In this document: one piece after another, positions 1 to 64,000 of the stretch
Numbering within the stretch: position 1 is the first letter of the stretch
Layout: every line of letters begins with the position of its first letter
Source: Bacteroidota bacterium
GTDB lineage: Bacteria; Bacteroidota; Ignavibacteria; Kapaibacteriales; UBA2268
Reading direction: 5' to 3'
Length of the DNA stretch: 64,000 nucleotides
Assembly (NCBI GenBank): GCA_021780815.1
Contig: JAJXYC010000013.1
Coordinates: 62,001 to 126,000 of the forward strand
Position numbers and translations under genes: made by a program
Notes under the pieces: generated by a model
What the model was told of the DNA's origin: nothing
What the model saw: only the letters and a program-made list of their open reading frames with translations
Database searches by the model: none

Positions 1-2
1 TT

Positions 3-167
3 TCTCAAACAGAACCTGGCTTCAAAGGTGATACTGCAACAAATGTTATGAAACCAGCTGTTTTGGAAACTGGTGCTAATATTCAAGTGCCTCTTTTTAT
101 TAACGAAGGCGATTTAATTAAAGTTGACCCTAATAGTGGGGCTTATTTAGAAAGAGTGAAAGAATAA
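3..167 (+). CDS. efp: Elongation factor P, C-terminal fragment
   Basis: An open frame enters from the left edge and ends at TAA 165-167, giving the last 54 residues. The segment containing [16 protein letters not shown], followed by the [14 protein letters not shown] stretch and the end LERVKE, is the typical last OB-fold domain of bacterial EF-P. EF-P binds the ribosome next to the P-site tRNA and relieves stalling at polyproline stretches. The N-terminal domain with the modifiable Lys/Arg loop lies outside the window, so the modification type cannot be judged. A hairpin terminator follows 27 bases later, so this gene probably ends its own transcript and is not co-transcribed with ruvB. The identity is clear despite truncation. 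Confidence 0.9.
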
Positions 168-193
168 TACAAGATTCGCTACATTAAGTTTAT

Positions 194-236
194 AAAAAAG
201 TCTTGTTGAATTATTATTATTCAGAAGACTTTTTTT
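194..236 (+). terminator. Rho-independent terminator after efp
   Basis: AAAAAAGTCTT (194-204) pairs perfectly with AAGACTTTTTT (225-235), with extra pairing of TGAA/TTCA inside, and the right arm runs into a T tract. It sits between efp and ruvB. Confidence 0.8.
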
Positions 237-263
237 AATTTTATATTTTTAAAATTGTGTTTA

Positions 264-1301
264 ATGAAAGATTTAAAAACAAAGAACAATAGTTTAACAA
301 AAGATAAACTTCAAGACGATATAGAAATTGACAAACAACTGCGACCGAATAAATTTGATGATTTTACTGGTCAAAGTAAGTTAGTTGAAAATTTGAAAGT
401 TTTTATTGCGGCGGCATTACAAAGAGGAGAACCTCTTGACCATACTTTATTTACAGGACCGCCGGGGCTCGGAAAAACTACATTAAGTTTTATTATTTCT
501 AAGGAAATGCAATCTAATATAAAAATTACTTCTGGACCTGTTCTAGAAAAACCGGGTGATTTAGCAGGTATTTTAACTACATTGCAAGAAGGTGATATTT
601 TGTTTATAGATGAAATTCATAGATTGCATCCTGTAATTGAAGAATTTCTTTATTCGGCTATGGAAGATTTCCGTTTAGATATTATGTTAGAATCTGGACC
701 AAATGCACGTTCGATTCAAATTGCACTTCCCAAATTTACATTAATAGGTGCAACAACAAGAGCAGGGCTTTTGACAGCTCCGTTACGTTCACGGTTTGGA
801 ATTATCAATAGATTAGATTATTATTCGCCCGAAGATTTAACAAAAATTATTAAACGCTCTGCAAGTATTCTGAATGTTGATATTATTGATGATGCGGCAT
901 TAGAAATTTCATCACGTTCACGTGGAACTCCAAGAATTGTGAATAGACTTTTAAGACGTAATCGGGACTTTGCACAAGTGAAAGGTAATGGGGTTATCGA
1001 TTTGCAAATTGCCCGATTTGCTTTGGAAGCATTAGATGTTGATAATCGTGGGTTAGATGAAATGGACAAAAGGATTTTGCTTACGATTATCGAAAAATAT
1101 CAAGGTGGTCCAGTTGGATTAAATGCATTAGCGTCATCTATAAGCGAAGATGCGGGAACTATTGAGGAAGTTTATGAACCTTTTTTAATTCAGCAAGGGT
1201 TTATTAATAGAACACCTCGTGGTCGTACTGCTACTTTGCTTGCATATAAGCATTTTAATATATCTTATCCGGAATCATCGAACAAATTATTGGATGTATA
1301 A
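264..1301 (+). CDS. ruvB: Holliday junction branch migration ATPase RuvB
   Basis: 345 residues, the usual RuvB length. RuvB is the hexameric AAA+ motor that, with RuvA, drives branch migration of Holliday junctions in recombination and repair. Visible motifs are the N-terminal [12 protein letters not shown], Walker A GPPGLGKT (about residues 65-72), Walker B DEIH (116-119), sensor GATTRAG and the arginine-finger region LRSRFG; the C-terminal winged-helix part has [10 protein letters not shown] and RTPRGR. A TTG nine bases upstream is in frame, but ATG 264 is the natural start. No clear Shine-Dalgarno is visible, as is common in Bacteroidota. ruvA and ruvC are not adjacent. The cupin and mevalonate genes follow closely, so ruvB may lead that transcript. 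Confidence 0.97.
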
Positions 1302-1326
1302 ATTAAATAAAATATATATTTTTTGA

Positions 1327-1698
1327 ATGAATAATATAAATCAAAATAATGTTCTTGGAAATTTCCTTAAAAATTTCAATGATAAAATTAATTTCAATCA
1401 AAAGTTACCAAATGAAATTTTTGATACTTTAATTGAAGATAAAAATATAAAAATTGAAAGGATTATCTCTTCTGGTCAAAAAACCGAGCAAGGAATTTGG
1501 CTTGAGCAAGATGTTGATGAATTTGTTATAATGCTTGCAGGTAAAGCAAAAATTAGTTTTTTTGATAGTAATGAAGTTCTGGACTTACTCCCTTTTGATT
1601 ACCTTTTTATTCCTAAAAAGCGTAAACACAGAGTAGAAGAAACCGATGAACAATCTTTGACTTTTTGGTTAGCCGTACATTTTAATTATGAACAATAA
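1327..1698 (+). CDS. Small cupin-domain protein
   Basis: 123 residues. The segment WLEQDVDEFVIMLAGKAKISFF, then LLPFDYLFIPKKRKHRVE (about residues 58-104), is the double cupin motif of a small single-domain RmlC-type cupin; related proteins of this form occur widely as uncharacterised cupins. The usual metal-ligand histidines of motif 1 are replaced by acidic residues (QDVDE), as in related small cupins, so metal binding is uncertain. It lies 25 bases after ruvB and 12 bases before mvaD and is probably co-transcribed with the mevalonate genes, but I see no evidence that it acts in that pathway. Substrate and role unknown. Confidence 0.75.
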   Translation: MNNINQNNVLGNFLKNFNDKINFNQKLPNEIFDTLIEDKNIKIERIISSGQKTEQGIWLEQDVDEFVIMLAGKAKISFFDSNEVLDLLPFDYLFIPKKRKHRVEETDEQSLTFWLAVHFNYEQ

Positions 1699-1710
1699 CA
1701 GACAAAAACT

Positions 1711-2694
1711 ATGGATAAAGTAACCACATTAGCCCATCCCAATATTGCGCTTGTTAAATATTGGGGTAAAAGAGATGAACAATTAAATTTACCTGCTGTT
1801 GGTAGTATTTCGGTTACTTTAGATGAATTACAGACCAGAACAACCATAGAAAAACTTATAGGCAAGTGTCAAGATGAAATTATTTTTAATGATGTTATTG
1901 CTGATGAAAAAGAAGCAGAGAAAATAAGGAAGTATATTGATTTATTTCGTGAAAAAAGTAATGAGAAAATATATTTAAAAGTAGCAACAAGTAATAATTT
2001 CCCAACTTCGGCAGGTCTTGCTTCGTCTGCTTCTGGATTTGCGGCACTTGCAAAAGGATTATCTGAAATCTTTGAATTGAAATTGAACGCTCAAGAATTG
2101 TCTCGAATTGCAAGATTAGGAAGTGGTTCTGCTGCTCGTTCAATTTTTGGTGGATATGTGCAATTACATAAAGGGATTTTACCAAGTGGGGAAGATTGCT
2201 TTGCCGAACAGATATTGACAGCTGATGACTTCCCTCTGAAAACAATAATTGCTATAACTGATAAAACTCCTAAGAAAGTATCATCAAGAAAGGGAATGAA
2301 AGAATCCCAACAGACTTCGCCATACTATAATTCTTGGGTTGAAAGTTCTGACAATGATTTGCTTGTAATGAAAAAAGCGATAATAGAAAAAGATTTTTTT
2401 ACTATTGCTGAAATTTCAATCCAAAGTTGTTTGAAGATGCATTCTGTAATGATGACTACACAACCGCCATTAATTTATTGGAATAGCAAGACTTTTGCAA
2501 TTATTGAGCAAGTGCTTAAGATGTATAATGAGAAGTTCCCTGTATTTTTTACAATAGATGCTGGACCACAAGTAAAAATATTTACTTTTGAAGGTGAAGA
2601 AAAAAAAATTATAGAAAATTTAAAGAATTTAAATTTAATTGACGAACATTTCGTCATTGGAATTGGTAAAGGTATTGAAACAATTGAGGACTAA
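1711..2694 (+). CDS. mvaD: Diphosphomevalonate decarboxylase
   Basis: 327 residues, a normal length for the GHMP-family diphosphomevalonate decarboxylase, which turns mevalonate 5-diphosphate into isopentenyl diphosphate using ATP. The N-terminus has AHPNIALVKYWGKRDE, a hallmark of this enzyme. The ATP-binding loop is NFPTSAGLASSASGFAALA (about residues 96-114), followed by the signature GSGSAARSIFGGYV; the C-terminal TIDAGPQVKIF segment is also typical. First of three consecutive mevalonate genes; the next begins at the very base after its stop codon. Acts in the cytoplasm. The identity is secure because the KYWGK and SGSAARS motifs separate this enzyme from the other GHMP kinases nearby. 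Confidence 0.96.
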   Translation: MDKVTTLAHPNIALVKYWGKRDEQLNLPAVGSISVTLDELQTRTTIEKLIGKCQDEIIFNDVIADEKEAEKIRKYIDLFREKSNEKIYLKVATSNNFPTSAGLASSASGFAALAKGLSEIFELKLNAQELSRIARLGSGSAARSIFGGYVQLHKGILPSGEDCFAEQILTADDFPLKTIIAITDKTPKKVSSRKGMKESQQTSPYYNSWVESSDNDLLVMKKAIIEKDFFTIAEISIQSCLKMHSVMMTTQPPLIYWNSKTFAIIEQVLKMYNEKFPVFFTIDAGPQVKIFTFEGEEKKIIENLKNLNLIDEHFVIGIGKGIETIED

Positions 2695-3792
2695 TTGAGA
2701 ATCACTACAAAAACACCAGGCAAGTTGATTATTCTCGGTGAATATGCTGTTTTGGAAGGGGCTCCATCACTTGTTGCTTCTACAAACCGTTTTGCAAATG
2801 TGCTTTTCAAAAAATCAGAAGATGGAGTTTTTAAAATTGAAGCTCCTTCAATTAATGTTCCACTTTTGAAATTCTTTATTGATGATGAAGGAAAAGTAAA
2901 ATTTATTGGGAAATCTTTTAATAAAGTTGCTGAAAAATTAAGCTTATTTACTGCAACTTTTGAGTATGTTTCACGCAAATTAATAGAAAAAGGAATAAAG
3001 ATTCGTCCGCTGGAAATTTTTTTAGATACTTATGATTTTTACTCTGCTACTAATTTGTTGAAGTTAGGATTAGGTTCAAGTGCAGCGGTAACAGTTTCAA
3101 TAATAACTGGTTTACTTTCTGCTAATATATTAGAGCCAGACGAAATTACTCCCGAACAAATTTTGAAATTTTCAATAGATTCCCATAGAAATGCACAAGG
3201 TAATATCGGTAGTGGTGTAGATATTGTTGCCGCAATATATGGTGGTATTTTAAAATATCAAATTAAAGAAAAAGAAATTAAATTTAAACAGATTTCGATG
3301 CCAAAAGATCTGCATTATTTAACTGTTTGGACTGGTATCTCTGCTTCAACTACTGGCTATGTTGAAAGATTCAATAAATTTAAGAAAGAAAAACCTGCCG
3401 AGTTTTCTTCTTTAATTAAAGAAATGACCGAAATATCAAATTTAGGTATTAATGCTTTTGAAAATTGTGATATTAGGACCTTTTTAACATATTACGATAA
3501 TTATTTTTATTTTCTTAAAGATTTAAATATAAAATTAAACATAGAAGTAATAACAAAAGAGCATCAAGGGATCTATAATATTTGTAGGTCAGCCGGTGCT
3601 TACTACAAATCATCAGGAGCAGGTGGTGGAGATTTAGGAATTCTTTTTACTGATAATCTTGAAATTTTTGAAGATGTAAAAAAAGAACTTGTTAAGCGAG
3701 GTTTTGAGACTTTGGAAATTAAATTTGGAATTCCTGGGATTAAACCAGTAAAAATAGAAGGTGAAATAAATGCGGAACTCACGTATCCCTAA
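2695..3792 (+). CDS. Phosphomevalonate kinase (ERG8-type)
   Basis: 365 residues of GHMP-kinase fold. The N-terminus TKTPGKLIILGEYAVLEGAPSL, the ATP loop LGLGSSAAVTVS (about 124-135) and the C-terminal SSGAGGGDLGILF fit the phosphomevalonate kinase family, which phosphorylates mevalonate 5-phosphate. Position between mvaD and the reductase/mevalonate-kinase gene supports this over other GHMP kinases. The start is TTG directly after the TAA of mvaD: the conserved PGKLIILGEY strand begins at residue 8 and no ATG lies upstream in frame, so TTG 2695 is the best start and suggests translational coupling. The 3' end overlaps the next gene by 23 bases. Homoserine kinase or mevalonate kinase are less likely alternatives. 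Confidence 0.88.
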   Translation: MRITTKTPGKLIILGEYAVLEGAPSLVASTNRFANVLFKKSEDGVFKIEAPSINVPLLKFFIDDEGKVKFIGKSFNKVAEKLSLFTATFEYVSRKLIEKGIKIRPLEIFLDTYDFYSATNLLKLGLGSSAAVTVSIITGLLSANILEPDEITPEQILKFSIDSHRNAQGNIGSGVDIVAAIYGGILKYQIKEKEIKFKQISMPKDLHYLTVWTGISASTTGYVERFNKFKKEKPAEFSSLIKEMTEISNLGINAFENCDIRTFLTYYDNYFYFLKDLNIKLNIEVITKEHQGIYNICRSAGAYYKSSGAGGGDLGILFTDNLEIFEDVKKELVKRGFETLEIKFGIPGIKPVKIEGEINAELTYP

Positions 3793-6013
3793 TTTTTATG
3801 ATTTTACGATTTTTCAAAGATTAGATATTTTGCGTGAAAATGGCTTCTTGGAACAAGAAGACATCAAATCTTTATTAAATGGAGAATTTGATTTAACAGA
3901 AGAGACAGCCAATAAAATGGTTGAAAATGTAATTTCAATGTTCTCTTTACCGATGGGCATATCTTTAAATTTATTAATTAATGGTAAAGATTATTTAATT
4001 CCGATGGTGGTTGAAGAACCATCAATTATTGCGGCACAAAGTTCTGCCGCAAAGTTAATTCGTAAAGCCGGTGGATTTTATACAGAAAGTTCTAAACCTA
4101 TTTTGATTGGTCAAATTTTAATGACTAATGTTGAATATCCATCAAAATCAAAACAATCTATTTTACAGAAAAAAGAAGAAATTTTAGCATTTGCAAATTA
4201 TTTGCAACCCAAAATGTATGCCAGAGGTGGTGGAGCAATTGATTTAGATGTGCGTTTGCACCCAGCTACATCGAAATATGGCGATTTGTTAGTTGTGCAT
4301 ATTTATGTTGATACGAAAGATGCAATGGGAGCTAATTTAGTAAATAGTATGTGCGAAGGTATTTCGCCATTATTAGAAAAAATTGCAAATGCAAAATCAT
4401 TTATGCGAATTTTATCAAATCTACACGATAGATCAATAGCAAAGGCAAGATGTAAAATTCCCCCTGATTTATTATCTACAAATAACTTTTCAGGCGAAGA
4501 ATTAATTGAAGGTATAATTCTTGCAAATTATTTTGCTGCAATTGACCCTTATAGAGCCGCAACACACAATAAAGGTATTATGAATGCTATTGATCCAATA
4601 GCAATTGCTACGGGAAATGATTGGCGAGCGATTGAAGCAGGTGTGCATTCTTTTGCCGCAAAAGGTGAGCATTATACGACGCTTACCAATTGGTATAAAG
4701 ATGAACAAAATAATTTAATTGGTCAAATTGAAATTCCTTTGAAAGTAGGAACCGTAGGTGCACCGCTATCATCAAATCCGAAAATAAAATTTGCTTATAA
4801 AATATTAAATATAAAAACTGCAAATGAGCTGATGGAGATAATGGCATCTGCTGGACTTGCTCAAAACTTCGCAGCTTTGAAAGCATTGGTGAGTGAAGGT
4901 ATTCAACGTGGACATATGAGCTTGCATGCTCGTAGTGTTGCAAAAGCAGCGGGTGTAGAAGAAAAATATTTTGATATTGTTATTGATGAATTAATTAAAA
5001 GTGGTGAAGTTAAAATTTGGAAAGCACAAGAAATTGTTAAAAAATTAATGAATACATCAGAAGAGATAAATTTGGAAAAAACATTTTCAGAAGCAGAATT
5101 ACATTCAGGTTATGGGAAAGTAATTTTGTTCGGTGAACACGCAGTTGTTTATGGGAGTAATGCAATTGCGGCACCAATTCCTTATGCTATTAAATCAAAA
5201 GTGCTAAAAGCAGAAAATTCTTCAAATATTGTAATTCCTCGTTGGGGAGTTGAGTTTGATTTGTTCAATAAAAGACAAGAACCAAATTCATTAATTGCAG
5301 TTTTGGAATTAATTATTACAAAACTTGGATTAATCAATGAAAAGATGCAAATATTAGTTTTCCCGCATATACCAAGGGCTATGGGACTTGGTGGTTCTGC
5401 GGCACTTGCTGTTTCTGTAATTAGATCTATCGCTGATTATGGTAATATTAAATTAACAAATGAAGAAATTAATGATTTAGCTTACGAAACAGAAAAAGTC
5501 GTTCATGGAACACCTTCTGGTATTGACAATACTATGGCTACTTATGGTAAGCTAATCCGATATAAAAAAGAGATACAAGCTAAAACATATCCAATTGAAA
5601 TTAAAAAGCCTCTACCATTATTAATTGCTTTAAGTGGTTCAGAGGGTTTGACTTTAAAAATGGTGAGAGAAGTGCGTGAAGGCTGGCTGAAAAATCGTAA
5701 ACTTTATGATTCGATTTTTTCACAGATGAATGAAATTGCTCTTGAAGCAATGGACGCTATGCAAGAATATGATTTAGAAAAATTGGGTTATTTAATGAAT
5801 TTAAATCAAGGATTGCTTAATGCCATACAAGTTTCTACAAATGAATTAGAAGAAATGATATCTATTTGTAGAAAGAACGGAGCTTATGGTGCTAAACTAA
5901 CCGGTGGTGGTGGTGGTGGTGCAATCATTGCATTATGTCCTGAGAACAGAGAGGATATTGAAAAAGAATTAAATAATTTTGGTTATCAAACTATTATAAC
6001 TGATATTTCGTGA
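3770..6013 (+). CDS. Fused class II HMG-CoA reductase / mevalonate kinase
   Basis: 747 residues with two enzyme domains in one frame. Residues about 1-425 are a class II (Pseudomonas mevalonii-type) HMG-CoA reductase. The catalytic set is visible as E83 (VEEPS), K268 (THNKG), D284 (TGNDW) and H382 (GHMSLHA), with the DAMGANLVNSMCE segment. Residues about 445-747 are a mevalonate kinase: GYGKVILFGEHAVVYG, MGLGGSAALAVS (538-549), HGTPSGIDNTMATYG (579-593) and a six-glycine TGGGGGG loop near the end. The protein would make mevalonate from HMG-CoA and phosphorylate it, the first two committed steps. A short linker, about 420-445, joins them, and no stop or frameshift separates them. It overlaps the kinase gene upstream by 23 bases. 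I do not recall this fusion as a standard arrangement. Confidence 0.93.
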   Translation: MRNSRIPNFYDFTIFQRLDILRENGFLEQEDIKSLLNGEFDLTEETANKMVENVISMFSLPMGISLNLLINGKDYLIPMVVEEPSIIAAQSSAAKLIRKAGGFYTESSKPILIGQILMTNVEYPSKSKQSILQKKEEILAFANYLQPKMYARGGGAIDLDVRLHPATSKYGDLLVVHIYVDTKDAMGANLVNSMCEGISPLLEKIANAKSFMRILSNLHDRSIAKARCKIPPDLLSTNNFSGEELIEGIILANYFAAIDPYRAATHNKGIMNAIDPIAIATGNDWRAIEAGVHSFAAKGEHYTTLTNWYKDEQNNLIGQIEIPLKVGTVGAPLSSNPKIKFAYKILNIKTANELMEIMASAGLAQNFAALKALVSEGIQRGHMSLHARSVAKAAGVEEKYFDIVIDELIKSGEVKIWKAQEIVKKLMNTSEEINLEKTFSEAELHSGYGKVILFGEHAVVYGSNAIAAPIPYAIKSKVLKAENSSNIVIPRWGVEFDLFNKRQEPNSLIAVLELIITKLGLINEKMQILVFPHIPRAMGLGGSAALAVSVIRSIADYGNIKLTNEEINDLAYETEKVVHGTPSGIDNTMATYGKLIRYKKEIQAKTYPIEIKKPLPLLIALSGSEGLTLKMVREVREGWLKNRKLYDSIFSQMNEIALEAMDAMQEYDLEKLGYLMNLNQGLLNAIQVSTNELEEMISICRKNGAYGAKLTGGGGGGAIIALCPENREDIEKELNNFGYQTIITDIS

Positions 6014-6052
6014 GATTAATTGTATTAAAAATTTAATTTTATAAAGGATAAA

Positions 6053-6610
6053 ATGAGCGATAAAGTAGTTTCTTTTAATGATGAGCCTCTAATTTTAGTT
6101 GATGAAAATGATAACGAAATTGGTTATTTACTAAAAGATGCTTGCCATCAAGGGGACGGTATTTTGCATCGAGCTTTTTCTATATTTATTCTTACTCCTA
6201 AAAAAGATTTAATATTACAAAAACGAAGTGAAGATAAGTTATTATGGCCAAATTTTTGGTCTAATACAGTTTGTAGCCACCCACGTAAAGGAGAAACATT
6301 AGAAGTTGCTACTCAAAGAAGATTAGAAGATGAAATTGGTATCCAAACTGCTTTAAAATACCTTTTTAAATTTCAATATCAAGCAAAATATAAAAATTAT
6401 GGTTCTGAAAGTGAAGTTTGCTCTGTTTTTATTGGCAAATATGATGGGTTAATATACCCAAATGCTAATGAAATCAAAGATTTAATGTTAATTCCTTTTG
6501 AAGAAGTTGAAAGTGAAATTGCACGAAATTCACAATATTTTACGCCGTGGTTTAAAATTGAATGGGAAAAAATTATATCTGAATATAAAAAAGATATAAT
6601 AAATTTATAA
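6053..6610 (+). CDS. idi: Isopentenyl-diphosphate delta-isomerase, type I (Nudix)
   Basis: 185 residues. Interconverts IPP and DMAPP. Type I features are HRAFSIFILT near residue 35, then LQKRSEDKLLWPNFWSNTVCSHP with the active-site Cys and metal-binding His, then the Nudix-like box GETLEVATQRRLEDEIGI; a second half with YGSESEVCSVFIGKY carries the catalytic Glu region. ATG 6053 is preceded by AAAGGATAAA, a reasonable ribosome site. It lies 39 bases after the fusion gene and completes the route from HMG-CoA to both C5 building blocks. Their user uppS is about 30 kb downstream. The FMN-dependent type II isomerase is excluded by sequence. Confidence 0.95.
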   Translation: MSDKVVSFNDEPLILVDENDNEIGYLLKDACHQGDGILHRAFSIFILTPKKDLILQKRSEDKLLWPNFWSNTVCSHPRKGETLEVATQRRLEDEIGIQTALKYLFKFQYQAKYKNYGSESEVCSVFIGKYDGLIYPNANEIKDLMLIPFEEVESEIARNSQYFTPWFKIEWEKIISEYKKDIINL

Positions 6611-6684
6611 ATAAATACAAAAATAATTCTGTATTAAGAATAAGATTGTTAATTTGCACTTTATAAAATTACAAGATAAAGGAT

Positions 6685-7869
6685 TTGAATTTATTATTTT
6701 TAACTCCACGTATGCCATTTCCTTTAATTGGTGGCGATAGAATAAAACCATATAATTTATTAAAGCATTTATCCAAAGGGCATAATGTTACCCTTGTTAC
6801 TTTTTATCAAGGTAAAAAGAATTATAAGGAATTTATAAAAGAACTTGAAAAATTAGGAGTTAAAGTTTATGTTATCCCTCTTAATCCTATTAAAGCAGGC
6901 TTATCCTGTTTGACTCGTATTTATCAGTTCCGTCCATTAGAAATTATGTACTATCACCAGAAAGAATTTCAACAAGTAGTTGATGATTTAATGAACGAAA
7001 CAAAATTTGATGTCGGATTTTCTTTCTTTATGCGTACTTCTGAATATTTAAAAAATAAAGATATAAAGAAAATATTAATTGCTGAAGATTGCCGTATCTT
7101 ATATCAAAATCGTTCTTATAATAAAAGTCAAAACTTGATGCAAAAAGCTATTAGGTTGTATGAATACGAAACTTTAACACATTTTGAACCGAAGATCATG
7201 GATTATTTTGATTTGGATACATTTGTTACATACGAAGATATTAATTATTTAAAATCAATCAAACCATTAAATAAATACAGATTATTGACAAATGGAGCAG
7301 ATATTGAACACTTTGTGCCAGGAAAATTTGAAGATAGGAATTTGATTTTATTTACTGGGAAATTGGATCTATGGGCAAATAAATTGATGATGGATAGGAT
7401 TCTAGAAAGATTAATGCCTGAGGTAAACAAAGTTTTTCCCAATATTGTTCCAACTTTTGTTGGGGCTGATGTTCCAAAATATATTAAAGATTATGAACGA
7501 AGAGGGAAAATTATATTACATGAAAATGTGCCTGATTTTCTTCCTTATTTACAGAAAGCAAGAGTTTATATTCACCCTCATCTGGGTGCTTCTGGAATTC
7601 AAAATAAATTATTAGAAGCTATGAGTACTGGTTGTCCTGTTGTTACAACTAATTCGGGTAATCAAGGTATCTACGGCGAACATGGCAAGCATCTTTTTAT
7701 TGGCGAAACAGATACTGAAATTGCTCAATTGATAGTTGAACTTTTAAAAAATGAGAAAAAAGCCCGAGAAATTTCTGAAAACGCAAGGAATCTAATTGTT
7801 GAAACACATTCTTGGCAACGTGTTTTTGAAGATCTTGATGCAATAATCAATGAATTGGGAAATGAATAA
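6685..7869 (+). CDS. Group 1 (GT4-like) glycosyltransferase
   Basis: 394 residues, GT-B fold. The N-terminus NLLFLTPRMPFPLIGGDRIKPYNLLKHL resembles sugar transferases of envelope-polysaccharide loci. The C-terminal donor domain has FTGKLDLWANK, the PDFLPYLQKARVYIHPHLGASGIQNKLLEAMSTGCPVVTT segment with the nucleotide-sugar EX7E-type region, and a closing NARNLIVETHSWQRVFEDL. The start must be TTG 6685, because the first beta strand (LLFLTP) begins at residue 3 and an in-frame stop lies seven codons upstream. Donor and acceptor are unknown. It overlaps the next gene, a heptose-bisphosphatase-like phosphatase, which hints at a role in LPS or another surface glycan. Confidence 0.85.
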   Translation: MNLLFLTPRMPFPLIGGDRIKPYNLLKHLSKGHNVTLVTFYQGKKNYKEFIKELEKLGVKVYVIPLNPIKAGLSCLTRIYQFRPLEIMYYHQKEFQQVVDDLMNETKFDVGFSFFMRTSEYLKNKDIKKILIAEDCRILYQNRSYNKSQNLMQKAIRLYEYETLTHFEPKIMDYFDLDTFVTYEDINYLKSIKPLNKYRLLTNGADIEHFVPGKFEDRNLILFTGKLDLWANKLMMDRILERLMPEVNKVFPNIVPTFVGADVPKYIKDYERRGKIILHENVPDFLPYLQKARVYIHPHLGASGIQNKLLEAMSTGCPVVTTNSGNQGIYGEHGKHLFIGETDTEIAQLIVELLKNEKKAREISENARNLIVETHSWQRVFEDLDAIINELGNE

Positions 7870-8455
7870 TTTTGCAGTTTTTTTTGATAGAGATGGAATT
7901 GTAAATAAAAGAATAATCAACGATTATGTTAAAAATATTGATGAATTCGAATTTATTCCAGATTTTTTCTATATCTTTAATTTAGTTAAACAATTTGGTT
8001 TTCAGACCTTCCTAATTACAAATCAGCAGGGAATTGGTAAAAAATTAATGACCGAAGATGATTTAGATAAAATTCATCAATATATGCAAGATGTTTTATT
8101 GACACGAACAGGCTACCAATTTGACAAGATCTATTTTTCTCCTTCATTAGCACAAGAAAATGATTACCGACGTAAACCTAATCCTGGAATGATACTTGAA
8201 GCAATTAAAGATTTCAATTTAAATCCAAATTCTTGTTTAATGATCGGTGATAGTATTAGCGATGTTCTGGCGGGTAAAAATGCCGACATTTTGACTGTAC
8301 TGGTTTATCACGAACAAAATCATTACAATTCAATGTCTATTGAGGAACTTCAAAGATTACAATCTGACTACGTCTTCGCTAATTTTGAAGAATTGGCAAG
8401 GCATTTGCCTTTAATTTTATATGAGATAAAATCAAAAAACAAAAAAACAAAATAA
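7862..8455 (+). CDS. HAD-family phosphatase, GmhB-like (heptose 1,7-bisphosphate phosphatase-like)
   Basis: About 197 residues. DRDG near residue 9 (nucleophile Asp and acid/base Asp), LITNQQGIGK (motif II), RRKPNPGM (motif III Lys) and IGDSISDVLAG (motif IV) define the HAD-IIIA/GmhB group. Those enzymes remove the C1 phosphate from manno-heptose bisphosphate or act as histidinol phosphatases. I chose ATG 7862, which overlaps the stop of the glycosyltransferase by eight bases and puts DRDG at the family position; ATG 7850 is possible. The Cys-rich zinc loop typical of E. coli GmhB is missing (SPSLAQENDYRRKP stands there), so the substrate is not certain. The glycosyltransferase neighbour supports a sugar substrate. 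Confidence 0.78.
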   Translation: MNNFAVFFDRDGIVNKRIINDYVKNIDEFEFIPDFFYIFNLVKQFGFQTFLITNQQGIGKKLMTEDDLDKIHQYMQDVLLTRTGYQFDKIYFSPSLAQENDYRRKPNPGMILEAIKDFNLNPNSCLMIGDSISDVLAGKNADILTVLVYHEQNHYNSMSIEELQRLQSDYVFANFEELARHLPLILYEIKSKNKKTK

Positions 8456-10536
8456 TGTATTTCAATATTATAAGTATAAGAAAAAACATTATCAAATCAT
8501 CGCTAAGATTAGTGCAATTGTATGATAAATTAATATATACTGAATATCTTTTTATTTATATATTATCAATATTTGTAGGAATATTAACAGGGTTTGCCGA
8601 AGTTTTTTTGAAATATTTAATAAATGTTTTTTCCAAGCTATTTTTTATTGGAGAAGGCAAAACAATATTAGACAGAATCACCAATTCCCCTTGGTATATA
8701 GTTTTACTAATACCTGTTATAGGGATAATATTAAGTCAAATAATCAATTTGTTGTTTTTTAAAAAGTCCAAAACACATGGAGTATCCCATGTTATCGAAT
8801 CTATAGTTTTGAGAAATGGCTATATAAAACCTATTGCCCCATGGTTAAAAGCTTTGGCAACATCAATTACAATTGGAGCAGGAGGTTCAGTAGGTCCAGA
8901 AGGTCCAGCCGTATTTCTTGGGGCGGGTATAGCTTCAACTGTTAGTCAATTATTTAAAGCAAATTCTATGCGTACCAAAACGCTTGTAGCGGCAGGTGCA
9001 GGCGCAGGTATTGCGGCGGCTTTTAATGCACCAATTGCCGGAGCATTATTTGCAATTGAAATATTTTTAATGGATTTTAAGTTCCAACAATTTTCAGTTA
9101 TTGTAATTGCAACAGTTATGGCTACATTTGTTTCCCGCTCTCTTACTGGCGATTTGGCAGTGTTCCAGTCGTCTGTGTATCATTTAACGAGTATATTGGA
9201 ATTTATTTGGTTCGGACTACTTGGTATTTTTTCAGGTATTGTGTCGTGGCTCTTTATTGATATAATCAACAGAACAGAAGAATATTTCCATTTAAAATTA
9301 CACATACATCCAATTTATAAATCCATTGTAGGTGGTATTGTGGTCGGAACGATGGGTATATTTTTACCTTATGTATTAGGAGCAGGCTATGATACCATTG
9401 ATTTAACAATATTAAATAAGCTTTTATGGTATGTTGCTTTTATAGTTGTTATCATAAAAATATTAACTACTGCATTCACACTTTCAACAGGTGGTTCTGG
9501 TGGTGTTTTTGCTCCCGCTCTTGTTGTTGGTGCTGCTCTCGGATCTTTTTGGGGACAAATTTTTAATTTTGTGTCGCCAAGCTTAGCGCCCAAACCTGAA
9601 ATATTTGCGTTATTAGGTATGGCAGGTCTTCTGGCAGGAACTATGCATGCTCCGTTTACCGCTACTATAATGCTTTTTGAACTTACCAAAAATCAAGATT
9701 TAGTTTTACCTGCTATGCTGACTACTATTATTAGCGTTACTACTACTAAAAAATTAATTAATGAATCAATCTACACTCTTCCTTTATTGAAATATAATAT
9801 AAACTTAAAAAATAAAACTGAATTGAATATTCTTGAATCAATCTCTGTTAAAGATATTTATTCAAAAGAAATGGACATAATCCTTGAAAATGAGATTTTT
9901 CCAAATATTGTGAAAAAGATAATAAATGAAAAAGTTGCTGTTTTAGTTGTTAATAGTAATGTAGGTAATTTTTATGGATTGATTACATTAGATACAATAA
10001 AAGAAATTTTGATGGATAGCGAATCGCTTGGACAATTGTTGATTGCTGGGGATATCGCCATAAAGAATATTCCTAAAATTTATGTGGAGCAAAATCTTCG
10101 AGAAGTTTGGGAAATTATTAACCGGTTAAATTATGATGCTTTGCCTGTATTTAGTGAAAATAATCCACATAAAATTATTGGTTTAATTCACAGAAAAGAC
10201 ATTGATTCTAAATATAGTCAAGAACTTGAAAGATTTGATTTAACGTCTAATTTTGCTTCAAAAATTTCGGCTTCATTTGATAAAAAAACTGTTCCTTTAT
10301 TTGAGCAATTTGTTCTTTCAGAAATTAATGTTCCAAAAATTTTTATTGGTAAATCTATTATGGAACTTAATATTAGAAATAAATATGGAGTTGAAATAAT
10401 TTCTATTAGGTCAAATCAATTAAATAAAGAACAAATTGAAGTTATTCCTAACGGAAACTTTGTATTTCAACAAGATGATGTTTTGATAGTAGCAGGCAAG
10501 CAAGATAAAATTAATGTTCTGATGAATTTGGAATAA
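8455..10536 (+). CDS. ClC-family chloride channel/transporter with CBS pair and TrkA-C-like tail
   Basis: 693 residues, longer than the bare ClC core (about 450). Residues about 30-430 hold the ClC membrane domain: GGSVGPEGP (143-151) with the gating Glu at 149, FNAPIAGALFAIEI (190-203) and TGGSGGVFAPALVVGAALG. The position aligned with the proton Glu (E203 in E. coli ClC-ec1) is Ile, as in channel-type members. Residues about 455-600 look like two CBS motifs (VKDIYSKEM, LIHRKDID), and the end, IMELNIRNKYGVEIISIRSN then DDVLIVAGKQDKI, resembles a TrkA-C/RCK-C domain that may sense a ligand. TAATG couples it to the phosphatase gene. Chloride is the likely ion, but selectivity cannot be read from sequence alone. 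Confidence 0.9.
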   Translation: MYFNIISIRKNIIKSSLRLVQLYDKLIYTEYLFIYILSIFVGILTGFAEVFLKYLINVFSKLFFIGEGKTILDRITNSPWYIVLLIPVIGIILSQIINLLFFKKSKTHGVSHVIESIVLRNGYIKPIAPWLKALATSITIGAGGSVGPEGPAVFLGAGIASTVSQLFKANSMRTKTLVAAGAGAGIAAAFNAPIAGALFAIEIFLMDFKFQQFSVIVIATVMATFVSRSLTGDLAVFQSSVYHLTSILEFIWFGLLGIFSGIVSWLFIDIINRTEEYFHLKLHIHPIYKSIVGGIVVGTMGIFLPYVLGAGYDTIDLTILNKLLWYVAFIVVIIKILTTAFTLSTGGSGGVFAPALVVGAALGSFWGQIFNFVSPSLAPKPEIFALLGMAGLLAGTMHAPFTATIMLFELTKNQDLVLPAMLTTIISVTTTKKLINESIYTLPLLKYNINLKNKTELNILESISVKDIYSKEMDIILENEIFPNIVKKIINEKVAVLVVNSNVGNFYGLITLDTIKEILMDSESLGQLLIAGDIAIKNIPKIYVEQNLREVWEIINRLNYDALPVFSENNPHKIIGLIHRKDIDSKYSQELERFDLTSNFASKISASFDKKTVPLFEQFVLSEINVPKIFIGKSIMELNIRNKYGVEIISIRSNQLNKEQIEVIPNGNFVFQQDDVLIVAGKQDKINVLMNLE

Positions 10537-10630
10537 TATTAGTTCCATTAATTTCTATAAACATATATAAAGCATAAAAAAATATATAACAAAAAGAATA
10601 ATTTGTGAAAATTTTTTTTAATTTTGTAAT

Positions 10631-11056
10631 ATGAAAAAAGTATTTTTCGGTTTAATTATATTTATTGCAAGTATTTCAATACTTGCAACGAGCAGTCAAA
10701 TAAGTTCGTTCAGAGCGTTTTCAAGCGGTAATAATATTACTGTTGAATGGAAAACTAATGATGAGACGAATATTCGTCAGTTTGAATTGCAAAGAAGCTC
10801 GGATCATTCTTTGTATACAAAGATTCAAACTTTTAATGCAAATTCGGAACCTTATGACTATAAATATATTGATGAAAATGCTTTATTTAAATCATCACAA
10901 ACAGACCCAAAAGTTCAAGAAGGCAAAGTTTTTTCCTATCGTTTGAAAATTATTTTTAATGATGGCAATTCCGATTATTCTGATGCGATTACGGTAACTT
11001 ATTCAACAAATAGCATTAAACGTACTTGGGGAATGATTAAAGAATTATTTCGCTGA
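10631..11056 (+). CDS. Small secreted protein with fibronectin III-like fold
   Basis: 141 residues with an N-terminal signal peptide (KKVFFGLIIFIASISILA) and a single beta-sandwich-like stretch. ISSFRAFSSGNNITVEWKT, then FELQRSS and SYRLKIIFNDG, follows the strand pattern of FN3-like modules in Bacteroidota exported proteins. It lacks a T9SS sorting tail; instead it ends with a basic/aromatic helix RTWGMIKELFR. A TAATTTTG box (10619-10626) sits five bases before the ATG, so a leaderless transcript is possible. It has its own upstream gap and precedes a T9SS-exported metalloprotease. Function unknown. Confidence 0.65.
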   Translation: MKKVFFGLIIFIASISILATSSQISSFRAFSSGNNITVEWKTNDETNIRQFELQRSSDHSLYTKIQTFNANSEPYDYKYIDENALFKSSQTDPKVQEGKVFSYRLKIIFNDGNSDYSDAITVTYSTNSIKRTWGMIKELFR

Positions 11057-11141
11057 AATTAATGGAAAATAAAGATTTTTATTACTATTTTCAATTCTTT
11101 TTCGTTATAATTCTTACTTTTTAAATGGAATTTTCTTGAAG

Positions 11142-12857
11142 ATGAAAATAATTTTATCAATATGTATAATTTTTGTTTTATTTTCTAACGAACAAGTTTT
11201 TGCGAAGAAAATACAATACGATACACTGGCAAATGATGAACGTTGCTTAACTTTCCAAAAAATTCAAAAAGACAATAAAATACAAAAAAAAATTACTTTT
11301 GACCCACAAACAGGACGACCAATAAATCAAAAAGCATATAGCAGTGTTTCTGGATTATTTTTGATTCATTATGATACAAGTGGAGTAAATGCAGTTCCTA
11401 AGGAAGACAAGAACAATAACGGAATTCCTGATTTTGTAGATTCAGTTGCTTATTATGCAGACTATGTTTATAATAAAGAAGTTGTAGAATTTGGGTTTAA
11501 ATCGCCAATTGGAGATAGTTTAGTAGGCGGGAGCAATGCTTATGATATATATTTATACGATATTGGAGATGGAGATAAAGTCCCAGATAGTACTGGACAG
11601 CAAGATATGGGTGGTACTTATGGTATGACAGTTGCAGAAAAAGAAATATTGCCTGCTTTGAAGTTTCCACGTATGACTTCGTATATGATTATTGACAATA
11701 ATTATTCTCCTTTAGATTCAATTTATTATCCTGATGGAAAAGTTACACAAGCTTATAAAGTATTTGGTATAGATGGGGTAAAAATTACACTTGCACACGA
11801 ATTTCACCACGCTATTCAATATATGTATGGTATAGATGAGCCAGTAGGTTCTGAACTTGCTGAAATGTCCTCTGTTGCAATGGAAAATACTTTATTTCCT
11901 GAAATAAAAGATTATTTACAATATGTAAGAAGTTTATTTAAATACCCATCACAATATGTTTTGAGCAATGCTTCCCCTGATGATGGTTATCGTTATTCTA
12001 TTTTTATTATGATGTTAAGAGATAAATATGGAATTGAAGTTTTGAGAAATATCTGGGAATTGATTGGTAGTGGTGTGCATACATTTAAAGCACTCGATTC
12101 CGCATTAGTATTAAAGAATACTTCAATAAATAATGAATGGTTGGATTTCTTAGACTGGATTTATTTTACAAGTTATAGGACAGTTGATAATAAATATTTC
12201 AAGGATGCCGCATTGATGCCAATTTTTGCTTATGAAACAGCGTCTGAATATACTTATCCATCTATTTCATTAGGTGGATATCTCACTCCATACCAAATTC
12301 GTTGTGACCAGATATATTTTAAAAATAATTTTCCAACAAGCAACGATACTTTGAATATCGTTATTAGCTGTTTGGATTCAAGTGCTTTGTTTTATCAATT
12401 ATCTCTTAATGATGAATTCACTCAAATTGTTTGTTCTCAAAATTCAGGTAATTATACAAGAATTTTCCAAAATTCGCCTAATGAATATTATTATAATTTA
12501 CAAAATGCTTCTAACAAAGTAAAGGTAAAATTACACGAGATACCAAGTGTGGAAACTTATGCAATTGAAAAAGCATATCCTAGTCCTTTTAGAATAAATA
12601 CTGATGATGAAATCATTTTTCCAGCTCCTAAAAATGCAGGGATTAGTGAAGATGTAATATTAACTTTGTACGATTCAAATTTAAGGCAAATAATGTCTAA
12701 AACATTAAAAGTTGGATTAGAAAATAAAAATAGAGTGCTAATTCTTTCTAAACAAGATTTAATGAATACTACTCCAGTTTCAACTGGTGTTTATGTATAT
12801 CGTACCGATTATAATGGGAACGCCGTTTTAGGGAAAATTGCAATTATTAATCAATAA
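11142..12857 (+). CDS. Secreted zinc metalloprotease-like protein with T9SS sorting domain
   Basis: About 571 residues. A signal peptide covers residues 1-21. DKNNNGIPDFVDSV (about 89-102) looks like a calcium-binding loop. LAHEFHHAIQYMYG contains HEFHH (219-223), the zinc site of MXAN_6640-like putative metalloproteases, and an acidic ELAEMSS follows at about 238. The C-terminal 90 residues (AYPSPFRINTDD, then STGVYVYRTDYNG) form a type A T9SS sorting domain, so the protein is probably moved through the outer membrane by T9SS. TTG 11136 is in frame, but ATG 11142 starts the signal peptide properly. The protease family is recognised by motif only; the substrate is unknown. Confidence 0.82.
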   Translation: MKIILSICIIFVLFSNEQVFAKKIQYDTLANDERCLTFQKIQKDNKIQKKITFDPQTGRPINQKAYSSVSGLFLIHYDTSGVNAVPKEDKNNNGIPDFVDSVAYYADYVYNKEVVEFGFKSPIGDSLVGGSNAYDIYLYDIGDGDKVPDSTGQQDMGGTYGMTVAEKEILPALKFPRMTSYMIIDNNYSPLDSIYYPDGKVTQAYKVFGIDGVKITLAHEFHHAIQYMYGIDEPVGSELAEMSSVAMENTLFPEIKDYLQYVRSLFKYPSQYVLSNASPDDGYRYSIFIMMLRDKYGIEVLRNIWELIGSGVHTFKALDSALVLKNTSINNEWLDFLDWIYFTSYRTVDNKYFKDAALMPIFAYETASEYTYPSISLGGYLTPYQIRCDQIYFKNNFPTSNDTLNIVISCLDSSALFYQLSLNDEFTQIVCSQNSGNYTRIFQNSPNEYYYNLQNASNKVKVKLHEIPSVETYAIEKAYPSPFRINTDDEIIFPAPKNAGISEDVILTLYDSNLRQIMSKTLKVGLENKNRVLILSKQDLMNTTPVSTGVYVYRTDYNGNAVLGKIAIINQ

Positions 12858-12865
12858 AGTTCGAG

Positions 12866-13498
12866 ATGGAAATATCAATATCAATTTCTAATTTAAGTAA
12901 AAAAATTGGTCTAAAGGAAATTCTTTTTTCAAATTTAAATGCCGAATTAACTAATAAAGAAGTGGTTGCTATCATTGGACCTAATGGTAGTGGTAAATCA
13001 ACTTTTTTGAAAATTCTTGCTGGCGTTACTAAATCTTCCAGTGGAGAGATAAAAATATCAATAAACAATCAAAATATTAAAATTTCAGATTTCCATACTT
13101 ATTTTGGTTATGTGGCTCCTTATTTAAATTTATATGAAGAATTTCATCCACTTGAACATATTCAAATAATTTCTAAAATTTTGGGTCTCCAATACGACAA
13201 AAATGAGACATTAAAACTACTTGATAGATTTGGGTTATTAAAGCATTATTTAAAGCCTATAAGAGCGTTCTCATCTGGGATGAAACAAAGAATGAGGATT
13301 ATCTTATCTGTTTTAGCAAACCCTATTGTTTTGTTGCTTGATGAACCTTTTTCAAATCTTGACGATGAAGGAATTAAAATTTGCCAAGATTTAATCGTTG
13401 AAAAACAAAACAAGAATGGACTTATCTTAATTGCAAGTAATGATGAAAGAGAAATACAATTATCTACTAAAAAGATAAATTTAAAAGATTTTAAATAG
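12866..13498 (+). CDS. ABC transporter ATP-binding protein
   Basis: 210 residues, one nucleotide-binding domain. Walker A GPNGSGKST (about 38-46), the signature FSSGMKQRMRI (about 137-147) and Walker B VLLLDEPFSNLD (about 157-168) are all intact. The short form resembles CcmA (haem exporter ATPase) and related small exporter ATPases. No permease gene adjoins it: the next gene is convergent, and a protease gene ends eight bases upstream. The partner and substrate are therefore unknown. The final H-loop region reads IASND rather than the usual SH, so the switch histidine appears to be replaced. Confidence 0.85.
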   Translation: MEISISISNLSKKIGLKEILFSNLNAELTNKEVVAIIGPNGSGKSTFLKILAGVTKSSSGEIKISINNQNIKISDFHTYFGYVAPYLNLYEEFHPLEHIQIISKILGLQYDKNETLKLLDRFGLLKHYLKPIRAFSSGMKQRMRIILSVLANPIVLLLDEPFSNLDDEGIKICQDLIVEKQNKNGLILIASNDEREIQLSTKKINLKDFK

Positions 13499-13512
13499 AA
13501 ATTTTATTTTTC

Positions 13513-14811
13513 TTAAATATTAGTTAAAATTTCAATTATTTTAAGTAATGCTTGATTTTCAATTTTCTTTAAAAAGATAGAAAGCACCGAATCATTCATT
13601 TGATAAAGTTTATAGTCAAAATTAATAAACAAATCAGAATAATTTAAAATAATTTTATAAATATCCAACACATTATAATTAATTAAATTGATTACCGAAT
13701 AAACATCAATTTGCTCATTAGCTCCTTCGAATTGCTCAATAACTTTGAAATTATCAGTAAAAAAATTGAAAGAATTATTGTGTTTAACAATAAAATTGGA
13801 ATTTTGTTTTTCATAAATAAGCAAATTTTCAATTTTTGCATAGGCAGTATTTTGGGAGTAAACATTAAAAACTTTATCACTAATTGTAATAAGTTTTTGT
13901 TTTTCACTTGCACGAGGACTAATTTCAGTAAAATGCTGAACTGGATTTATAATAGATTTATAAAAGATAGTCATACCTTGTTTTTCAGCTTCAATTAACA
14001 TATGAGGATAAAATATTTTACTTCCAAAATCAGCAGATTGAATTGCATCAGAGAACTTTAAGATTGGTATCTGTCTTGCCGATGAAAAGAAATGAGGGTC
14101 AATATTATAAATACCTTCTACGTCAGTCCATATTGTTATTTCAGGAGAATTTAAAGAACTTGCAAAAATCAAGGCAGTTAAATTAGAACTTTCAAAACCC
14201 ATCGTTGTTGTCTCGCCATCTTTGGTTTTTCCAATAAAGCCTTGCGTTAAGACAACATTATTTTCTGCAAATATAGGAATTAGAAACTTGTGGATATTGA
14301 CATTTATTAATTCCTCTAATGGATTTGCTTTTGTAAAATTATTGTCTGTTGTGATTAATTCTTGTGCACTAATAAATTTAAATTGAAAATTTTTGGAATG
14401 TAAAAATTGTTGAAAAATTGTTGCTGATATTTGTTCGCCATAAGACAAGACTAAATCTAATGTTCGTGGAGTGAGTTCTTGAAAAATAGCAATATTGCGA
14501 TATAAATTGTCTAGTTCAATAAACAAATTAGAAACAAACTCAACACATTCTTTTTTAAATGCGTCATTTTCAAAAATTGCTTCAATTATATTTTGAGTAA
14601 AGTATTCTAATTTTTCAAGAATCTTTAAAGATTCATCTAATTTATTTATAGATGCGAGATTAACACTTTCATATAATCTACGAGTAGTTTTTCCCAGTGC
14701 TGAAATAATAATCAAACTTTTACCTTTGAAAGAACTTAAAATCTTATAAAAACTTTCAAAGACTTCTTTGTTTATAAAATTTGAACCACCGAATTTATGA
14801 ATTTTATACAT
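13513..14811 (-). CDS. Aspartokinase-like amino acid kinase
   Basis: 432 residues. KFGGS at the N-terminus, LSYGEQISATIF, TTTMGFESSNLTA, then IWTDVEGIYNIDP and DFGSKIFYPHML follow the aspartate kinase layout; the last 130 residues stand where the ACT domains should be but look weakly conserved. In usual aspartokinases the loop reads TTLGRGGSD; here Arg and Asp of that loop are replaced (GFESSN). It may be a divergent aspartokinase feeding Lys/Thr synthesis (dapB is in the window) or a paralogue with changed activity. ATG 14811 is used; TTG 14817 lies directly after the upstream stop. It probably shares a transcript with the CheB-like gene. Confidence 0.75.
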   Translation of the reverse strand: MYKIHKFGGSNFINKEVFESFYKILSSFKGKSLIIISALGKTTRRLYESVNLASINKLDESLKILEKLEYFTQNIIEAIFENDAFKKECVEFVSNLFIELDNLYRNIAIFQELTPRTLDLVLSYGEQISATIFQQFLHSKNFQFKFISAQELITTDNNFTKANPLEELINVNIHKFLIPIFAENNVVLTQGFIGKTKDGETTTMGFESSNLTALIFASSLNSPEITIWTDVEGIYNIDPHFFSSARQIPILKFSDAIQSADFGSKIFYPHMLIEAEKQGMTIFYKSIINPVQHFTEISPRASEKQKLITISDKVFNVYSQNTAYAKIENLLIYEKQNSNFIVKHNNSFNFFTDNFKVIEQFEGANEQIDVYSVINLINYNVLDIYKIILNYSDLFINFDYKLYQMNDSVLSIFLKKIENQALLKIIEILTNI

Positions 14812-14817
14812 AAGCAA

Positions 14818-15858
14818 TTAGTAATTGTTTTCGTTAATAACTTCTTGAAGATTTAAATTTAATTCTGAAATTTTAGCATTAATAATAGAGGATAAATTTT
14901 CGATATTACCAATTAGTGCAGGAATGTTATTGGCTAAAATAGAATTAGGCATAGATTGTACTATTGCTGTTTTTGGATCTTGGATAATAATAGTGCCACC
15001 TGCATTATAAATTTTTGATGCGCCCAAAGTTCCGTCTCTACCAAGCCCTGTTAAAATTACTCCTATTGCAAACTCACCAAAAGATTCGGCAATACTTTTA
15101 AATAACGGGTCTGCAGAAGGGACATTATAATTATTTATATCGCCTTCATAAAATAAAATTTTGTATGATATGCTTGAAATAATTATATGGGACTTTGCTG
15201 GTGCAAAGTAAATATGATTTTTTTCAACAATTTCTTCATTACGAGCAATACTAACTTTAAATTTTGTTTCTACATTAAATTTGGTTACTAAACTTTCTAA
15301 AAGCCATTCAGGACCGTGTTGGATAATAAAATATGTAGCATTTAAATTAAAGTCAAGATTTTGAATAATATCAGACAAAATTTGAGGACCTCCAGTACTT
15401 GCAACGATACCAACTGCAATCATTGGAGGAATATTTTTTTTATTAGGAGATAATTTTGTTAAATTAATATTTGGAATATTTTGTGAAACTTTTGCTATTC
15501 CTTTTCTTACAACTTCAATTAATTCTTTGATATTGACAGGTTTAGCTAAGAAATCGTCAGCACCAGATTTTAAAGCATATAATTTGGCATTATCGTTTGC
15601 CAGAGCAGTCATCATTAAAATAAAAGGTGGATTAGAATAATTTGCTCTAATATGTCTTATTAAATCAATGCCATCGAATTCGGGCATCATCCAATCAGTA
15701 ATAATTGCATCATATTTTTCTCTCTCAAGTGCTTTAATTACTTCAAAGCCATTACTAACAGATTCAACAATATAGCCTGCTCTTTCTAAAACCTTTTGCA
15801 CTAATAATTGATTAGTGAAGTCATCTTCCGCAATGATTATTCTTCGTGTGTTTAACAT
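14818..15858 (-). CDS. CheB-like protein: receiver domain plus methylesterase domain
   Basis: 346 residues. Residues 1-120 form a receiver domain (acidic patch EDD 11-13, phospho-acceptor D55 in ITDWMMP, LAKP Lys near 106). Residues about 145-335 form a CheB methylesterase with the catalytic triad candidates S154 (IVASTGG), H181 (IIQHGPEW) and D275 (GLGRDG). CheB removes methyl groups from, or deamidates, chemoreceptor glutamates when phosphorylated. No cheR, cheA, receptor or flagellar gene is nearby, so this is an orphan that may act in another signalling route. It starts three bases after the stop of the NfeD-like gene and continues directly into the aspartokinase-like gene. Confidence 0.88.
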   Translation of the reverse strand: MLNTRRIIIAEDDFTNQLLVQKVLERAGYIVESVSNGFEVIKALEREKYDAIITDWMMPEFDGIDLIRHIRANYSNPPFILMMTALANDNAKLYALKSGADDFLAKPVNIKELIEVVRKGIAKVSQNIPNINLTKLSPNKKNIPPMIAVGIVASTGGPQILSDIIQNLDFNLNATYFIIQHGPEWLLESLVTKFNVETKFKVSIARNEEIVEKNHIYFAPAKSHIIISSISYKILFYEGDINNYNVPSADPLFKSIAESFGEFAIGVILTGLGRDGTLGASKIYNAGGTIIIQDPKTAIVQSMPNSILANNIPALIGNIENLSSIINAKISELNLNLQEVINENNY

Positions 15859-15861
15859 ACC

Positions 15862-16461
15862 TTACGATCTAATTTTATTTACAAAACAAGTGAGATTTTC
15901 AATTTTAATAATAGTAACCTTTTCACCAGATGCAATTGTTTGATTGCTTGAAGCACGCCATAGCTCACCCATATATTTAATCTCCCCTTGCGAAAGTGGT
16001 GTAATCTGTTTAGTTACAATGGCTATTTGTCCGATGAGAGCATCAATCCCTGAAACTCTTTTTCTCTTTTGAGCTTTCAATCCTAGATATAATAAAAAAA
16101 CTGTAAAAATTAATAATATAAATACAGATATTATTATGATTGAAATTGAAATATGCATACTACTACCCTCATCAATTAAATAATAAGAACCAAAACTAAA
16201 TGACAAAAGTCCAAATAAAGTTAAAATTCCATAACTGATTATTTTAATTTCCAAAATTAACAGAACTAAAGCAAATAATATCAATGATAAGCCAAAATAA
16301 TTTATTTGAAAAAAAGAAAAAGAATAAATTGAAAGAATGAGCGAAATTGTTCCAACAATACCGGGAAATATGGAACCTGGTGTAGAAAATTCGAACAATA
16401 ACCCCAGAATTCCAATTAGCATTAAAACAAAAGCTAAATCTGGTGACAAAAAATAATACAT
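15862..16461 (-). CDS. NfeD-like membrane protein (short form, no protease domain)
   Basis: 199 residues. The N-terminus PDLAFVLMLIGILGLLFEFSTPGSIFPGIVG is typical of NfeD membrane regions. About four membrane spans reach residue 130, followed by a small OB-like beta domain (about 138-199: GQIAIVTKQITPLSQGEIKYMGELWRA). The ClpP-like serine protease domain of long NfeD proteins is absent, and no stomatin/flotillin partner is adjacent. NfeD proteins are linked to membrane quality control with SPFH proteins. It is probably first of a three-gene minus-strand unit with the CheB-like and aspartokinase-like genes. Confidence 0.82.
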   Translation of the reverse strand: MYYFLSPDLAFVLMLIGILGLLFEFSTPGSIFPGIVGTISLILSIYSFSFFQINYFGLSLILFALVLLILEIKIISYGILTLFGLLSFSFGSYYLIDEGSSMHISISIIIISVFILLIFTVFLLYLGLKAQKRKRVSGIDALIGQIAIVTKQITPLSQGEIKYMGELWRASSNQTIASGEKVTIIKIENLTCFVNKIRS

Positions 16462-16536
16462 TTTTTTGCTCTGTTTTTGTTTTTTTATAAAATATAAATT
16501 ACAAAAATATTTGGGATAATATTATAAGTAGTAAAT

Positions 16537-16575
16537 AAAAAAAGCCTCGCCATCGGGGGGATTGGACGGCAAGGC
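16537..16575 (-). terminator. Terminator after tRNA-Gly
   Basis: Read on the minus strand, GCCTTGCCGTC (16575-16565) pairs with GATGGCGAGGC (16554-16544) with two G-T wobbles, and a run of seven T follows. It ends the tRNA transcript before the NfeD-like gene. Confidence 0.8.
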
Positions 16576-16610
16576 ATGCAGCAAAAAGAAGAAGAGCGAC
16601 TCTCGTCGTT

Positions 16611-16684
<74 letters not shown>

Positions 16685-16697
16685 ATTTTTGAGAATA

Positions 16698-16729
16698 CAA
16701 AATTACGAAAACTTTTTGTTCTGTGCAAA
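16698..16729 (-). promoter_or_regulatory. Bacteroidota-type promoter for tRNA-Gly
   Basis: On the minus strand TTTG (16729-16726), 20 bases, then TAATTTTG (16705-16698) matches the TTTG-N19-TAnnTTTG consensus of Bacteroidota primary sigma factors. Predicted transcription start is a few bases before the mature tRNA 5' end at 16684. Confidence 0.55.
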
Positions 16730-17108
16730 TTTTTTTGCTCTTTTTGAAAAAAAAGTTTTTTTGCTTTTTTTGTATAAGAACTAATCGCTTTTTTTACATC
16801 AAATTCTATGCCAATATTAAGACAATTAACTACTGAATTTATTGTTTTATCGAACTTTTTTTGTTTTTGTCCTATTTTTAATTTTAATGGGTATTTTTTG
16901 TATTTATAATTTTATTTAAAAATAAAAAAATTAAAAACAGAAATTTATATTATATATTATAAATTAGATAGTTTAGTATATTTAATCTATGATTTGTTAT
17001 AAAAGTTGTGAGATATGTTGAAAAAAAATATCAAAATATAATTAAACTTGATTATACGTATAAACGTCAAAAATAAAAAACTACTTTTTTAGATTATAAA
17101 ATAATGTT
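16730..17108. other. AT-rich intergenic stretch, no gene seen
   Basis: 379 bases between the tRNA promoter and the large protease/barrel gene. Very AT-rich with many homopolymer runs; stop codons are frequent in all frames. It should hold the promoter of the gene at 17109, but I find no convincing TTTG/TAnnTTTG pair, and no hairpin or repeat stands out. Confidence 0.5.
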
Positions 17109-20100
17109 ATGAAAACAAAACCAGAAGTAGAATGGAAAAATAAACAAATAATATTTTTATTTGCATTTTCTTTTTTGTTGCTATTGACACACGTAAAAAC
17201 TTTTGCGCAATTTGGACAAAATAAAGTACAATATGATAAATTTGACTGGATGTATATTCAATCTGAACATTTTGATATATATTACGATAAAGGTTCAAAA
17301 TATTTAGCCGAATTTTGTGCGATAGAAGCTGAAAAAGCATTAAACAGACTTCAATTTGATTTAAACTATTCAATTAATAGACGAATACCGATACTTTTAT
17401 ATAATTCGCATGTTCAGTTCCAGCAATCAAATGCAGTAAGTGAATATATGCCCGAAGGAGTAGGAGGTGTTACAGAGCTTTTCAAAAATAGAGTAGTATT
17501 GCCTTTTGATGGCAACTATGAAAGTTTTCGCCATGTAATAGCTCATGAGCTTACACATGCTGTTTTAAATGATATGTTCTATGGGGGTACTTTCCAAACG
17601 GCACTTTCTGCAAGTGGCAGTATGTTTGAAATTCCAATTTGGATGAATGAAGGATTAGCCGAATGGGAAAGTTTAAAAACTTTAACCACATTGACCGATA
17701 TGTATATACGAGATTTAGTAATAAATAATTTATTGCCTAATTTAAATCAACTTAATGGTTATTTAGCCTATCGGGGAGGACAAATATTTTACTGGTATAT
17801 TGCTGAAAATTTTGGACAAGAAAAAATTGGTGAATTAATTAATAAATTAAGTGCGTATCATAATGTAGATTTAGCATTTAAATCTACATTTAATCTTTCG
17901 CTTGAAGAATTTTCTGATAAGTGGATGAAAGATTTAAAGAAAATGTATCTTCCTGATGTGAAAACATTCCAAGACCCAGAAGATTTTGCTGAACGCTTAA
18001 CAAACCATAACAAAGAACATAATTATTGGAATTCATCACCTTCCATTTCTCCAAATGGTCAAAAATACGCTTATATTTCTGTTGATGAAGGTGTGTTTGC
18101 AATTTACACTAGAGGAATAGATAAAAAAAGTAAACCTGAAAAATTAGTTAGCAGCTTCCGCCAGCAAGATTTTGAAGAGTTGAATGTTGTTACACCAGGA
18201 ATTAGTTGGAATCCGAAAGGAGATAAATTGGCAATATCAGCTAAGGCTGGAGGTGAAAACGCAGTTTTTATAGTTGATGTTAATACAGGCGATTATGAAA
18301 AACTTTCTTGGAATTTGAAATCTATAACTTCTGTTACTTGGTCTCCTGATGAAACTAAATTGGCTTTTACTGCTACTTTGCCTTATCAAAGTGATATATT
18401 TATTTATGAATTTGCCACCAAAAAATTAACAAATTTGACTGATGATATTTATTCTGATGGTTTTCCTGAATGGAGTTCCGATAGTCAAACATTGTATTTT
18501 GTTTCTGATAGAGGTGATTATACAAGAATAGGTATGGATGCTGTAAATTTAAAAATGTGGAAGCGAAATTTTAATCGCCAAGATATTTATTCGATTGATT
18601 TGAAATCTCAAGAAATTAAGCGATTAACTTTTGACCAAAATTTCAATATTACTTCACTTGCCGCATCCTCTAATAAATCTAAATTACTTTATTCCTCTGA
18701 TAAGAATGGAATTAATAATATTTATGCTTTAGATTTAAATTCATTAAAGTCAACTCCAATTACAAATTCAATTATTGGTATTACCCAAATATCTTTGTCG
18801 CCCGATGCTTCTAAACTTCTATTTTCAGGCCAAATTGATGGTGGTTATGATATTTTTTTAATTCGCTTTCCATTTGAAAAGAAAATCAATACAGATACAT
18901 TACCTTTGACAGAATATAGACAAGGATTAGTTCAACACCAAGATTTAGTGCAAGAATTAAATAAAGAAATTCAAGGGAATATCAAAAAGAATGATTCAAC
19001 AATGAAATTACCAGATTATGGTAAATTTTCAGTTGATTTTTCACATCAAAGTTTTGTAAGTCCAAATCCAGATGCTATACAACAACAAAGTGCAGAACAG
19101 CAATCAATAGCAAAAGGTGAACAGTCGGCAGATACGAGTGAAGAATTTATAGAAAGACCTTACAAAATAAAATTTTCTACTGATATAATATTAGGAAATC
19201 CTGGATATAGTACATTTTATGGTTTTCAAGGTTTAACACAGATGCTTTTTAGTGATGTGCTTGGTGATCATCAAATTTATGCACAGGCAAACCTTTTGAC
19301 TGATTTAAGAAATAGTTCATTTCTAGTTAGTTATAGTTATTTACCTAATTTGATTGATTATAGTGCTTCAATTTACCATAGTTCTGCTTTTGTCTATGGT
19401 TCAAGTGGCTACATATATCGTTATAGGAATTACGGACTAACTCTTAATGCGTCATTACCTTTTGATTTATTTCGCAGAGTAGAAGCCAATTTAAATTGGA
19501 TGAATCTTTCTAAAGAAAATGTAGAAGTGCCACAAGAGCCATCAATTTCAAGGATGCTTGTAGTTCCTTCTATTAGATATGTCTTTGATAATACTTTATG
19601 GGGAATATTTGGTCCAGCAGTTGGTTCACGATATTATTTTGGAATTATGGGAACGCCTAAATTAGGTGGTGGTGGTGTAAGTTTTTATAACTTTGATGCT
19701 GATATCAGATATTATCAACCGATTATCAATAATTATTTGACATTGGCGATGCGAGGTGCTGTTGGTGGTAGTTTTGGAGGAAGTCCAACAAATTATTTTC
19801 TTGGTGGAACAGAAAATTGGATTAATAGCCAATTTGTTAATGGTATTATTCCTTTTGATGACCCTGTGGACTTTGGTTTTATGCAATTTGAAATGCCTTT
19901 GCGGGGCTGGGCAGTTGGTGAGGTAAAAGGACATAAATTCTTTTTGATTAATTCTGAATTGCGTTTCCCATTATTTACAGCATTAGTTGCTGGTCCAGTG
20001 CCAATACTTTTGCAAGGTATTATGGGCTCTTTCTTCTTTGATATGGGTGGTGCTTTTGATAAAGACTTTGTTGCGGCAGTTCGTTACGATGATGGAACAA

Positions 20101-20249
20101 TACATCAAAACAATTTGTTAATGTCGTCGGGCATTGGTGTTCGTGCTTATTTATTTGGGTTACCTATAAAAATGGATATTGCGTGGAGAAATGAGTATTT
20201 CAGTTGGTCTCAACCACAATATCTTTTCTCTCTTGGTTATGATTTTTAA
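17109..20249 (+). CDS. Peptidase MA-like / TolB-like propeller / outer-membrane barrel protein
   Basis: 1046 residues in three parts. A signal peptide precedes residue 35. Residues about 45-290 are a gluzincin-type zinc protease: HELTH at 146-150 and NEGLAE at 180-185 supply two His and the third ligand Glu. Residues about 300-620 hold TolB/PD40-like propeller repeats (NSSPSISPNGQKYAYIS, SWNPKGDKLAIS, TWSPDETKLAFT, EWSSDSQTLYFVSDR, SLSPDASKLLFS). Residues about 680-1046 look like a BamA/Omp85-type barrel, ending RNEYFSWSQPQYLFSLGYDF with a C-terminal Phe. It is probably an outer-membrane-anchored protease facing the periplasm. Two further genes follow at short spacing. Function is not known; the domain calls are by motif. 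Confidence 0.8.
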   Translation: MKTKPEVEWKNKQIIFLFAFSFLLLLTHVKTFAQFGQNKVQYDKFDWMYIQSEHFDIYYDKGSKYLAEFCAIEAEKALNRLQFDLNYSINRRIPILLYNSHVQFQQSNAVSEYMPEGVGGVTELFKNRVVLPFDGNYESFRHVIAHELTHAVLNDMFYGGTFQTALSASGSMFEIPIWMNEGLAEWESLKTLTTLTDMYIRDLVINNLLPNLNQLNGYLAYRGGQIFYWYIAENFGQEKIGELINKLSAYHNVDLAFKSTFNLSLEEFSDKWMKDLKKMYLPDVKTFQDPEDFAERLTNHNKEHNYWNSSPSISPNGQKYAYISVDEGVFAIYTRGIDKKSKPEKLVSSFRQQDFEELNVVTPGISWNPKGDKLAISAKAGGENAVFIVDVNTGDYEKLSWNLKSITSVTWSPDETKLAFTATLPYQSDIFIYEFATKKLTNLTDDIYSDGFPEWSSDSQTLYFVSDRGDYTRIGMDAVNLKMWKRNFNRQDIYSIDLKSQEIKRLTFDQNFNITSLAASSNKSKLLYSSDKNGINNIYALDLNSLKSTPITNSIIGITQISLSPDASKLLFSGQIDGGYDIFLIRFPFEKKINTDTLPLTEYRQGLVQHQDLVQELNKEIQGNIKKNDSTMKLPDYGKFSVDFSHQSFVSPNPDAIQQQSAEQQSIAKGEQSADTSEEFIERPYKIKFSTDIILGNPGYSTFYGFQGLTQMLFSDVLGDHQIYAQANLLTDLRNSSFLVSYSYLPNLIDYSASIYHSSAFVYGSSGYIYRYRNYGLTLNASLPFDLFRRVEANLNWMNLSKENVEVPQEPSISRMLVVPSIRYVFDNTLWGIFGPAVGSRYYFGIMGTPKLGGGGVSFYNFDADIRYYQPIINNYLTLAMRGAVGGSFGGSPTNYFLGGTENWINSQFVNGIIPFDDPVDFGFMQFEMPLRGWAVGEVKGHKFFLINSELRFPLFTALVAGPVPILLQGIMGSFFFDMGGAFDKDFVAAVRYDDGTIHQNNLLMSSGIGVRAYLFGLPIKMDIAWRNEYFSWSQPQYLFSLGYDF

Positions 20250-20282
20250 TTTATTTTATTTAATTTATTTGAATTTTTATAT

Positions 20283-21251
20283 ATGTCAAATTTGAATTCT
20301 ATTGGTGCTATCATTATCGGGAAAAATGTTAGCGATAGTATTGAAAATACTATTAATTCTTTATTGAGTGTTTGTTCTCAAATTATTTTTGTTGATACAG
20401 GTAGCGATGATGGAACTGCTGAAATAGTTACCCGACTTGGTGCTGAAATTTATTTTTTTAAATGGAATAATAATTTTTCTGATGCACGTAATTTTGGATT
20501 AAAATTTCTTCGTTGTAATTGGGCTTTAATTATTGATTCTGATGAAATTCTTGATTTAAAGACTTTCACCGAATATAAGAATTTTGATATTCCTGATGAA
20601 GTTGGTGGATTAAGTATCAAAATAAAAAATTATTTAAATAAAGAAGACCAAACTATTTTTCAAATTCATCATTACACAAGAATTTTCAAAAATCATCCGC
20701 AAATTCAGTTTACTGGTGCAATTCATGAACAAATTCGTCCTGCAATTGAAAAGATGAATTTAAGTATAATAGAAACCGAAATTATTATAGAGCATTACGG
20801 CTATCAAGAAAGTAATCCTGAAAAGAAACAACGGAATTTATCATTGCTTAAAGAAGAAATTTTACACAATGATAATGATATATTTTTAAAATATCACCTT
20901 GCTACAACTGAGTTTAGTTTAGGAGATTTAGAAAATGCTTTTCTGCATTTTAAAGAAATTAACGATTCGCCTTTACTTTCTACCGAGCAACAAGAAATAA
21001 CACATTTACGACTTGCACAAATTGAATTAAGTAAAAACAATGTGCAAAATGTTTATTTCTGGTTAAATGATGAATTTGAAAATATGGATAATGAAGGATT
21101 GAGGCTTTTTATTTTAGCTGCTGCAAAAATGCTTGAAAATAAGTTTGCTGAAGCTAAAATGCTTTATTTAAATGAGAAAGTGCAAAAATCTTCATTAGTA
21201 GATAAAAGTATTATTAATCAGGCGATTGAAATATTAAAAACAATTATTTAA
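20283..21251 (+). CDS. Family 2 glycosyltransferase with C-terminal helical repeats
   Basis: 322 residues. The GT-A N-terminus has SIGAIIIGKNVSDSIENTINSLL, VDTGSDDGTAEIV and ALIIDSDEIL (a DxD-type motif near residue 86), with the FSDARNFGL segment typical of SunS-like/GT2 proteins. After about residue 190 come TPR-like helices (LKYHLATTEFSLGDLENAFLHF). The acceptor is unknown; SunS-like enzymes modify peptides, while others act in surface glycans. It lies 33 bases after the protease/barrel gene and 20 before hslO, so co-transcription is likely. Probably cytoplasmic, no membrane spans seen. Confidence 0.85.
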   Translation: MSNLNSIGAIIIGKNVSDSIENTINSLLSVCSQIIFVDTGSDDGTAEIVTRLGAEIYFFKWNNNFSDARNFGLKFLRCNWALIIDSDEILDLKTFTEYKNFDIPDEVGGLSIKIKNYLNKEDQTIFQIHHYTRIFKNHPQIQFTGAIHEQIRPAIEKMNLSIIETEIIIEHYGYQESNPEKKQRNLSLLKEEILHNDNDIFLKYHLATTEFSLGDLENAFLHFKEINDSPLLSTEQQEITHLRLAQIELSKNNVQNVYFWLNDEFENMDNEGLRLFILAAAKMLENKFAEAKMLYLNEKVQKSSLVDKSIINQAIEILKTII

Positions 21252-21271
21252 AAATTAAAAAATTAAAAAAT

Positions 21272-22186
21272 ATGGATAAAAGTAAAGAACACATAAAAGA
21301 AAAGTTAAGAAATCGAGATAGATTAATTCGTGTTATGACCAATGATCAACACTTTCGTGCCTCTTTGATTAAAAACACAACAACTGCTTTAACGGCTCAA
21401 CAAAATCATAAATTATCTGGTATTACGGCAATTTATTTAGCAAGGGCTCTTTCTGGGGCATCGCTTATAGCTTCTTTTTTAAAAGGAGAAGAGCGTGCTA
21501 TTGTTGAAATTCAAAGTTCAGGTTTAATTTCTAAAATTTATGCTGAAGCAAGTCAAAACGGTGAAGTAAGGGGATATTTGCATTTAAATACTACGGAATC
21601 TAAAATTCAAATAAATCATACAGATGAATTGATTAATGATGGAATTTTAAAAGTTACAAGAATTTTATATGATAAATCTGAACCAGTAACAGGTGTAATT
21701 AATATAACATCTAACGATATAGCTACCGATTTAACCGAATATTATGATAAATCTGAACAAATTCCTTCTGCAATTTTAATGGATGTAGTTTTGGATAATG
21801 AACAAAATATTGTTCACTCTTCTGCTTTTATTGTGCAAGCAATTCCCGGATATAATTTAGAAGAATTAAAATTACTTTTGGAAACATTAAGCAATAATCC
21901 AAGTTTAAGTGAACTATTTAACAAGTTCAATAATTTTGAAGAAGTATTTAAATCGCTACTGCCTTTTGATTTTCAAATTACAGCAAATCAACCTATTGAT
22001 TTTTTTTGTAGATGCTCAAAAGAAAAATTTATCAATGCTATGTTTACTTTAAAATATGATGAAGTGATGGATATGCAAAAGAATGGGCAAAATGAACTTG
22101 TATGCCAATATTGCAATAAACATTATTACTTAACAGATGATGATTTTGAAAAAATCAAACTAAAAATAAAATCTCGCACAAATTGA
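21272..22186 (+). CDS. hslO: Redox-regulated chaperone Hsp33
   Basis: 304 residues, the family length. Hsp33 is a holdase switched on by oxidative stress through loss of zinc from four cysteines. These are visible near the C-terminus as CRC, 29 residues, then CQYC, the CxC-X27-32-CxxC pattern of the family. The N-terminal domain has LSGITAIYLARALSGASLIASFLKGEERAIVEIQ. A terminator hairpin overlaps the stop codon, so the transcript starting at 17109 probably ends here. The motif leaves little doubt. Confidence 0.95.
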   Translation: MDKSKEHIKEKLRNRDRLIRVMTNDQHFRASLIKNTTTALTAQQNHKLSGITAIYLARALSGASLIASFLKGEERAIVEIQSSGLISKIYAEASQNGEVRGYLHLNTTESKIQINHTDELINDGILKVTRILYDKSEPVTGVINITSNDIATDLTEYYDKSEQIPSAILMDVVLDNEQNIVHSSAFIVQAIPGYNLEELKLLLETLSNNPSLSELFNKFNNFEEVFKSLLPFDFQITANQPIDFFCRCSKEKFINAMFTLKYDEVMDMQKNGQNELVCQYCNKHYYLTDDDFEKIKLKIKSRTN

Positions 22187-22212
22187 TCCAGTGCGAGATA
22201 ATTTTTGATTTT
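22171..22212. terminator. Bidirectional terminator overlapping the hslO stop codon
   Basis: ATCTCGCAC (22171-22179) pairs with GTGCGAGAT (22191-22199); the hslO stop TGA (22184-22186) lies in the loop. T-rich tracts follow on the plus strand (ATTTTTGATTTTTT) and on the minus strand (TTTATTTTTA), so it can serve both hslO and the convergent gene ending at 22235. Confidence 0.8.
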
Positions 22213-22234
22213 TTAAATATTGGAGTTAAAACAA

Positions 22235-22828
22235 TTAATCGTCATCATCTCCTTCGTTTTCTTGTGCTTTGAACTCTTGTTTAATTGCGATTACCTTGTA
22301 ATTCCCTTTAATTTTTCCAAAATATATAACAAACCTCATATCTTTATCAATTCCCGAATAAGTTGTTATTGAAAATGGTTTGGTTGCTATCATTTGTTCA
22401 ATGTATTTCTGTTTTTTTTGCTCTAATTTTTGTGGATTTGTTTCAGTTTCTTCAACATCAAAAATATTGTTTTTGAAATATCTTTTAACATCATCTGGGG
22501 ACAAATTTTTCATTTCTAGATCTTTATAATTTACAAACTTATCTTGTTGAGCAATTAGTTTAGTAATTGCTTCCTCAATTGTTTTTTTGTATAATATTCC
22601 ATTTTCAGCCCATTCATCATATTGGAAAAATGGTTCGTTTATCATCTGTTTTAACTTTGCTTCATTTTTACTGATAACAAATGCTTTAAAATTGTCCCAA
22701 AATTGAAGGAACTCCTTATCTTTGGCTTTTCCAAGTGTTTCTATATTTTCTTGTGCCGTCATAAAATTGAATAAAAGTATCAAAGCAATTAATAATCCCA
22801 TTGAATTCGAAATTAGTTTAGATTTCAT
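22235..22828 (-). CDS. Secreted protein of unknown function with acidic tail
   Basis: 197 residues. The signal peptide covers about residues 1-25 (LLIALILLFNFMTA, cleavage before QEN). The mature part starts with a helix FLQFWDNFKAFVISKNEAKLKQMINEPF, reminiscent of small secreted Bacteroidota proteins with an NTF2-like fold, and ends with a beta-rich part (RFVIYFGKIKGNYKVIAIKQEF). The tail is EGDDDD. ATG has an AAAAGGAAA ribosome site just upstream. It is convergent with hslO and downstream of the OPT gene on the same strand, separated by a terminator. Not recognised; the NTF2 suggestion is weak. Confidence 0.65.
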   Translation of the reverse strand: MKSKLISNSMGLLIALILLFNFMTAQENIETLGKAKDKEFLQFWDNFKAFVISKNEAKLKQMINEPFFQYDEWAENGILYKKTIEEAITKLIAQQDKFVNYKDLEMKNLSPDDVKRYFKNNIFDVEETETNPQKLEQKKQKYIEQMIATKPFSITTYSGIDKDMRFVIYFGKIKGNYKVIAIKQEFKAQENEGDDDD

Positions 22829-23003
22829 TAAAAATTTCCTTTTATTAGTTTTGTTTTAATTATATTTAATAATTAATAATATAAAAGAAAAGAACGAAAT
22901 AATTCTTTAAAAAGTTACAAGAAGAGAGTATTTTTATTAAATATTTGCAACAAATTGTATGACTAAATTAGTTTGACCTATGCCGAGGTAAAAAAAAGTG
23001 AAG

Positions 23004-23031
23004 ATAAAAAGAGGCTGTTTTAGCAGCCTCT
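23004..23031 (-). terminator. Terminator after the OPT transporter gene
   Basis: On the minus strand AGAGGCTG (23031-23024) pairs with CAGCCTCT (23017-23010) around a short loop and is followed by a T tract. It lies 32 bases past the stop of the gene at 23063. Confidence 0.85.
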
Positions 23032-23062
23032 ATAAAATCTATAATAAATAAAGCAGTAGAGA

Positions 23063-25126
23063 TTACATAACAGCAGTTGGTGGAGCTGGTTCGTCAGGAC
23101 TACCTGCATTTTTAACAGGTACCCAAACCAAATAAGCACCAATTGCAAATAATACAATAAGACTAATAATAAACGGAGCCGCAGGCCAAATTTCTGGTGG
23201 GAAAATATTGCCAACACGCAATCCGGCAAATATTAGACCCATCAAAGCTTCACCGGCTATTAATCCAGATGCAATCAAAACACCTGTATTTTCTACTCTT
23301 GCTTTTTGAGCGGGGTTGTATTTATTCTTTTCATTAAGTATATCTACTAGACCTTTCATTAACCCACCAAAGAAGATTGCGAATGTAGTTTCAACAGGTA
23401 AATACATACCGACACTAACAAGCATAGGACTTTTGATTTGCATTAAGATAAAAGCAATTCCCATCAACATACCTACGATAATTAGAGGCCAAGCCATTTG
23501 ACCTTCGACAATACCTTTTGAGAGCATAGCCATTAAACCTGCTTGCGGGGCTGATAAATTCTGACTGCCAAAACCACCTTCATACCCTTCTCTTAAACCT
23601 TGTGCAATATCGCCATCATTTAAGAAAGAAAGAACTAAGAACATAACTAATCCAGCGAGGATTACGCCCATAATATCACCAATTTGCATTTTCCAAGGAG
23701 TACCGCCGAGTATGTGTCCTGCTTTTAAGTCTTGTAACATTTCGCCGGCAACAGCTGCGGCAACACAAACAATTGCGGCAACACCTAAAACAGCTTTTAC
23801 TCCACCACTATTTGTATCTACGCCCATTATTACCAAAATTAAGGCTGTAACTACCAAAGCAGTTAAAGTTAAACCTGATATTGGGTTATTACTACTACCA
23901 ATAATTCCAACTAAATATCCTGAAACTGCGGCAAAGAAAAATGCCAATATAATCATCAATGTTGCCGCTACTAATGCTACTAAAAATGAAGTTTGGAATA
24001 TAAAGAAAGTGATTAAAAAAGTAGCAATAGCAACGATGATAATACCAGTTAATATCCAAATAAAAGGTAAATCTTTTTCAGTTCTGTTCGAAGCAACAAC
24101 GCCACCAATTGCAGCTTTTTTTACATCGCCAACTGAACGTTTAATTCCTTCAAATAAACTTTTACGCATTTTGTATAATGTAAAGATAGCTCCAACAAGC
24201 ATTCCTCCAATCGCAATAGGACGAACGATGTATTTCCAAACTGACATAATTTGGTAAAGTGGGTCGTTGACATTTTTTAAAGCTTGTGCAAACGGAATAT
24301 TATTTGCAGCCGCAAGTTGAGTTGCCCACTGGTTTAAATTAATATTTGGAGCAATAAAATACATAATAATAGGAGAAAGTAATCCCCAAGCAATAACTCC
24401 ACCGCTAAAGTTGAGTGAAGCAAGCTTTGGTCCAATAATATAACCAACACCCATATAAGCAGGACTTACAGCGGGAGAACTCATCATTATTCCACCTTGT
24501 CCTTGGAAAACAGTCCCTGTAACGACTTGTTTTGAGAATGAGTAAAATTTTTGCCATAAATCAGGGAATACTTTAAATTCAACTAATAATTTAATTAAGC
24601 CACCGAAGCCCATTCCGCCAAATAAAAATTTAGAACCTGAACCTCCTGTTCTTCCTGTTTTGTGAATTTCAGAAGCGGCAACAGATTCTGGGAAAGGCAA
24701 ATCAGCATCTTCAACCATTACTCTACGAAGTAAGGCAACAAACATAATACCTAAAATACCACCAAAAATCAAAATTAATGATGCTGTAATATAAGTACTT
24801 GTTGTTAAAAAAGGTCTCCAAATTCCTGCGATATAAAATGCTGGTAATGTGAAAATTGCCCCAGCGGCTATAGATTCACCAATTGAACCTACTGTACGAG
24901 TGATGTTTTCTTCTAAAATTGAACCACGTGTGATTTTTAGAAGTGCCATACCAATTACCGCTGCCGGATATGTTGCGGCAATTGTCATACCTGCTTTTAA
25001 GCCTAAATATGCGTTTGCGGCTCCTAAAATAACCGCAAGTATCAATCCAATGATTAAAGCTCGTAATGTGAACTCACTCATCGTTGATTCGGGTGATACA
25101 AAAGGGATAAATTTTTTTTCTGCCAT
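23063..25126 (-). CDS. OPT-family oligopeptide transporter
   Basis: 687 residues, largely hydrophobic with about 14-16 membrane spans. The start EFTLRALIIGLILAVILGAANAYLGLKAGMTIAATYPAAVIGMALL and the SVAASEIHKTGRTG segment (about 148-162) match bacterial OPT proteins, which import small peptides or metal chelates with proton symport. The C-terminus is a short Pro-rich tail. ATG 25126 is preceded by GGTGAATTG; a TTG codon just before it is not needed. It is a single-gene unit with its own terminator. Substrate unknown: no peptidase or siderophore gene is adjacent. Confidence 0.93.
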   Translation of the reverse strand: MAEKKFIPFVSPESTMSEFTLRALIIGLILAVILGAANAYLGLKAGMTIAATYPAAVIGMALLKITRGSILEENITRTVGSIGESIAAGAIFTLPAFYIAGIWRPFLTTSTYITASLILIFGGILGIMFVALLRRVMVEDADLPFPESVAASEIHKTGRTGGSGSKFLFGGMGFGGLIKLLVEFKVFPDLWQKFYSFSKQVVTGTVFQGQGGIMMSSPAVSPAYMGVGYIIGPKLASLNFSGGVIAWGLLSPIIMYFIAPNINLNQWATQLAAANNIPFAQALKNVNDPLYQIMSVWKYIVRPIAIGGMLVGAIFTLYKMRKSLFEGIKRSVGDVKKAAIGGVVASNRTEKDLPFIWILTGIIIVAIATFLITFFIFQTSFLVALVAATLMIILAFFFAAVSGYLVGIIGSSNNPISGLTLTALVVTALILVIMGVDTNSGGVKAVLGVAAIVCVAAAVAGEMLQDLKAGHILGGTPWKMQIGDIMGVILAGLVMFLVLSFLNDGDIAQGLREGYEGGFGSQNLSAPQAGLMAMLSKGIVEGQMAWPLIIVGMLMGIAFILMQIKSPMLVSVGMYLPVETTFAIFFGGLMKGLVDILNEKNKYNPAQKARVENTGVLIASGLIAGEALMGLIFAGLRVGNIFPPEIWPAAPFIISLIVLFAIGAYLVWVPVKNAGSPDEPAPPTAVM

Positions 25127-25265
25127 CAATTCACCATTGTTTTATAATTATTTTATTGTCATTTGTATGCTTGATGCTTAAATTAAAATATAAAATCAAT
25201 TATTTTTTTCTTAATTCTTGCAAATTATGCAAAATCTACATATATCTTACTATTATGTCTAAATT

Positions 25266-25925
25266 TTAATGATTGATTTCTTTTAATATATCTTTCGCTA
25301 AAGTTTCAATAATATTATTTGCCGCAGAATTTACTGCGGGAGCAATCGTTTCTGCTTTATTGCTTGGTCTTTGAACTTTATTGGTATATGTATTTGAATA
25401 AATCATTTCTAAATCCAAACTGTCTTTTGTGTAAGATAATAAACTAATTTCTAAAGATAATTCTACATAACTTGTATCATCTTGCTTATTAGTCCCATTA
25501 TATATTTTAAGCCCTAAAATTTCACCTTCTAAAATATAATTTGGTATTTGAACTGTATTTTGAGAAACCACTCCACCAACGAAATATTTTTCTAAATTTA
25601 ATTTGCTTATTGTAAGCCAAGTAAAAAGTTCCGCAAAGTTATCATTCCATCTATAATAATATAATTTTTGAATTTCTCCTTTGCTGTTTTCTACTTGAAA
25701 ACGCTTGTCTGTGAGTGCATTTGAACCAGTAAAAGAACGAACTTGTAAAATGCCTTCTGCTTTTATTTTACTTACTTCGGTTGCTTTTTGTGATAAACTA
25801 TAATAATTAATATCTGGGTAATCCTCTCGTAAGTTTATGCAAGAAGTTAGAATTTGAGATGAAATTAATATTATAATTATTAAAGTTACTTTAAGTGAAA
25901 TAAAAGTATTAAATTTGTAAATCAT
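25266..25925 (-). CDS. PqiC/ABC-transport auxiliary lipoprotein-like
   Basis: 219 residues. A long hydrophobic signal ends in the lipobox LTSC with C29 as lipidated residue. The mature part NYYSLSQKATEVSKIKAEGILQVRSFTGSNALTDKRFQVE and LYYYRWNDNFAELFTWLTISKL follow the PqiC/YmbA (ABC_trans_aux) pattern, periplasmic lipoproteins that accompany MCE lipid transporters. The core transporter genes (MlaD-like MCE, ATPase, permease) are not in this window, so it is separated from its presumed partners. Divergent from the histidine-kinase-like gene. Confidence 0.72.
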   Translation of the reverse strand: MIYKFNTFISLKVTLIIIILISSQILTSCINLREDYPDINYYSLSQKATEVSKIKAEGILQVRSFTGSNALTDKRFQVENSKGEIQKLYYYRWNDNFAELFTWLTISKLNLEKYFVGGVVSQNTVQIPNYILEGEILGLKIYNGTNKQDDTSYVELSLEISLLSYTKDSLDLEMIYSNTYTNKVQRPSNKAETIAPAVNSAANNIIETLAKDILKEINH

Positions 25926-25971
25926 AAATTACGTTTTTTATTATTGCAAATTAAGAAATATAATTTATTGT

Positions 25972-26002
25972 AAAATAATTTTTAATGAAAATAATTTTTA
26001 AT
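25972..26002 (+). repeat. 16-bp tandem duplication before the kinase-like gene
   Basis: AAAATAATTTTTAAT occurs at 25972-25986 and again at 25988-26002, one base apart, ending four bases before ATG 26007. It covers the ribosome-binding region, and no Shine-Dalgarno is present. Confidence 0.75.
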
Positions 26003-26006
26003 TATA

Positions 26007-27416
26007 ATGGAAATGGGAAATGATATTCATACGTTTTTAGCTGAGCATATTCAATCTATGCTCAATAAATTTATCTTTGTGTTTAATGAAAATAAAATTT
26101 TATGGACAAATTCGGAATTAAACCAATTCTTTAATATTAAAAAAGAAGCAGTAATTGGTAAGTTTTTTGAAGAACTTGTTAATGAATTATTTCCTGAAAA
26201 TAGTAAATTAATCCAAAACAATTTTGTAGAATTTATAACCAATAATGAAGAATACAGAAAATTTGATAATTTCACTTATTCTAAAAATATAGATGAATTA
26301 TTTGCTTTCGAATTATATAAAATATATATTCAAGGGGTATATGTATATTTATGTTTAATCAACAAAGTAGTTCCAAATTCTTCAAATGATAACAACTTAT
26401 TAGCAAGCAAAGTAAGTAGAACTGAAAATATTGTTTTCAACTCAATGAAAAAAGTAAATGAAATCTTTTCTCTATATCAATCATTAATGGAGAAAAACAA
26501 AGAACTTATACATCAATTATTTGAGAAAGACAATGATATGAAATTGCTTACAAAGTCTATTACAGAAAAGGAGACGGGCTTAATTCTTTTGCAGAAGAAA
26601 ATTCAAGATGAAAAAGAACTTCAAAAATCAAAAGAAGAACAGTTTCATAACTTAATGATTCAACAAAATAGAGCAAATGAAAGTAAAATTGCGGAGCTGA
26701 CAAATTTTTTGAATATGCAAAATATGATTTTAGCAAATATTGGAAAAGAATTAAGAACGCCGCTTAATGGAATTTTAGGATTTACACAACTTTTGCAAAT
26801 TGAAATTCCAGAAAAATCCATTGCAAATGAATTTTTAACACATATTAAAAATTCAGCAAATAAACTTCAAAAGATTTTGGATAATTTAACTCTTTTGGCG
26901 GATTTAGAAACTAAAAATAAAAAAATTGATTTTAATTTAATTAATTTAAATAACTTATGCTTAAAATTTTGCCCAAAATATAATAATGATGCAAAAGGTA
27001 AAAAGTATGAATTTTCATATTCTATTAAAAGCAAAGACATTACAATTAATGCAGATGAAAATTTGTTAGTTTATGTTATAGAGCAATTACTTGATAATTC
27101 ATTTAAATATACTACTCGTGGCTTTATTCGTTTAGAAATAGAAGAATTTGATAATAAGGAAAAGAAATTTGCTTTAATAAAAATTAAAGATTCGGGGAAA
27201 GGTATATCAAAGACACAGTTAAATAATATATTTTTACCATTTAAACAAGCAAATAATTTAGGGGAATCTGAACAATTTCAAAGTTTTGGTATGAGTTTGG
27301 CAATTATTAAAAAGATTGTAGAAAGAATGGATGGAACAATAGGAATCCAAAGTGTTTTAGGGCAGGGGACAACTGTTATTTTACAATTCCCAATGCAAAA
27401 TTATACTGCAAATTAA
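26007..27416 (+). CDS. Histidine-kinase-like protein lacking the phospho-acceptor His
   Basis: 469 residues, soluble. Residues about 10-130 look PAS-like (KFIFVFNENKILWTNSELNQFF). A coiled coil runs about 135-240. The dimerisation helix reads MILANIGKELRTPLNGILGF, where canonical kinases have SHELRTPLN: the phospho-acceptor His is Lys (residue 247, codon AAA at 26745). The ATP-binding domain keeps an N-box (EQLLDNSFKYT), the DSGKGI G1 motif and a G2-like SFGMSLAIIKKIVERMDG. It therefore could bind ATP but cannot phosphorylate itself at the usual site. It may act as an allosteric or sequestering partner. No response regulator is adjacent. The upstream gene diverges. Confidence 0.85.
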   Translation: MEMGNDIHTFLAEHIQSMLNKFIFVFNENKILWTNSELNQFFNIKKEAVIGKFFEELVNELFPENSKLIQNNFVEFITNNEEYRKFDNFTYSKNIDELFAFELYKIYIQGVYVYLCLINKVVPNSSNDNNLLASKVSRTENIVFNSMKKVNEIFSLYQSLMEKNKELIHQLFEKDNDMKLLTKSITEKETGLILLQKKIQDEKELQKSKEEQFHNLMIQQNRANESKIAELTNFLNMQNMILANIGKELRTPLNGILGFTQLLQIEIPEKSIANEFLTHIKNSANKLQKILDNLTLLADLETKNKKIDFNLINLNNLCLKFCPKYNNDAKGKKYEFSYSIKSKDITINADENLLVYVIEQLLDNSFKYTTRGFIRLEIEEFDNKEKKFALIKIKDSGKGISKTQLNNIFLPFKQANNLGESEQFQSFGMSLAIIKKIVERMDGTIGIQSVLGQGTTVILQFPMQNYTAN

Positions 27417-27529
27417 AGTTAATTGTAATTAAACCAGCGTAAATTCTTACTTATTTTCAATTTCATAAAATTAGATTAAAAACGTCTATCAAAAGACAAT
27501 AACTTTCATAAAAATACTTAAATAAAGAT

Positions 27530-28687
27530 ATGAAAAAAGATTTTATTTCAAAAAAACTAGAAGGAATGCCTGTTTCGATTTTTTCAACAATTTCGAAGTT
27601 AGCTTTTGAATATAATGCAGTTAATTTAGGGCAAGGTTTTCCTGATTTTAATGGACCTGAATGGATTTTTGATTTTGCTTATCAAGCAATGAAAGAGGGT
27701 AAAAATCAATATGCACCTTCTTATGGGATACATTCTTTAAAACAATCAATCAAAAGTTATCAAAAAAAATACTATGATTTAAATTGGACTGAAGAAGAAA
27801 TAATAATTACAACTGGAGCAACGGAAGCTCTTTATAGCACTTTTAATGCTTTATTGAATTTTGGTGATGAGGTGATTCTATTTGAACCATATTATGATTC
27901 ATATTATTCAGATGTAATTCTTGCTGGTGGTGTGCCTCGTTTTGTTACATTGCATAAACCTGATTTTTCTTTTGATTTTAACGAACTAGAAAGCCAAATT
28001 AATGAAAAAACGAAATTAATTGTGATTAATAATCCTCATAATCCTACTGGCAAAGTATTTTCAAAAGAGGAACTAAATTTTATTGCAGAGTTATCAAAAA
28101 AACATAATTTATTAGTTGTATCTGATGAAGTTTATGAATTTCTAACGTTTGACCATTTCAAACATACGCCAATTGCAACATTGCCAGATATGAAAGAACG
28201 AACAATAACAATATCTTCTACCGGGAAAACTTTTGGTTTTACAGGTTGGAAAATTGGTTATGCTATTGCAAATAAAGAATTTATAGATGCTCTTCACGGC
28301 ATACATCAATGGACCACATTTGCAGTAAACACACCATCGCAACATGCAATGGCAATTGCTTTTGAAAAATTAGATGAGTATATTCCAGAACTTCAAAGTT
28401 TATATCAAAAGAAAAGAGATCTAGTTATAAATGAATTAAAAGGAAGTAGATTTAAAGCATTTACCCCTTTTGGTTCGTATTTTCTTATGGTTGAATTGCC
28501 GAAAAATGTTTTTAAAGATGATTTAGAAGCGGCAAAAATTTTAATTGAAAATTATAAAGTAGCAACAATTCCACCATCAGTATTTTATTCAAAATCCGAT
28601 GAGGGACAAACAATGCTGAGATTATGCTTTGCAAAGAAAGATGAAACTTTAATAGATGGTATTAATAATTTGAAAAAATTAAACTAA
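27530..28687 (+). CDS. PLP-dependent class I/II aminotransferase
   Basis: 385 residues, fold type I. VNLGQGFPDFNGPEW at the N-terminus, TGATEALYSTF, NNPHNPTGKVFS (substrate/cofactor loop), SDEVYEFL and the PLP lysine in SSTGKTFGFTGWKIGY are all present. The NLGQGFPDF start and overall layout resemble the kynurenine/methionine aminotransferase subgroup (YbdL-like) rather than aspartate aminotransferase. The substrate is not certain. A HAD hydrolase follows after nine bases, and the pair is probably co-transcribed. Confidence 0.9.
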   Translation: MKKDFISKKLEGMPVSIFSTISKLAFEYNAVNLGQGFPDFNGPEWIFDFAYQAMKEGKNQYAPSYGIHSLKQSIKSYQKKYYDLNWTEEEIIITTGATEALYSTFNALLNFGDEVILFEPYYDSYYSDVILAGGVPRFVTLHKPDFSFDFNELESQINEKTKLIVINNPHNPTGKVFSKEELNFIAELSKKHNLLVVSDEVYEFLTFDHFKHTPIATLPDMKERTITISSTGKTFGFTGWKIGYAIANKEFIDALHGIHQWTTFAVNTPSQHAMAIAFEKLDEYIPELQSLYQKKRDLVINELKGSRFKAFTPFGSYFLMVELPKNVFKDDLEAAKILIENYKVATIPPSVFYSKSDEGQTMLRLCFAKKDETLIDGINNLKKLN

Positions 28688-28701
28688 ATTTAAAAGTGAA
28701 A

Positions 28702-29448
28702 ATGGGTTTAAAAGTTATTACAATAGATTTTTGGAATACTTTGTTTGATTCAACAAATGCAGTTGAAAGAAATAGAATACGGAATCAATCAATAAAAGCA
28801 TCTTTATTAGATATAAGTCATGATATTAGCGAAAAAGAAATCAAAGATGCTATCAGTGCTTCATGGGGGTATTTCAATAAACTTTGGACAGAAGAAATGC
28901 GAACACCTTTACCAAAAGAATCCGTTGAATTTTTTTGGGACTATTTACATTTGCCAAAAGATGAAGCGGCTATTTCGAAGGTTGTTCGTAGCTTTGAAAC
29001 AGCAATACTTTCTTCTCCCCCCAGTTTAATTCAAGATGCAGGATATGCAGTTTCTGCACTTTCTAAGGAATATAAGTTAGGAATAATTTCTGATACAGGT
29101 TTTACACCTGGTTCAGTATTAAAAATTATTTTAAAGGAAGCAGGAATATTTGACTTTTTCTCTGCTTTCTCATTTAGCGATGAAACAAATGTAGCGAAAC
29201 CGCAGCCCAAAGCATATTTAAAGATATTAGAGGAATTGCAAGTTCAACCTAATGAGGCTTTACATATTGGAGATATAGAACAAACTGACATCAAAGGTGC
29301 AAAAGCATTGGGAATGAAAGCAATTCGTTTTAGTGGTGACCCGAGCAACTTATCTAAACCTAATACAGTAAAAACTGCGGCGGATTTTGAGTGCTTTAAT
29401 TGGAATGAAGTTGTTATTGCTATTCATCGCCTTGAGGTTAATCAATAA
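28702..29448 (+). CDS. HAD-superfamily hydrolase
   Basis: About 248 residues. Motif I is DFWNTLFD (nucleophile Asp near residue 9, but the second Asp of DxD is Asn, so phosphatase chemistry may be altered). Motif II is ISDTG, motif III the Lys in NVAKPQPKAY, and motif IV GDIEQTDIKGAK. A helical cap lies between. Related to the haloacid dehalogenase/YjjG-like class; the substrate is unknown. GTG 28696 is in frame two codons upstream; ATG 28702 is preferred. Co-directional with the aminotransferase nine bases upstream. Confidence 0.8.
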   Translation: MGLKVITIDFWNTLFDSTNAVERNRIRNQSIKASLLDISHDISEKEIKDAISASWGYFNKLWTEEMRTPLPKESVEFFWDYLHLPKDEAAISKVVRSFETAILSSPPSLIQDAGYAVSALSKEYKLGIISDTGFTPGSVLKIILKEAGIFDFFSAFSFSDETNVAKPQPKAYLKILEELQVQPNEALHIGDIEQTDIKGAKALGMKAIRFSGDPSNLSKPNTVKTAADFECFNWNEVVIAIHRLEVNQ

Positions 29449-29451
29449 TAG

Positions 29452-29478
29452 TGTTAAGAATAATTTATTAACTTAACA
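29452..29478. promoter_or_regulatory. Palindrome before NRAMP gene, possible operator
   Basis: TGTTAAG (29452-29458) and CTTAACA (29472-29478) form a perfect 7-bp inverted repeat with 13 bases between, inner part AATAA/TTATT also mirrored. It lies 26 bases before the NRAMP start. Could be a metal-regulator site; the arms without a T tract make a terminator less likely. Confidence 0.4.
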
Positions 29479-29504
29479 ATATTTTCTATCATCTATAACT
29501 AATT

Positions 29505-30788
29505 ATGGCAAATATACAAGAAAATTTTAAAAATTATTTCAAAAGGGACTTTTCTGCTAAAAGTGACTATTTAAAGTTTTTAAAATATATTGGACCTGGA
29601 TTAATAGTAACTGTTGGTTTTATTGACCCGGGTAATTGGGCATCTAATGTTGCCGCTGGTTCAATGTATGGATATCAATTACTTTGGATGGTAACTCTTT
29701 CTACATTGATGCTTATTATGTTGCAACATAATGCGGCACATCTGGGAATAGCAACTGGACTTTGCTTATCAGAAGCTTCTTCTATTTACTTACCGACATA
29801 TATAAGCACTTTTATTTTATCAACAGCAATTATTGCTTCTATTTCAACTGCACTTGCTGAAATATTAGGTGCCGCGATTGCTTTGAAAATGCTTTTTGGA
29901 TTATCTTTGAAAATCGGTGCTTTGTTAAGTGGAACTTTAATTTTATTTTTCCTATTTACTAATTCATACAAAAAAATTGAAAAATCAATTATTGGATTTG
30001 TTTCATTAATTGGAATTGCATTTTTAGTTCAATTATGGTTAACGCATAACAATTGGAGAAATATAGCAGTAGGGTGGGTTTTACCTAAATTCCCAATTGG
30101 CTCTTTGCCAATAATTATGAGTGTGCTTGGTGCAGTTGTAATGCCACATAATTTGTTCCTGCATTCAGAAATTATTCAAAGTCGCCAATGGAATTTGCAA
30201 GACGATAAAATTATAAAAAGGCAATTAAAATTTGAATTTACTGATACTTTGTTTTCAATGATTGTTGGTTGGGCAATTAATAGTGCAATGATAATTGTTG
30301 CCGCTTCTGTTTTCTTCCAAAATCACGTCGTTGTTGATACTTTAGATAAAGCACAAGAACTATTAAAACCTTTTGTTGGAAATTTTGCTTCTTTACTTTT
30401 TGCTTTATCTTTACTTTTTGCTGGAATTGCTTCAAGTATTACTGCGGGAATGGCAGGTGGAACTATATTTGCTGGTTCTTTTAAAGAGCCTTATGATATT
30501 AAAGATAAACATACAAAAACCGGTATTATTTTAACTATTGTATTAGCAATTATTACGATTTTTTTTATCAACGATCCTTTCAATGGACTTATTTATTCGC
30601 AAGTACTTTTAAGTATGCAATTGCCAATTACTTTATTTTTGCAAATTTATCTTACTTCCTCAAAAAAAGTTATGGGAAAGTATTCAAATAGCTTAACAGA
30701 TAATATTTTGTTGTATTTAATAGCAATTATTGTTACTTTATTGAATATTGCTTTACTCTTGTCTTTTTGGGGTATTAATATTGTCTAA
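29505..30788 (+). CDS. NRAMP-family divalent metal transporter
   Basis: 427 residues with about 11 membrane spans. Metal-site motifs are both intact: DPGN in span 1 (residues 41-44) and MPHN in span 6 (213-216) with the metal-coordinating Met. NRAMP/MntH proteins import Mn(II) or Fe(II) with protons. The length and motifs are typical of bacterial members. It stands alone after a HAD gene; a palindrome sits in its upstream region, which fits metal-dependent control, but no regulator gene is near. Mn versus Fe cannot be told from the sequence. Confidence 0.93.
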   Translation: MANIQENFKNYFKRDFSAKSDYLKFLKYIGPGLIVTVGFIDPGNWASNVAAGSMYGYQLLWMVTLSTLMLIMLQHNAAHLGIATGLCLSEASSIYLPTYISTFILSTAIIASISTALAEILGAAIALKMLFGLSLKIGALLSGTLILFFLFTNSYKKIEKSIIGFVSLIGIAFLVQLWLTHNNWRNIAVGWVLPKFPIGSLPIIMSVLGAVVMPHNLFLHSEIIQSRQWNLQDDKIIKRQLKFEFTDTLFSMIVGWAINSAMIIVAASVFFQNHVVVDTLDKAQELLKPFVGNFASLLFALSLLFAGIASSITAGMAGGTIFAGSFKEPYDIKDKHTKTGIILTIVLAIITIFFINDPFNGLIYSQVLLSMQLPITLFLQIYLTSSKKVMGKYSNSLTDNILLYLIAIIVTLLNIALLLSFWGINIV

Positions 30789-30884
30789 TCAGTTATAAGC
30801 AGAACTATTATTAGAACTACTAAATTATAAATATAAATTACAAAAACTAAAAAGATTGCAAAGATTGCTTTTGTTAATTAGGTT

Positions 30885-31826
30885 TTAATCAATTTTAAAA
30901 TTGTACCCAAAATTTAAGTAAAGCGAATAATTTTTTGATGCTTGCAAACCATTGTAATTTCTAAAAGTATTGTTATCGTATTTTAAACTTATAGAAAATT
31001 TATCCCATAAATAAGTGATTTGTGGTGATAAAATAAAATTATTATAACCAGAATCAGGATTAACATAATCATTATTTTTATCTTTGTTTTTATATTCATT
31101 GCGTAGTTCAGCTATAAATATTAAGTTTTCAGATAAATTATATGTTGCCATTAAAGAAGTAGTAATAGTGTTACCAAATCTATAATTTACATTATTTAAT
31201 CCAAAAAATTCACTACGATTTATCAGATACAAATTAAATTTTTCTTTTTGGAAACCTTTATGTAAAAAAATTTGACCAATCCCAGAAAATGATCCGTTTG
31301 AAGGTTGCAAATAAATATATGTTGTGTCTGTTGCTTTTTTTATAGGGATATTACCCCCAATACCTGCTGTAAATTCAAAATCATTTCTTGGATTATAATA
31401 AAAATTATATTTTGCTAAAATACCAATATTTCCAAAGCCCGAGCTTTTGTAAACAAAAGGTGGTGCATCAACTGAATTTTGTGAAATATAATTAAAATTA
31501 AAATCAAGGCTTAATTGTTTGGTTATACCATAAGAAAGATATAAAGTATTAGTAATATTTGAAAATTCATTGACAACGTCTGGTGGTGCGAGTTTGGAGC
31601 CTTGATAGTATTTATTTCCGTAAGTATAGATGTTGAACAAGTTGATGCTTAAAAAATTTTCTCGCATTGTCCCAGTTGTTGATGTTCCTAATGTTGGAGA
31701 TAATGCACCAGCAGAAATACTGCTCATACAGCCACATTGGGCTTTGACTTCATAATGTCCAATCATTGATAACATAAATATATGAAGCAAAAGGTAATTT
31801 ATTGCTTTTTGTGTTTGTTTTGTCAT
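30885..31826 (-). CDS. Outer-membrane beta-barrel protein, unknown role
   Basis: 313 residues with a signal peptide (LLLHIFMLSMIGHYEVKAQ). The mature N-terminus begins CGCMSSISAGALSPTLG, and the rest alternates polar and hydrophobic residues in short strands (LSINLFNIYTYGNKYY, QLSLDFNFNYIS, NYSLYLNFGYNF). It resembles small transporter-type barrels such as the phenol-degradation/MetA-like group. The CGC motif could bind metal, but that is speculation. It starts inside the upstream thioredoxin-like lipoprotein gene (4-base overlap), so the two are translated together. Confidence 0.7.
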   Translation of the reverse strand: MTKQTQKAINYLLLHIFMLSMIGHYEVKAQCGCMSSISAGALSPTLGTSTTGTMRENFLSINLFNIYTYGNKYYQGSKLAPPDVVNEFSNITNTLYLSYGITKQLSLDFNFNYISQNSVDAPPFVYKSSGFGNIGILAKYNFYYNPRNDFEFTAGIGGNIPIKKATDTTYIYLQPSNGSFSGIGQIFLHKGFQKEKFNLYLINRSEFFGLNNVNYRFGNTITTSLMATYNLSENLIFIAELRNEYKNKDKNNDYVNPDSGYNNFILSPQITYLWDKFSISLKYDNNTFRNYNGLQASKNYSLYLNFGYNFKID

Positions 31827-32323
31827 ATTTGTTGAATTCCTTTAATAATTTCATTTTCCCATTTGTAAGAGCTACTACAATTGATGATTGTGTTTTGATT
31901 GGTTAAAATAAAAAGTGCTGGCGTAGAATTAATTGGAAAATTTTTGTAAAATCCTGATGGTTCAGTTGAATATTCATCTAATCCAAAAAAATCAAATTTT
32001 TCAGCAGGAATTTTTAAAAATTCCAATATTTTTATAATTTTAGGAACTTGTTCAAGACAATCATCACAATAAATACTTGCAAACAAAATAAATTTAAACT
32101 TTTTTTGCTTAACTAATGGGCGAATTATGTCTAATTTAGAAGAATCAATGGAGAAATTTTGATAAATATATTCATTCCAAACAGAAGAGTTTTTCCAATC
32201 ATTAATTGAAATTTTACCAATTAACTTTTCCTTTGAATTTGCAGATGCACAGCCAGAGAAAAATTGAACAGATACAACTGCAAAAATAAAAAACAAAAAA
32301 GAATATTTAAAAAATTTTTCCAT
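31823..32323 (-). CDS. Thioredoxin-fold lipoprotein
   Basis: 166 residues. The signal ends in FSGC with C25 as lipid anchor. A thioredoxin-like core follows: KFILFASIYCDDCLEQVPKII with a CxxC pair (C86, C89) and a cis-Pro loop STPALFIL. The CDDC pair differs from the usual CxPC, so the redox behaviour may differ. It is expected in the periplasm, anchored to a membrane, and might reduce or pair the cysteines of its partner, the CGC-containing barrel protein whose gene overlaps it by four bases. This link is inference. Confidence 0.8.
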   Translation of the reverse strand: MEKFFKYSFLFFIFAVVSVQFFSGCASANSKEKLIGKISINDWKNSSVWNEYIYQNFSIDSSKLDIIRPLVKQKKFKFILFASIYCDDCLEQVPKIIKILEFLKIPAEKFDFFGLDEYSTEPSGFYKNFPINSTPALFILTNQNTIINCSSSYKWENEIIKGIQQI

Positions 32324-32424
32324 TGAAAATACAATTTAGTGAAAAACATTTTTTACAAATTTAATTAAATTTTAGGTTTGAATGAAAAAATACGTGAAAC
32401 GATAAATTAACAGTATTTTTTTCC

Positions 32425-32457
32425 TTTGTAATTAGAAGTAAATTTTCTTATATTTTG
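32425..32457 (+). promoter_or_regulatory. Promoter-like pair before the phosphohexomutase gene
   Basis: TTTG (32425-32428), 20 bases, then TATATTTTG (32449-32457), close to TTTG-N19-TAnnTTTG; a second box, TAATTTTG (32458-32465), overlaps. Its position over TTG 32463 argues that the gene starts at ATG 32487. Confidence 0.4.
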
Positions 32458-32486
32458 TAATTTTGAAAATAAAAAAAGTGAGTAAA

Positions 32487-33881
32487 ATGATAAAATTTGG
32501 AACTGACGGATGGCGTGGAATTATAGCACGTGATTTCACATTTGAAAACATTCGTATAGCAGCTTATGCAACAGTGATTTATTTAAAAAAACAAGGTAAA
32601 GCCAATTTGTCAGCAGTGGTTGGTTATGATACTCGGTTTTTATCAAATCAATTTGCCGCTGAAGTAGCCTCTGTTTTTGCTGAAAACGGTATTAAAGTGT
32701 ATTTATCTCGTCAAATTTGTTCTACACCACAAGTAAGCTATAATACAAAACTTCTTAATGCCGACATTGGAATAATTATTACAGCATCACATAATCCTCC
32801 TGAATATAGTGGATATAAACTAAAAGCTAATTATGGTGGACCGGCAACTCCTGAAATGATTGCAGAAGTAGAAAAAGAAATTCCTGCTTTAATTCAAGAA
32901 CCTCCGATAATGAAACTTAAATCTATAAATGAGTATGTTAAAGATGGTTCTATTATTCTTAAAGATTTTAAAGAAACTTATTTGAATTATATAAACGAAA
33001 AAATTGATGTAACGGGAATTAGAAAAGAGAATTTTAATATATTATTTGACCCAATGTTTGGTGCAGGAATAAATACAATGGGGTACCTTTTTCCATATTT
33101 AGAAGAATTACATTCAACATATAATCCTTCATTTGGGGAATTAGACCATCCAGAACCAATTGAAAGTATGTTAGGGCTTTTGAAAGCAAGAACTGCACAA
33201 GGTTTTGATGTTGGATTAGCCTCTGATGGAGATGCTGATAGACTTGGAGCAGTTGATGAAAATGGGAATTTTGTAGATGCTCATAAAATATATATGATAA
33301 TTTTAAAGTATTTGCATGGTTTTAAAAATTTAAGTGGTAAGATTGTTAAAACAGTTTCTTTAACTTCTATGGTGGATAAATACGCTAAAAAATATAATTT
33401 AGAATTAATAGAAACTCCTGTTGGTTTCAAATATTCGGCAGATTTAATGTCAAAAGGAGGTGTCCTTATTGGTGGGGAAGAGTCTGGTGGATTAGGTACT
33501 TGTTTGCATATTCCTGAAAGAGATGGTATTTTTAACGGTTTGCTCTTGATTGAAGCTATGTTAAATAAAAAAATGAAACTTTCTGAATTAGTTGATGAAT
33601 TAAATCAAGAGTTTGGTTTACACGTTTTTGAAAGAGTTGATAAACAAGTAACGGCTGCAGAAAAAGAACGAATTTTGAAGGCAGCTACTAACACTCCCGA
33701 TTATCTTGGTGATTATAAAGTTATTGGCACAAATTTACGAGATGGTTATAAATTCTTTGTTGATAATGGTTGGTTGTTGATCCGTGCTTCGGGAACTGAA
33801 CCGCTAATTCGTTTTTATGCAGAAGCTGAAAACATAGAAAAAGTTAGAGCATTGATTAAATCAGCCACTGAATTGAAATAA
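32487..33881 (+). CDS. Phosphoglucomutase/phosphomannomutase-family enzyme
   Basis: 464 residues, the alpha-D-phosphohexomutase length. FGTDGWRG at the start, active-site serine loop TASHNPP (S101), metal loop DGDADR (247-252), sugar-binding GEESGG and the phosphate loop RASGTEPLIRFY are intact. It interconverts 1- and 6-phosphates of glucose, mannose or glucosamine; which one is unclear. The FGTDGWRG start and GEESGG suit a glucose/mannose or bacterial-archaeal mutase. Start ATG 32487 is preferred over TTG 32463, which lies within promoter-like boxes. rlmB follows after 26 bases. Confidence 0.9.
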   Translation: MIKFGTDGWRGIIARDFTFENIRIAAYATVIYLKKQGKANLSAVVGYDTRFLSNQFAAEVASVFAENGIKVYLSRQICSTPQVSYNTKLLNADIGIIITASHNPPEYSGYKLKANYGGPATPEMIAEVEKEIPALIQEPPIMKLKSINEYVKDGSIILKDFKETYLNYINEKIDVTGIRKENFNILFDPMFGAGINTMGYLFPYLEELHSTYNPSFGELDHPEPIESMLGLLKARTAQGFDVGLASDGDADRLGAVDENGNFVDAHKIYMIILKYLHGFKNLSGKIVKTVSLTSMVDKYAKKYNLELIETPVGFKYSADLMSKGGVLIGGEESGGLGTCLHIPERDGIFNGLLLIEAMLNKKMKLSELVDELNQEFGLHVFERVDKQVTAAEKERILKAATNTPDYLGDYKVIGTNLRDGYKFFVDNGWLLIRASGTEPLIRFYAEAENIEKVRALIKSATELK

Positions 33882-33907
33882 TTGTTAAATTTAAATATAT
33901 TTTTTAG

Positions 33908-34663
33908 TTGAGTAATTTTTATATCTACGGTAGAAAGCCAATTATAGCGGCTTTAAAATCTGAGGCAAATATCAGCAAAATATTTATTCAATATGGGACA
34001 TCAGGTGATGAACTAAATCAAATAAATTTCCTTGCTAGAAAGAATAATATCCCTGTTACAACCTATGACAAAGGTAAATTTCAAAATTTGCTTAAAAATG
34101 CAAATTTAAGTTTGGAAAACCATCAAGGAGTGATTGCCTTAAAAGAAATTGGTCAAGCACTTCCTTTGTTTCAATTGGTGGAAGAAGCATTAGAAGTAAA
34201 TGATAAACCTGTTTTGCTATTTCTTGATGAAATACAAGACCCGCATAATTTAGGTTCCATTGCACGTTCCGCAGAATCATCAGGTGTAGCAGGATTAATT
34301 ATACCTGATATGAAATCTTCTTTGGTTACTCCTGTTGCTTTTAAAACATCTGCCGGTGCTTTGGAATATTTGCCATATTCAATTATTAAAAATTCTTTAA
34401 ATACATTGAAGTATTTGAAGGAAAAAGGTTTTTGGATTATTGGTACTGATATGCAATCTGACAAAAATTATACTCAACTTTCTTATGATTTCCCGTTGGT
34501 GTTAATAATTGGAAACGAAGGCAAGGGTGTTCGGAAAATTTTACAGAACGAATGTGATTATATTATAAACATTCCAAGTGTTGGGAAAACCGAATCACTT
34601 AATGCCTCCGTTTCTGCGGCAATTATTATGTTCGAAATTTTAAGACAAAGAACTTTAATTTAA
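33908..34663 (+). CDS. rlmB: 23S rRNA 2'-O-methyltransferase (SpoU/RlmB family)
   Basis: 251 residues. YIYGRKPIIAAL at the N-terminus starts a substrate-binding domain; the SPOUT domain shows LDEIQDPHNLGSIARSAE (motif 1), IIGNEGKGV (motif 2) and IPSVGKTESLNASVSAAIIMFE (motif 3), the knot that binds S-adenosylmethionine. RlmB methylates G2251 of 23S rRNA (E. coli numbering); other SpoU members modify tRNA, so the exact target is not proven. The start is TTG 33908, because the conserved YIYGRKP begins at residue 5 and no ATG lies nearer. Convergent with the porin gene three bases downstream. Confidence 0.88.
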   Translation: MSNFYIYGRKPIIAALKSEANISKIFIQYGTSGDELNQINFLARKNNIPVTTYDKGKFQNLLKNANLSLENHQGVIALKEIGQALPLFQLVEEALEVNDKPVLLFLDEIQDPHNLGSIARSAESSGVAGLIIPDMKSSLVTPVAFKTSAGALEYLPYSIIKNSLNTLKYLKEKGFWIIGTDMQSDKNYTQLSYDFPLVLIIGNEGKGVRKILQNECDYIINIPSVGKTESLNASVSAAIIMFEILRQRTLI

Positions 34664-34666
34664 ATG

Positions 34667-35950
34667 TTAAAAAAATAGAAAAGCAGATAGTAATAAACGT
34701 AAATTTGAAACACTTGAGCCGTTCTCTACTTTACCTTTGCTGTTGATTGTTCCATAACTTGCAGTTGTGTATTCAGTTTCAAATGCAAAACGTGTTTTAC
34801 CTTCATCAAATGCAATTCTTGGCGATATACGATAGATATAATCTATATTTGGATTTCTTCCATAAATTATATATTGAGAAGAGTTGTCCTTCATTATTTC
34901 ATCATTTGAACCTAAATTTTTAGTATAACCACCAAATACAGCAAATTCAAATTTGCCATAATTTGTTGGAAAAGTTGAAATAATTTCAGACCAAGCACTA
35001 AAAACATTCAAAGGAGTGTAGTCTAATTGGTTATTGATTATTTGGCTTACATTGTTTGTGTATTTTACAGCATAACCTCCAATTTGCATTAAATCGGTTG
35101 CGTTTTGCCCGTAAAATCCTTGTAACTTAAATTCAATTGGCGACATTTTAATTTTAAAATAACCACTTCCTTCAAATCCTGTAATTTTTTCATTGGATAC
35201 ATCTAATCCATAAGTATTTGCAACTCTTGGTGTAAGTGTTTGATAGCCACCAGCAAGACCGCATAAAAGGTTATAATCTGATTTTTTTTCTGTGAACTCA
35301 ATCTTTGCATTGAGTTCAGGAATGCCTGAATTTCTTAAATATATAGAAGAATTACCAGCTGGTCCAATGCTTGTAAAATCTCTTTGTGAAAAAGCAGTTA
35401 AATACAAACTAAAATTTCCGAATGACTGTTTTAACCTTATTTGTGGATTCCTTGCAAATGGTTGGAAAGGAGCACCAGTATTGAATGAAATTACACCTGA
35501 AAAGCAATCTGGAATAAACATTGGTGTCCACATCTGACCAATTAAAAGTTCAGTTTGTCCCCAATCCATTTTTAAGTAAGCATGCCTTAAACGAAATCCA
35601 TTTACATCTCCGTCCGAGGTTCCGAAGAATTCACCTTCAATATAACCAGTATTTTTTGCACCAAATGCATCTGGTGCTATTATATTTCCAAAAAGCCTTG
35701 TTTGAATTGATAAAATATTAAAACTTGCTTTTGCATTAATATCATTTTCATCTATACCCTTTACGACAGGCAAAGGATATAGTAAAAAATGCCCTTCTCT
35801 TAAATTAGAAGTTTGACGAGTATCGTAAAAAGCATCAGTTTTGACATAACCACCAAAATTAATTCCAAATTTGTTTTCTTCTGCTTTTGAAAAACTACAT
35901 AGAATGTTGAAAATAAATAAAAAAACTAAAAACTTACTAAAAACTTTCAT
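34667..35950 (-). CDS. Porin-like outer-membrane barrel
   Basis: 427 residues, signal peptide about 1-23. The mature part opens with FGINFGGYVKTDAFYDTRQ, then DINAKASFNILSIQTRLFG and FRLRHAYLKMDWGQTELLIGQMWTPMF, the pattern of DcaP/porin-like barrels with long strands; it ends SAFLFF with terminal Phe, a BAM recognition feature. The solute is unknown. The ATG is preceded by AAAAAGGAATTGTT. A 10-bp-arm palindrome lies 31 bases before the start codon, suggesting control. It is convergent with rlmB and divergent from uppS. Confidence 0.75.
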   Translation of the reverse strand: MKVFSKFLVFLFIFNILCSFSKAEENKFGINFGGYVKTDAFYDTRQTSNLREGHFLLYPLPVVKGIDENDINAKASFNILSIQTRLFGNIIAPDAFGAKNTGYIEGEFFGTSDGDVNGFRLRHAYLKMDWGQTELLIGQMWTPMFIPDCFSGVISFNTGAPFQPFARNPQIRLKQSFGNFSLYLTAFSQRDFTSIGPAGNSSIYLRNSGIPELNAKIEFTEKKSDYNLLCGLAGGYQTLTPRVANTYGLDVSNEKITGFEGSGYFKIKMSPIEFKLQGFYGQNATDLMQIGGYAVKYTNNVSQIINNQLDYTPLNVFSAWSEIISTFPTNYGKFEFAVFGGYTKNLGSNDEIMKDNSSQYIIYGRNPNIDYIYRISPRIAFDEGKTRFAFETEYTTASYGTINSKGKVENGSSVSNLRLLLSAFLFF

Positions 35951-36265
35951 AACAATTCCTTTTTTTTGATTAATTTATTCTTTTATGAATTAAATTCATA
36001 AAATTGTGTAAAAATATGAATATTATCAAAGAGTATGCCATTTCTTGCAATTTCTTAAATTATGATGGGAGTAACATATATTTTAAACTAAATCATATAT
36101 TTAACGAGACTTGCTTGAAGATAATTTTAAAAAAAAATATAAGAGAAAATAATTTTTTTTAAGCAATTACGTTGAAAAGGAAAAATTACTTAATTTAGTA
36201 TTTTGTTAAAAATGGAGGTAGATAAAAGACAATTTTTCTACTTAAATTAATCAATTAGGTTGAAT
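35951..36265. other. Divergent intergenic region, porin / uppS
   Basis: 315 bases between the divergent starts. It contains the palindrome at 35981-36003 near the porin gene. The rest is AT-rich without ORFs, hairpins or clear TAnnTTTG boxes; TACTCTTTG on the minus strand near 36026-36034 is only an imperfect match. The uppS operon promoter must lie here. Confidence 0.5.
35981..36003. promoter_or_regulatory. 10-bp-arm palindrome upstream of the porin gene
   Basis: TTTTATGAAT (35981-35990), spacer TAA, ATTCATAAAA (35994-36003): perfect arms with a 3-base spacer. It is too A/T-rich and badly placed for a terminator, so a dimeric regulator site is more likely. Confidence 0.5.
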
Positions 36266-37081
36266 ATGTGGATTGATGAATTAACTCCCGAAGATAGTTC
36301 AAATCAAGAAATAATAAAAGCAAAAGGAAGATTACCTGTTCATATTGGTATTATAATGGACGGAAATGGTAGATGGGCAGAAAGCAAAAATTTAAACAGA
36401 TTAGAAGGTCATAGGATGGGAATTGAGAGTGTCCGAGATATAGTCAAGGCAAGTTCCCAAATTGGAGTGAAATATTTAACACTTTATTCATTTTCAATAG
36501 AAAATTGGAATCGTCCTATTGATGAGGTTAATGGTTTAATGTTTCTTTTGGAATATTACTTAAGACAAGAAATTACAGAATTACATAAAAACAATGTAAG
36601 AATTAAAACAATAGGTAAAACCAATTCACTTCCCAATTCAATACAAACTTTACTTTTTAATGCAATAGAGAAAACACATAGAAATACAGGATTGACAATG
36701 ACATTAGCATTAAGTTATAGTGGTCGTTGGGATATTCTGCAAGCAATACAACTTCTTACTCTTGATGTTAGGAGTGGAAAATTATCTCCCGAAGATGTAA
36801 ATGAAAAACTTTTTTCATCTTACCTTTCAACAAAAGATTTACCAGATGTAGATATGTTGATAAGAACTTCTGGTGAATTAAGATTAAGCAATTTTATGTT
36901 GTGGGAGATGGCTTATGGTGAGATATTTATTACCGAAAAATACTGGCCTGATTTTCGGAGAGATGATTTATATTTAGCTATTGAAAATTATATTAATCGT
37001 GAAAGAAGATTCGGTCGAACTTCTAAACAAGTTAAAAATGACAATGTATTTCCCAATATGGCAATTACAGGAAAACAATGA
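36266..37081 (+). CDS. uppS: Undecaprenyl diphosphate synthase (isoprenyl transferase)
   Basis: 271 residues. HIGIIMDGNGRWAES (catalytic Asp in MDGNGRW), EGHRMGIESVRDIV, YSFSIENWNRP and DMLIRTSGELRLSNFMLWEMAYGEIFI are the conserved cis-prenyltransferase blocks. It extends farnesyl diphosphate with IPP to C55-PP, the carrier for peptidoglycan and surface glycans, using the IPP made by the mevalonate cluster in the same window. ATG 36266 is favoured by AGG seven bases upstream; TTG 36260 is in frame. It overlaps bamA by four bases. The usual cdsA/dxr genes of many uppS operons are absent, which suits a mevalonate-using organism. Confidence 0.96.
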   Translation: MWIDELTPEDSSNQEIIKAKGRLPVHIGIIMDGNGRWAESKNLNRLEGHRMGIESVRDIVKASSQIGVKYLTLYSFSIENWNRPIDEVNGLMFLLEYYLRQEITELHKNNVRIKTIGKTNSLPNSIQTLLFNAIEKTHRNTGLTMTLALSYSGRWDILQAIQLLTLDVRSGKLSPEDVNEKLFSSYLSTKDLPDVDMLIRTSGELRLSNFMLWEMAYGEIFITEKYWPDFRRDDLYLAIENYINRERRFGRTSKQVKNDNVFPNMAITGKQ

Positions 37082-39441
37082 TGAAATTTAGGTTAAGTCT
37101 ATTTTTTTTATTTTTATATGGATTTTACTCTTTTGGATTTGCTCAACAAACTAATGAGCAAGCAAAACCTATAATTATTGCAGGGATTAGTGTGGAAGGC
37201 AATGAGTTCGTTTCCTCCGAAACTATTATTTCGCTTTCTGGTCTGAGAGTAGGCGATGTAATTACTTCTGTCAATGAAACGAAAATCCAAAGTGCTTTGC
37301 TTAATTTATGGAAAAGAAAACAATTTCATAAAATTGACATTGTGATTGATAAAATTACAGAAGCAGGGGTTTTTCTTTTAATTAAAGTTGAAGAATTTCC
37401 ACGTTTAAATGAAATTGTTATCAAAGATAATGATGAAGTTAGCACAAAAGATATTTTAAAAGAAATCGGCAAAAGTAAAGGGCAAATACTTACTAATTAC
37501 GATACACTTTTAATTAAACAAAAAGTAAAAGATTTATATACAAAAGAAGGCTTACTGTTTGCGAAAATTGAACCAGATATTAGATTTACCGATGTAAAAA
37601 ATTATGCAGATTTATATTTATTTATAAATGAAGGTACTCATTTTAAAACAAATTCCATTACTATTGTTGGAAATAAGAAAATTGATGCTGACGACTTGAT
37701 AGGCTCATTTGAAGATACAAAAGTAAAAAAATGGTGGGAATTTTGGAAATCGGGCAAATTTGATGATAAAAAATATCAAGATGATAAGAAGCTACTCGTT
37801 GATTATTATAAGAATCATGGATTTGTCGATGCTGAAATTCTTAAAGATACAGTTGTTTATAATGAACAAAATGGGAAAGTAGATATTACAATAAATGTAA
37901 ACGAAGGTAATCAATATTATATCAGAAATATTACTTTTGATGGTAATACAGTTTATCCAAGTGAAGTATTATTAAGAAGGCTGGATTTGAAGAAAGGTGA
38001 TGTATTAGACGAAGGGAAGCTAAAAAAGAATTTAGAAGCTAATCAAGACCAAACTGACGCTGCATCGCTTTATTTAGACAACGGATATTTACAAGCTCGT
38101 TTAATTTCAAATGAAAATAAAATTGGAACAGACTCCGTTGATTTGTCAATAATGGTTTATGAAGGTATCCGATATAAAATTGGGAAAGTCGATATAGTAG
38201 GAAATACAAAAACTAAGGATAAAGTTATTCGTAGAGAATTATTTACCCGCCCAGGTGAATATTTTGACCGTTCAGCAATAATTCGTAGTGTTCGTGCGTT
38301 AGGTGTTATGAACTATTTTAATCCTGAAAAATTGAAACCAGATGTTCAACCATCAGCAATAGATAATACTAGTGTTGATATAATTTACAATGTTGAGGAA
38401 CGCTCGACAGATACATTTAATGCTTCTGTTGGATTTGCTGGTACTTTTGGTTTGACAGGTTCAATAGGATTTTCTTTTAATAATTTCTCATTATTAGAAC
38501 CATTGACTGGTGGTTCAGGTCAAGTTTTTGCTTTTAATTGGGAATTCGGTCAATTTTCTCAATATCAAACTTTTTCATTAAGTTTTACTGAACCTTGGCT
38601 CAATGATAAGCCTACAACAATAGGATTTAATTTATTTGATACTCGTTATTCGTATTATTTTAATATGCGTAGGTCTGGGGCAACAATAAATTTAGGTCGT
38701 CGCTTTAAATGGCCTGATGATTATTGGCGTGGTGATTGGAGTTTTAGTTCAATGTATAATAGTATTGTTGCTGGGGATTCTACTTCTCTTTTTATTCCAG
38801 GTTCTGAATTTACAATTTCCCAAAAATATTCAAGAATTAGTGTAAATAATCAATTTTTCCCTACCGTAGGTTCAAGATTTTCATTAAGTAATGATTTTGC
38901 ATTAGGTGCTCTTGGAATTGGAACAACAGATTACCTGAAAACGGAATTTAGCTACGATGCTTTTAATACACTTTGGACAATTGATGGGCAAGATAGGTTA
39001 GTTTTTATGATTAGCACAAAGTGGGGTTATTTAGCAAGTTTTAAATCTGATTCCACTATTCCACCAATAGAAAGATATTATATGGGTGGAAATGGATTGA
39101 GCGGTTGGGGAGTTACTCCTTTGCGAGGTTATCAAGATAGGACCATCGGTAATACTAATGGAAGTTATGTCCTTGCGAGATATATCGCAGAATTACGATT
39201 TGCTATTTCATTAGACCCTATGCCAATTTATGTTTATGCTTTTGGTGATGCGGGAAATGTATGGGATTCTTTTGCTAAAACTGACCCGTTTGATTTAAAA
39301 CGTTCGGCGGGAGTTGGGATACATTTATTAATTAATCCAATTGGTATGGTTGGATTTAGCTATGGTTATGGATTTGATCCTGTTACTGGCGGTAACTCTC
39401 CTTCTGGTTGGCAATTTTTATTCCACTTAGGGCAACAGTAA
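37078..39441 (+). CDS. bamA: Outer-membrane assembly factor BamA
   Basis: 787 residues. Signal peptide about 1-22, then about five POTRA repeats (starting IIIAGISVEGNEFVSSETI, and including FKTNSITIVGNKKIDADDL, YYIRNITFDGNTVYPSEVL and YKIGKVDIVGNTKTKDKVI), then an Omp85 barrel from about residue 440. The barrel lid motif appears as LRGYQDRTIG. BamA is the core of the machine that folds outer-membrane barrels. Overlap ATGA with uppS and the Skp-like genes downstream form an envelope operon. The C-terminus (GWQFLFHLGQQ) lacks the usual final Phe, a small oddity. Confidence 0.96.
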   Translation: MMKFRLSLFFLFLYGFYSFGFAQQTNEQAKPIIIAGISVEGNEFVSSETIISLSGLRVGDVITSVNETKIQSALLNLWKRKQFHKIDIVIDKITEAGVFLLIKVEEFPRLNEIVIKDNDEVSTKDILKEIGKSKGQILTNYDTLLIKQKVKDLYTKEGLLFAKIEPDIRFTDVKNYADLYLFINEGTHFKTNSITIVGNKKIDADDLIGSFEDTKVKKWWEFWKSGKFDDKKYQDDKKLLVDYYKNHGFVDAEILKDTVVYNEQNGKVDITINVNEGNQYYIRNITFDGNTVYPSEVLLRRLDLKKGDVLDEGKLKKNLEANQDQTDAASLYLDNGYLQARLISNENKIGTDSVDLSIMVYEGIRYKIGKVDIVGNTKTKDKVIRRELFTRPGEYFDRSAIIRSVRALGVMNYFNPEKLKPDVQPSAIDNTSVDIIYNVEERSTDTFNASVGFAGTFGLTGSIGFSFNNFSLLEPLTGGSGQVFAFNWEFGQFSQYQTFSLSFTEPWLNDKPTTIGFNLFDTRYSYYFNMRRSGATINLGRRFKWPDDYWRGDWSFSSMYNSIVAGDSTSLFIPGSEFTISQKYSRISVNNQFFPTVGSRFSLSNDFALGALGIGTTDYLKTEFSYDAFNTLWTIDGQDRLVFMISTKWGYLASFKSDSTIPPIERYYMGGNGLSGWGVTPLRGYQDRTIGNTNGSYVLARYIAELRFAISLDPMPIYVYAFGDAGNVWDSFAKTDPFDLKRSAGVGIHLLINPIGMVGFSYGYGFDPVTGGNSPSGWQFLFHLGQQ

Positions 39442-39484
39442 TTAAAAAAGTTTATAATTATTTTATTATTAAATATTTATGTTG

Positions 39485-39492
39485 TAATTTTG
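39485..39492 (+). promoter_or_regulatory. TAnnTTTG box before the first Skp-like gene
   Basis: TAATTTTG at 39485-39492, 22 bases before ATG 39515, matches the Bacteroidota -7 consensus. No TTTG is found about 19 bases upstream, so it is only a candidate for a secondary promoter between bamA and the chaperone genes. Confidence 0.35.
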
Positions 39493-39514
39493 AAAATTGA
39501 AAAAAAGGAAATTT

Positions 39515-40069
39515 ATGAAAAACTCACTTTTAGGAACCTTTGTTTTGCTTGTAATTGTTGCAAGTTTTAGCTTTTCAAAAACTTTCGCAGAAGGGAAAAG
39601 TTCTGCTCAAAATGTAAAAATTGGTGTTGTTGATGTTGAAGTAATGTTAAAAGACATGCCAGAAGCAATTAATGCTGATAAAAAATTAAAAGATTTGGGT
39701 ACAAAATGGCAAGATACCTTAATTAATATGAAAAAAGATTTTGATGATAGAATTCAAAAATATCAAAAGCAAAAATCATTGATGACTGCTGACCAACAAT
39801 CTAAAGAAGAAGAAACACTTCAAAATATACAAACTCAATTGATGCAATATCAAGACCAAAAGTTTGGTCAAAATGGTGAACTTAATCAAACACGTGAAAA
39901 GTTTTTAGACCCAATTCGTGAAAAAATTAAAACTGCAATTCAAAAAGTAGCCAAAGAAGAAGGAATTACCTTAGTCCTTGACAAAACAAACTCAGCTGTT
40001 TTATATTTTGATGATAAAATGGATTTGACATACAAAGTTCTTGATATTATAAAACGAGGCAATAATTGA
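39515..40069 (+). CDS. OmpH/Skp-family periplasmic chaperone (first copy)
   Basis: 184 residues. Signal peptide to about residue 26, then KIGVVDVEVMLKDMPEA, a long charged coiled-coil arm (about 60-125) and a C-terminal FLDPIREKIKTAIQKVAKEEGITLVLDK, the Skp layout: a trimer that carries unfolded outer-membrane proteins to BamA. ATG 39515 is chosen because AAAAAGGAA lies just upstream; TTG 39497 would add a charged lead before the signal. A second copy follows. bamA-skp-skp-lpxD order is common in Bacteroidota. Confidence 0.9.
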   Translation: MKNSLLGTFVLLVIVASFSFSKTFAEGKSSAQNVKIGVVDVEVMLKDMPEAINADKKLKDLGTKWQDTLINMKKDFDDRIQKYQKQKSLMTADQQSKEEETLQNIQTQLMQYQDQKFGQNGELNQTREKFLDPIREKIKTAIQKVAKEEGITLVLDKTNSAVLYFDDKMDLTYKVLDIIKRGNN

Positions 40070-40113
40070 TTTTTTATACAGATTTTTAATCTGTAAAACT
40101 CAAACGAATAAGT

Positions 40114-40830
40114 ATGAAAAAAATATTTTTAGTGGTATTAATTGTAACCACAATAACGCCATTTATTTTAAATGCACAAAGAGTTGCATTTATTAACTCA
40201 CAAACAATTCGTTCAAAGCTTCCTGATGCACAGCAAGCAGACCAGCGAATCCGTTCTTTTGTTGATGAGTGGAAACGTGAATTGAGTGTTATTCAAAAAA
40301 ATATTGAAAATCTTGAATTTGAGATTAATAAAAATCGATTAATCTGGACTGAAGAAGAAAAGGCGCAAAAAGAAAAGGAATTGAAAGATTTGAAAGAACG
40401 AAGCGAAGGTTATGCTCGTGCTAAGTTCTCTCCAAACGGTGAATATGATGCTGTGGTTAAGCAAATTATGACCCCAATTGATCAAAAAATCTCTGCCGCT
40501 ATCCAAAAAGTTGCAAATAGTCATCATTTTGATATTGTGTTTGACCAAAGTGTTCAACCGCTTGCTTATGTCAATTTTAAATATGATTTGACGATTGCAG
40601 TTCTACAAGAGTTAGGTGTTGATGTGGATGAATTACAAAAACAATTAGAAGAAAAAATTGCTAAGGACCCAGCTAACCAAAGAAAAGAATCTACACAACC
40701 GAAAAGAGTTTCTCGTACTGGAACTGTATCGCCTGATCAAAGGCAATTTGAAAATAATCAGCAACAAAGTCCTGATACTACTAAACCAAATCAATCAATT
40801 CCTCCAAAAGAAGTATTTCCAAAAAAATAA
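40114..40830 (+). CDS. OmpH/Skp-family periplasmic chaperone (second copy, disordered tail)
   Basis: 238 residues. Signal peptide to about 21 (NAQ end), then RVAFINSQTIRSKLPDAQQADQRI, a coiled-coil arm with EEEKAQKEKELKDLKERSEGYARAKF and QIMTPIDQKISAAIQKVANSHHFDIVFDQ, matching the first copy. After about residue 180 it has a Lys/Gln/Pro-rich tail ending PPKEVFPKK, absent from the first copy and probably disordered. Likely a paralogue with a distinct client or partner. It lies 44 bases after the first copy and 54 before lpxD. Confidence 0.88.
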   Translation: MKKIFLVVLIVTTITPFILNAQRVAFINSQTIRSKLPDAQQADQRIRSFVDEWKRELSVIQKNIENLEFEINKNRLIWTEEEKAQKEKELKDLKERSEGYARAKFSPNGEYDAVVKQIMTPIDQKISAAIQKVANSHHFDIVFDQSVQPLAYVNFKYDLTIAVLQELGVDVDELQKQLEEKIAKDPANQRKESTQPKRVSRTGTVSPDQRQFENNQQQSPDTTKPNQSIPPKEVFPKK

Positions 40831-40884
40831 TTGGTTCTTCTTTTGTGGATATGTGTATATTTTTATAATATAAAATAATATTGT

Positions 40885-41916
40885 ATGTTGAACTTTACTT
40901 TAAACGAACTTTGTGCTATACTTGGCACAACTGAATATGTAGGTTACACTGATGTGCGACTTACTAATTTAAATAGAATTGAACATTCTTCAACTGGGGA
41001 TATAACTTTTTTTTCCAACAATAAGTATTTAAAATACCTTAAAACTACTTATGCAAGTTGTGTATTAATTGAAAAAAATAATAATACTCAACCAAAAGAT
41101 AATCAAGTTTTCATTAAAGTTGATAACCCGTATGTTTCTTTTGTTCAATTAATTTTTTTAGCAAACGAACCTGAACAAAATACATTTGAAATTCATCCAT
41201 CAACAGTGATTGAACAAGGGGCTTTTGTGTCTGCAAAAGCAAGTATAGGAGCGAATTGTTACATAGGGAAAAATGTTAGTATTGATGAAGGGGTAATAAT
41301 TAAATCCAATTGTTCAATTCAGCAGAATGTAAAAATTGGTAAAAATACTTTAATACATTCTAATGTAGTAATTTACAAAGATTGCGAAATTGGTGATAAT
41401 TGTATTATACATTCAGGTGTAGTGATTGGGGCAGATGGATTTGGATATATAGAAAATTCAGATGGCTCATACTCTAAAATACCGCAAATTGGCAATGTTG
41501 TTATAGGGAACAACGTAGAAATTGGAGCGAATACAACAGTAGACCGTTCATTAATTGGCTCTACTTATATCAGAGATGGAGTGAAATTAGATAATTTAAT
41601 ACAAATTGCTCACAATGTAGAAGTTGGAGAAAACTCAGCAATGGCAGCGCAAGTTGGCGTTTCTGGCAGTGCAAAAATTGGAAAAAGAAACCGTCTCGGG
41701 GGACAAGTTGGAATTGCCGGACATCTTGAAATTGCCGATGATGTTATTATTATGGCACAGTCTGGTGTTGCAAAATCTGTTACCGAAAAAGGTATATATT
41801 TTGGTTCTCCAATTAAAGATAGAATAACTGCTTTTAAGATAGAAGCAGTTATTCCACAACTTCCTCAAATTTATAAAGATATTAATTTAATCAAGAAAAA
41901 ATTAGATATTAAATAA
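40885..41916 (+). CDS. lpxD: UDP-3-O-acylglucosamine N-acyltransferase LpxD
   Basis: 343 residues. An N-terminal uridine-binding domain (about 1-100, LTNLNRIEHSSTGDITFFSNNKYL) precedes a left-handed parallel beta helix of hexapeptide repeats. GADGFGYI and NLIQIAHNVEVGENSAMAAQVGVSGSAKIG contain the catalytic His. LpxD adds the second acyl chain, from acyl-ACP, in lipid A synthesis at the cytoplasmic side. Completes the envelope cluster with uppS, bamA and the Skp copies. lpxA/lpxC are not in the window. Confidence 0.96.
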   Translation: MLNFTLNELCAILGTTEYVGYTDVRLTNLNRIEHSSTGDITFFSNNKYLKYLKTTYASCVLIEKNNNTQPKDNQVFIKVDNPYVSFVQLIFLANEPEQNTFEIHPSTVIEQGAFVSAKASIGANCYIGKNVSIDEGVIIKSNCSIQQNVKIGKNTLIHSNVVIYKDCEIGDNCIIHSGVVIGADGFGYIENSDGSYSKIPQIGNVVIGNNVEIGANTTVDRSLIGSTYIRDGVKLDNLIQIAHNVEVGENSAMAAQVGVSGSAKIGKRNRLGGQVGIAGHLEIADDVIIMAQSGVAKSVTEKGIYFGSPIKDRITAFKIEAVIPQLPQIYKDINLIKKKLDIK

Positions 41917-41930
41917 ATATATTTTTTTCG

Positions 41931-42021
41931 TTTTAAATACTTTGCTCTTGCTTTCAAAATAAAAAAAGGATAAGATAAGAATTTCCCTTTTACTAAAAAA
42001 ATATTATCAAAGTATTTAAAA
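41931..42021. repeat. Inverted repeat between convergent lpxD and dapB
   Basis: TTTTAAATACTTTG (41931-41944) and its exact complement (42008-42021) flank 63 bases. Inside, AAAGG and CCTTT could extend the structure. The element fills the gap between the convergent genes; a large-loop terminator or a small folded element are both possible. Confidence 0.5.
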
Positions 42022-42047
42022 TTTAAGAGTTCATCAAATATTATTGC

Positions 42048-42800
42048 TTAAACCCAATAACTTGATAGTACATCATTAAAGCTATAAAAACCTTGTTTAT
42101 GATTAATCCAGCGAGCAGCTTCTAATGCACCAAGTGCAAAGCCTTTTCTGTTCTTTGCTTTATGTACCAATTCAATTGTTTCATAAGGTGAATCGATTTT
42201 TACAGTGTGTTCACCGATCACATCACCTAAACGAAGAGATGCTATATGTAATTTCTTCCCATTTCCGATCACATCATTAGGATTTGAAGAATAGCCATCG
42301 TATTGAAAAAGCTCATTAATAAAGAATTTTGCAAGATTAATAGAAGTTCCGCTCGGAGCATCTTTTTTTAATTTATGGTGTGTTTCTATAATTCCAATTT
42401 CGTACTCATCAAGTTTTTTCATTAAAACTGCTGCTCTTTGTGTAATACGATAAAAAAATTGCATACCTATTGAAAAATTACTTCCCCAAACTACTCCGAT
42501 ATTTGCATTATCTGCAATTTGACGGATTTCCTCCATTTGTTCGTACCAGCCTGTTGTTCCGAGAATTAAATTTTTTCTTTTTTTTGATAAAGTTTTAATA
42601 TTGTTTAATACTGCACTTGCATTGGAAAAATCAATAGCCACATCAAAATTCATAGGGTCATCTTCTGTCAAAGGGTTATCAATATCATAAATTTTTGAAA
42701 TCGTATAACCTTTTTTAATTGCTATTTCTTCCAAAGTTTTTCCCATTGAGCCGTAACCTATGATTGCTATATTTGGCATATTTTGGTTGGGTTGATTCAT
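42048..42800 (-). CDS. dapB: 4-hydroxy-tetrahydrodipicolinate reductase
   Basis: 250 residues. NIAIIGYGSMGKTLEE is the NAD(P)H-binding start (GxGxMG), then LGTTGWY, WGSNFSIGMQFF, and ETHHKLKKDAPSGT with the catalytic His and Lys; SLRLGDVIGEHTV and KGFALGALEAARWI close it. DapB reduces hydroxy-tetrahydrodipicolinate in lysine/diaminopimelate synthesis. It is slightly short, as in Bacteroidota. ATG 42800 with CGGAG upstream is chosen over ATG seven codons later. A methyltransferase gene lies 42 bases upstream on the same strand. Confidence 0.96.
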   Translation of the reverse strand: MNQPNQNMPNIAIIGYGSMGKTLEEIAIKKGYTISKIYDIDNPLTEDDPMNFDVAIDFSNASAVLNNIKTLSKKRKNLILGTTGWYEQMEEIRQIADNANIGVVWGSNFSIGMQFFYRITQRAAVLMKKLDEYEIGIIETHHKLKKDAPSGTSINLAKFFINELFQYDGYSSNPNDVIGNGKKLHIASLRLGDVIGEHTVKIDSPYETIELVHKAKNRKGFALGALEAARWINHKQGFYSFNDVLSSYWV

Positions 42801-42842
42801 TTTTTTCTCCGAATTAATTTTGTAAATTTCAAAAAACTCAAA

Positions 42843-43478
42843 TTATAAAATTTCTTTGGATTTTGTTCTAATCATACGCAAATTATATTTTAAGATTGGT
42901 GTGTCAGATATTATTGTTAAATTTGAAGCGTCTAAAAGAGGATATAATCCAAGATTTTTTTTGTAATTGCGATAATTAGCAAAATGTTCTATTCCAGCAA
43001 AAAATTCAGAAAGAATTACAGCAATAGTCCAAAAATTAAATTTATCTATGGCATAATCAATGAATACTTGTTCTTTTGAAACAATAGCAACTTGATTTAT
43101 TACTTTTAATCTTAAATTTTCTGGCATTTCGTGTAAAGCAAGAGAAATAAAAGCGTAATCAAATGTTTTTGGCTGAAAAAGTTGAGATAATTCTGTTGCG
43201 TTATTATGAATAAAATTGATGTTTTTGATATTATGCTTATTTTTTAGGCTATTTGCTTTATTAATATTAGTTTCTGATAAATCCACTCCAACAACATTTT
43301 TGAAGGAGCTATGAAAAGTTAAACCGAAATAGCCAGTTCCACAAGCAACATCTAAAACGGAAGTGCTTGGATTGAGGCTATTATGCAAGGTATTGAAAAG
43401 AAAATGTAGATTTGGAGCAATAAAGGAAGAATAAATCCACCCATCGAACCACTGGTGTTTGTTGTTATTTTGATTCAT
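42843..43478 (-). CDS. Class I SAM-dependent methyltransferase
   Basis: 211 residues. VLDVACGTGYFGLTF is motif I, VVGVDLSETNINKA motif II, and YAFISLALHEMPENLR motif IV-V region; the fold is that of small-molecule or lipid methyltransferases (UbiE-like layout). The C-terminal third has hydrophobic/aromatic segments (FWTIAVILSEFFAGIEHFANYRNYKK) that may bind a lipid substrate. Divergent from nuoA across a 186-base gap and co-directional with dapB. Substrate unknown; quinone or lipid methylation are guesses. Confidence 0.8.
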   Translation of the reverse strand: MNQNNNKHQWFDGWIYSSFIAPNLHFLFNTLHNSLNPSTSVLDVACGTGYFGLTFHSSFKNVVGVDLSETNINKANSLKNKHNIKNINFIHNNATELSQLFQPKTFDYAFISLALHEMPENLRLKVINQVAIVSKEQVFIDYAIDKFNFWTIAVILSEFFAGIEHFANYRNYKKNLGLYPLLDASNLTIISDTPILKYNLRMIRTKSKEIL

Positions 43479-43664
43479 AAATTAGGATTGTCTAAAAAAA
43501 ATACAAATGATTTATAAATATGAAAAATTCATAGAGTTAGAAGAACTAAAAACACAAATAAAACGAAATTAAAAAAAAATATTTTAATAATTATTTTTAA
43601 AAAGAAAAAATGTGTTAATTTGCAATTAATAAGAATAGCAAATTTCAAAAAATAAAAAAACATT

Positions 43665-44093
43665 ATGTATCTTACAACCTTTGGAATTGTTTTAGTGTTC
43701 TTTATAGTTGGAGCGTTGTTTGTAGCAGTAGGATTATTTACAGCTGCGTTAGTACGCCCCAAAAATCCAACACCAGAAAAATTAAGGACTTATGAAAGTG
43801 GAGAAATCCCGATGGGCAGTCCTTGGATTCAGTTCAATAACAGGTTCTACATTATAGGTCTTGCTTACATTATTTTTGATGTAGAATTGGTTTTATTATT
43901 TCCATGGTCAGTTGTATATAAAACATTAGGCTGGTATTCATTTATAGCAATGGTAATATTCTTAATGATTTTAATAATAGGTTTAGTATACGATTGGGCA
44001 AAAGGATATTTAGAATGGGATAAACCAAATCCAGTTATACCGCAATTGAACGAACTCATCATACACCGAAAGAAAGTAAATAAGGAGAATTAA
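43665..44093 (+). CDS. nuoA: NADH-quinone oxidoreductase subunit A
   Basis: 142 residues, three membrane spans (about 1-28, 68-90, 95-117). YESGEIPMGSPWIQFNNRFYIIGLAYIIFDVELVLLFPW is the hallmark of NuoA, with the acidic FDVE in span 2. First gene of the complex I operon; nuoB starts at the base after its stop. Complex I couples quinone reduction to proton pumping. The promoter is in the gap before 43665, but no full consensus is visible. Confidence 0.96.
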   Translation: MYLTTFGIVLVFFIVGALFVAVGLFTAALVRPKNPTPEKLRTYESGEIPMGSPWIQFNNRFYIIGLAYIIFDVELVLLFPWSVVYKTLGWYSFIAMVIFLMILIIGLVYDWAKGYLEWDKPNPVIPQLNELIIHRKKVNKEN

Positions 44094-44696
44094 ATGGGAC
44101 TATTAGATAGATTAGATAATCCTTACGATGTGGGACCTGGAATTTTATTAGGTACAGTTGAAGATTTATTAAATTGGGGAAGAGCAAAAAGTGACTGGTA
44201 TATGTCATTTGGACTTGCTTGCTGTGCAATTGAGTTCATGGCAGTAAATGCCGCTCATTTTGACTTTATGCGATTTGGAACTATACCTCGACCAAGCCCT
44301 CGTCAATCCGATTTTATGATTATTTCAGGAACAGTTACTTTAAAAATGGCTGAGAGAATAAAAAGACTATATGAACAAATGCCTGACCCTAAATATGTAA
44401 TTTCTATGGGTTCTTGCTCTAATTCAGGTGGTCCTTATTGGCAAAATGGCTACCATGTGTTAAAAGGTGTTGATAGAATAATACCTGTTGACGTTTATGT
44501 GCCTGGTTGTCCTCCAAGACCAGAAGCCTTTTTAGAAGGTATGGTGAAATTACAGTCAAAAATTAGCCATCAAGCAATGTTTCGTAAAAGACAAGATATG
44601 TCGCAAGAAGACCTTGATGCTATACATAATAGACAAGTTGAAATTGAAAGACAATTTCAAGAATTTCAAAAAGTTCAACAAGAATTAAAGCATTAA
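44094..44696 (+). CDS. nuoB: NADH-quinone oxidoreductase subunit B
   Basis: 200 residues. [35 protein letters not shown] and [17 protein letters not shown] supply the four Cys of cluster N2, the last iron-sulfur centre before quinone. The C-terminal 35 residues are a charged helix beyond the core. It begins right after the nuoA stop (TAAATG), so translation is coupled. Sits in the connecting arm of complex I. Confidence 0.97.
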
Positions 44697-44718
44697 AATT
44701 GGTTTGAATGAGGCTCAA

Positions 44719-45198
44719 ATGACAACAAAAGAAATATTTGAAAAATTGAAAAATGAATTTAACGACGACGTTATTTCTATCTTTGATGATGGGATGGTTT
44801 CTGAACCTTTTATTACAGTTTCATCTAAGAATTTAATTGATATAATGTTGTTCTTGCGTGATGAAAAAGGCTTAATGTTTGATTACTTAAGTTGTTTGTC
44901 AGGCGTTGACTATAAAGAAAATTTCACAGTTATTTATAATTTGTTTTCAATAGAAATTCATCATCGTTTAACGGTTAAAGTTGAATTACCAAAAGATAAC
45001 CCGGTGATTCCATCAGTTGAATTGATTTGGCGCTCAGCTGATTGGCATGAACGTGAAACTTATGATATGTATGGAATTATTTTTGAAGGACATCATAATT
45101 TAATTAGAATTTTGAATCCTTATGATTGGGAAGGTTATCCATTAAGAAAAGATTATAAAGCACCAGAAGAATATCATGGAATAAAAGTTCCTTATTAA
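44719..45198 (+). CDS. nuoC: NADH-quinone oxidoreductase subunit C
   Basis: 159 residues. LLFLRDEKGLMFDYLSCLSGVD-like segment, then PSVELIWRSADWHERETYDMYGIIFEGHHNLIRIL and DWEGYPLRKDY define NuoC (30 kDa subunit). It has no cofactor and supports the hydrophilic arm with NuoD. I prefer ATG 44719, which has GAGG six bases upstream; the TTG at 44704 is in frame. It is a separate gene, not fused to nuoD as in E. coli. Confidence 0.95.
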   Translation: MTTKEIFEKLKNEFNDDVISIFDDGMVSEPFITVSSKNLIDIMLFLRDEKGLMFDYLSCLSGVDYKENFTVIYNLFSIEIHHRLTVKVELPKDNPVIPSVELIWRSADWHERETYDMYGIIFEGHHNLIRILNPYDWEGYPLRKDYKAPEEYHGIKVPY

Positions 45199-45271
45199 TT
45201 AATGTATTTTAATTATATATTTAAAATAATTCTTAATAATTTAATAATAATATTACAGGATAGGAATTAAA

Positions 45272-46423
45272 GTGGCTGAACGAAAAGAAATAGAAATTGA
45301 TTTTGGGCGAGTAGAAACCGAAAGGATGAGGTTAAATGTTGGACCTCAACATCCTTCAACACACGGCGTTTTACGTCTTGAAGTTGAACTTGAAGGTGAA
45401 ATAGTTACCGATGTTATTCCTCATATTGGTTATCTCCATCGTTGTTTTGAAAAGATTAGTGAGAATTCAACATTTGTTCAAGTTGTGCCGTATATTGATA
45501 GAATGGATTATATAACTTCAATGAATAATGAATTACCTTATGTTCTTGGAATTGAAAAATTAATGGGAATTAAGGTTTCAGATAGAATTGAATCTATTAG
45601 AGTTATCATATCAGAACTTAATAGGATTGCTTCACATCAAATAGCTGTTGCTACTTTTGGTATGGATGCAGGTGCTTTTACTCCATTTCTCTTTTTATTC
45701 CGTGATAGAGAAATGATATTAAATGTTTTTGAAAAGCTTTCTGGCGGTAGATTGCTTTATAATTATATCCGAGTTGGTGGTTTATTGCAAGATGCTTACC
45801 CATCTTTTAAAAATGATGTCCTGGATATTATTCGGAAAGTAAGAGAAACTAATGTTGAAATAATGAACCTGTTAATTGATAACAAAATCTTTATTGAAAG
45901 AACTATTAATGTAGGTACTTTACCTGCTGATGTTGCAATTAATTTTGGTTGTAGCGGACCTATGTTACGTGGTTCAGGTGTTAAATATGATTTAAGAAAA
46001 GTAGAACCTTATTCAATTTACGATAAATTTGATTTTGAAGTAAGTGTTGGAGATGGTAAAATAGGGACAGTCGGTGATAGTTACAATAGAAATATTGTAA
46101 GAATGTATGAGATGGAAGAAAGCTGTAAAATTATAGAACAAGCTTTAAAGTTTATGCCTGATGCAAGTGAAGATGTTCATGCAACGTTCCCAAAGAAAAT
46201 TGCACCAAAGGGTGAAATTTATACAAAAGCAGAAAATCCGAAAGGTGAATTAGGTTTTTACATTATTGCTGATGGGAAAAATAAACCATACCGAGTAAAA
46301 GGACGTTCTCCAAGTTTTGTTAATTTAAGCGTTTTGCCTTATATTTCAAAAGGTTATATGATTGCCGATTTAATAATTATACTTGGTAGTGTTGATATTG
46401 TTCTCGGAGAAATTGATAGATAA
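45272..46423 (+). CDS. nuoD: NADH-quinone oxidoreductase subunit D
   Basis: 383 residues (49 kDa subunit). MRLNVGPQHPSTHGVLRLEVELEGE carries the conserved His/Tyr-region loop by the quinone site, followed by HIGYLHRCFEKISE, ASHQIAVATFGMDAGAFTPF and the closing LIIILGSVDIVLGEIDR. The start is GTG 45272 with AGGA upstream; the next ATG would lose the acidic lead but not the core. A 73-base gap separates it from nuoC, the largest before nuoD within the operon. Confidence 0.96.
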   Translation: MAERKEIEIDFGRVETERMRLNVGPQHPSTHGVLRLEVELEGEIVTDVIPHIGYLHRCFEKISENSTFVQVVPYIDRMDYITSMNNELPYVLGIEKLMGIKVSDRIESIRVIISELNRIASHQIAVATFGMDAGAFTPFLFLFRDREMILNVFEKLSGGRLLYNYIRVGGLLQDAYPSFKNDVLDIIRKVRETNVEIMNLLIDNKIFIERTINVGTLPADVAINFGCSGPMLRGSGVKYDLRKVEPYSIYDKFDFEVSVGDGKIGTVGDSYNRNIVRMYEMEESCKIIEQALKFMPDASEDVHATFPKKIAPKGEIYTKAENPKGELGFYIIADGKNKPYRVKGRSPSFVNLSVLPYISKGYMIADLIIILGSVDIVLGEIDR

Positions 46424-46455
46424 TTTTAAACGATTAAGAAAAAACAAAAAGCATT

Positions 46456-47508
46456 ATGGAAAGTAATTTTATACTTGAATTATTTGGAAATAACATCTGG
46501 TCTTACTTAATAATTGCAGTTATACCATTAGGTTTTGTAACACTTTACGCTTTAGTTGCAATATTAGGTGAATTAAAGATCGCTTCTTGGGTTCAAGATA
46601 GACTTGGACCTATGAGAACTGGTTGGAAAGGAGTTCTTCAACCACTTGCAGAAGTTATAAAATTACTCCAAAAAGAAGATATAACGCCAACAAATGTTAA
46701 TAGACCATTGTTTAATACTGCTCCATTTGTAGTTTTTATTGGTTCTTTTGCGGCATTTGCTGTAATTCCGTTTAGTTCCAAATTTATTCCCGCTGATTTA
46801 AATGTTGGTCTATTTTATATTTTTGCAGTTAGTTCTTTTGGAGTGATAGGTATTTTGATGGGCGGTTGGTCTTCAAACAACAAATATTCAATGCTTGGAG
46901 CAATACGTTCTGCATCTCAAATGATAAGCTACGAAATTCCTATGGCACTTTCAATTATTGCGATTGCTACTTTGTCATCATCCTTGAATATGAATAAAAT
47001 AATTGAAATGCAATCCGGTGGTTTTTGGGATTGGAATATTTTAGGTGGAAATGGACCAATTTTAAAAATTGTCTTTATTCCATTTTTGCTTGTATTATTT
47101 ATAGTTTATTTTATAGGTTCATTAGCGGAAACTAACCGTACACCTTTTGATATTCCAGAAGGTGAATCTGAAATTGTTGGTGGTTACCATACAGAATATA
47201 GTGGAATGAAATTCGCTATGTTCTTTTTTGCAGAATATGCTAATATGTTTGTCGTATCCTCTTTGGTAACGGTAATGTTCTTTGGTGGCTGGCAATCGCC
47301 ATTCGGTAGTTTTTTGAATGACCCAATTTCGCAAGTGTTTTGGTTTGTCATAAAAGCAATGTTCTTCGTTTTTGTTCAGATTTGGCTAAGATGGACTTTA
47401 CCAAGAGTAAGGGTAGATCAACTAATGTATATTACATGGAAAGTAATGTTACCTTTTGCATTTGTTGCATTTTTAGGTGTTGCTTTTTGGTCAATGATAA
47501 AACCATAA
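46456..47508 (+). CDS. nuoH: NADH-quinone oxidoreductase subunit H
   Basis: 350 residues, about eight membrane spans. WVQDRLGPMRTGWKGVLQPLAEVIKLLQKEDI, SASQMISYEIPM, AETNRTPFDIPEGESEIVGGYHTEYSGMKFAMFF and the end RWTLPRVRVDQLMYITWK are NuoH signatures that form the quinone tunnel. In this operon it follows nuoD directly: nuoE, nuoF and nuoG, which in 14-gene operons lie between, are not here. Confidence 0.96.
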   Translation: MESNFILELFGNNIWSYLIIAVIPLGFVTLYALVAILGELKIASWVQDRLGPMRTGWKGVLQPLAEVIKLLQKEDITPTNVNRPLFNTAPFVVFIGSFAAFAVIPFSSKFIPADLNVGLFYIFAVSSFGVIGILMGGWSSNNKYSMLGAIRSASQMISYEIPMALSIIAIATLSSSLNMNKIIEMQSGGFWDWNILGGNGPILKIVFIPFLLVLFIVYFIGSLAETNRTPFDIPEGESEIVGGYHTEYSGMKFAMFFFAEYANMFVVSSLVTVMFFGGWQSPFGSFLNDPISQVFWFVIKAMFFVFVQIWLRWTLPRVRVDQLMYITWKVMLPFAFVAFLGVAFWSMIKP

Positions 47509-47538
47509 TTAAGTTTTAATAAAAAAAGAAGAAAGAAA

Positions 47539-48102
47539 ATGGGAAATTATTTTTCTAATATATTTGCAGGAATCGGAACCGCATTAGTGGGAATGAAAAT
47601 CACTTTGAAGCACCTTTTTGGTCATAAAGTTACTATGCAATATCCTGATAAATACAATCCAATTCGTGATGGGGGATTGCCTGATTTTACACGCAATAGA
47701 TTGTTTGTAGATATGGATCTTTGTATTGGTTGTATGATTTGTCAGAGAAATTGCCCAGTAAATTGTATTGAAATAGAAACAATTAAGGTATCCAAAGATG
47801 ACCCAGAATATTTGAAACCAAATGGTGAAAAGCGTGCTTTATGGGTTAATAAATTTAATATTGATTTTGCAAAATGTATGTTTTGCAATCTTTGCACCGA
47901 AGAATGTCCTACAAATGCGATTTATATGACGAAAGAATTTGAATATTCGACTTATGACCGTAAAAATTTATACTACAAATTTAGTGTGATGACACCTGAA
48001 CAAATTGAATCAAAGAAAAGAATTATTGAAGAAGAAAAAGCTAAAAAAGCAGCAGCCGCAAAAGCTGCGGAAGTAAAATCAACCGAAACTAAAAATGAAT
48101 AA
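47539..48102 (+). CDS. nuoI: NADH-quinone oxidoreductase subunit I
   Basis: 187 residues. Two 4Fe-4S motifs: CIGCMICQRNCPVNC and CMFCNLCTEECPTNA, clusters N6a and N6b, with an amphipathic N-terminal helix on the membrane. The C-terminus has an extended Lys/Ala/Glu-rich tail (EEEKAKKAAAAKAAEVKSTE) not needed for the core, probably disordered. It passes electrons to NuoB; without NuoEFG here, the donor is open. Confidence 0.95.
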   Translation: MGNYFSNIFAGIGTALVGMKITLKHLFGHKVTMQYPDKYNPIRDGGLPDFTRNRLFVDMDLCIGCMICQRNCPVNCIEIETIKVSKDDPEYLKPNGEKRALWVNKFNIDFAKCMFCNLCTEECPTNAIYMTKEFEYSTYDRKNLYYKFSVMTPEQIESKKRIIEEEKAKKAAAAKAAEVKSTETKNE

Positions 48103-48114
48103 AATATAAGAATT

Positions 48115-48624
48115 ATGAATACATTTCAAATAGTATTTTACCTCTTTGCTTTAATCGTGATAATATCTGCGATGGGAGTAGTTTTTTCAAGAAAATTGAT
48201 GTATTCTGCTTTTTCATTGCTATTTACATTTTTTGGGGTAGCAGGAATATATGCTTTGTTGAATGCAGATTTTCTCGCAGTTGTGCAAATTATGATTTAT
48301 GTGGGAGGTATTTTAGTCCTGATAATATTTGGTGTGATGTTAACTACCAAAATTACAGATGTAGATATGATTTCAGGTAAAACGGGGAAATGGGTCTATT
48401 TAGGGGCGTCAATTGTTTCGCTTTCCGTATTAACTCTGTTGCTATATATGTTCAACACAGTTAATTGGAATTTGCCAGGTGCTACTGCTATTTACCATGA
48501 TTCAAGCTTAGATGCACTAGGAACGGTGCTTTTAACAAAGTATGTGCTAACATTTTTAGTTGCCGCAATTCTACTATTAATTGCATTTATTGGTGCGGCA
48601 TTGATTGCAAGAAAAGGAAATTAA
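48115..48624 (+). CDS. nuoJ: NADH-quinone oxidoreductase subunit J
   Basis: 169 residues, five membrane spans. SAMGVVFSRKLMYSAFSLLFTFFGVAGIYALLNADFLAVVQIMIYVGGILVLIIFGVML is the NuoJ signature, containing the pi-bulge span 3 that moves during coupling. It lies 12 bases after nuoI and ends 13 bases before nuoK. Confidence 0.95.
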   Translation: MNTFQIVFYLFALIVIISAMGVVFSRKLMYSAFSLLFTFFGVAGIYALLNADFLAVVQIMIYVGGILVLIIFGVMLTTKITDVDMISGKTGKWVYLGASIVSLSVLTLLLYMFNTVNWNLPGATAIYHDSSLDALGTVLLTKYVLTFLVAAILLLIAFIGAALIARKGN

Positions 48625-48630
48625 AGGAGG
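48625..48630 (+). promoter_or_regulatory. Strong ribosome binding site of nuoK
   Basis: AGGAGG seven bases before ATG 48638 fixes the nuoK start; an in-frame TTG at 48605, inside nuoJ, is not the start. Confidence 0.8.
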
Positions 48631-48637
48631 AAGTTAT

Positions 48638-48946
48638 ATGGAAATTGGATTGACACACTTCTTAATTATAAGCGGGATTTTGTTTTCTCTTGGTCTTTTT
48701 GGTATTGCCACAAGGAAAAATGCAATTATGGTATTAATGTCTATGGAATTAATTTTAAATTCTGCAAATATTAATTTTATCGCATTTTCAAGATTTGGTG
48801 GATTTAATATGGAAGGCCAAATTGCCGCTTTGTTTGTTATTATCCTTGCAGCGGCGGAAGTTGCTGTTGCTTTAGCTATTGTTTTGAATATTTATCAAAA
48901 TTATCACCATGTAAATGTTGATGAAATTAATAAATTGAAAGGGTAA
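48638..48946 (+). CDS. nuoK: NADH-quinone oxidoreductase subunit K
   Basis: 102 residues, the normal NuoK length, three membrane spans. EIGLTHFLIISGILFSLGLFGIATRKNAIMVLMSMELILNSANINFIAF has the conserved Glu in span 2 (MELILN), and the third span starts FVIILAAAEVAVALAIVL with the second Glu, both in the proton path. The start at 48638 follows from the AGGAGG site. Confidence 0.95.
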   Translation: MEIGLTHFLIISGILFSLGLFGIATRKNAIMVLMSMELILNSANINFIAFSRFGGFNMEGQIAALFVIILAAAEVAVALAIVLNIYQNYHHVNVDEINKLKG

Positions 48947-48995
48947 TTTTAATATTTTTATTAATTTATTTTGCAAATAAAGTTAAAAGATAAAT

Positions 48996-51185
48996 ATGAC
49001 ACCTGAGATGCTACTGAATTTGTCAATTGTAATATTGTTGATACCAATATTAGATTTTGCATTCTTAATATTTTTCGGAAAGAAATTAGGAAGAGCAAGT
49101 GGTTTTATTGGTACTTCAGTTCTTGGAATTGACTTAATTCTTGCCCTTATTGTTGCTTTCGTTAGATTAACCCAATATCCAAACGAAACTATGCAACAAT
49201 ATAAATTTGATTGGATTAATCTTGGTAACACTTCTGTTACCTTAGGTATTGGGATAGACAATCTAACAGCAATAATGTTGATTGTTGTAACTTTGATAAG
49301 TTTTCTCGTTCATTTGTTTTCAATGGAATATATGCGTGAAGACTCTCGATTTTCAAGATTTTATGCATATTTAGGACTCTTTACTTTTTCTATGTTGGGA
49401 ATAGTAATAGCTAATAACTTCTTAAATATGTTTATTTTTTGGGAACTTGTTGGGGTTAGTTCATACTTGTTAATTGGATTTTGGTATGAAAAAGATTCAG
49501 CTGCAAATGCAGGGAAAAAAGCTTTTATAGTAAACAGAATTGGAGATTTAGGCTTCTTAATTGGTTTGATGATAATATACTCAACTTATGGGACATTCAT
49601 CTTTGAAGATGTTTTCGGGAAAATACATGCAGGTATATTGCCGTTTAATAGCGGATTTTGGCTGACATTGATGGGCATACTTGTATTTGGAGGTGCAATT
49701 GGAAAATCAGCACAGTTCCCATTGCATGTATGGTTACCTGATGCAATGGAAGGTCCAACACCAGTTAGTGCATTAATCCATGCGGCTACTATGGTTGCCG
49801 CAGGTGTTTATTTAACTGCTCGTGTTTATCCAATGTTTACTGCTGATGCCTTATTATTTATTGCTTATATTGGCGCACTTACTGCCTTTATTGCGGCTAC
49901 GATTGCTATCACACAAGTTGATTTTAAAAGAGTTCTTGCTTATTCAACTGTAAGTCAATTAGGTTATATGGTTATGGGGCTTGGAGTTGGAGCTTTTACA
50001 AGTGGTTTTATGCACTTGGTTACACATGCTTGGTTTAAAGCTTTATTATTCCTTGCTTCTGGTTCTGTAATTCATGCAATGCATCATTCAATGCACAAAG
50101 CTCATAATCACGATATGGACCCACAAGACATTAGAAATATGGGTGGATTACGCAAAACAATGCCAATTACTTATATTACTTTTCTTTTTGCTACAATAGC
50201 TATTTCTGGAATACCTTTTACATCTGGATTTTTAAGTAAAGATGGAATTCTTGCTGGTACTTTAGCATTTGGAGAATTGTCGGGACACTGGTTCATTCCT
50301 ATTGCAGGCTTTGGAGCTGCCGCAATTACGGCTTTTTATATGTTTCGTCTTACCATTATTGCTTTCCATGGAAAACCTAAAACAAGTATAGCAGAACATA
50401 CTCACGAAAATAATGGTTTCATTACAATACCTTTGATAATATTAGCGGTTCTATCTTTATGGTTCTTCTATTCAATGAATCCGCTAAATCCTGATGAAGG
50501 TTGGTTCCACCAAAGAACTCAAGCGCCTCAAAGTGCTGTGCCGGCTTCTTTGATGTGGAATTTTATGAATCCTGAAAAAGAAATAAACGCAAATGAAAAT
50601 ATTAATGTATCTAATAACAGGTTACATACAATTAGTAATGAATTAAATAAAACAGGAATACCTGCATTTTTAGTTACTCATACACTGGTTTCACAACCAA
50701 AAGTTGAAACTGAGTTCAAAGAAACTTTGCACCATGCACACGTTCCTGCTATGATTCTTTCATTAATTGTTGCAATTTCTGGGATAATACTGTCCTTTGT
50801 GTATTACCAATTTAAAGTGTATGACCCAGATTCAATTGTTAATCTTTATCCCTGGCTCTACAAAGGTTCATTTAATAAATGGTTCTTTGATGAAATATAT
50901 CAAGCAACTTTTATTAACGGAACTATTGGATTGGCAAAAGTTGGCGCTTGGTTTGATTTCAATGTTATTGATGGAATCGTTAATTTTGTAGCCGCAATTG
51001 GTAGAGGATTAGGTCATATTACAGGTATCTTTGATTTTCATATTATCGATGGATTAGTTAATTTATCAGCCAAAATTTCAGGCTGGTTAGGTACAGCTTT
51101 AAGAAAGCCACAATCAGGCACTATTCAGGCTTACCTTGTTCTAACTGTATTAGGTTTAGTAGTTTTAATTTTATTATTTATTTAA
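48996..51185 (+). CDS. nuoL: NADH-quinone oxidoreductase subunit L
   Basis: 729 residues, longer than E. coli NuoL (613). About 14-16 spans with FWELVGVSSYLLIGFWYEKDSAANAGKKAFIVNRIGD, SAQFPLHVWLPDAMEGPTPVSALIHAATMVAAGVYL, and the span with FKRVLAYSTVSQLGYM; the conserved acidic and Lys residues of the antiporter fold are present. The extra length is a hydrophilic insert (about 505-575, polar and Asn/Glu-rich) before the C-terminal lateral helix and final span. The lateral helix region contains repeated FDFNVIDGIVNF/FDFHIIDGLVNL. Confidence 0.95.
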   Translation: MTPEMLLNLSIVILLIPILDFAFLIFFGKKLGRASGFIGTSVLGIDLILALIVAFVRLTQYPNETMQQYKFDWINLGNTSVTLGIGIDNLTAIMLIVVTLISFLVHLFSMEYMREDSRFSRFYAYLGLFTFSMLGIVIANNFLNMFIFWELVGVSSYLLIGFWYEKDSAANAGKKAFIVNRIGDLGFLIGLMIIYSTYGTFIFEDVFGKIHAGILPFNSGFWLTLMGILVFGGAIGKSAQFPLHVWLPDAMEGPTPVSALIHAATMVAAGVYLTARVYPMFTADALLFIAYIGALTAFIAATIAITQVDFKRVLAYSTVSQLGYMVMGLGVGAFTSGFMHLVTHAWFKALLFLASGSVIHAMHHSMHKAHNHDMDPQDIRNMGGLRKTMPITYITFLFATIAISGIPFTSGFLSKDGILAGTLAFGELSGHWFIPIAGFGAAAITAFYMFRLTIIAFHGKPKTSIAEHTHENNGFITIPLIILAVLSLWFFYSMNPLNPDEGWFHQRTQAPQSAVPASLMWNFMNPEKEINANENINVSNNRLHTISNELNKTGIPAFLVTHTLVSQPKVETEFKETLHHAHVPAMILSLIVAISGIILSFVYYQFKVYDPDSIVNLYPWLYKGSFNKWFFDEIYQATFINGTIGLAKVGAWFDFNVIDGIVNFVAAIGRGLGHITGIFDFHIIDGLVNLSAKISGWLGTALRKPQSGTIQAYLVLTVLGLVVLILLFI

Positions 51186-51214
51186 ATTAGTTAACAAGAG
51201 TTCGGAGGAGATAG

Positions 51215-52846
51215 ATGTTTACATTTCTTGGATTGGGTCCACTAACTTGGATAACTTTCCTACCTATTTTAGGAATGATAATAATTTTACTCATTCCATC
51301 GGGAGAAGATGATTTAGCAAAAGCAAAATCACAAAATCTTTATCGCTGGATAACTGTTGGAGTTACTTTTATTCAGTTAGTAATTTCAATATTTTTAGTT
51401 TTGAACTTCAACCTTAAATTTGCAGGGGTGAATGACCCAAATTCAATGCAATTTGTTGAACGTGCAAATTGGATCTATTTATCGGGATTACCACTTTTGG
51501 GTAATTTAAAAATTCAATATTTTATAGGAATAGACGGTATATCAGCGCCGATGGTGCTATTAACTACTATTGTCTCTTTCCTTGCTACTTTTGCTTCATG
51601 GAATATTAAGAAATCTGCTAAAGGATATTTCTCAATGTATCTTTTACTTGTTACTGGTATGATGGGCGTATTTGTAGCACTTGACTTTTTCTTGTTTTAC
51701 GTATTTTGGGAATTGATGCTTTTACCGATGTACTTTTTAATAGGTATATGGGGAGGTGCAAATAAAGAATATGCCGCAATAAAGTTCTTCCTTTATACTT
51801 TATTTGGCTCGGTGTTTATGCTGCTTGTTATGATAGCATTATATTTTGCAGTAGGTTCATTCAATATGTTTGATATGATGGATTTTGCAAAATATAGCCA
51901 TAGTTCTATATTATATGGAATGGGTAGTAATTGGAGGTTAATAGCATTTGCTGCGTTATTTGTTGGTTTTGCTATTAAAGTACCAAGTGTGCCATTTCAT
52001 ACTTGGTTACCAGATGCACACGTTGAAGCTCCAACTCCAATTTCTGTAATCCTTGCTGGTGTTTTGTTAAAAATGGGTACTTATGGTATGTTAAGAATTG
52101 CTTGGCCTATGTTCCCTGATGCAGTTATGTATTTCCAAAATTGGATTGCTGTAATTGGTTTAGTTTCTATTGTTTATGGTGCTTTATGTGCATTAGGACA
52201 ATTTAAATTTGGGAAACGAGATTTCAAGAAATTGATTGCTTATTCTTCAGTTTCACATATGGGTTATGTTGTATTAGGTATGGCTTCAATGACCACTGAA
52301 GGAATGGTCGGTGCTATATTCCAGATGTTTAATCACGGAACTATTACAGCAATGCTCTTTATGATTGTTGGAGTTATTTACGATAGAGCACATACACGTG
52401 GATTAGATGATTTTGGTGGACTTGCTAACAAGATGCCAGTTTATACTGGAATTATGACGATAGCATTCTTTGGTGCTATTGGGTTACCTGGATTAAGTGG
52501 TTTTGTTTCTGAAGCAATGGTATTTTTAGGTACATTTAAAACATATCCTATATATGCAATGATTGCAGGTAGTGGTATTATTTTAGGTGCATCATATATG
52601 CTTTGGGCTTTGCAAAAGGTATTCTTTGGTAAATTACCTGAAAGATGGTCTGGTCCTTGGGATCCTACTCATAAAATTTACAAAACTGATGATGTTAATC
52701 TCGTTGAAAAAGTTGCTCTTGTTCCATTAGTGATTATTATTATTTATTTAGGTATTAATCCTAATGCTATGATTGGATTAATGTCTAATTCTGTTAATCA
52801 TTTAATTGAATTTGTTAAATTATCAGGGCAAGTTGCTCATTTATAA
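51215..52846 (+). CDS. nuoM: NADH-quinone oxidoreductase subunit M
   Basis: 543 residues. FYVFWELMLLPMYFLIGIWGGANKEYAAIKFFLYTLFGSVFMLL, KVPSVPFHTWLPDAHVEAPTPISVILAGVLLKMGTYGMLRI and FKKLIAYSSVSHMGYVVLGM are the NuoM/antiporter signatures. An excellent GGAGGAG site precedes ATG 51215. One of three antiporter-like pumping subunits (L, M, N) of the membrane arm. Confidence 0.96.
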   Translation: MFTFLGLGPLTWITFLPILGMIIILLIPSGEDDLAKAKSQNLYRWITVGVTFIQLVISIFLVLNFNLKFAGVNDPNSMQFVERANWIYLSGLPLLGNLKIQYFIGIDGISAPMVLLTTIVSFLATFASWNIKKSAKGYFSMYLLLVTGMMGVFVALDFFLFYVFWELMLLPMYFLIGIWGGANKEYAAIKFFLYTLFGSVFMLLVMIALYFAVGSFNMFDMMDFAKYSHSSILYGMGSNWRLIAFAALFVGFAIKVPSVPFHTWLPDAHVEAPTPISVILAGVLLKMGTYGMLRIAWPMFPDAVMYFQNWIAVIGLVSIVYGALCALGQFKFGKRDFKKLIAYSSVSHMGYVVLGMASMTTEGMVGAIFQMFNHGTITAMLFMIVGVIYDRAHTRGLDDFGGLANKMPVYTGIMTIAFFGAIGLPGLSGFVSEAMVFLGTFKTYPIYAMIAGSGIILGASYMLWALQKVFFGKLPERWSGPWDPTHKIYKTDDVNLVEKVALVPLVIIIIYLGINPNAMIGLMSNSVNHLIEFVKLSGQVAHL

Positions 52847-52875
52847 TATTTTGTATAATCTGAAAACGAATAGCT

Positions 52876-54387
52876 ATGACTATTACTCAATCATATTTAA
52901 ATAACTTAATGGCAAGTGTAGGCTATTTTGCCCCTGAAATTGCTATTGTAGTTACTTTTATTGTTGCAATTCTTTTTGATTTGATGTTTAAAAAATCTAA
53001 AAATATTGCCGCATATATTTCAATAATTGGTCTTATTATCACTGGTTTTATTCTTTCTGGTAACATAGGAATATCTAAATCATTGTTTGATGGACTTATC
53101 GTAGTGGACCCATATTCAACGTTCTTTAAATTTCTATTCCTTATAACTACTATATTAATTATGGTGATGTCTTTATCATATAAAGAATTATATGATAACA
53201 ACAGGAAAGTAGGAGAATATTATTCTATGCTTGTTGGTATTACTTTCGGTATGTTTTTACTTGCATCTGCCGTTAATTTAATAACTATTTATTTATCAAT
53301 TGAAATATTGAGTTTGAGTTCTTATGTATTAGCAGGTTATACAAAGGAAATTAGAAGAGCAAGTGAAGCATCTTTGAAATATGTAATCTACGGTTCGTTA
53401 TCTTCTGGAATTATGGTCTATGGTATGTCTTTATTGTATGGTGCTACAATGACTTTAGATGTGGCAAAAATCAATGTTGCAATTTTATCAGGACACGTTG
53501 AATTATTTCCTATAATTATCGGTGGATTAATGATATTAGTTGGCTTTGGATATAAAATGTCTGCTGTCCCATTTCATTATTGGACACCTGACGTATATGA
53601 AGGAGCTCCTATAACTATTACTTCTTATCTTTCTGTTGCTTCTAAAGCCGCTGGATTTGCTGTATTTATTAGATTCTTTAAAGATTTATATTTATTACCT
53701 GCTACTTCCGACATAAATATCTGGAATACTATTTCAAATTTTCATTGGCAAACCATTGTTGCAGTTCTTTCTGTACTGACTATGACTGTTGGTAACTTTG
53801 TTGCACTATGGCAAGAAAATGTAAAACGATTACTTGCTTATTCTTCCATTGCGCATGCTGGTTATATTTTAATGGCTGTGGTTGTTATGACAAATGTTGG
53901 AATTACTTCTATTTTATTATATTTTGTATTCTATATGATAATGAATCTTGGGGCATTCTTTGTTGCACAACTTTTTGCTAATAAAATAGGAAGTGATGAT
54001 TTAAAAGATTATATTGGATTAGGTTATCGTTCACCTGTTCTGGCTGTTCTGATGACAGTATTTTTAATTTCATTAACAGGGCTTCCTCCGACTGCTGGAT
54101 TTATTGGTAAATTTTATATATTTACTGCTGTCTTAGATAAAGGGTTTGTTTGGCTTGCTGTTATTGGTGTTTTAAATAGTGTTGTATCGTTGTTTTACTA
54201 TGCAAAAATATTTAGAAATATGTTCCTTCGTTCTGTTGCCGACGATACAAAAAATAACTTTAAATTTTCAGCGCCCGCTTTTCCTTTATCAATTGCTTAT
54301 GTATTAGCCTTTGCTACAATTTTATTCGGACTATATTTCTCACCAATTTTAAATTGGGCAGAAAATTCTGTAACTATGTTTAAATAA
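52876..54387 (+). CDS. nuoN: NADH-quinone oxidoreductase subunit N
   Basis: 503 residues, the smallest of the three antiporter-like subunits. LITIYLSIEILSLSSYVLAGYTKEIRRASEASLKYVIYGSLSSG, KMSAVPFHYWTPDVYEGAPITITSYLSVASKAAGF and VKRLLAYSSIAHAGYILM match NuoN. It is last of the operon and followed by a terminator, so the unit is nuoABCDHIJKLMN. Confidence 0.96.
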   Translation: MTITQSYLNNLMASVGYFAPEIAIVVTFIVAILFDLMFKKSKNIAAYISIIGLIITGFILSGNIGISKSLFDGLIVVDPYSTFFKFLFLITTILIMVMSLSYKELYDNNRKVGEYYSMLVGITFGMFLLASAVNLITIYLSIEILSLSSYVLAGYTKEIRRASEASLKYVIYGSLSSGIMVYGMSLLYGATMTLDVAKINVAILSGHVELFPIIIGGLMILVGFGYKMSAVPFHYWTPDVYEGAPITITSYLSVASKAAGFAVFIRFFKDLYLLPATSDINIWNTISNFHWQTIVAVLSVLTMTVGNFVALWQENVKRLLAYSSIAHAGYILMAVVVMTNVGITSILLYFVFYMIMNLGAFFVAQLFANKIGSDDLKDYIGLGYRSPVLAVLMTVFLISLTGLPPTAGFIGKFYIFTAVLDKGFVWLAVIGVLNSVVSLFYYAKIFRNMFLRSVADDTKNNFKFSAPAFPLSIAYVLAFATILFGLYFSPILNWAENSVTMFK

Positions 54388-54428
54388 AAATAAAAACATT
54401 AGGAATATCCTTTGTAGAAGACTGTCGT

Positions 54429-54459
54429 AAAAAGACTGTCGTAAAAAGACAGTCTTTTT
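54429..54459 (+). terminator. Terminator of the nuo operon
   Basis: AAAAAGACTGTC (54429-54440) pairs perfectly with GACAGTCTTTTT (54448-54459) and runs into more T-rich sequence. A direct 14-bp duplication, GACTGTCGTAAAAA at 54420-54433 and 54434-54447, overlaps it. Confidence 0.88.
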
Positions 54460-54827
54460 ATTTTTATTTATTAATTGTCTCGTATCAAATTTTGGATTAG
54501 CAATAATTTTTGTAATTTTAATAAAATTCAAAAAATTATATATTCAAAAAATTATTGGCAAGTATTATAAATATAAGAATTTATGCTTTTCTAATTAAGG
54601 AAGTATAATAAATTCAAAATATTTATCAACTAATAAATCAATTAAAAAATTGCTAAAAATATTATTAATAAGGTATTTAGGATAAAAAAATATGTAACAA
54701 AGAGCAAATTGTTATGTAATATAGCAAATAAAAAATCTAATTTCGGTTATCCATTTGTTATTTTATTGAAGGGTATTTAATAAAAATGAAAAAAAGAATA
54801 ATTTAAATTACAAATCTTCGTCTTACA
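54460..54827. other. AT-rich intergenic region, nuo terminator to ftsH
   Basis: 368 bases without a plausible gene. It is strongly AT-rich, and I see no hairpin or tRNA. The only marked element, the 10-bp tandem repeat, begins at its right edge. A small regulatory RNA cannot be excluded but nothing supports one. Confidence 0.5.
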
Positions 54828-54880
54828 ATTAAAATAGATTAAAATAGATTAAAATAGATTAAAATAGATTAAAATAGATA
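54828..54880 (+). repeat. Five-copy 10-bp tandem repeat with phased A-tracts
   Basis: The unit ATTAAAATAG repeats five times with no mismatch until the last base, so AAAA recurs every 10 bp, close to one turn of DNA. Phased A-tracts are known to curve DNA. It ends 69 bases before the ftsH start codon, so it lies at or just upstream of the likely promoter. Confidence 0.9.
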
Positions 54881-54938
54881 TAATTTATATTACACATACT
54901 ACAAACTTTTAAAATAAGAAGTTCTACTTATAGTTTTT

Positions 54939-54944
54939 GGAGGT
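54939..54944 (+). promoter_or_regulatory. Strong ribosome binding site of ftsH
   Basis: GGAGGT, five bases before ATG 54950. Most genes in the window lack such a site, so ftsH seems tuned for efficient initiation. Confidence 0.75.
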
Positions 54945-54949
54945 CATTA

Positions 54950-56986
54950 ATGGGTCCAAACCCACTAAATAAAAAGAAAGAAAAAGATAAAGACAGTATG
55001 AATGATTTGAAAAAAAATAATCAGAATCAACCAAATTTTGTAAAAAATTTTTTGGTGTGGTTATTATTTGGTTCATTTATTTTTATAATGTATGTCCTTT
55101 TTCAAGAGAATCAATCAAAAGATGCGGTAATAACATATACAGAATATCAGACGTTATTAAATCAAGGAATGATAAAGTCAGCGAAAGTAGTAAGGAATCA
55201 AAGTAATGATATAGATTTTTACGGTAAATTAAAACAAACAATAACGATAACAGTAAATAATAAGCCGAAGGAAATCAATGAATTTGCTGTAAAACTTGGT
55301 TTTGTAGATGATAAAACAGAAGAATTGTGGAAAAGTCAAGGAATAACTTGGACTTATGATGTTGATAGTAGTTCATTTTGGGGACCTGTGCTTTCGGTGT
55401 TACCATTTGTATTAATAATAGTGGCATGGTTTTATTTGATGAAACGCTTTCAAATGGGCGGTAACGGGAATAGCAATAAGAATATCTTTAATTTTGGGCG
55501 TTCTAAGGCTAAGATGTTAGATAAGAATGAAAGTCAAGTAACATTTAAAGATGTAGCAGGTGCAGACGAAGCTAAAGAAGAATTGGTAGAAATAATAGAT
55601 TATTTAAAAGACCCTTTTAAATTTCAACGTCTTGGGGGAAAAATTCCACAAGGAGTTTTGTTATTAGGACCTCCGGGTACAGGGAAGACACTTCTAGCTC
55701 GAGCAGTTGCCGGCGAAGCTGGTGTTCCCTTCTTTTCAATTTCAGGAGCAGATTTCGTGGAAATGTTTGTTGGTGTTGGAGCTAGTCGTGTGAGAGATTT
55801 ATTTGAACAAGCAAAGAAAAATTCTCCATGTATTGTATTTATAGACGAAATAGATGCGGTAGGAAGACATAGAGGAGCAGGTCTTGGTGGTGGACACGAT
55901 GAACGAGAACAAACATTAAATCAATTATTAGTAGAGATGGACGGTTTTGAGCAAAATATTAGTGTTATTGTAATGGCGGCAACCAATCGTCCAGATGTGT
56001 TAGATCCTGCTTTACTTAGACCGGGTCGTTTTGATAGACAAGTTGTTGTTGATAGACCTGATGTTAATGGGAGAAAAGGTATATTCAAAGTTCATGCGAG
56101 TAAATTGCCTTTATCAAGCGATGTAAATTTCGATGTCCTTGCAAAATCCACTCCGGGTCTTTCAGGCGCTGATATTGCAAATATAACTAATGAAGCTGCT
56201 TTACTTGCCGCTCGTAAGGGTAGCCAAACGGTTGCAATGTATGATTTTGAAATGGCTAAAGATAAAGTATTGATGGGTGTTGAAAGACGAAGTATGGTTA
56301 TTTCAGATAAAGAAAAAGAAATAACAGCTTATCACGAAATGGGGCATGCATTAGTTGGAAAATTCCTTGTAAATGCAGACCCTGTCCATAAAGTTTCAAT
56401 TATTCCACGAGGTAGAGCACTAGGTGTTACTGCCTATTTACCTAACGAAGAAACGCATTCACTTTCCAGAGAGTATATTGAGTCTCAAATCGTGATGTTG
56501 CTCGGGGGTAGAACTGCTGAAAAGATTATTTTTAACACTTACACAACTGGTGCGGCTAATGATCTGCAAAGAGCTACAAAACTTGCTCGTAAAATGGTTA
56601 CCGAATGGGGAATGAGTGATGTTATCGGACCTATGAGTTTTAATTCTGAACAAAACGAAGTTTTTCTTGGTCGAGACTTTTCTCATGTGAAAGAATTTAG
56701 TGAGGAAACTTCTCAATTGATTGATTCGGAAGTTAGAAAAGTGCTTCTAAATGCAAGTAATCAATCTTATAAAATTTTATCCGAAAATATTGATATTTTA
56801 CACAAAGGTTCAAAAATTTTATTAGAACGTGAAACTATTGATGGCGAAGAACTTGACAAAATTGTTAAGGGCGAAGAATTACCCCCAATAAGCAATATAA
56901 AGATGCAGGCTTTACGCAATATGAATTTTAACAACAAAAATAATAAAATAGAAGAGTTACAAAATAATTTGGAAAAAAATAATTAA
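54950..56986 (+). CDS. ftsH: ATP-dependent membrane zinc protease FtsH
   Basis: 678 residues. Two membrane spans (about 33-52 and 145-164) flank a periplasmic domain. The AAA+ module has Walker A GPPGTGKT (240-247), pore loop MFVG, Walker [13 protein letters not shown] (about 295-306) and second region of homology [22 protein letters not shown]; the protease site is HEMGH (462-466). FtsH extracts and degrades membrane and short-lived cytosolic proteins, often LpxC in Gram-negatives. A long charged Asn-rich N-terminal lead (about 30 residues) precedes span 1. The C-terminus has an Asn-rich tail. Confidence 0.97.
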
Positions 56987-57014
56987 TTTATATTTTCAAA
57001 ACTAAGGTGAAATT

Positions 57015-58682
57015 ATGACTACAATTGATTTATCTCAAGAACGAATTAACGAAATTTTGCAAAGGCAAAATGGATTGTGTGCACTCTCAGGCAAAAAGTT
57101 TGAGAACATTAACGAAGAAAAATTCCAAATTTTTTCAATTAAACAAAATATTGACCAGAATGATATTGATAATTTTGTTTTAATTTGGAATAATGCAGAT
57201 TTATCTGCTATTAAAAGAAATGATGAATTTATTTCACCAATTCATAAGTATTATTTTCAATATGCAAACTTCAAAAATTACACTAATGAAGAAAAATCAG
57301 GTGAAATTCTTGAAGAATTAATTGCTGTTAAAAATTCAAATCCAGATAATAGTAACTTGAAAAATTCTATTGCAACTTTAAAAAATTTAAGCAAAACTTT
57401 GCAATCTTTAAATTTAGATGAAGAGAATTTTACAAAATTAAATAATGAAATTAACGAATATTTACACGAATTAGAAAAAAATTATTCTATAATCAGGAAT
57501 CAAATTAATGCTGAATCTACTAAGTTCTACAATAACTTTAAAGCAAAAATTGAAGATTTATTGAAAACTCCAAGTAAATGGCAAAATTTGCGTTCTGCTC
57601 GTCAAAAATTAATGAATTTACAAAAAGAAATAAATAATACAAAAGAACATATTTCCCGCTCAACAATAGAAGATTTAAAAAGAACTATTGCCGACGCTTT
57701 AAATTCAATTTCTCAAAAACAAATTGCTGAAAAAGAAAATTATGAGATGGAATGTTCAGATAATTACTTGCAACTTAGAAATGTTTTTGAAAAATTAATT
57801 GCCTCAATAGATAATACTACTGAACATTCAAAAGTAAGACAATCTTTAATTGAAGCTCAGAAACTTATTGCAAGCAAGACCTTAAAAAGAAGCCATCAAG
57901 AAGAACTTTACCAGATGATAAGAAATGGATTTGAAATCTTGACACAAAATCAAGAAAAAGAAAAATCTACATTTTTGCAAGAAGCTAATGAAAATTATGA
58001 AAAACTTTCTCCATTAGTTGAAAATGCTATTAAAATAGCTACAAGCACTGATACTTTTAAAGAAGCTCGTGAAACTTTGATTGCCGCACAAACTTCAATT
58101 AAAGGTATGGCTTTAACCAAAGAGCAACGTGATGAACTGTATGGCAAAATCCGCACTATCTTCCAGCAAATCAACCAATTACAAGAAGAAGAAAGAACTG
58201 AATTTATAAAAGTTTCAGAAGAAAATTTCCAAAAATTGCTTGATAAAATTGGTGCCGAAAAAGAAAAATTACTTGATAATCCACATTTTAAAACAATCAG
58301 AGAAAACCTTTTAACTATACAAAGTGAAATTCGTGTTTGGAAATTAAAAACTGATCATCGCAATAAACTCTATAATGCATTAAAAGATATTTTTGCTTTG
58401 CTTGACGAAAAAAGAAATATCTTTTTTGAATCTCAAAAGAAGGATAAAAAATCCAAAACAGAAAGTATCTTTAAAAATTTAAATGAAAAATTAGTAAAAC
58501 TTGAAGAAGCAGTTGAAATAGATAAAAAAGAATTATCTGAATTACAAGCTAAGTTAAATGAAGCAAATGATGATTCTATTAAAGATAGCGTAAGAAAGGA
58601 ATTTGACCGTATTCAAGTAAAAATAAGTGAAAAAGAAAAGAGAATTGACGAAACAAAGCAAAGAATTTCAGAATCAGAATAA
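57015..58682 (+). CDS. Coiled-coil repeat protein with HNH-like N-terminus
   Basis: 555 residues, no signal peptide or membrane span. Residues about 10-70 (RINEILQRQNGLCALSGKKF, then IDNFVLIWNNADLSAIK) resemble a divergent HNH-type zinc-less domain: the CALSGK segment stands where CxxC usually occurs, and the NFVLIW stretch matches the HNH Asn-Leu-Val motif. Residues about 168-475 contain four related helical repeats of roughly 77 residues; they share F(K)xxRxxLxxxQxxI and a following ELYxxIRxxF, reminiscent of DUF349. The rest is charged coiled coil to the end. It follows ftsH after 28 bases, and both probably share a transcript that ends at the terminator at 58714. Function unknown. Confidence 0.75.
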   Translation: MTTIDLSQERINEILQRQNGLCALSGKKFENINEEKFQIFSIKQNIDQNDIDNFVLIWNNADLSAIKRNDEFISPIHKYYFQYANFKNYTNEEKSGEILEELIAVKNSNPDNSNLKNSIATLKNLSKTLQSLNLDEENFTKLNNEINEYLHELEKNYSIIRNQINAESTKFYNNFKAKIEDLLKTPSKWQNLRSARQKLMNLQKEINNTKEHISRSTIEDLKRTIADALNSISQKQIAEKENYEMECSDNYLQLRNVFEKLIASIDNTTEHSKVRQSLIEAQKLIASKTLKRSHQEELYQMIRNGFEILTQNQEKEKSTFLQEANENYEKLSPLVENAIKIATSTDTFKEARETLIAAQTSIKGMALTKEQRDELYGKIRTIFQQINQLQEEERTEFIKVSEENFQKLLDKIGAEKEKLLDNPHFKTIRENLLTIQSEIRVWKLKTDHRNKLYNALKDIFALLDEKRNIFFESQKKDKKSKTESIFKNLNEKLVKLEEAVEIDKKELSELQAKLNEANDDSIKDSVRKEFDRIQVKISEKEKRIDETKQRISESE

Positions 58683-58713
58683 TTCGTAAAAATCTGTAAT
58701 TAATCTAATGAAG

Positions 58714-58740
58714 AGAGCAACTTTGAGTTGCTCTTTTCTT
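58714..58740 (+). terminator. Terminator after the coiled-coil protein gene
   Basis: AGAGCAAC (58714-58721) pairs with GTTGCTCT (58727-58734) and is followed by TTTCTTTATT. Confidence 0.8.
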
Positions 58741-58767
58741 TATTGAAATTATTTTCTCGTTTTTTTA

Positions 58768-58796
58768 TTGTTATTGAAATAATATTATTATTTTTG
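58768..58796 (+). promoter_or_regulatory. Promoter-like pair before the SBBP-repeat gene
   Basis: TTG (58768-58770), 18 bases, TATTTTTG (58789-58796) matches TTG-N18-TAnnTTTG. Transcription would start near 58802, leaving a leader of about 30 bases. Confidence 0.45.
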
Positions 58797-58833
58797 CAGA
58801 AATTTGTTCTGTAATATAAAAAAATGAGGCTTT

Positions 58834-60504
58834 ATGAAATCTTTTCTTTTACGTGTTTTCTTTTACGTGCTGCTTTTTTCATTCGGAGTTCAACAATTGT
58901 CTGCGAGTCCTGATTGGCTTTGGGCAAAAACTCCACAAGGGAAAAGCTCGTATTTTTATTCAAGAGCGATAGCACTTGATTCATCTATGCATTCCATTAT
59001 TGTTGGAAGTTATCCCGGTTCAATGCAATTTGATGAAACACATTCTATAAAATCTAATGGTTCAGGCGATATTTTTATTGCAAAATATGACAAAGATGGG
59101 AATGTAGTATGGGTTAAATCTTTTGGTGGAAACGGTAGCGAAGATGCAACTTCTGTTGCTATTGACAGAAATGACAATATTTATGTTGTAGGCTTTTATA
59201 AAAGCACTTCAATTACTTTTGATTCACAAACGCTGAACAATCAAAGTTTAAGTAACAATATCTTTATACTAAAATTAGACCAGAATGGCAATGTTCTTTG
59301 GGTTAAAAGTTATGGAGATAGTGGTGATGATAGGGCTTATGGAGTTGCAATAGATTTAGATGGGAATTGCTTTATTACCGGTTACTTTGCTTCATCTACA
59401 ATAACATTTGCTCCACCTATCCATATATTAATGAATTCTGGTGGGCTTGATGCTTTTATAGTAAAAATTTCGCCTGATGGTAATGTACTTTGGGCGAACG
59501 CAGGAATGGGTAGCGCTTCTGATTATTCAACGTCAATTGCTACCGACAGAACAGGTAGCTGCTATGTTACTGGTTATTTCAACAGCACCACCTTAACTTT
59601 TGGAAACATAACATTGACAAAAAAATCCAATTTTGAAGTTTTTGTTGTCAAATATGATGCAAGCGGTAATTGTCTTTGGGCAAATCATATAGGCGGTACA
59701 ACAGGCGGTGGTGATAACAATTCCTTTTCTGTGGCTACTGACACTCTTAATAACTGCTATATTTCAGGTATATTTCAATCCGCTGATTTTATTGTTGGCT
59801 CCGTTTCTTTGTCCAATAAAGGAGCAAAAGATATGTACGTAATTAAATTTGATGCAAACGGAAATCCTTTATGGGGAAAATCTTTCGGTGGAACTGAAAT
59901 AGATGGATCTTATGCAACCAGCATTGATAAAGCAGGTCATTGCTATTTAACTGGATATTTTAATAGTTCTAATATTGCTGTTGGCAACCAAACTTTCACT
60001 AACTCAGGAATTGCGTCTGATTTATTATTGGTAGAATTAGACCAAAAAGGTGATATTGTCTGGGCTAAATCGGGTGGGAATACTAAAGGCGATGATTTGA
60101 TTACATCGATTGCTGTTGATACTTTAAGGAACTTCTATATTACTGGCTATTGGAGTGGAGATTCTGTTCTGCAGTTTGATAATTTTTCTTTGTCAAATCA
60201 CGGCTCAACTAATATTTTTATTGCTAAATCAAACAATCTTCCACTTACCAGTATTAATGAAAATGAGACTAATATTGAAGGTATTTCAATTTTCCCGAAT
60301 CCTTCTTCTTCTAATTTCATTAATTTAGTTACAGATGAAAGTTATTCAATTCAAATTTTCAATTCTTTTGGGCAAATGATGTTTGCAAGTAATGAAATGA
60401 AAACTAAACAAGTTATTGATATAACCTCTTTTGCAAAAGGTGTTTATTTTGTTAAATTAAGAAATATCTACAAAATAAAGACTATGAAATTTATTAAACT
60501 TTAA
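58834..60504 (+). CDS. Exported SBBP-repeat protein with T9SS sorting domain
   Basis: 556 residues. Signal peptide about 1-24. Residues about 30-470 hold about seven SBBP-type beta-propeller repeats (pattern: DGNVVWVKSFGG, then ATSVAIDRNDNIYVVGFY; QNGNVLWVKSYGD, then AYGVAIDLDGNCFITGYF; further copies). The C-terminal 80 residues, ISIFPNPSSSNFINL, IQIFNSFGQMMF and FAKGVYFVKL, form a type A T9SS sorting domain, so the protein is likely exported through T9SS and attached to or shed from the surface. Its own promoter-like pair and terminators on both sides mark a one-gene unit. Binding partner unknown. Confidence 0.85.
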   Translation: MKSFLLRVFFYVLLFSFGVQQLSASPDWLWAKTPQGKSSYFYSRAIALDSSMHSIIVGSYPGSMQFDETHSIKSNGSGDIFIAKYDKDGNVVWVKSFGGNGSEDATSVAIDRNDNIYVVGFYKSTSITFDSQTLNNQSLSNNIFILKLDQNGNVLWVKSYGDSGDDRAYGVAIDLDGNCFITGYFASSTITFAPPIHILMNSGGLDAFIVKISPDGNVLWANAGMGSASDYSTSIATDRTGSCYVTGYFNSTTLTFGNITLTKKSNFEVFVVKYDASGNCLWANHIGGTTGGGDNNSFSVATDTLNNCYISGIFQSADFIVGSVSLSNKGAKDMYVIKFDANGNPLWGKSFGGTEIDGSYATSIDKAGHCYLTGYFNSSNIAVGNQTFTNSGIASDLLLVELDQKGDIVWAKSGGNTKGDDLITSIAVDTLRNFYITGYWSGDSVLQFDNFSLSNHGSTNIFIAKSNNLPLTSINENETNIEGISIFPNPSSSNFINLVTDESYSIQIFNSFGQMMFASNEMKTKQVIDITSFAKGVYFVKLRNIYKIKTMKFIKL

Positions 60505-60541
60505 ATGTAAATCTTATTTTTAAATTTATAATTAAAAATAT

Positions 60542-60588
60542 ATTCTCCTTTGCACTACAAGTTAAGTAATGTAAAGGAGAATTTTTTT
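60542..60588 (+). terminator. Terminator after the SBBP-repeat gene
   Basis: ATTCTCCTTT (60542-60551) pairs perfectly with AAAGGAGAAT (60573-60582), then seven T. Located 38 bases past the stop codon. Confidence 0.85.
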
Positions 60589-60698
60589 GGAAATAATGGA
60601 GTGGAAGACAGGTGAATATGATTAGAATAAATTTACTTTTTTGCAATAAGATATTAGAAAATCAATATGTTGTATAGATTTTTACTTGCAATGTTGAG

Positions 60699-60775
60699 TA
60701 ATTAAATTATTTCAGTTATAATTCAATCTTTTTTATATTTATTCGTTATTTTTAATAATTAAATTATTTCAGTTA
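60699..60775 (+). repeat. 20-bp direct repeats upstream of the TPR gene
   Basis: TAATTAAATTATTTCAGTTA occurs exactly at 60699-60718 and 60756-60775, 57 bases apart start to start. The second copy ends three bases before ATG 60779. It may be a duplicated operator or promoter segment; its first half is AT-only. Confidence 0.75.
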
Positions 60776-60778
60776 AAG

Positions 60779-62119
60779 ATGGCACTAAAATCAAAATTAG
60801 TTAAAACATATTTACTTGTAATTATCTCATTATTTTCATTAACAAATGTTTATTCAAAAGATGCTATATCAGAAAAGATAGAATTTGGAAGGAACTTAAT
60901 GACATTACATAAATTTGAAGATGCAGTAAAGGTTTTTGATACAGTATTAACAAAAGACCAGACAAATCCAGATGCTTTATTTAACAAAGGGTTGTGCCTT
61001 TTTAGGCTTGATTCTTTTAAGTTAGCACTTTCAGTATTAAATAAATTAATAAAAGTTGTTCCTGAAGTTTCAGATGCTTATAATTTACGAGGTTTAGTGT
61101 ATCTTAATTTACAAGATACAAGTTTAGCAGACAAAGATTTTAGTAAAGCAATTGATATAGACCCAAAATTTTCAGAAGCAATGTTAAATAAAGCCAAAAT
61201 ATTGCTTGATAAAGGTAAAGATAAAGAAGGATATGCGTTGCTTTTAAAAGCGAATAAAAATGATACAACAAATGCCGAATTATACTTCCAAAAAGCCCGT
61301 GCTGAACATGCCCTTGGCAAATACGAAGATGCCATTAAAGATTTCAACAATGCAATTGATTACAATTATTTTAATCCGGATATAATTTATAGAAGAGCCA
61401 ATTCGTATTATAAAGCGAAGAAATATGAAAACGCTATTAAAGATTATACACAAGTTATTTCTTGGGAACCTTTAAATGTTCTTGCATATAACAATAGAGC
61501 TTTTGCTTATGATGCCATAGGAGATTCATTATATGCAAGACAAGACAAACAAGTGGTCAGAGACATTAACTTAAGTACAACATTAGACCCAAGCAAAGCA
61601 AAGATGGAAACATTTTATCCAGAAGATTCTTCTTTTTCAATTCTTTTGCCCGAAGATTTTAAAATGCACCAACATTCTTATAAAGACAGCATTGTTGTGG
61701 ATTTTTATCCTGATTCTCTTTTAACTTATGATAATAGGCTTGGCATAAAAGTAAAGATTATCCCTTATTTTTCAAAGATTATTGGTTCAAACGAACCTGC
61801 TGACATTATTGAAAAATGGAGAAATATCCAAGATTCAATTGCCGGAAATATAAAGTATTATAGATATCAACCTGCCGAACGTGTGAACAAAACGTATCAT
61901 TCATATCCATCTATTTTAGATAAAATTTTAGTTCAAAAAGATATAAAATCAATAGCATCAATAAATTGGAACTATGCAATAGCTTATTCAGAACATCTGG
62001 TGGAAATACACTTTGTAATACCACTTGCATTATATAATTATTACAACAAGATATTTCAGAATACTATATCTTCATTCCAATTGATAAAAATTCCTGAAAA
62101 AATAAAAGATAAAAAATGA
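60779..62119 (+). CDS. Secreted TPR-repeat protein
   Basis: 446 residues. Signal peptide about 1-26. Six or so TPR motifs span about 28-265 (FGRNLMTLHKFEDAVKVFDTVLTKD, ALFNKGLCLFRLDSFKLALSVL, ARAEHALGKYEDAIKDFNNAI and YNNRAFAYDAIGD). The C-terminal part (about 270-430) is beta-rich and unrecognised (SSFSILLPEDFKMHQHSYKDSIVVDFYPDS). Probably periplasmic or surface associated, a scaffold or binding protein. porX starts 35 bases downstream, so it may be co-transcribed with this T9SS regulator; a T9SS role is inference. Confidence 0.78.
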   Translation: MALKSKLVKTYLLVIISLFSLTNVYSKDAISEKIEFGRNLMTLHKFEDAVKVFDTVLTKDQTNPDALFNKGLCLFRLDSFKLALSVLNKLIKVVPEVSDAYNLRGLVYLNLQDTSLADKDFSKAIDIDPKFSEAMLNKAKILLDKGKDKEGYALLLKANKNDTTNAELYFQKARAEHALGKYEDAIKDFNNAIDYNYFNPDIIYRRANSYYKAKKYENAIKDYTQVISWEPLNVLAYNNRAFAYDAIGDSLYARQDKQVVRDINLSTTLDPSKAKMETFYPEDSSFSILLPEDFKMHQHSYKDSIVVDFYPDSLLTYDNRLGIKVKIIPYFSKIIGSNEPADIIEKWRNIQDSIAGNIKYYRYQPAERVNKTYHSYPSILDKILVQKDIKSIASINWNYAIAYSEHLVEIHFVIPLALYNYYNKIFQNTISSFQLIKIPEKIKDKK

Positions 62120-62154
62120 TAATTAATTTACTCTATTAATTAACAGAAGGTAAA

Positions 62155-63723
62155 ATGAGTAAAGGAAAGCTTCTTTGGATTGATGACGAAATTGAATTGC
62201 TTCGTCCTCATATAATTTTATTAAAAGAAAAAGGTTACGATGTCGAAATAGCTTCCAATGGTGAAGATGGAATTGAATTAGTTAAAGCTAATCATTTTGA
62301 CATTGTGTTTTTAGATGAAACAATGGTTGGTCTTACGGGATTAGAGACATTACCTGTAATAAAAAAAATTGACCCTGCAACTTCAGTTGTTATGGTTACA
62401 AAGAATGAAGCAGAAAGTTTAATGGATGATGCTATTGGTAAATCAATAGATGATTATTTAACTAAACCTGTAAATCCAACACAAATACTGCTTACCTGCA
62501 AGAAATTTATAGAAGAAGATAAAATTAAACAAGCCAGTTTTATCCAAAATTTTCTTTCAGGATTTAATCAATTATCACAAAAAATAACATTTTATCAAAA
62601 CTGGGACGATTGGGTAGAAATATACCGGCAATTAGTAGATTGGACAATTGAATTAGACCGAATACAAGATACAGGTTTAGAGCAAAGTTTGTTTGACCAA
62701 TGGAAAAATGCAAATTTGGAATTTTCAAAATATGTTGAAGAAAATTATAAAAGTTGGCTTACCGATAAGCCAGAGTATGGTAATCCGCCGCTTTCACCGC
62801 ATCTATTAAATATGTATCTTGAACCAGCTTTAAAAAAAGGTGGTCCTGTCTTTTTTATTGTTATTGATGGTATGCGATATGACCAATGGCTTGTTATACA
62901 AGATTTGTTAAATCCTTATTTTTCAACTAAAATTAATTTTTATTCTTCTATATTGCCAACTGCTACTCCTTATGCACGCAATGCAATTTTTGCTGGTCTT
63001 TATCCTTTGCAAATTAAGCAGTATTATTCACAATGGTGGAATGTTGATTTAAACACCGAAGATCATAAGCAAAATGCTTTTGAAAAAGATTTACTTGAAG
63101 CATGGGTAGATAGAAAAAAAATTAAATTGAAAAACAGATATAATTTTATTAAAGTTTTTGATACAGATTACGGCAAAAAAGTTGAAAGGGAATTTAATGA
63201 AAATATCAATAATCACTTAACTGCAATTGTTATTAATGCAGTTGATATGATTGCTCATTCAAGGTCTGATTATGCAATTTTGAAAGAAATTGCACCGAAC
63301 GAATCCGCTTACCGTTCTCTTACAAAATCTTGGTTTTCACATTCCAGTTTATTCTCTATTTTAAAATTAATTTCAGAAAAAAAAGATGCAACAGTTATAA
63401 TTACAACTGACCACGGCACAGTAAGATGTATGCGAGGAATACAAGTTTTAGGCGATAAAGATACATCAACAAATTTGCGATACAAATTCGGTAAAAATGT
63501 AAAAACAGATTCAAGAAATGCTATGTTAATTAAGAATTTGGAAGAAATTAGAATTCCTAAACAAGGTATTTCTGTTAGTAATTATATTGCCAAAGAAGAT
63601 GCCTATTTCGTTTATCCTACCGATTATCATTTTTATTTAAGCAAATACAGAGATAGTTTCCAACATGGCGGTATTTCATTAGAAGAAATGATTATTCCAG
63701 TTAATATATTAGAACCAAGATAG
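62155..63723 (+). CDS. porX: PorX: response regulator with PglZ domain, T9SS regulator
   Basis: 522 residues. A receiver domain (acidic D10-D11-E12, phospho-acceptor D54 in FLDETM, K104 in LTKP) is followed by a helical linker (about 120-220) and a PglZ/alkaline-phosphatase-fold domain: VFFIVIDGMRYDQW (metal Asp 238), the catalytic-Thr loop LPTATPYARNAIFAGLYP (T271 likely), and ITTDHGT plus FQHGGISLEEM carrying metal His residues. This layout is PorX of Bacteroidota, which works with the PorY kinase and SigP to control T9SS genes and cleaves oligonucleotides. The presence of two T9SS cargo proteins in the window agrees. porY and T9SS core genes are not in the window. Confidence 0.93.
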   Translation: MSKGKLLWIDDEIELLRPHIILLKEKGYDVEIASNGEDGIELVKANHFDIVFLDETMVGLTGLETLPVIKKIDPATSVVMVTKNEAESLMDDAIGKSIDDYLTKPVNPTQILLTCKKFIEEDKIKQASFIQNFLSGFNQLSQKITFYQNWDDWVEIYRQLVDWTIELDRIQDTGLEQSLFDQWKNANLEFSKYVEENYKSWLTDKPEYGNPPLSPHLLNMYLEPALKKGGPVFFIVIDGMRYDQWLVIQDLLNPYFSTKINFYSSILPTATPYARNAIFAGLYPLQIKQYYSQWWNVDLNTEDHKQNAFEKDLLEAWVDRKKIKLKNRYNFIKVFDTDYGKKVEREFNENINNHLTAIVINAVDMIAHSRSDYAILKEIAPNESAYRSLTKSWFSHSSLFSILKLISEKKDATVIITTDHGTVRCMRGIQVLGDKDTSTNLRYKFGKNVKTDSRNAMLIKNLEEIRIPKQGISVSNYIAKEDAYFVYPTDYHFYLSKYRDSFQHGGISLEEMIIPVNILEPR

Positions 63724-63758
63724 GACTTCTGATAAGCTTGAAGAATTAAAGATAGAAC

Positions 63759-63792
63759 AACAGGTTGTCTTAAACAAGGCAACCTGTTATTT
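63759..63792 (+). terminator. Hairpin after porX, probable terminator
   Basis: AACAGGTTGTCTT (63759-63771) pairs with AAGGCAACCTGTT (63776-63788) with one wobble and a 4-base loop. The stem is strong but only ATTT follows, so the U tract is weak. Confidence 0.7.
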
Positions 63793-63872
63793 AAGTAAAA
63801 TAGTTAATGTAATCAGATAAAGGCTTTGATTGCTTTCTAATTGCATAACGTGGTGTTTTTTATGTTTTTTTG

Positions 63873-63880
63873 TAATTTTG
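63873..63880 (+). promoter_or_regulatory. TAnnTTTG box before the last gene
   Basis: TAATTTTG, 24 bases before GTG 63905, matches the -7 consensus; no TTTG at the right spacing is visible. Confidence 0.35.
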
Positions 63881-63904
63881 TAAATTATAATATAAGAGTA
63901 TTAA

Positions 63905-64000
63905 GTGAAATTTAATAAACAAGACAAAATATTAACAAGCAATAAAGCCTATGACAATTTCGAGTTTATCCATAGCAGTGATGGACGAATAATGCGAATA
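63905..64000 (+). CDS. N-terminal fragment, probable LOG/Rossmann-fold nucleotide-binding family
   Basis: A GTG-started frame stays open to the right edge (32 residues), with NKAYDNFEFIHSSDGRIMRI. This matches the N-terminus of long LOG-family (TIGR00730-like) proteins, where SSxDGRxxRILSEYLEP precedes the Rossmann core. That memory-based match is modest. Alternative ATG 63951 leads to a stop after 13 codons, so it is not the start. No ribosome site is seen before GTG. The remainder is outside the window. Confidence 0.45.
   Translation, partial: MKFNKQDKILTSNKAYDNFEFIHSSDGRIMRI

Follow-up and report, generated by a model that had tools for sequence, protein, structure and literature searches.

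A WD40-Omp85 family of the Bacteroidota with a predicted peptidase domain, inactivated more than once, and a recurrent tamB-rnr neighborhood

Introduction

What is the role of a protein that joins a metallopeptidase-like motif, a beta-propeller and an outer membrane barrel in a single chain? The question is raised by an open reading frame (ORF) at positions 17109 to 20249 (+) of the window, by which we mean the whole 64,000-nucleotide stretch of Bacteroidota DNA that was analyzed. The ORF starts with ATG and encodes 1046 amino acids. A preliminary description had proposed an outer membrane-anchored protease with possible outer membrane or T9SS clients. Propeller-Omp85 proteins are an already known class, catalogued in 2014 as "WD40-Omp85", one of ten Omp85 subfamilies and uncharacterized (Heinz and Lithgow, PMC4104836), and the class is still termed so (PMC11116518). 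The window protein corresponds to it by description, with a TolB-like WD40/PD40 propeller directly before the Omp85 barrel and no POTRA domain, but it also has an N-terminal peptidase, of which the text of PMC4104836 makes no mention for this class. What the present analysis adds is that the peptidase belongs to the standard make-up of the family, that it was inactivated repeatedly and that the gene shares an operon with tamB and rnr in many relatives.

Results

Pfam profiles and full-length relatives divide the ORF into a signal peptide, a Peptidase_MA_2 domain, a TolB/PD40 propeller, a linker and an Omp85 barrel. The profile scores of the predicted peptidase, propeller and barrel are far above chance. 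Reading of the translation indicated a signal peptide over residues 1 to 33 (17109 to 17207, +), with a hydrophobic core and the end KTFA-Q but without a lipobox Cys. Cleavage would occur after residue 33, and the mature part of the relatives likewise begins at (A)Q-FGKNKVQY. The linker, residues 591 to 680 (18879 to 19148, +), is weakly conserved, with a mean top-residue frequency of 0.37 over residues 601 to 690 against 0.54 to 0.65 in the domains.

A survey of this architecture, as called for earlier, was run within the phylum and gave matches in 358 of 395 genomes (337 of the 371 good ones). Many were full length, with 30 to 67% identity and the same three-part domain order; weaker matches in some families (e.g., f26 and f30) span the propeller only. 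This near-universal distribution across the phylum sample makes a housekeeping role likely. We aligned 55 full-length relatives, window protein included, and then 30 from other families, giving 85 proteins. Nearly invariant are FGKNKVQY..W after the signal peptide, HExxH, EG..E and positions in the propeller and barrel, with R932-G933 among the latter. Of the named records, the two nearest are metagenome genomes that bear the label Chloroherpeton thalassium. A search of viral contigs for further relatives found none, and no link to the family was established from the C. tepidum OMV core proteome table (PMC12285230). Extra partial matches in three genomes (G003, G013 and G030) suggest that the architecture occurs as two or three paralogues per genome in some families. 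In one relative (L004, near 9051 to 9230), the final strand of the barrel is apparently frameshifted, likely by a metagenome assembly error. In the window's own genome, a second match on contig C18 was considered as a paralogue and turned out to be a tricorn-like protease (PD40, PDZ and S41).

The barrel covers residues 681 to 1046 (19149 to 20246, +) and ends in SLGYDF, with a terminal aromatic residue. When these residues were scanned alone, PF01103 (Omp85) matched at 41.6 bits (E = 1.4e-10; cut-off, 24) over 281 residues and profile positions 53 to 325 of 325; the full-length hmmscan had missed the domain, and a separate genome search with PF01103 likewise recovers the protein. Eighteen of 32 homologous barrels match PF01103 and none matches another family, and a profile built from the 32 matches Omp85 structures (9ccg, E = 5e-11; BamA, E = 5e-4). 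Arg932 and Gly933, in the motif PLRGW (19902 to 19907, +), are conserved in 55 of 55 proteins; from its pattern and position, we take this motif to be the counterpart of the Omp85 (V/I)RG(F/Y) loop-6 motif. No POTRA domain (PF07244) was matched before the barrel, this region being made up of the peptidase and the propeller. AlphaFold2 models from a three-sequence alignment were usable only for the propeller in the case of the whole protein (pLDDT 37) and uninformative on a 16-stranded fold in that of the barrel alone (pLDDT 29). Amphipathic strands number 20, versus 13.8 +/- 2.4 in shuffled sequences, but the peptidase region scores as well, and this count does not tell the two regions apart. 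On the family profiles, we assign the C-terminal domain to the Omp85 barrels, in line with the BamA-like barrel with terminal Phe and the outer membrane anchoring that had been proposed. The PF01103 search identified four Omp85 proteins in the window's genome, this one included. Sequence reading named the others as BamA (window positions 37078 to 39441), a POTRA-type protein on contig C18 and a patatin-Omp85 on contig C16. The latter (G000; L076 and L112) is PlpD-like, and two enzyme-Omp85 fusions thus coexist in this genome.

The propeller extends over about residues 300 to 590 (18006 to 18878, +) and comprises about six blades. It is matched by PF07676 (PD40, 58 bits), PF00930 (DPPIV_N, 41 bits) and TIGR02800 (TolB), the latter at 104 bits, under the model's full-length cut-off of 343 bits. 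PDB TolB chains were matched by sequence, and TolB was the best Foldseek match of the one confidently modelled part (E of about 1e-15), so that the TolB/PD40-like repeats noted earlier are borne out by structure prediction. The propeller also resembles those of S9 peptidases.

The predicted Peptidase MA (gluzincin-type) domain occupies residues 35 to 292 (17211 to 17984, +) and includes the invariant N-terminal FGKNKVQY..W. Its profile, PF13485 (Peptidase_MA_2), matches about residues 74 to 276 with 44 bits (cut-off, 32.4), as well as 32 of 32 relatives. HELTH, at residues 146 to 150 (17544 to 17558, +), is the predicted zinc-binding and catalytic motif, and NEGLAE, at residues 180 to 185 (17646 to 17663, +), provides the presumed third zinc ligand, E181. 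Both motifs had been pointed out in the preliminary description. HExxH is found in 54 of 55 proteins of the first alignment set and in 70 of 85 overall; E181, G182 and E185 are present in all 55. The domain profile, HExxH and the downstream Glu ligand that define the Peptidase MA clan were thus all found, and this domain is the best-conserved part of the protein (mean top-residue frequency, 0.65). As HExxH and the third-ligand Glu are intact, proteolytic activity of the window protein is plausible. PF00149 is a calcineurin-type phosphoesterase domain. It defines the "metalloprotease" Omp85 class of PMC4104836 and is different from PF13485.

The remaining 15 of the 85 full-length proteins have no HExxH anywhere. 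They nevertheless retain homology to the peptidase domain (123 to 256 bits) and to the barrel (143 to 252 bits), as well as the terminal Phe. These proteins form two groups. One has twelve members in five families that lie outside the class of the window and by kinship would be Bacteroidia; the other has three members, all of family f5, which belongs to the window's own order. In the Bacteroidia clade, the NEGLAE motif is mostly gone together with HExxH. We built a tree from propeller and barrel columns only, leaving out the peptidase columns, by a fast method that calls for caution with long branches. The HExxH label required two parsimony changes on it, versus a mean of 14 after shuffling. 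Since homology to the domain is retained and f5 is nested among intact proteins, the direction of change would be loss rather than gain, and the peptidase center appears to have disappeared on at least two occasions. In the three f5 proteins (L051, L083 and L084), RELTR or RELAL replaces HExxH, an inactivation separate from that of the larger clade.

These losses bear on the idea of a dedicated outer membrane-anchored periplasmic protease, in which proteolysis would be the main activity, the propeller would gate or select substrates in the manner of tricorn or prolyl oligopeptidase-type enzymes, and the barrel would be a mere anchor. The strong conservation of the peptidase, the 70 relatives with HExxH and the Glu ligand intact and the likeness of the propeller to S9 peptidases as well as to TolB agree with it. 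However, two clades have lost the active site and retained everything else, and a barrel that served as a mere anchor would not be expected to have invariant residues such as those of the Omp85 RG motif. We consider this explanation rather unlikely. The proposal of a protease thus stands as far as a plausible activity is concerned but not as the whole function. Because two clades without an active site retain all three domains, the shared function would be independent of catalysis, which on this evidence is not the common core function of the family, even though the center of the window protein is intact.

A role as an accessory factor of the T9SS, processing or chaperoning its components or cargo at the outer membrane, was evaluated by the distribution of sprA. 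All 80 genomes with a full-length gene (61 + 19) have sprA, and the tested T9SS-less lineages, f26 and f48, do not have the gene. Chlorobiaceae genomes are reported to be devoid of SprA as well (PMC12611786). The window also holds, upstream of the gene, a 573-residue protein (11136 to 12857, +) with a DUF6055 match, the motif HEFHH and, by reading, a T9SS-type C-terminal domain; it is a second putative metallopeptidase near the gene, and the T9SS probably exports it. Nevertheless, sprA also occurs in 15 of the 26 genomes that lack the gene, and it is absent from the recurrent neighbors at 43 loci. As sprA and the gene both track lineage, their co-occurrence is a weak link, compatible with a T9SS role but no proof of it. 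The suggestion of T9SS clients is therefore weakly backed, and we regard this role as improbable. In family f45 (L130, L132 and L137), a gene for a protein of about 2450 residues, with SD-repeat adhesin-like matches in the case of L130, lies directly behind the pseudo-peptidase copies. This neighbor (2444 to 2485 residues) was considered as SprA and rejected, as the family search gave adhesin-like matches and the PF14349 sprA match of those genomes lies elsewhere.

At the same 43 loci, the two commonest neighbors were a protein of about 1500 residues and RNase R (rnr, identified by Pfam), found at 12 loci each. The former is TamB: it is homologous to the PF04357 protein of the own genome, and PF04357 matches at the same places elsewhere. 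The order tamB-rnr-gene, on one strand, was found at 11 loci, with 4 to 152 bp between rnr and the gene. Of 60 genomes, 17, which belong to eight families, encode TamB a short way upstream of the gene, and two more encode it a few kilobases off. A simple proportion would predict about 0.2 by chance, but related genomes are non-independent events. No tamB linkage was seen among the loci examined in Bacteroidia relatives. In four loci (L123, L124, L125 and L128), the tamB-rnr pair is present without the peptidase-propeller-Omp85 gene.

The genome of the window carries tamB on contig C5 and the gene on contig C7. For the window protein, the link to TamB would thus come from its relatives, because its tamB lies on another contig. 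The TamB of this genome clusters with a clade that includes TamBs linked to the gene (support, 0.94) and not with the group of the TamL-linked L115. In genomes with two TamBs, the second adjoins a POTRA-Omp85 gene of the TamL type (L115 and L116). Published surveys report TamB operons with BamA, TamA or TamL (PMC4494059, PMC12045153), and no mention of the tamB-rnr-gene arrangement was found in the searchable literature (PMC4494059, PMC12045153). F. johnsoniae has its essential tamB at a site separate from tamL (PMC12045153).

Other neighbors were less informative. An FAD oxidoreductase and cytidylate kinase upstream and YicC downstream of the gene in Bacteroidia gave no functional lead, and a glycosyltransferase and Hsp33 downstream recur only in two 67%-identical records. 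In the window, a tRNA-Gly (gcc) gene (16611 to 16684, -) lies just upstream of the gene. A cluster for outer membrane biogenesis, named by reading as uppS-bamA-ompH/skp-like (two copies)-lpxD-like, is found about 16 kb downstream (36260 to 41916, +).

Discussion

The window protein shares features with several known systems. Like BamA, TamA and TamL, it has an Omp85 barrel with the RG loop motif and a terminal aromatic residue, but a propeller and a peptidase take the place of their POTRA domains. TamL-type proteins are encoded in operons with tamB, as are relatives of the window protein, except that rnr then lies between tamB and the gene; furthermore, TamL is a lipoprotein, whereas the window protein has no lipobox. 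TolB is the closest solved structure for the propeller, but its N-terminal domain was not found here, and the propeller is covalently joined to the peptidase and barrel. BepA, an M48 protease at BAM, is also a zinc peptidase beside an Omp85 machine and may be a functional analogue, by analogy only, as it is a separate protein of another peptidase family without a barrel fusion. PlpD, a patatin-Omp85, likewise has an enzyme domain fused N-terminally to the barrel, and this domain was shown to be periplasmic (PMC11116518); it differs by its enzyme class, its single POTRA domain and the absence of a propeller.

The explanation that we favor, at about even chances, is an outer membrane biogenesis factor with a periplasmic peptidase and propeller, plausibly working with TamB. 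After Sec export and cleavage of the signal peptide, the C-terminal barrel would insert into the outer membrane. As suggested by the Omp85 fold and by PlpD, the TolB-like propeller and the Peptidase-MA domain would remain in the periplasm, in the place that the POTRA domains of BamA and TamA take up. The core function would probably be in outer membrane biogenesis, with the propeller docking a client or partner and the barrel helping assembly; TamB, an inner membrane-anchored bridge protein, would be a plausible partner. In the window's lineage, the intact peptidase would most likely clip or remove misassembled periplasmic or outer membrane clients beside the barrel, an activity that two other clades would have lost while keeping the remainder.

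Besides the separate contigs of tamB and the gene in the window's genome, the Bacteroidia relatives without tamB linkage and the tamB-rnr pairs that stand without the gene, several points argue against a partnership with TamB. The rnr gene of the operon codes for a cytoplasmic RNase, and neighborhood need not mean shared function. If the tamB arrangement is vertically inherited, it represents few independent events. In addition, TamA presumably reaches TamB by way of its POTRA domains, which the window protein does not have. A bolder version, which we hold to be possible but doubtful, is that of an alternative translocation and assembly module of Bacteroidota/Chlorobi, in which a POTRA-less propeller-Omp85 with a quality control peptidase, non-catalytic in some lineages, would be the outer membrane partner of TamB.

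Two further explanations fare worse. In a Tol-Pal-like tether, the TolB-type propeller would bind Pal or peptidoglycan-associated proteins and link the outer membrane to the cell wall. The propeller is indeed nearest to TolB by sequence and Foldseek, a likeness also noted for WD40-Omp85 proteins by Heinz and Lithgow (PMC4104836). Such a tether is quite improbable, as the likeness to TolB is limited to the propeller and the peptidase and conserved Omp85 barrel motif would be left unexplained. TpsB-type Omp85 proteins have a general export capacity, which would speak for a barrel that carries the peptidase or propeller to the cell surface. This export fusion, as once proposed for PlpD, is the least credible, since the enzyme domain of PlpD proved to be periplasmic (PMC11116518) and the N-terminal part here is of about 600 residues and includes a propeller.

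A peptidase domain that has lost its active site more than once and a recurrent operon with tamB and rnr provide testable handles on an Omp85 subfamily without a known function. They also bear on which Omp85 protein serves which TamB in the phylum, a question raised by the separation of tamB and tamL in F. johnsoniae (PMC12045153).

Follow-up and report, generated by a model that had tools for sequence, protein, structure and literature searches.

GacS and RetS, which are among the best solved matches of the protein described here, are membrane-bound hybrid kinases. The two have been solved together as a RetS-GacS co-complex (PDB 7n0e). DivL of Caulobacter has a HisKA-type core with Tyr550 in place of the acceptor His; in the experiments described in PMC4211667 it shows neither kinase nor phosphatase activity and binds TNP-ATP weakly, and still binds DivK~P. 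A further parallel is a pseudokinase variant of ChrS from Corynebacterium glutamicum, a kinase-dead histidine kinase (HK) that aids signalling via a partner kinase; heterodimers of HrrS and ChrS were observed in the same study. This variant differs from our protein, however, in that it arose by laboratory evolution, carries a frameshift in its ATPase domain and retains its His (PMC9491836). More generally, 722 of 76,471 HisKA domains (0.9%) lack the His in the survey of PMC12632262, which describes a general class and not one family. Pseudo-histidine kinases are thus uncommon, and few of them are understood.

We analysed a window of 64,000 nucleotides from a Bacteroidota genome (assembly GCA_021780815.1), which contains an HK-like open reading frame (ORF) belonging to this general class (Table 1). 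Its product, hereafter the window protein, is soluble and made up of PAS, coiled-coil, HisKA and HATPase_c parts; its PAS-like N-terminus scores below the Pfam cut-off. The HisKA and HATPase_c domains both score above theirs, so the ORF represents a real HK fold and not a chance string. The H-box reads ILANIGKELRTPLNGI and has Lys247, encoded by AAA, at the phospho-His position, which confirms the substitution named in the original prediction. The accompanying claim that no nearby His could act as a substitute is borne out as well: the only His residues of the protein are at positions 8, 14, 169, 214 and 279, the closest being 32-33 residues from Lys247, and there is none within 31 residues of it. 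With Lys247 the window protein lacks the phospho-accepting His of a HisKA-type histidine kinase; an HK fold without the residue required for phosphotransfer is a pseudo-histidine kinase. It is rare in detail and belongs to a known but uncommon kind.

Table 1. Features of the pseudo-histidine kinase locus (window coordinates; aa numbering of the 469-aa protein).
Feature	Coordinates	Strand	Basis
OPT-family transporter, syntenic in G001 (80% identity)	23063..25126	-	
Divergent lipoprotein gene, syntenic marker of the locus	25266..25925	-	
Pseudo-histidine kinase ORF, 469 aa	26007..27416	+	ORF list, translation, Pfam
PAS-like region, about aa 14-121	26046..26369	+	Pfam PAS below cut-off; hhalign homology; modelled beta strands (low-confidence model)
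Long coiled-coil helix, about aa 135-240, continuing into the DHp helix	26409..26726	+	AlphaFold model, helix 135-266
HisKA (DHp) domain, aa 238-302	26718..26912	+	PF00512, 44.4 bits (cut-off 26.9)
Codon AAA, Lys247 at the phospho-His position	26745..26747	+	Sequence
ELRT (E248-T251), acidic residue and Thr of the HxxxT motif retained	26748..26759	+	Sequence; motif as described in PMC5727384
HATPase_c domain, aa 350-464	27054..27398	+	PF02518, 73.7 bits (cut-off 26.4)
N-box Asn364, retained	27096..27098	+	Census alignment
G1 box DSGKG (395-399), retained	27189..27203	+	Sequence, census alignment
G2 box altered, S426-F-G428-M-S430, not GxGxG	27282..27296	+	Census alignment

An AlphaFold model computed from a six-row alignment (mean pLDDT 67) is poor in the PAS region and has one continuous helix from residue 135 to 266 and a standard DHp/CA core. 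The best solved matches of this model in Foldseek are GacS, WalK, RetS and ZraS, with DivL at rank 49, while a sequence search of solved structures returned GacS chain 7z8n first and DivL (PDB 4q20) with an E-value of 6e-9. GacS and RetS (PDB 7z8n, 6dk7/6dk8, 7n0e) thus rank among the best solved matches in both fold and sequence. The solved GacS chain, however, keeps the His in its H-box (SHEIRTPLNGI), where the window protein has Lys. DivL shares with the window protein a HisKA-type core devoid of the acceptor His, but the identity is about 20%, the Tyr expected at the acceptor position of a DivL orthologue is replaced by Lys, and no counterpart of CckA or of DivK was identified.

Five genomes represent the genus, G000 (that of the window) to G004, and two, G018 and G064, its sister genus. 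A census of HATPase_c matches covered G000-G004 and G018 (39 matches came from G000 and 138 from the remaining five genomes; 22 of the latter were left out as resembling, by match length, CheA, GyrB, MutL or anti-sigma ATPases). Two proteins of the HisKA_3 type (L316 and L318), in which an R/Q stems from a column out of register, possess a His, and we did not score them as losses. The D rows of the HisKA_3 type and the gapped or unalignable rows (CheA, L192, L314 and others) were likewise left out of the losses. In the census alignment the window protein retains N364 of the N-box and D395, G397 and G399 of the G1 box, and two of the three glycines of the G2 box are replaced by Ser (S426 and S430). 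The original prediction that the ATP-binding motifs are kept therefore holds for the N-box and G1 but not for G2, and its suggestion of an ATP-dependent sensor loses force, since the change falls in the G2 box, the ATP lid. As 15 of 117 His-bearing rows also have Ser at the first G2 position, S426 says little. The third is Gly in all 113 His-bearing rows that have a residue there, and Ser in the window protein, in its orthologue from G001 (see below) and in L200, another Lys-bearing protein of the same genome; the His-bearing orthologue from G004 has all three glycines. Counted by events, which we grouped ourselves and whose relatedness is ignored, a G2-box Ser accompanies 3 of 9 losses of the His, compared to 0 of 113 His-bearing rows (Fisher p 0.0003).

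Apart from the window protein itself, the best match in the five genomes of the genus is a protein of G004 (E 5e-54, 32%), which retains the His (ILANLGHELRTPLNGI). The orthologue in G001 is a 340-aa protein without PAS, whose ruined H-box (SISYTMKIPISTI) has Tyr at the acceptor position. It shares the arrangement of the locus, adjoining the OPT transporter and the lipoprotein (80% and 38% identity, respectively), with the HK-like gene divergent. When searched against the HK-like ORFs that the census covers in six genomes, the Lys, His and Tyr proteins are each other's two best matches, and they fall into one clade of a maximum likelihood (ML) tree (99/98). Conservation of Lys among the orthologues is ruled out by the His of G004 and the Tyr of G001, which leaves a Lys-specific function unsupported; the identity of the residue is probably of no matter, and what matters is the loss of the His. 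The pseudo-kinase reading of the original prediction is supported by Lys247 and the G2 change. Close orthologues all carrying His, the outcome it had named as speaking against it, were not what we found, since one of the two genus orthologues, that of G001, has Tyr.

The neighbourhood differs elsewhere in the two genera. In G018 and G064 the gene opposite the lipoprotein encodes a 198-aa PAS/coiled-coil protein without a kinase domain, in which PAS_8 passes the Pfam cut-off; hhalign relates its PAS region to the window protein's over 100 columns (P 3e-7). G003 has the lipoprotein and no such gene beside it, and the search for the lipoprotein in G002 found none. In G004 the start codon of the lipoprotein coincides with the last three bases of contig C34 and contig C75 ends 67 bases before the start of the HK gene; no overlap between the two contigs was found, and that the two genes, both at contig ends, are adjacent is a guess. 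A search of the genome-contig collection for related loci found no relative. The nine neighbouring ORFs scanned by Pfam (Hsp33, an unknown protein, the OPT transporter, the lipoprotein, an aminotransferase, a HAD hydrolase, an Nramp transporter, a protein matching Phenol_MetA_deg and one matching thioredoxin below the cut-off) include no response regulator, and the window gene looks like an orphan kinase-like gene.

When the catalytic cores are compared by Tajima-type relative-rate tests against seven outgroups, the Lys protein has 25-32 unique changes and the His orthologue 22-29 (p 0.17 to 0.90; for example 31 vs 27, p 0.60), with 14 and 13 changes, respectively, at the 85 columns common to at least five of the seven outgroups. 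Not being accelerated relative to the His orthologue, the core of the Lys protein is thus, apart from the acceptor, as well kept as that of the intact kinase. The core of the G001 Tyr protein, in contrast, is clearly faster (34 vs 6 changes, p 1e-5). Simple decay of the window gene is therefore unsupported by the rate test, although the ML tree path of the Lys protein is somewhat longer (1.17, compared to 0.45+0.28 for the His orthologue). Controls (the OPT transporter, the lipoprotein and two other HK groups) indicate that the G000 lineage is not generally faster than G004; the G004 side is faster for OPT (two of three outgroups) and for the mutL-linked HK group described below, so the equal core rates might mask a slight speeding-up of the Lys protein. 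Regarding the number of losses, the core ML tree joins the His protein of G004 with the Tyr protein of G001 (86/82), and other proteins place G004 with G001/G002 (100/100). Together these splits suggest that the His was likely lost twice, separately in G000 and G001. They also argue against a single loss common to both genomes, which an AU test with the Lys and Tyr proteins together does not reject (p 0.229).

From the replaced acceptor, the order of domains, the altered G2 box, the different loss of the His in the syntenic orthologue and the unaccelerated core, we favour, with a little more belief than doubt, the reading that the window protein is a pseudo-histidine kinase that acts as a non-catalytic dimer, scaffold or sensor in the manner of DivL. 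The PAS domain and the long coiled coil would form the dimer. With Lys as acceptor and an altered G2 box in the ATP lid, the HK core would be unable to autophosphorylate at the usual position, and ATP turnover would be weak or absent. The folded DHp/CA core would bind either another kinase, in a heterodimer, or a receiver or phospho-receiver, and so relay the PAS signal as DivL does; we infer dimerisation, binding partner and signal alike. Given the long coiled coil of the model, regulation of another kinase via dimerisation, as originally predicted, is plausible, and a core that evolves no faster than that of the His orthologue lends indirect support to a retained signalling role. The precedents of DivL and ChrS also favour this reading, as do the nearest solved folds, which include the co-complex partners GacS and RetS as well as DivL. 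Several points weigh against this reading: Lys is found in one genome only, the kinase part may be dispensable judging from the sister-genus protein at the locus, no partner was identified and no response regulator lies among the nine neighbours, the tree path is longer, and the retained Glu and Thr of the HxxxT motif fit a phosphatase equally.

It is the retention of E248 and T251 that makes a dedicated phosphatase the chief rival, with slow loss of the kinase part next. A protein that has lost its kinase activity might still use the E and T of the HxxxT motif (here K-E-L-R-T) to dephosphorylate a cognate response regulator. In EnvZ, H243A abolishes the kinase and T247A the phosphatase activity (PMC5727384), and according to PMC12632262 the His is not essential to HisKA phosphatase activity. 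The same source states that the His does contribute to the HisKA reaction, however, and phosphatase activity as a general role of pseudo-HKs is a misfit with the domain-wide pattern it describes. Moreover, the His-less G001 orthologue reads YTMKI, in which the Thr is gone, and no cognate regulator stands beside the window gene among the nine neighbours. On balance we regard the phosphatase as unlikely, though worth serious attention. Much the same holds for the view that PAS and coiled coil are the functional parts and that several lineages are shedding the HK core. The kinase-less 198-aa proteins of G018 and G064, the fast core and ruined H-box of G001 and the retention of the His in G004 alone all fit such a course; the core of the window protein, in contrast, is intact in frame, lies above both Pfam cut-offs and at conserved columns has changed no more quickly than that of the His orthologue, and we doubt that it is on its way out.

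An ATPase domain that phosphorylates the His of a partner kinase within a heterodimer would have no need of its own His. The retained N-box and G1 box and the known HK heterodimers (PMC9491836) would allow this, but G2 is altered at a position that is invariant in the His-bearing relatives and the protein is without a known partner, so that we consider such a division of labour improbable. A working kinase with Lys247 as an N-phospholysine acceptor is very hard to credit. Lys does sit exactly at the acceptor position and the adjacent Glu is retained, but Lys is not conserved, the orthologue has Tyr, G2 is changed, and a partial search of the literature found no HK with a Lys acceptor. We give equally little weight to a sequencing or assembly error in an ordinary kinase. 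The protein comes from one genome assembly, with no second strain for comparison; on the other hand, a His codon (CAY) becomes a Lys codon (AAR) only through two or more base changes, which a lone sequencing error could not produce, the G2 box differs too, and the syntenic G001 orthologue is also without the His.

The window protein is not alone in its genome. Of the 32 G000 proteins with an assignable H-box in the census, 5 lack the His: the window protein, L208 and L200 (both Lys), L210 (Arg) and L209 (Tyr). Set against the published 0.9% this gives p 1e-5, a comparison that is not like for like, since only two of the five pass the Pfam HisKA cut-off. The window protein is thus one case in a lineage rich in His-less kinase-like proteins, several of which seem to have been made by relatives of this organism.

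The genus and its sister hold two conserved groups of PAS HKs that lack the His throughout. One consists of L209 (2442-4466; G000 contig C13) and L323-L327 and has Tyr at the acceptor position in all six genomes in which it occurs (G000, G001, G002, G004, G018 and G064, two genera); at E 1e-70 it is found in 6 of the 54 genomes of the family. Its genes adjoin a 207-aa gene and one that, by the look of its sequence, we take to be mreB, which is seen upstream in five genomes and not within the stretch covered for G064. This mreB-linked group is a candidate for a conserved DivL-like pseudo-kinase tied to a cell-shape gene. The other group (L208, 3274-4572, G000 contig C16, with L321, L290, L289 and L274) retains the N, G1 and G2 boxes throughout and never carries His, having Lys in G000 and G004, Phe in G001, Val in G002 and Gln in G018, at 46-51% identity to the G000 member. 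In four of the five genomes it adjoins a 169-aa gene and a gene that we read as mutL; in G018 both are absent from the 2.9 kb upstream.

Three further loci of G000 are of note. L200 (942-2090; contig C6) encodes a receiver-HK with Lys at the acceptor position (IFNKNLRDPF) and Ser in G2, the best relatives of which in G002 and G004 keep the His. L210 (2370-4193; contig C17) is a PAS HK with Arg at the acceptor position, its best relative having Gln in G001 and His in G004. Finally, in L213 (contig C4) a TPR-like/HisKA ORF (1676-2131) and a HATPase_c ORF (2192-3868) lie end to end, perhaps as a split or frameshifted kinase gene.

Motif scans show that the state of the window protein is rare. A scan of the genome-contig collection for H-boxes of the KE[x]RTPxN type matched 9 DNA stretches, three of them within HK-like ORFs; these (L095, L098 and L101) have Lys for His in a regular H-box and stem from Chloroflexi, Anaerovibrio and Sulfuricurvum MAGs. 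Across the family (54 genomes) the motif in its His form has 303 matches in 49 genomes, not checked individually. The non-His form, a pattern (DNN) of codons not starting with C that misses Gln, Leu, Pro and part of Arg, has 8 matches, 3 of them in HK ORFs, namely the Lys of the window protein and a Tyr each in G018 and G064. Among 395 genomes sampled from the phylum the non-His pattern matched in three genomes, and in an HK ORF in the window genome only; of the other two matches, one is in a 55-aa ORF and one has an in-frame stop within the matched letters. The Tyr proteins of the sister genus (L211, 5175-7136, G018 contig C63, and L212, 5061-5957, G064 contig C38) are PAS HKs whose H-box is otherwise regular (YELRTPLNGI); the genes downstream of them are, by the look of their sequences, presumably murD and ftsW/rodA.

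Taken as a whole, it is possible, if rather doubtful, that this lineage has turned several sensor kinases non-catalytic, so that a layer of pseudo-kinase regulators would lie over the working kinases. Such a layer would comprise the Tyr group fixed at mreB (six of six genomes, two genera), the mutL-linked group with its drifted acceptor (K, K, F, V, Q) and more recently converted proteins like that of the window, where the acceptor may on more than one occasion have been lost together with a Gly to Ser change in the ATP lid. One orthologue group with His, Lys and Tyr versions, together with the kinase-less proteins of the sister genus, forms a natural series that lets one ask which functions are left to a sensor kinase once its acceptor is gone. 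The two further groups that never carry His, beside mreB and (mostly) mutL, extend this question to conserved proteins, and the mreB-linked Tyr group, being conserved, would be a better first target than the window protein.
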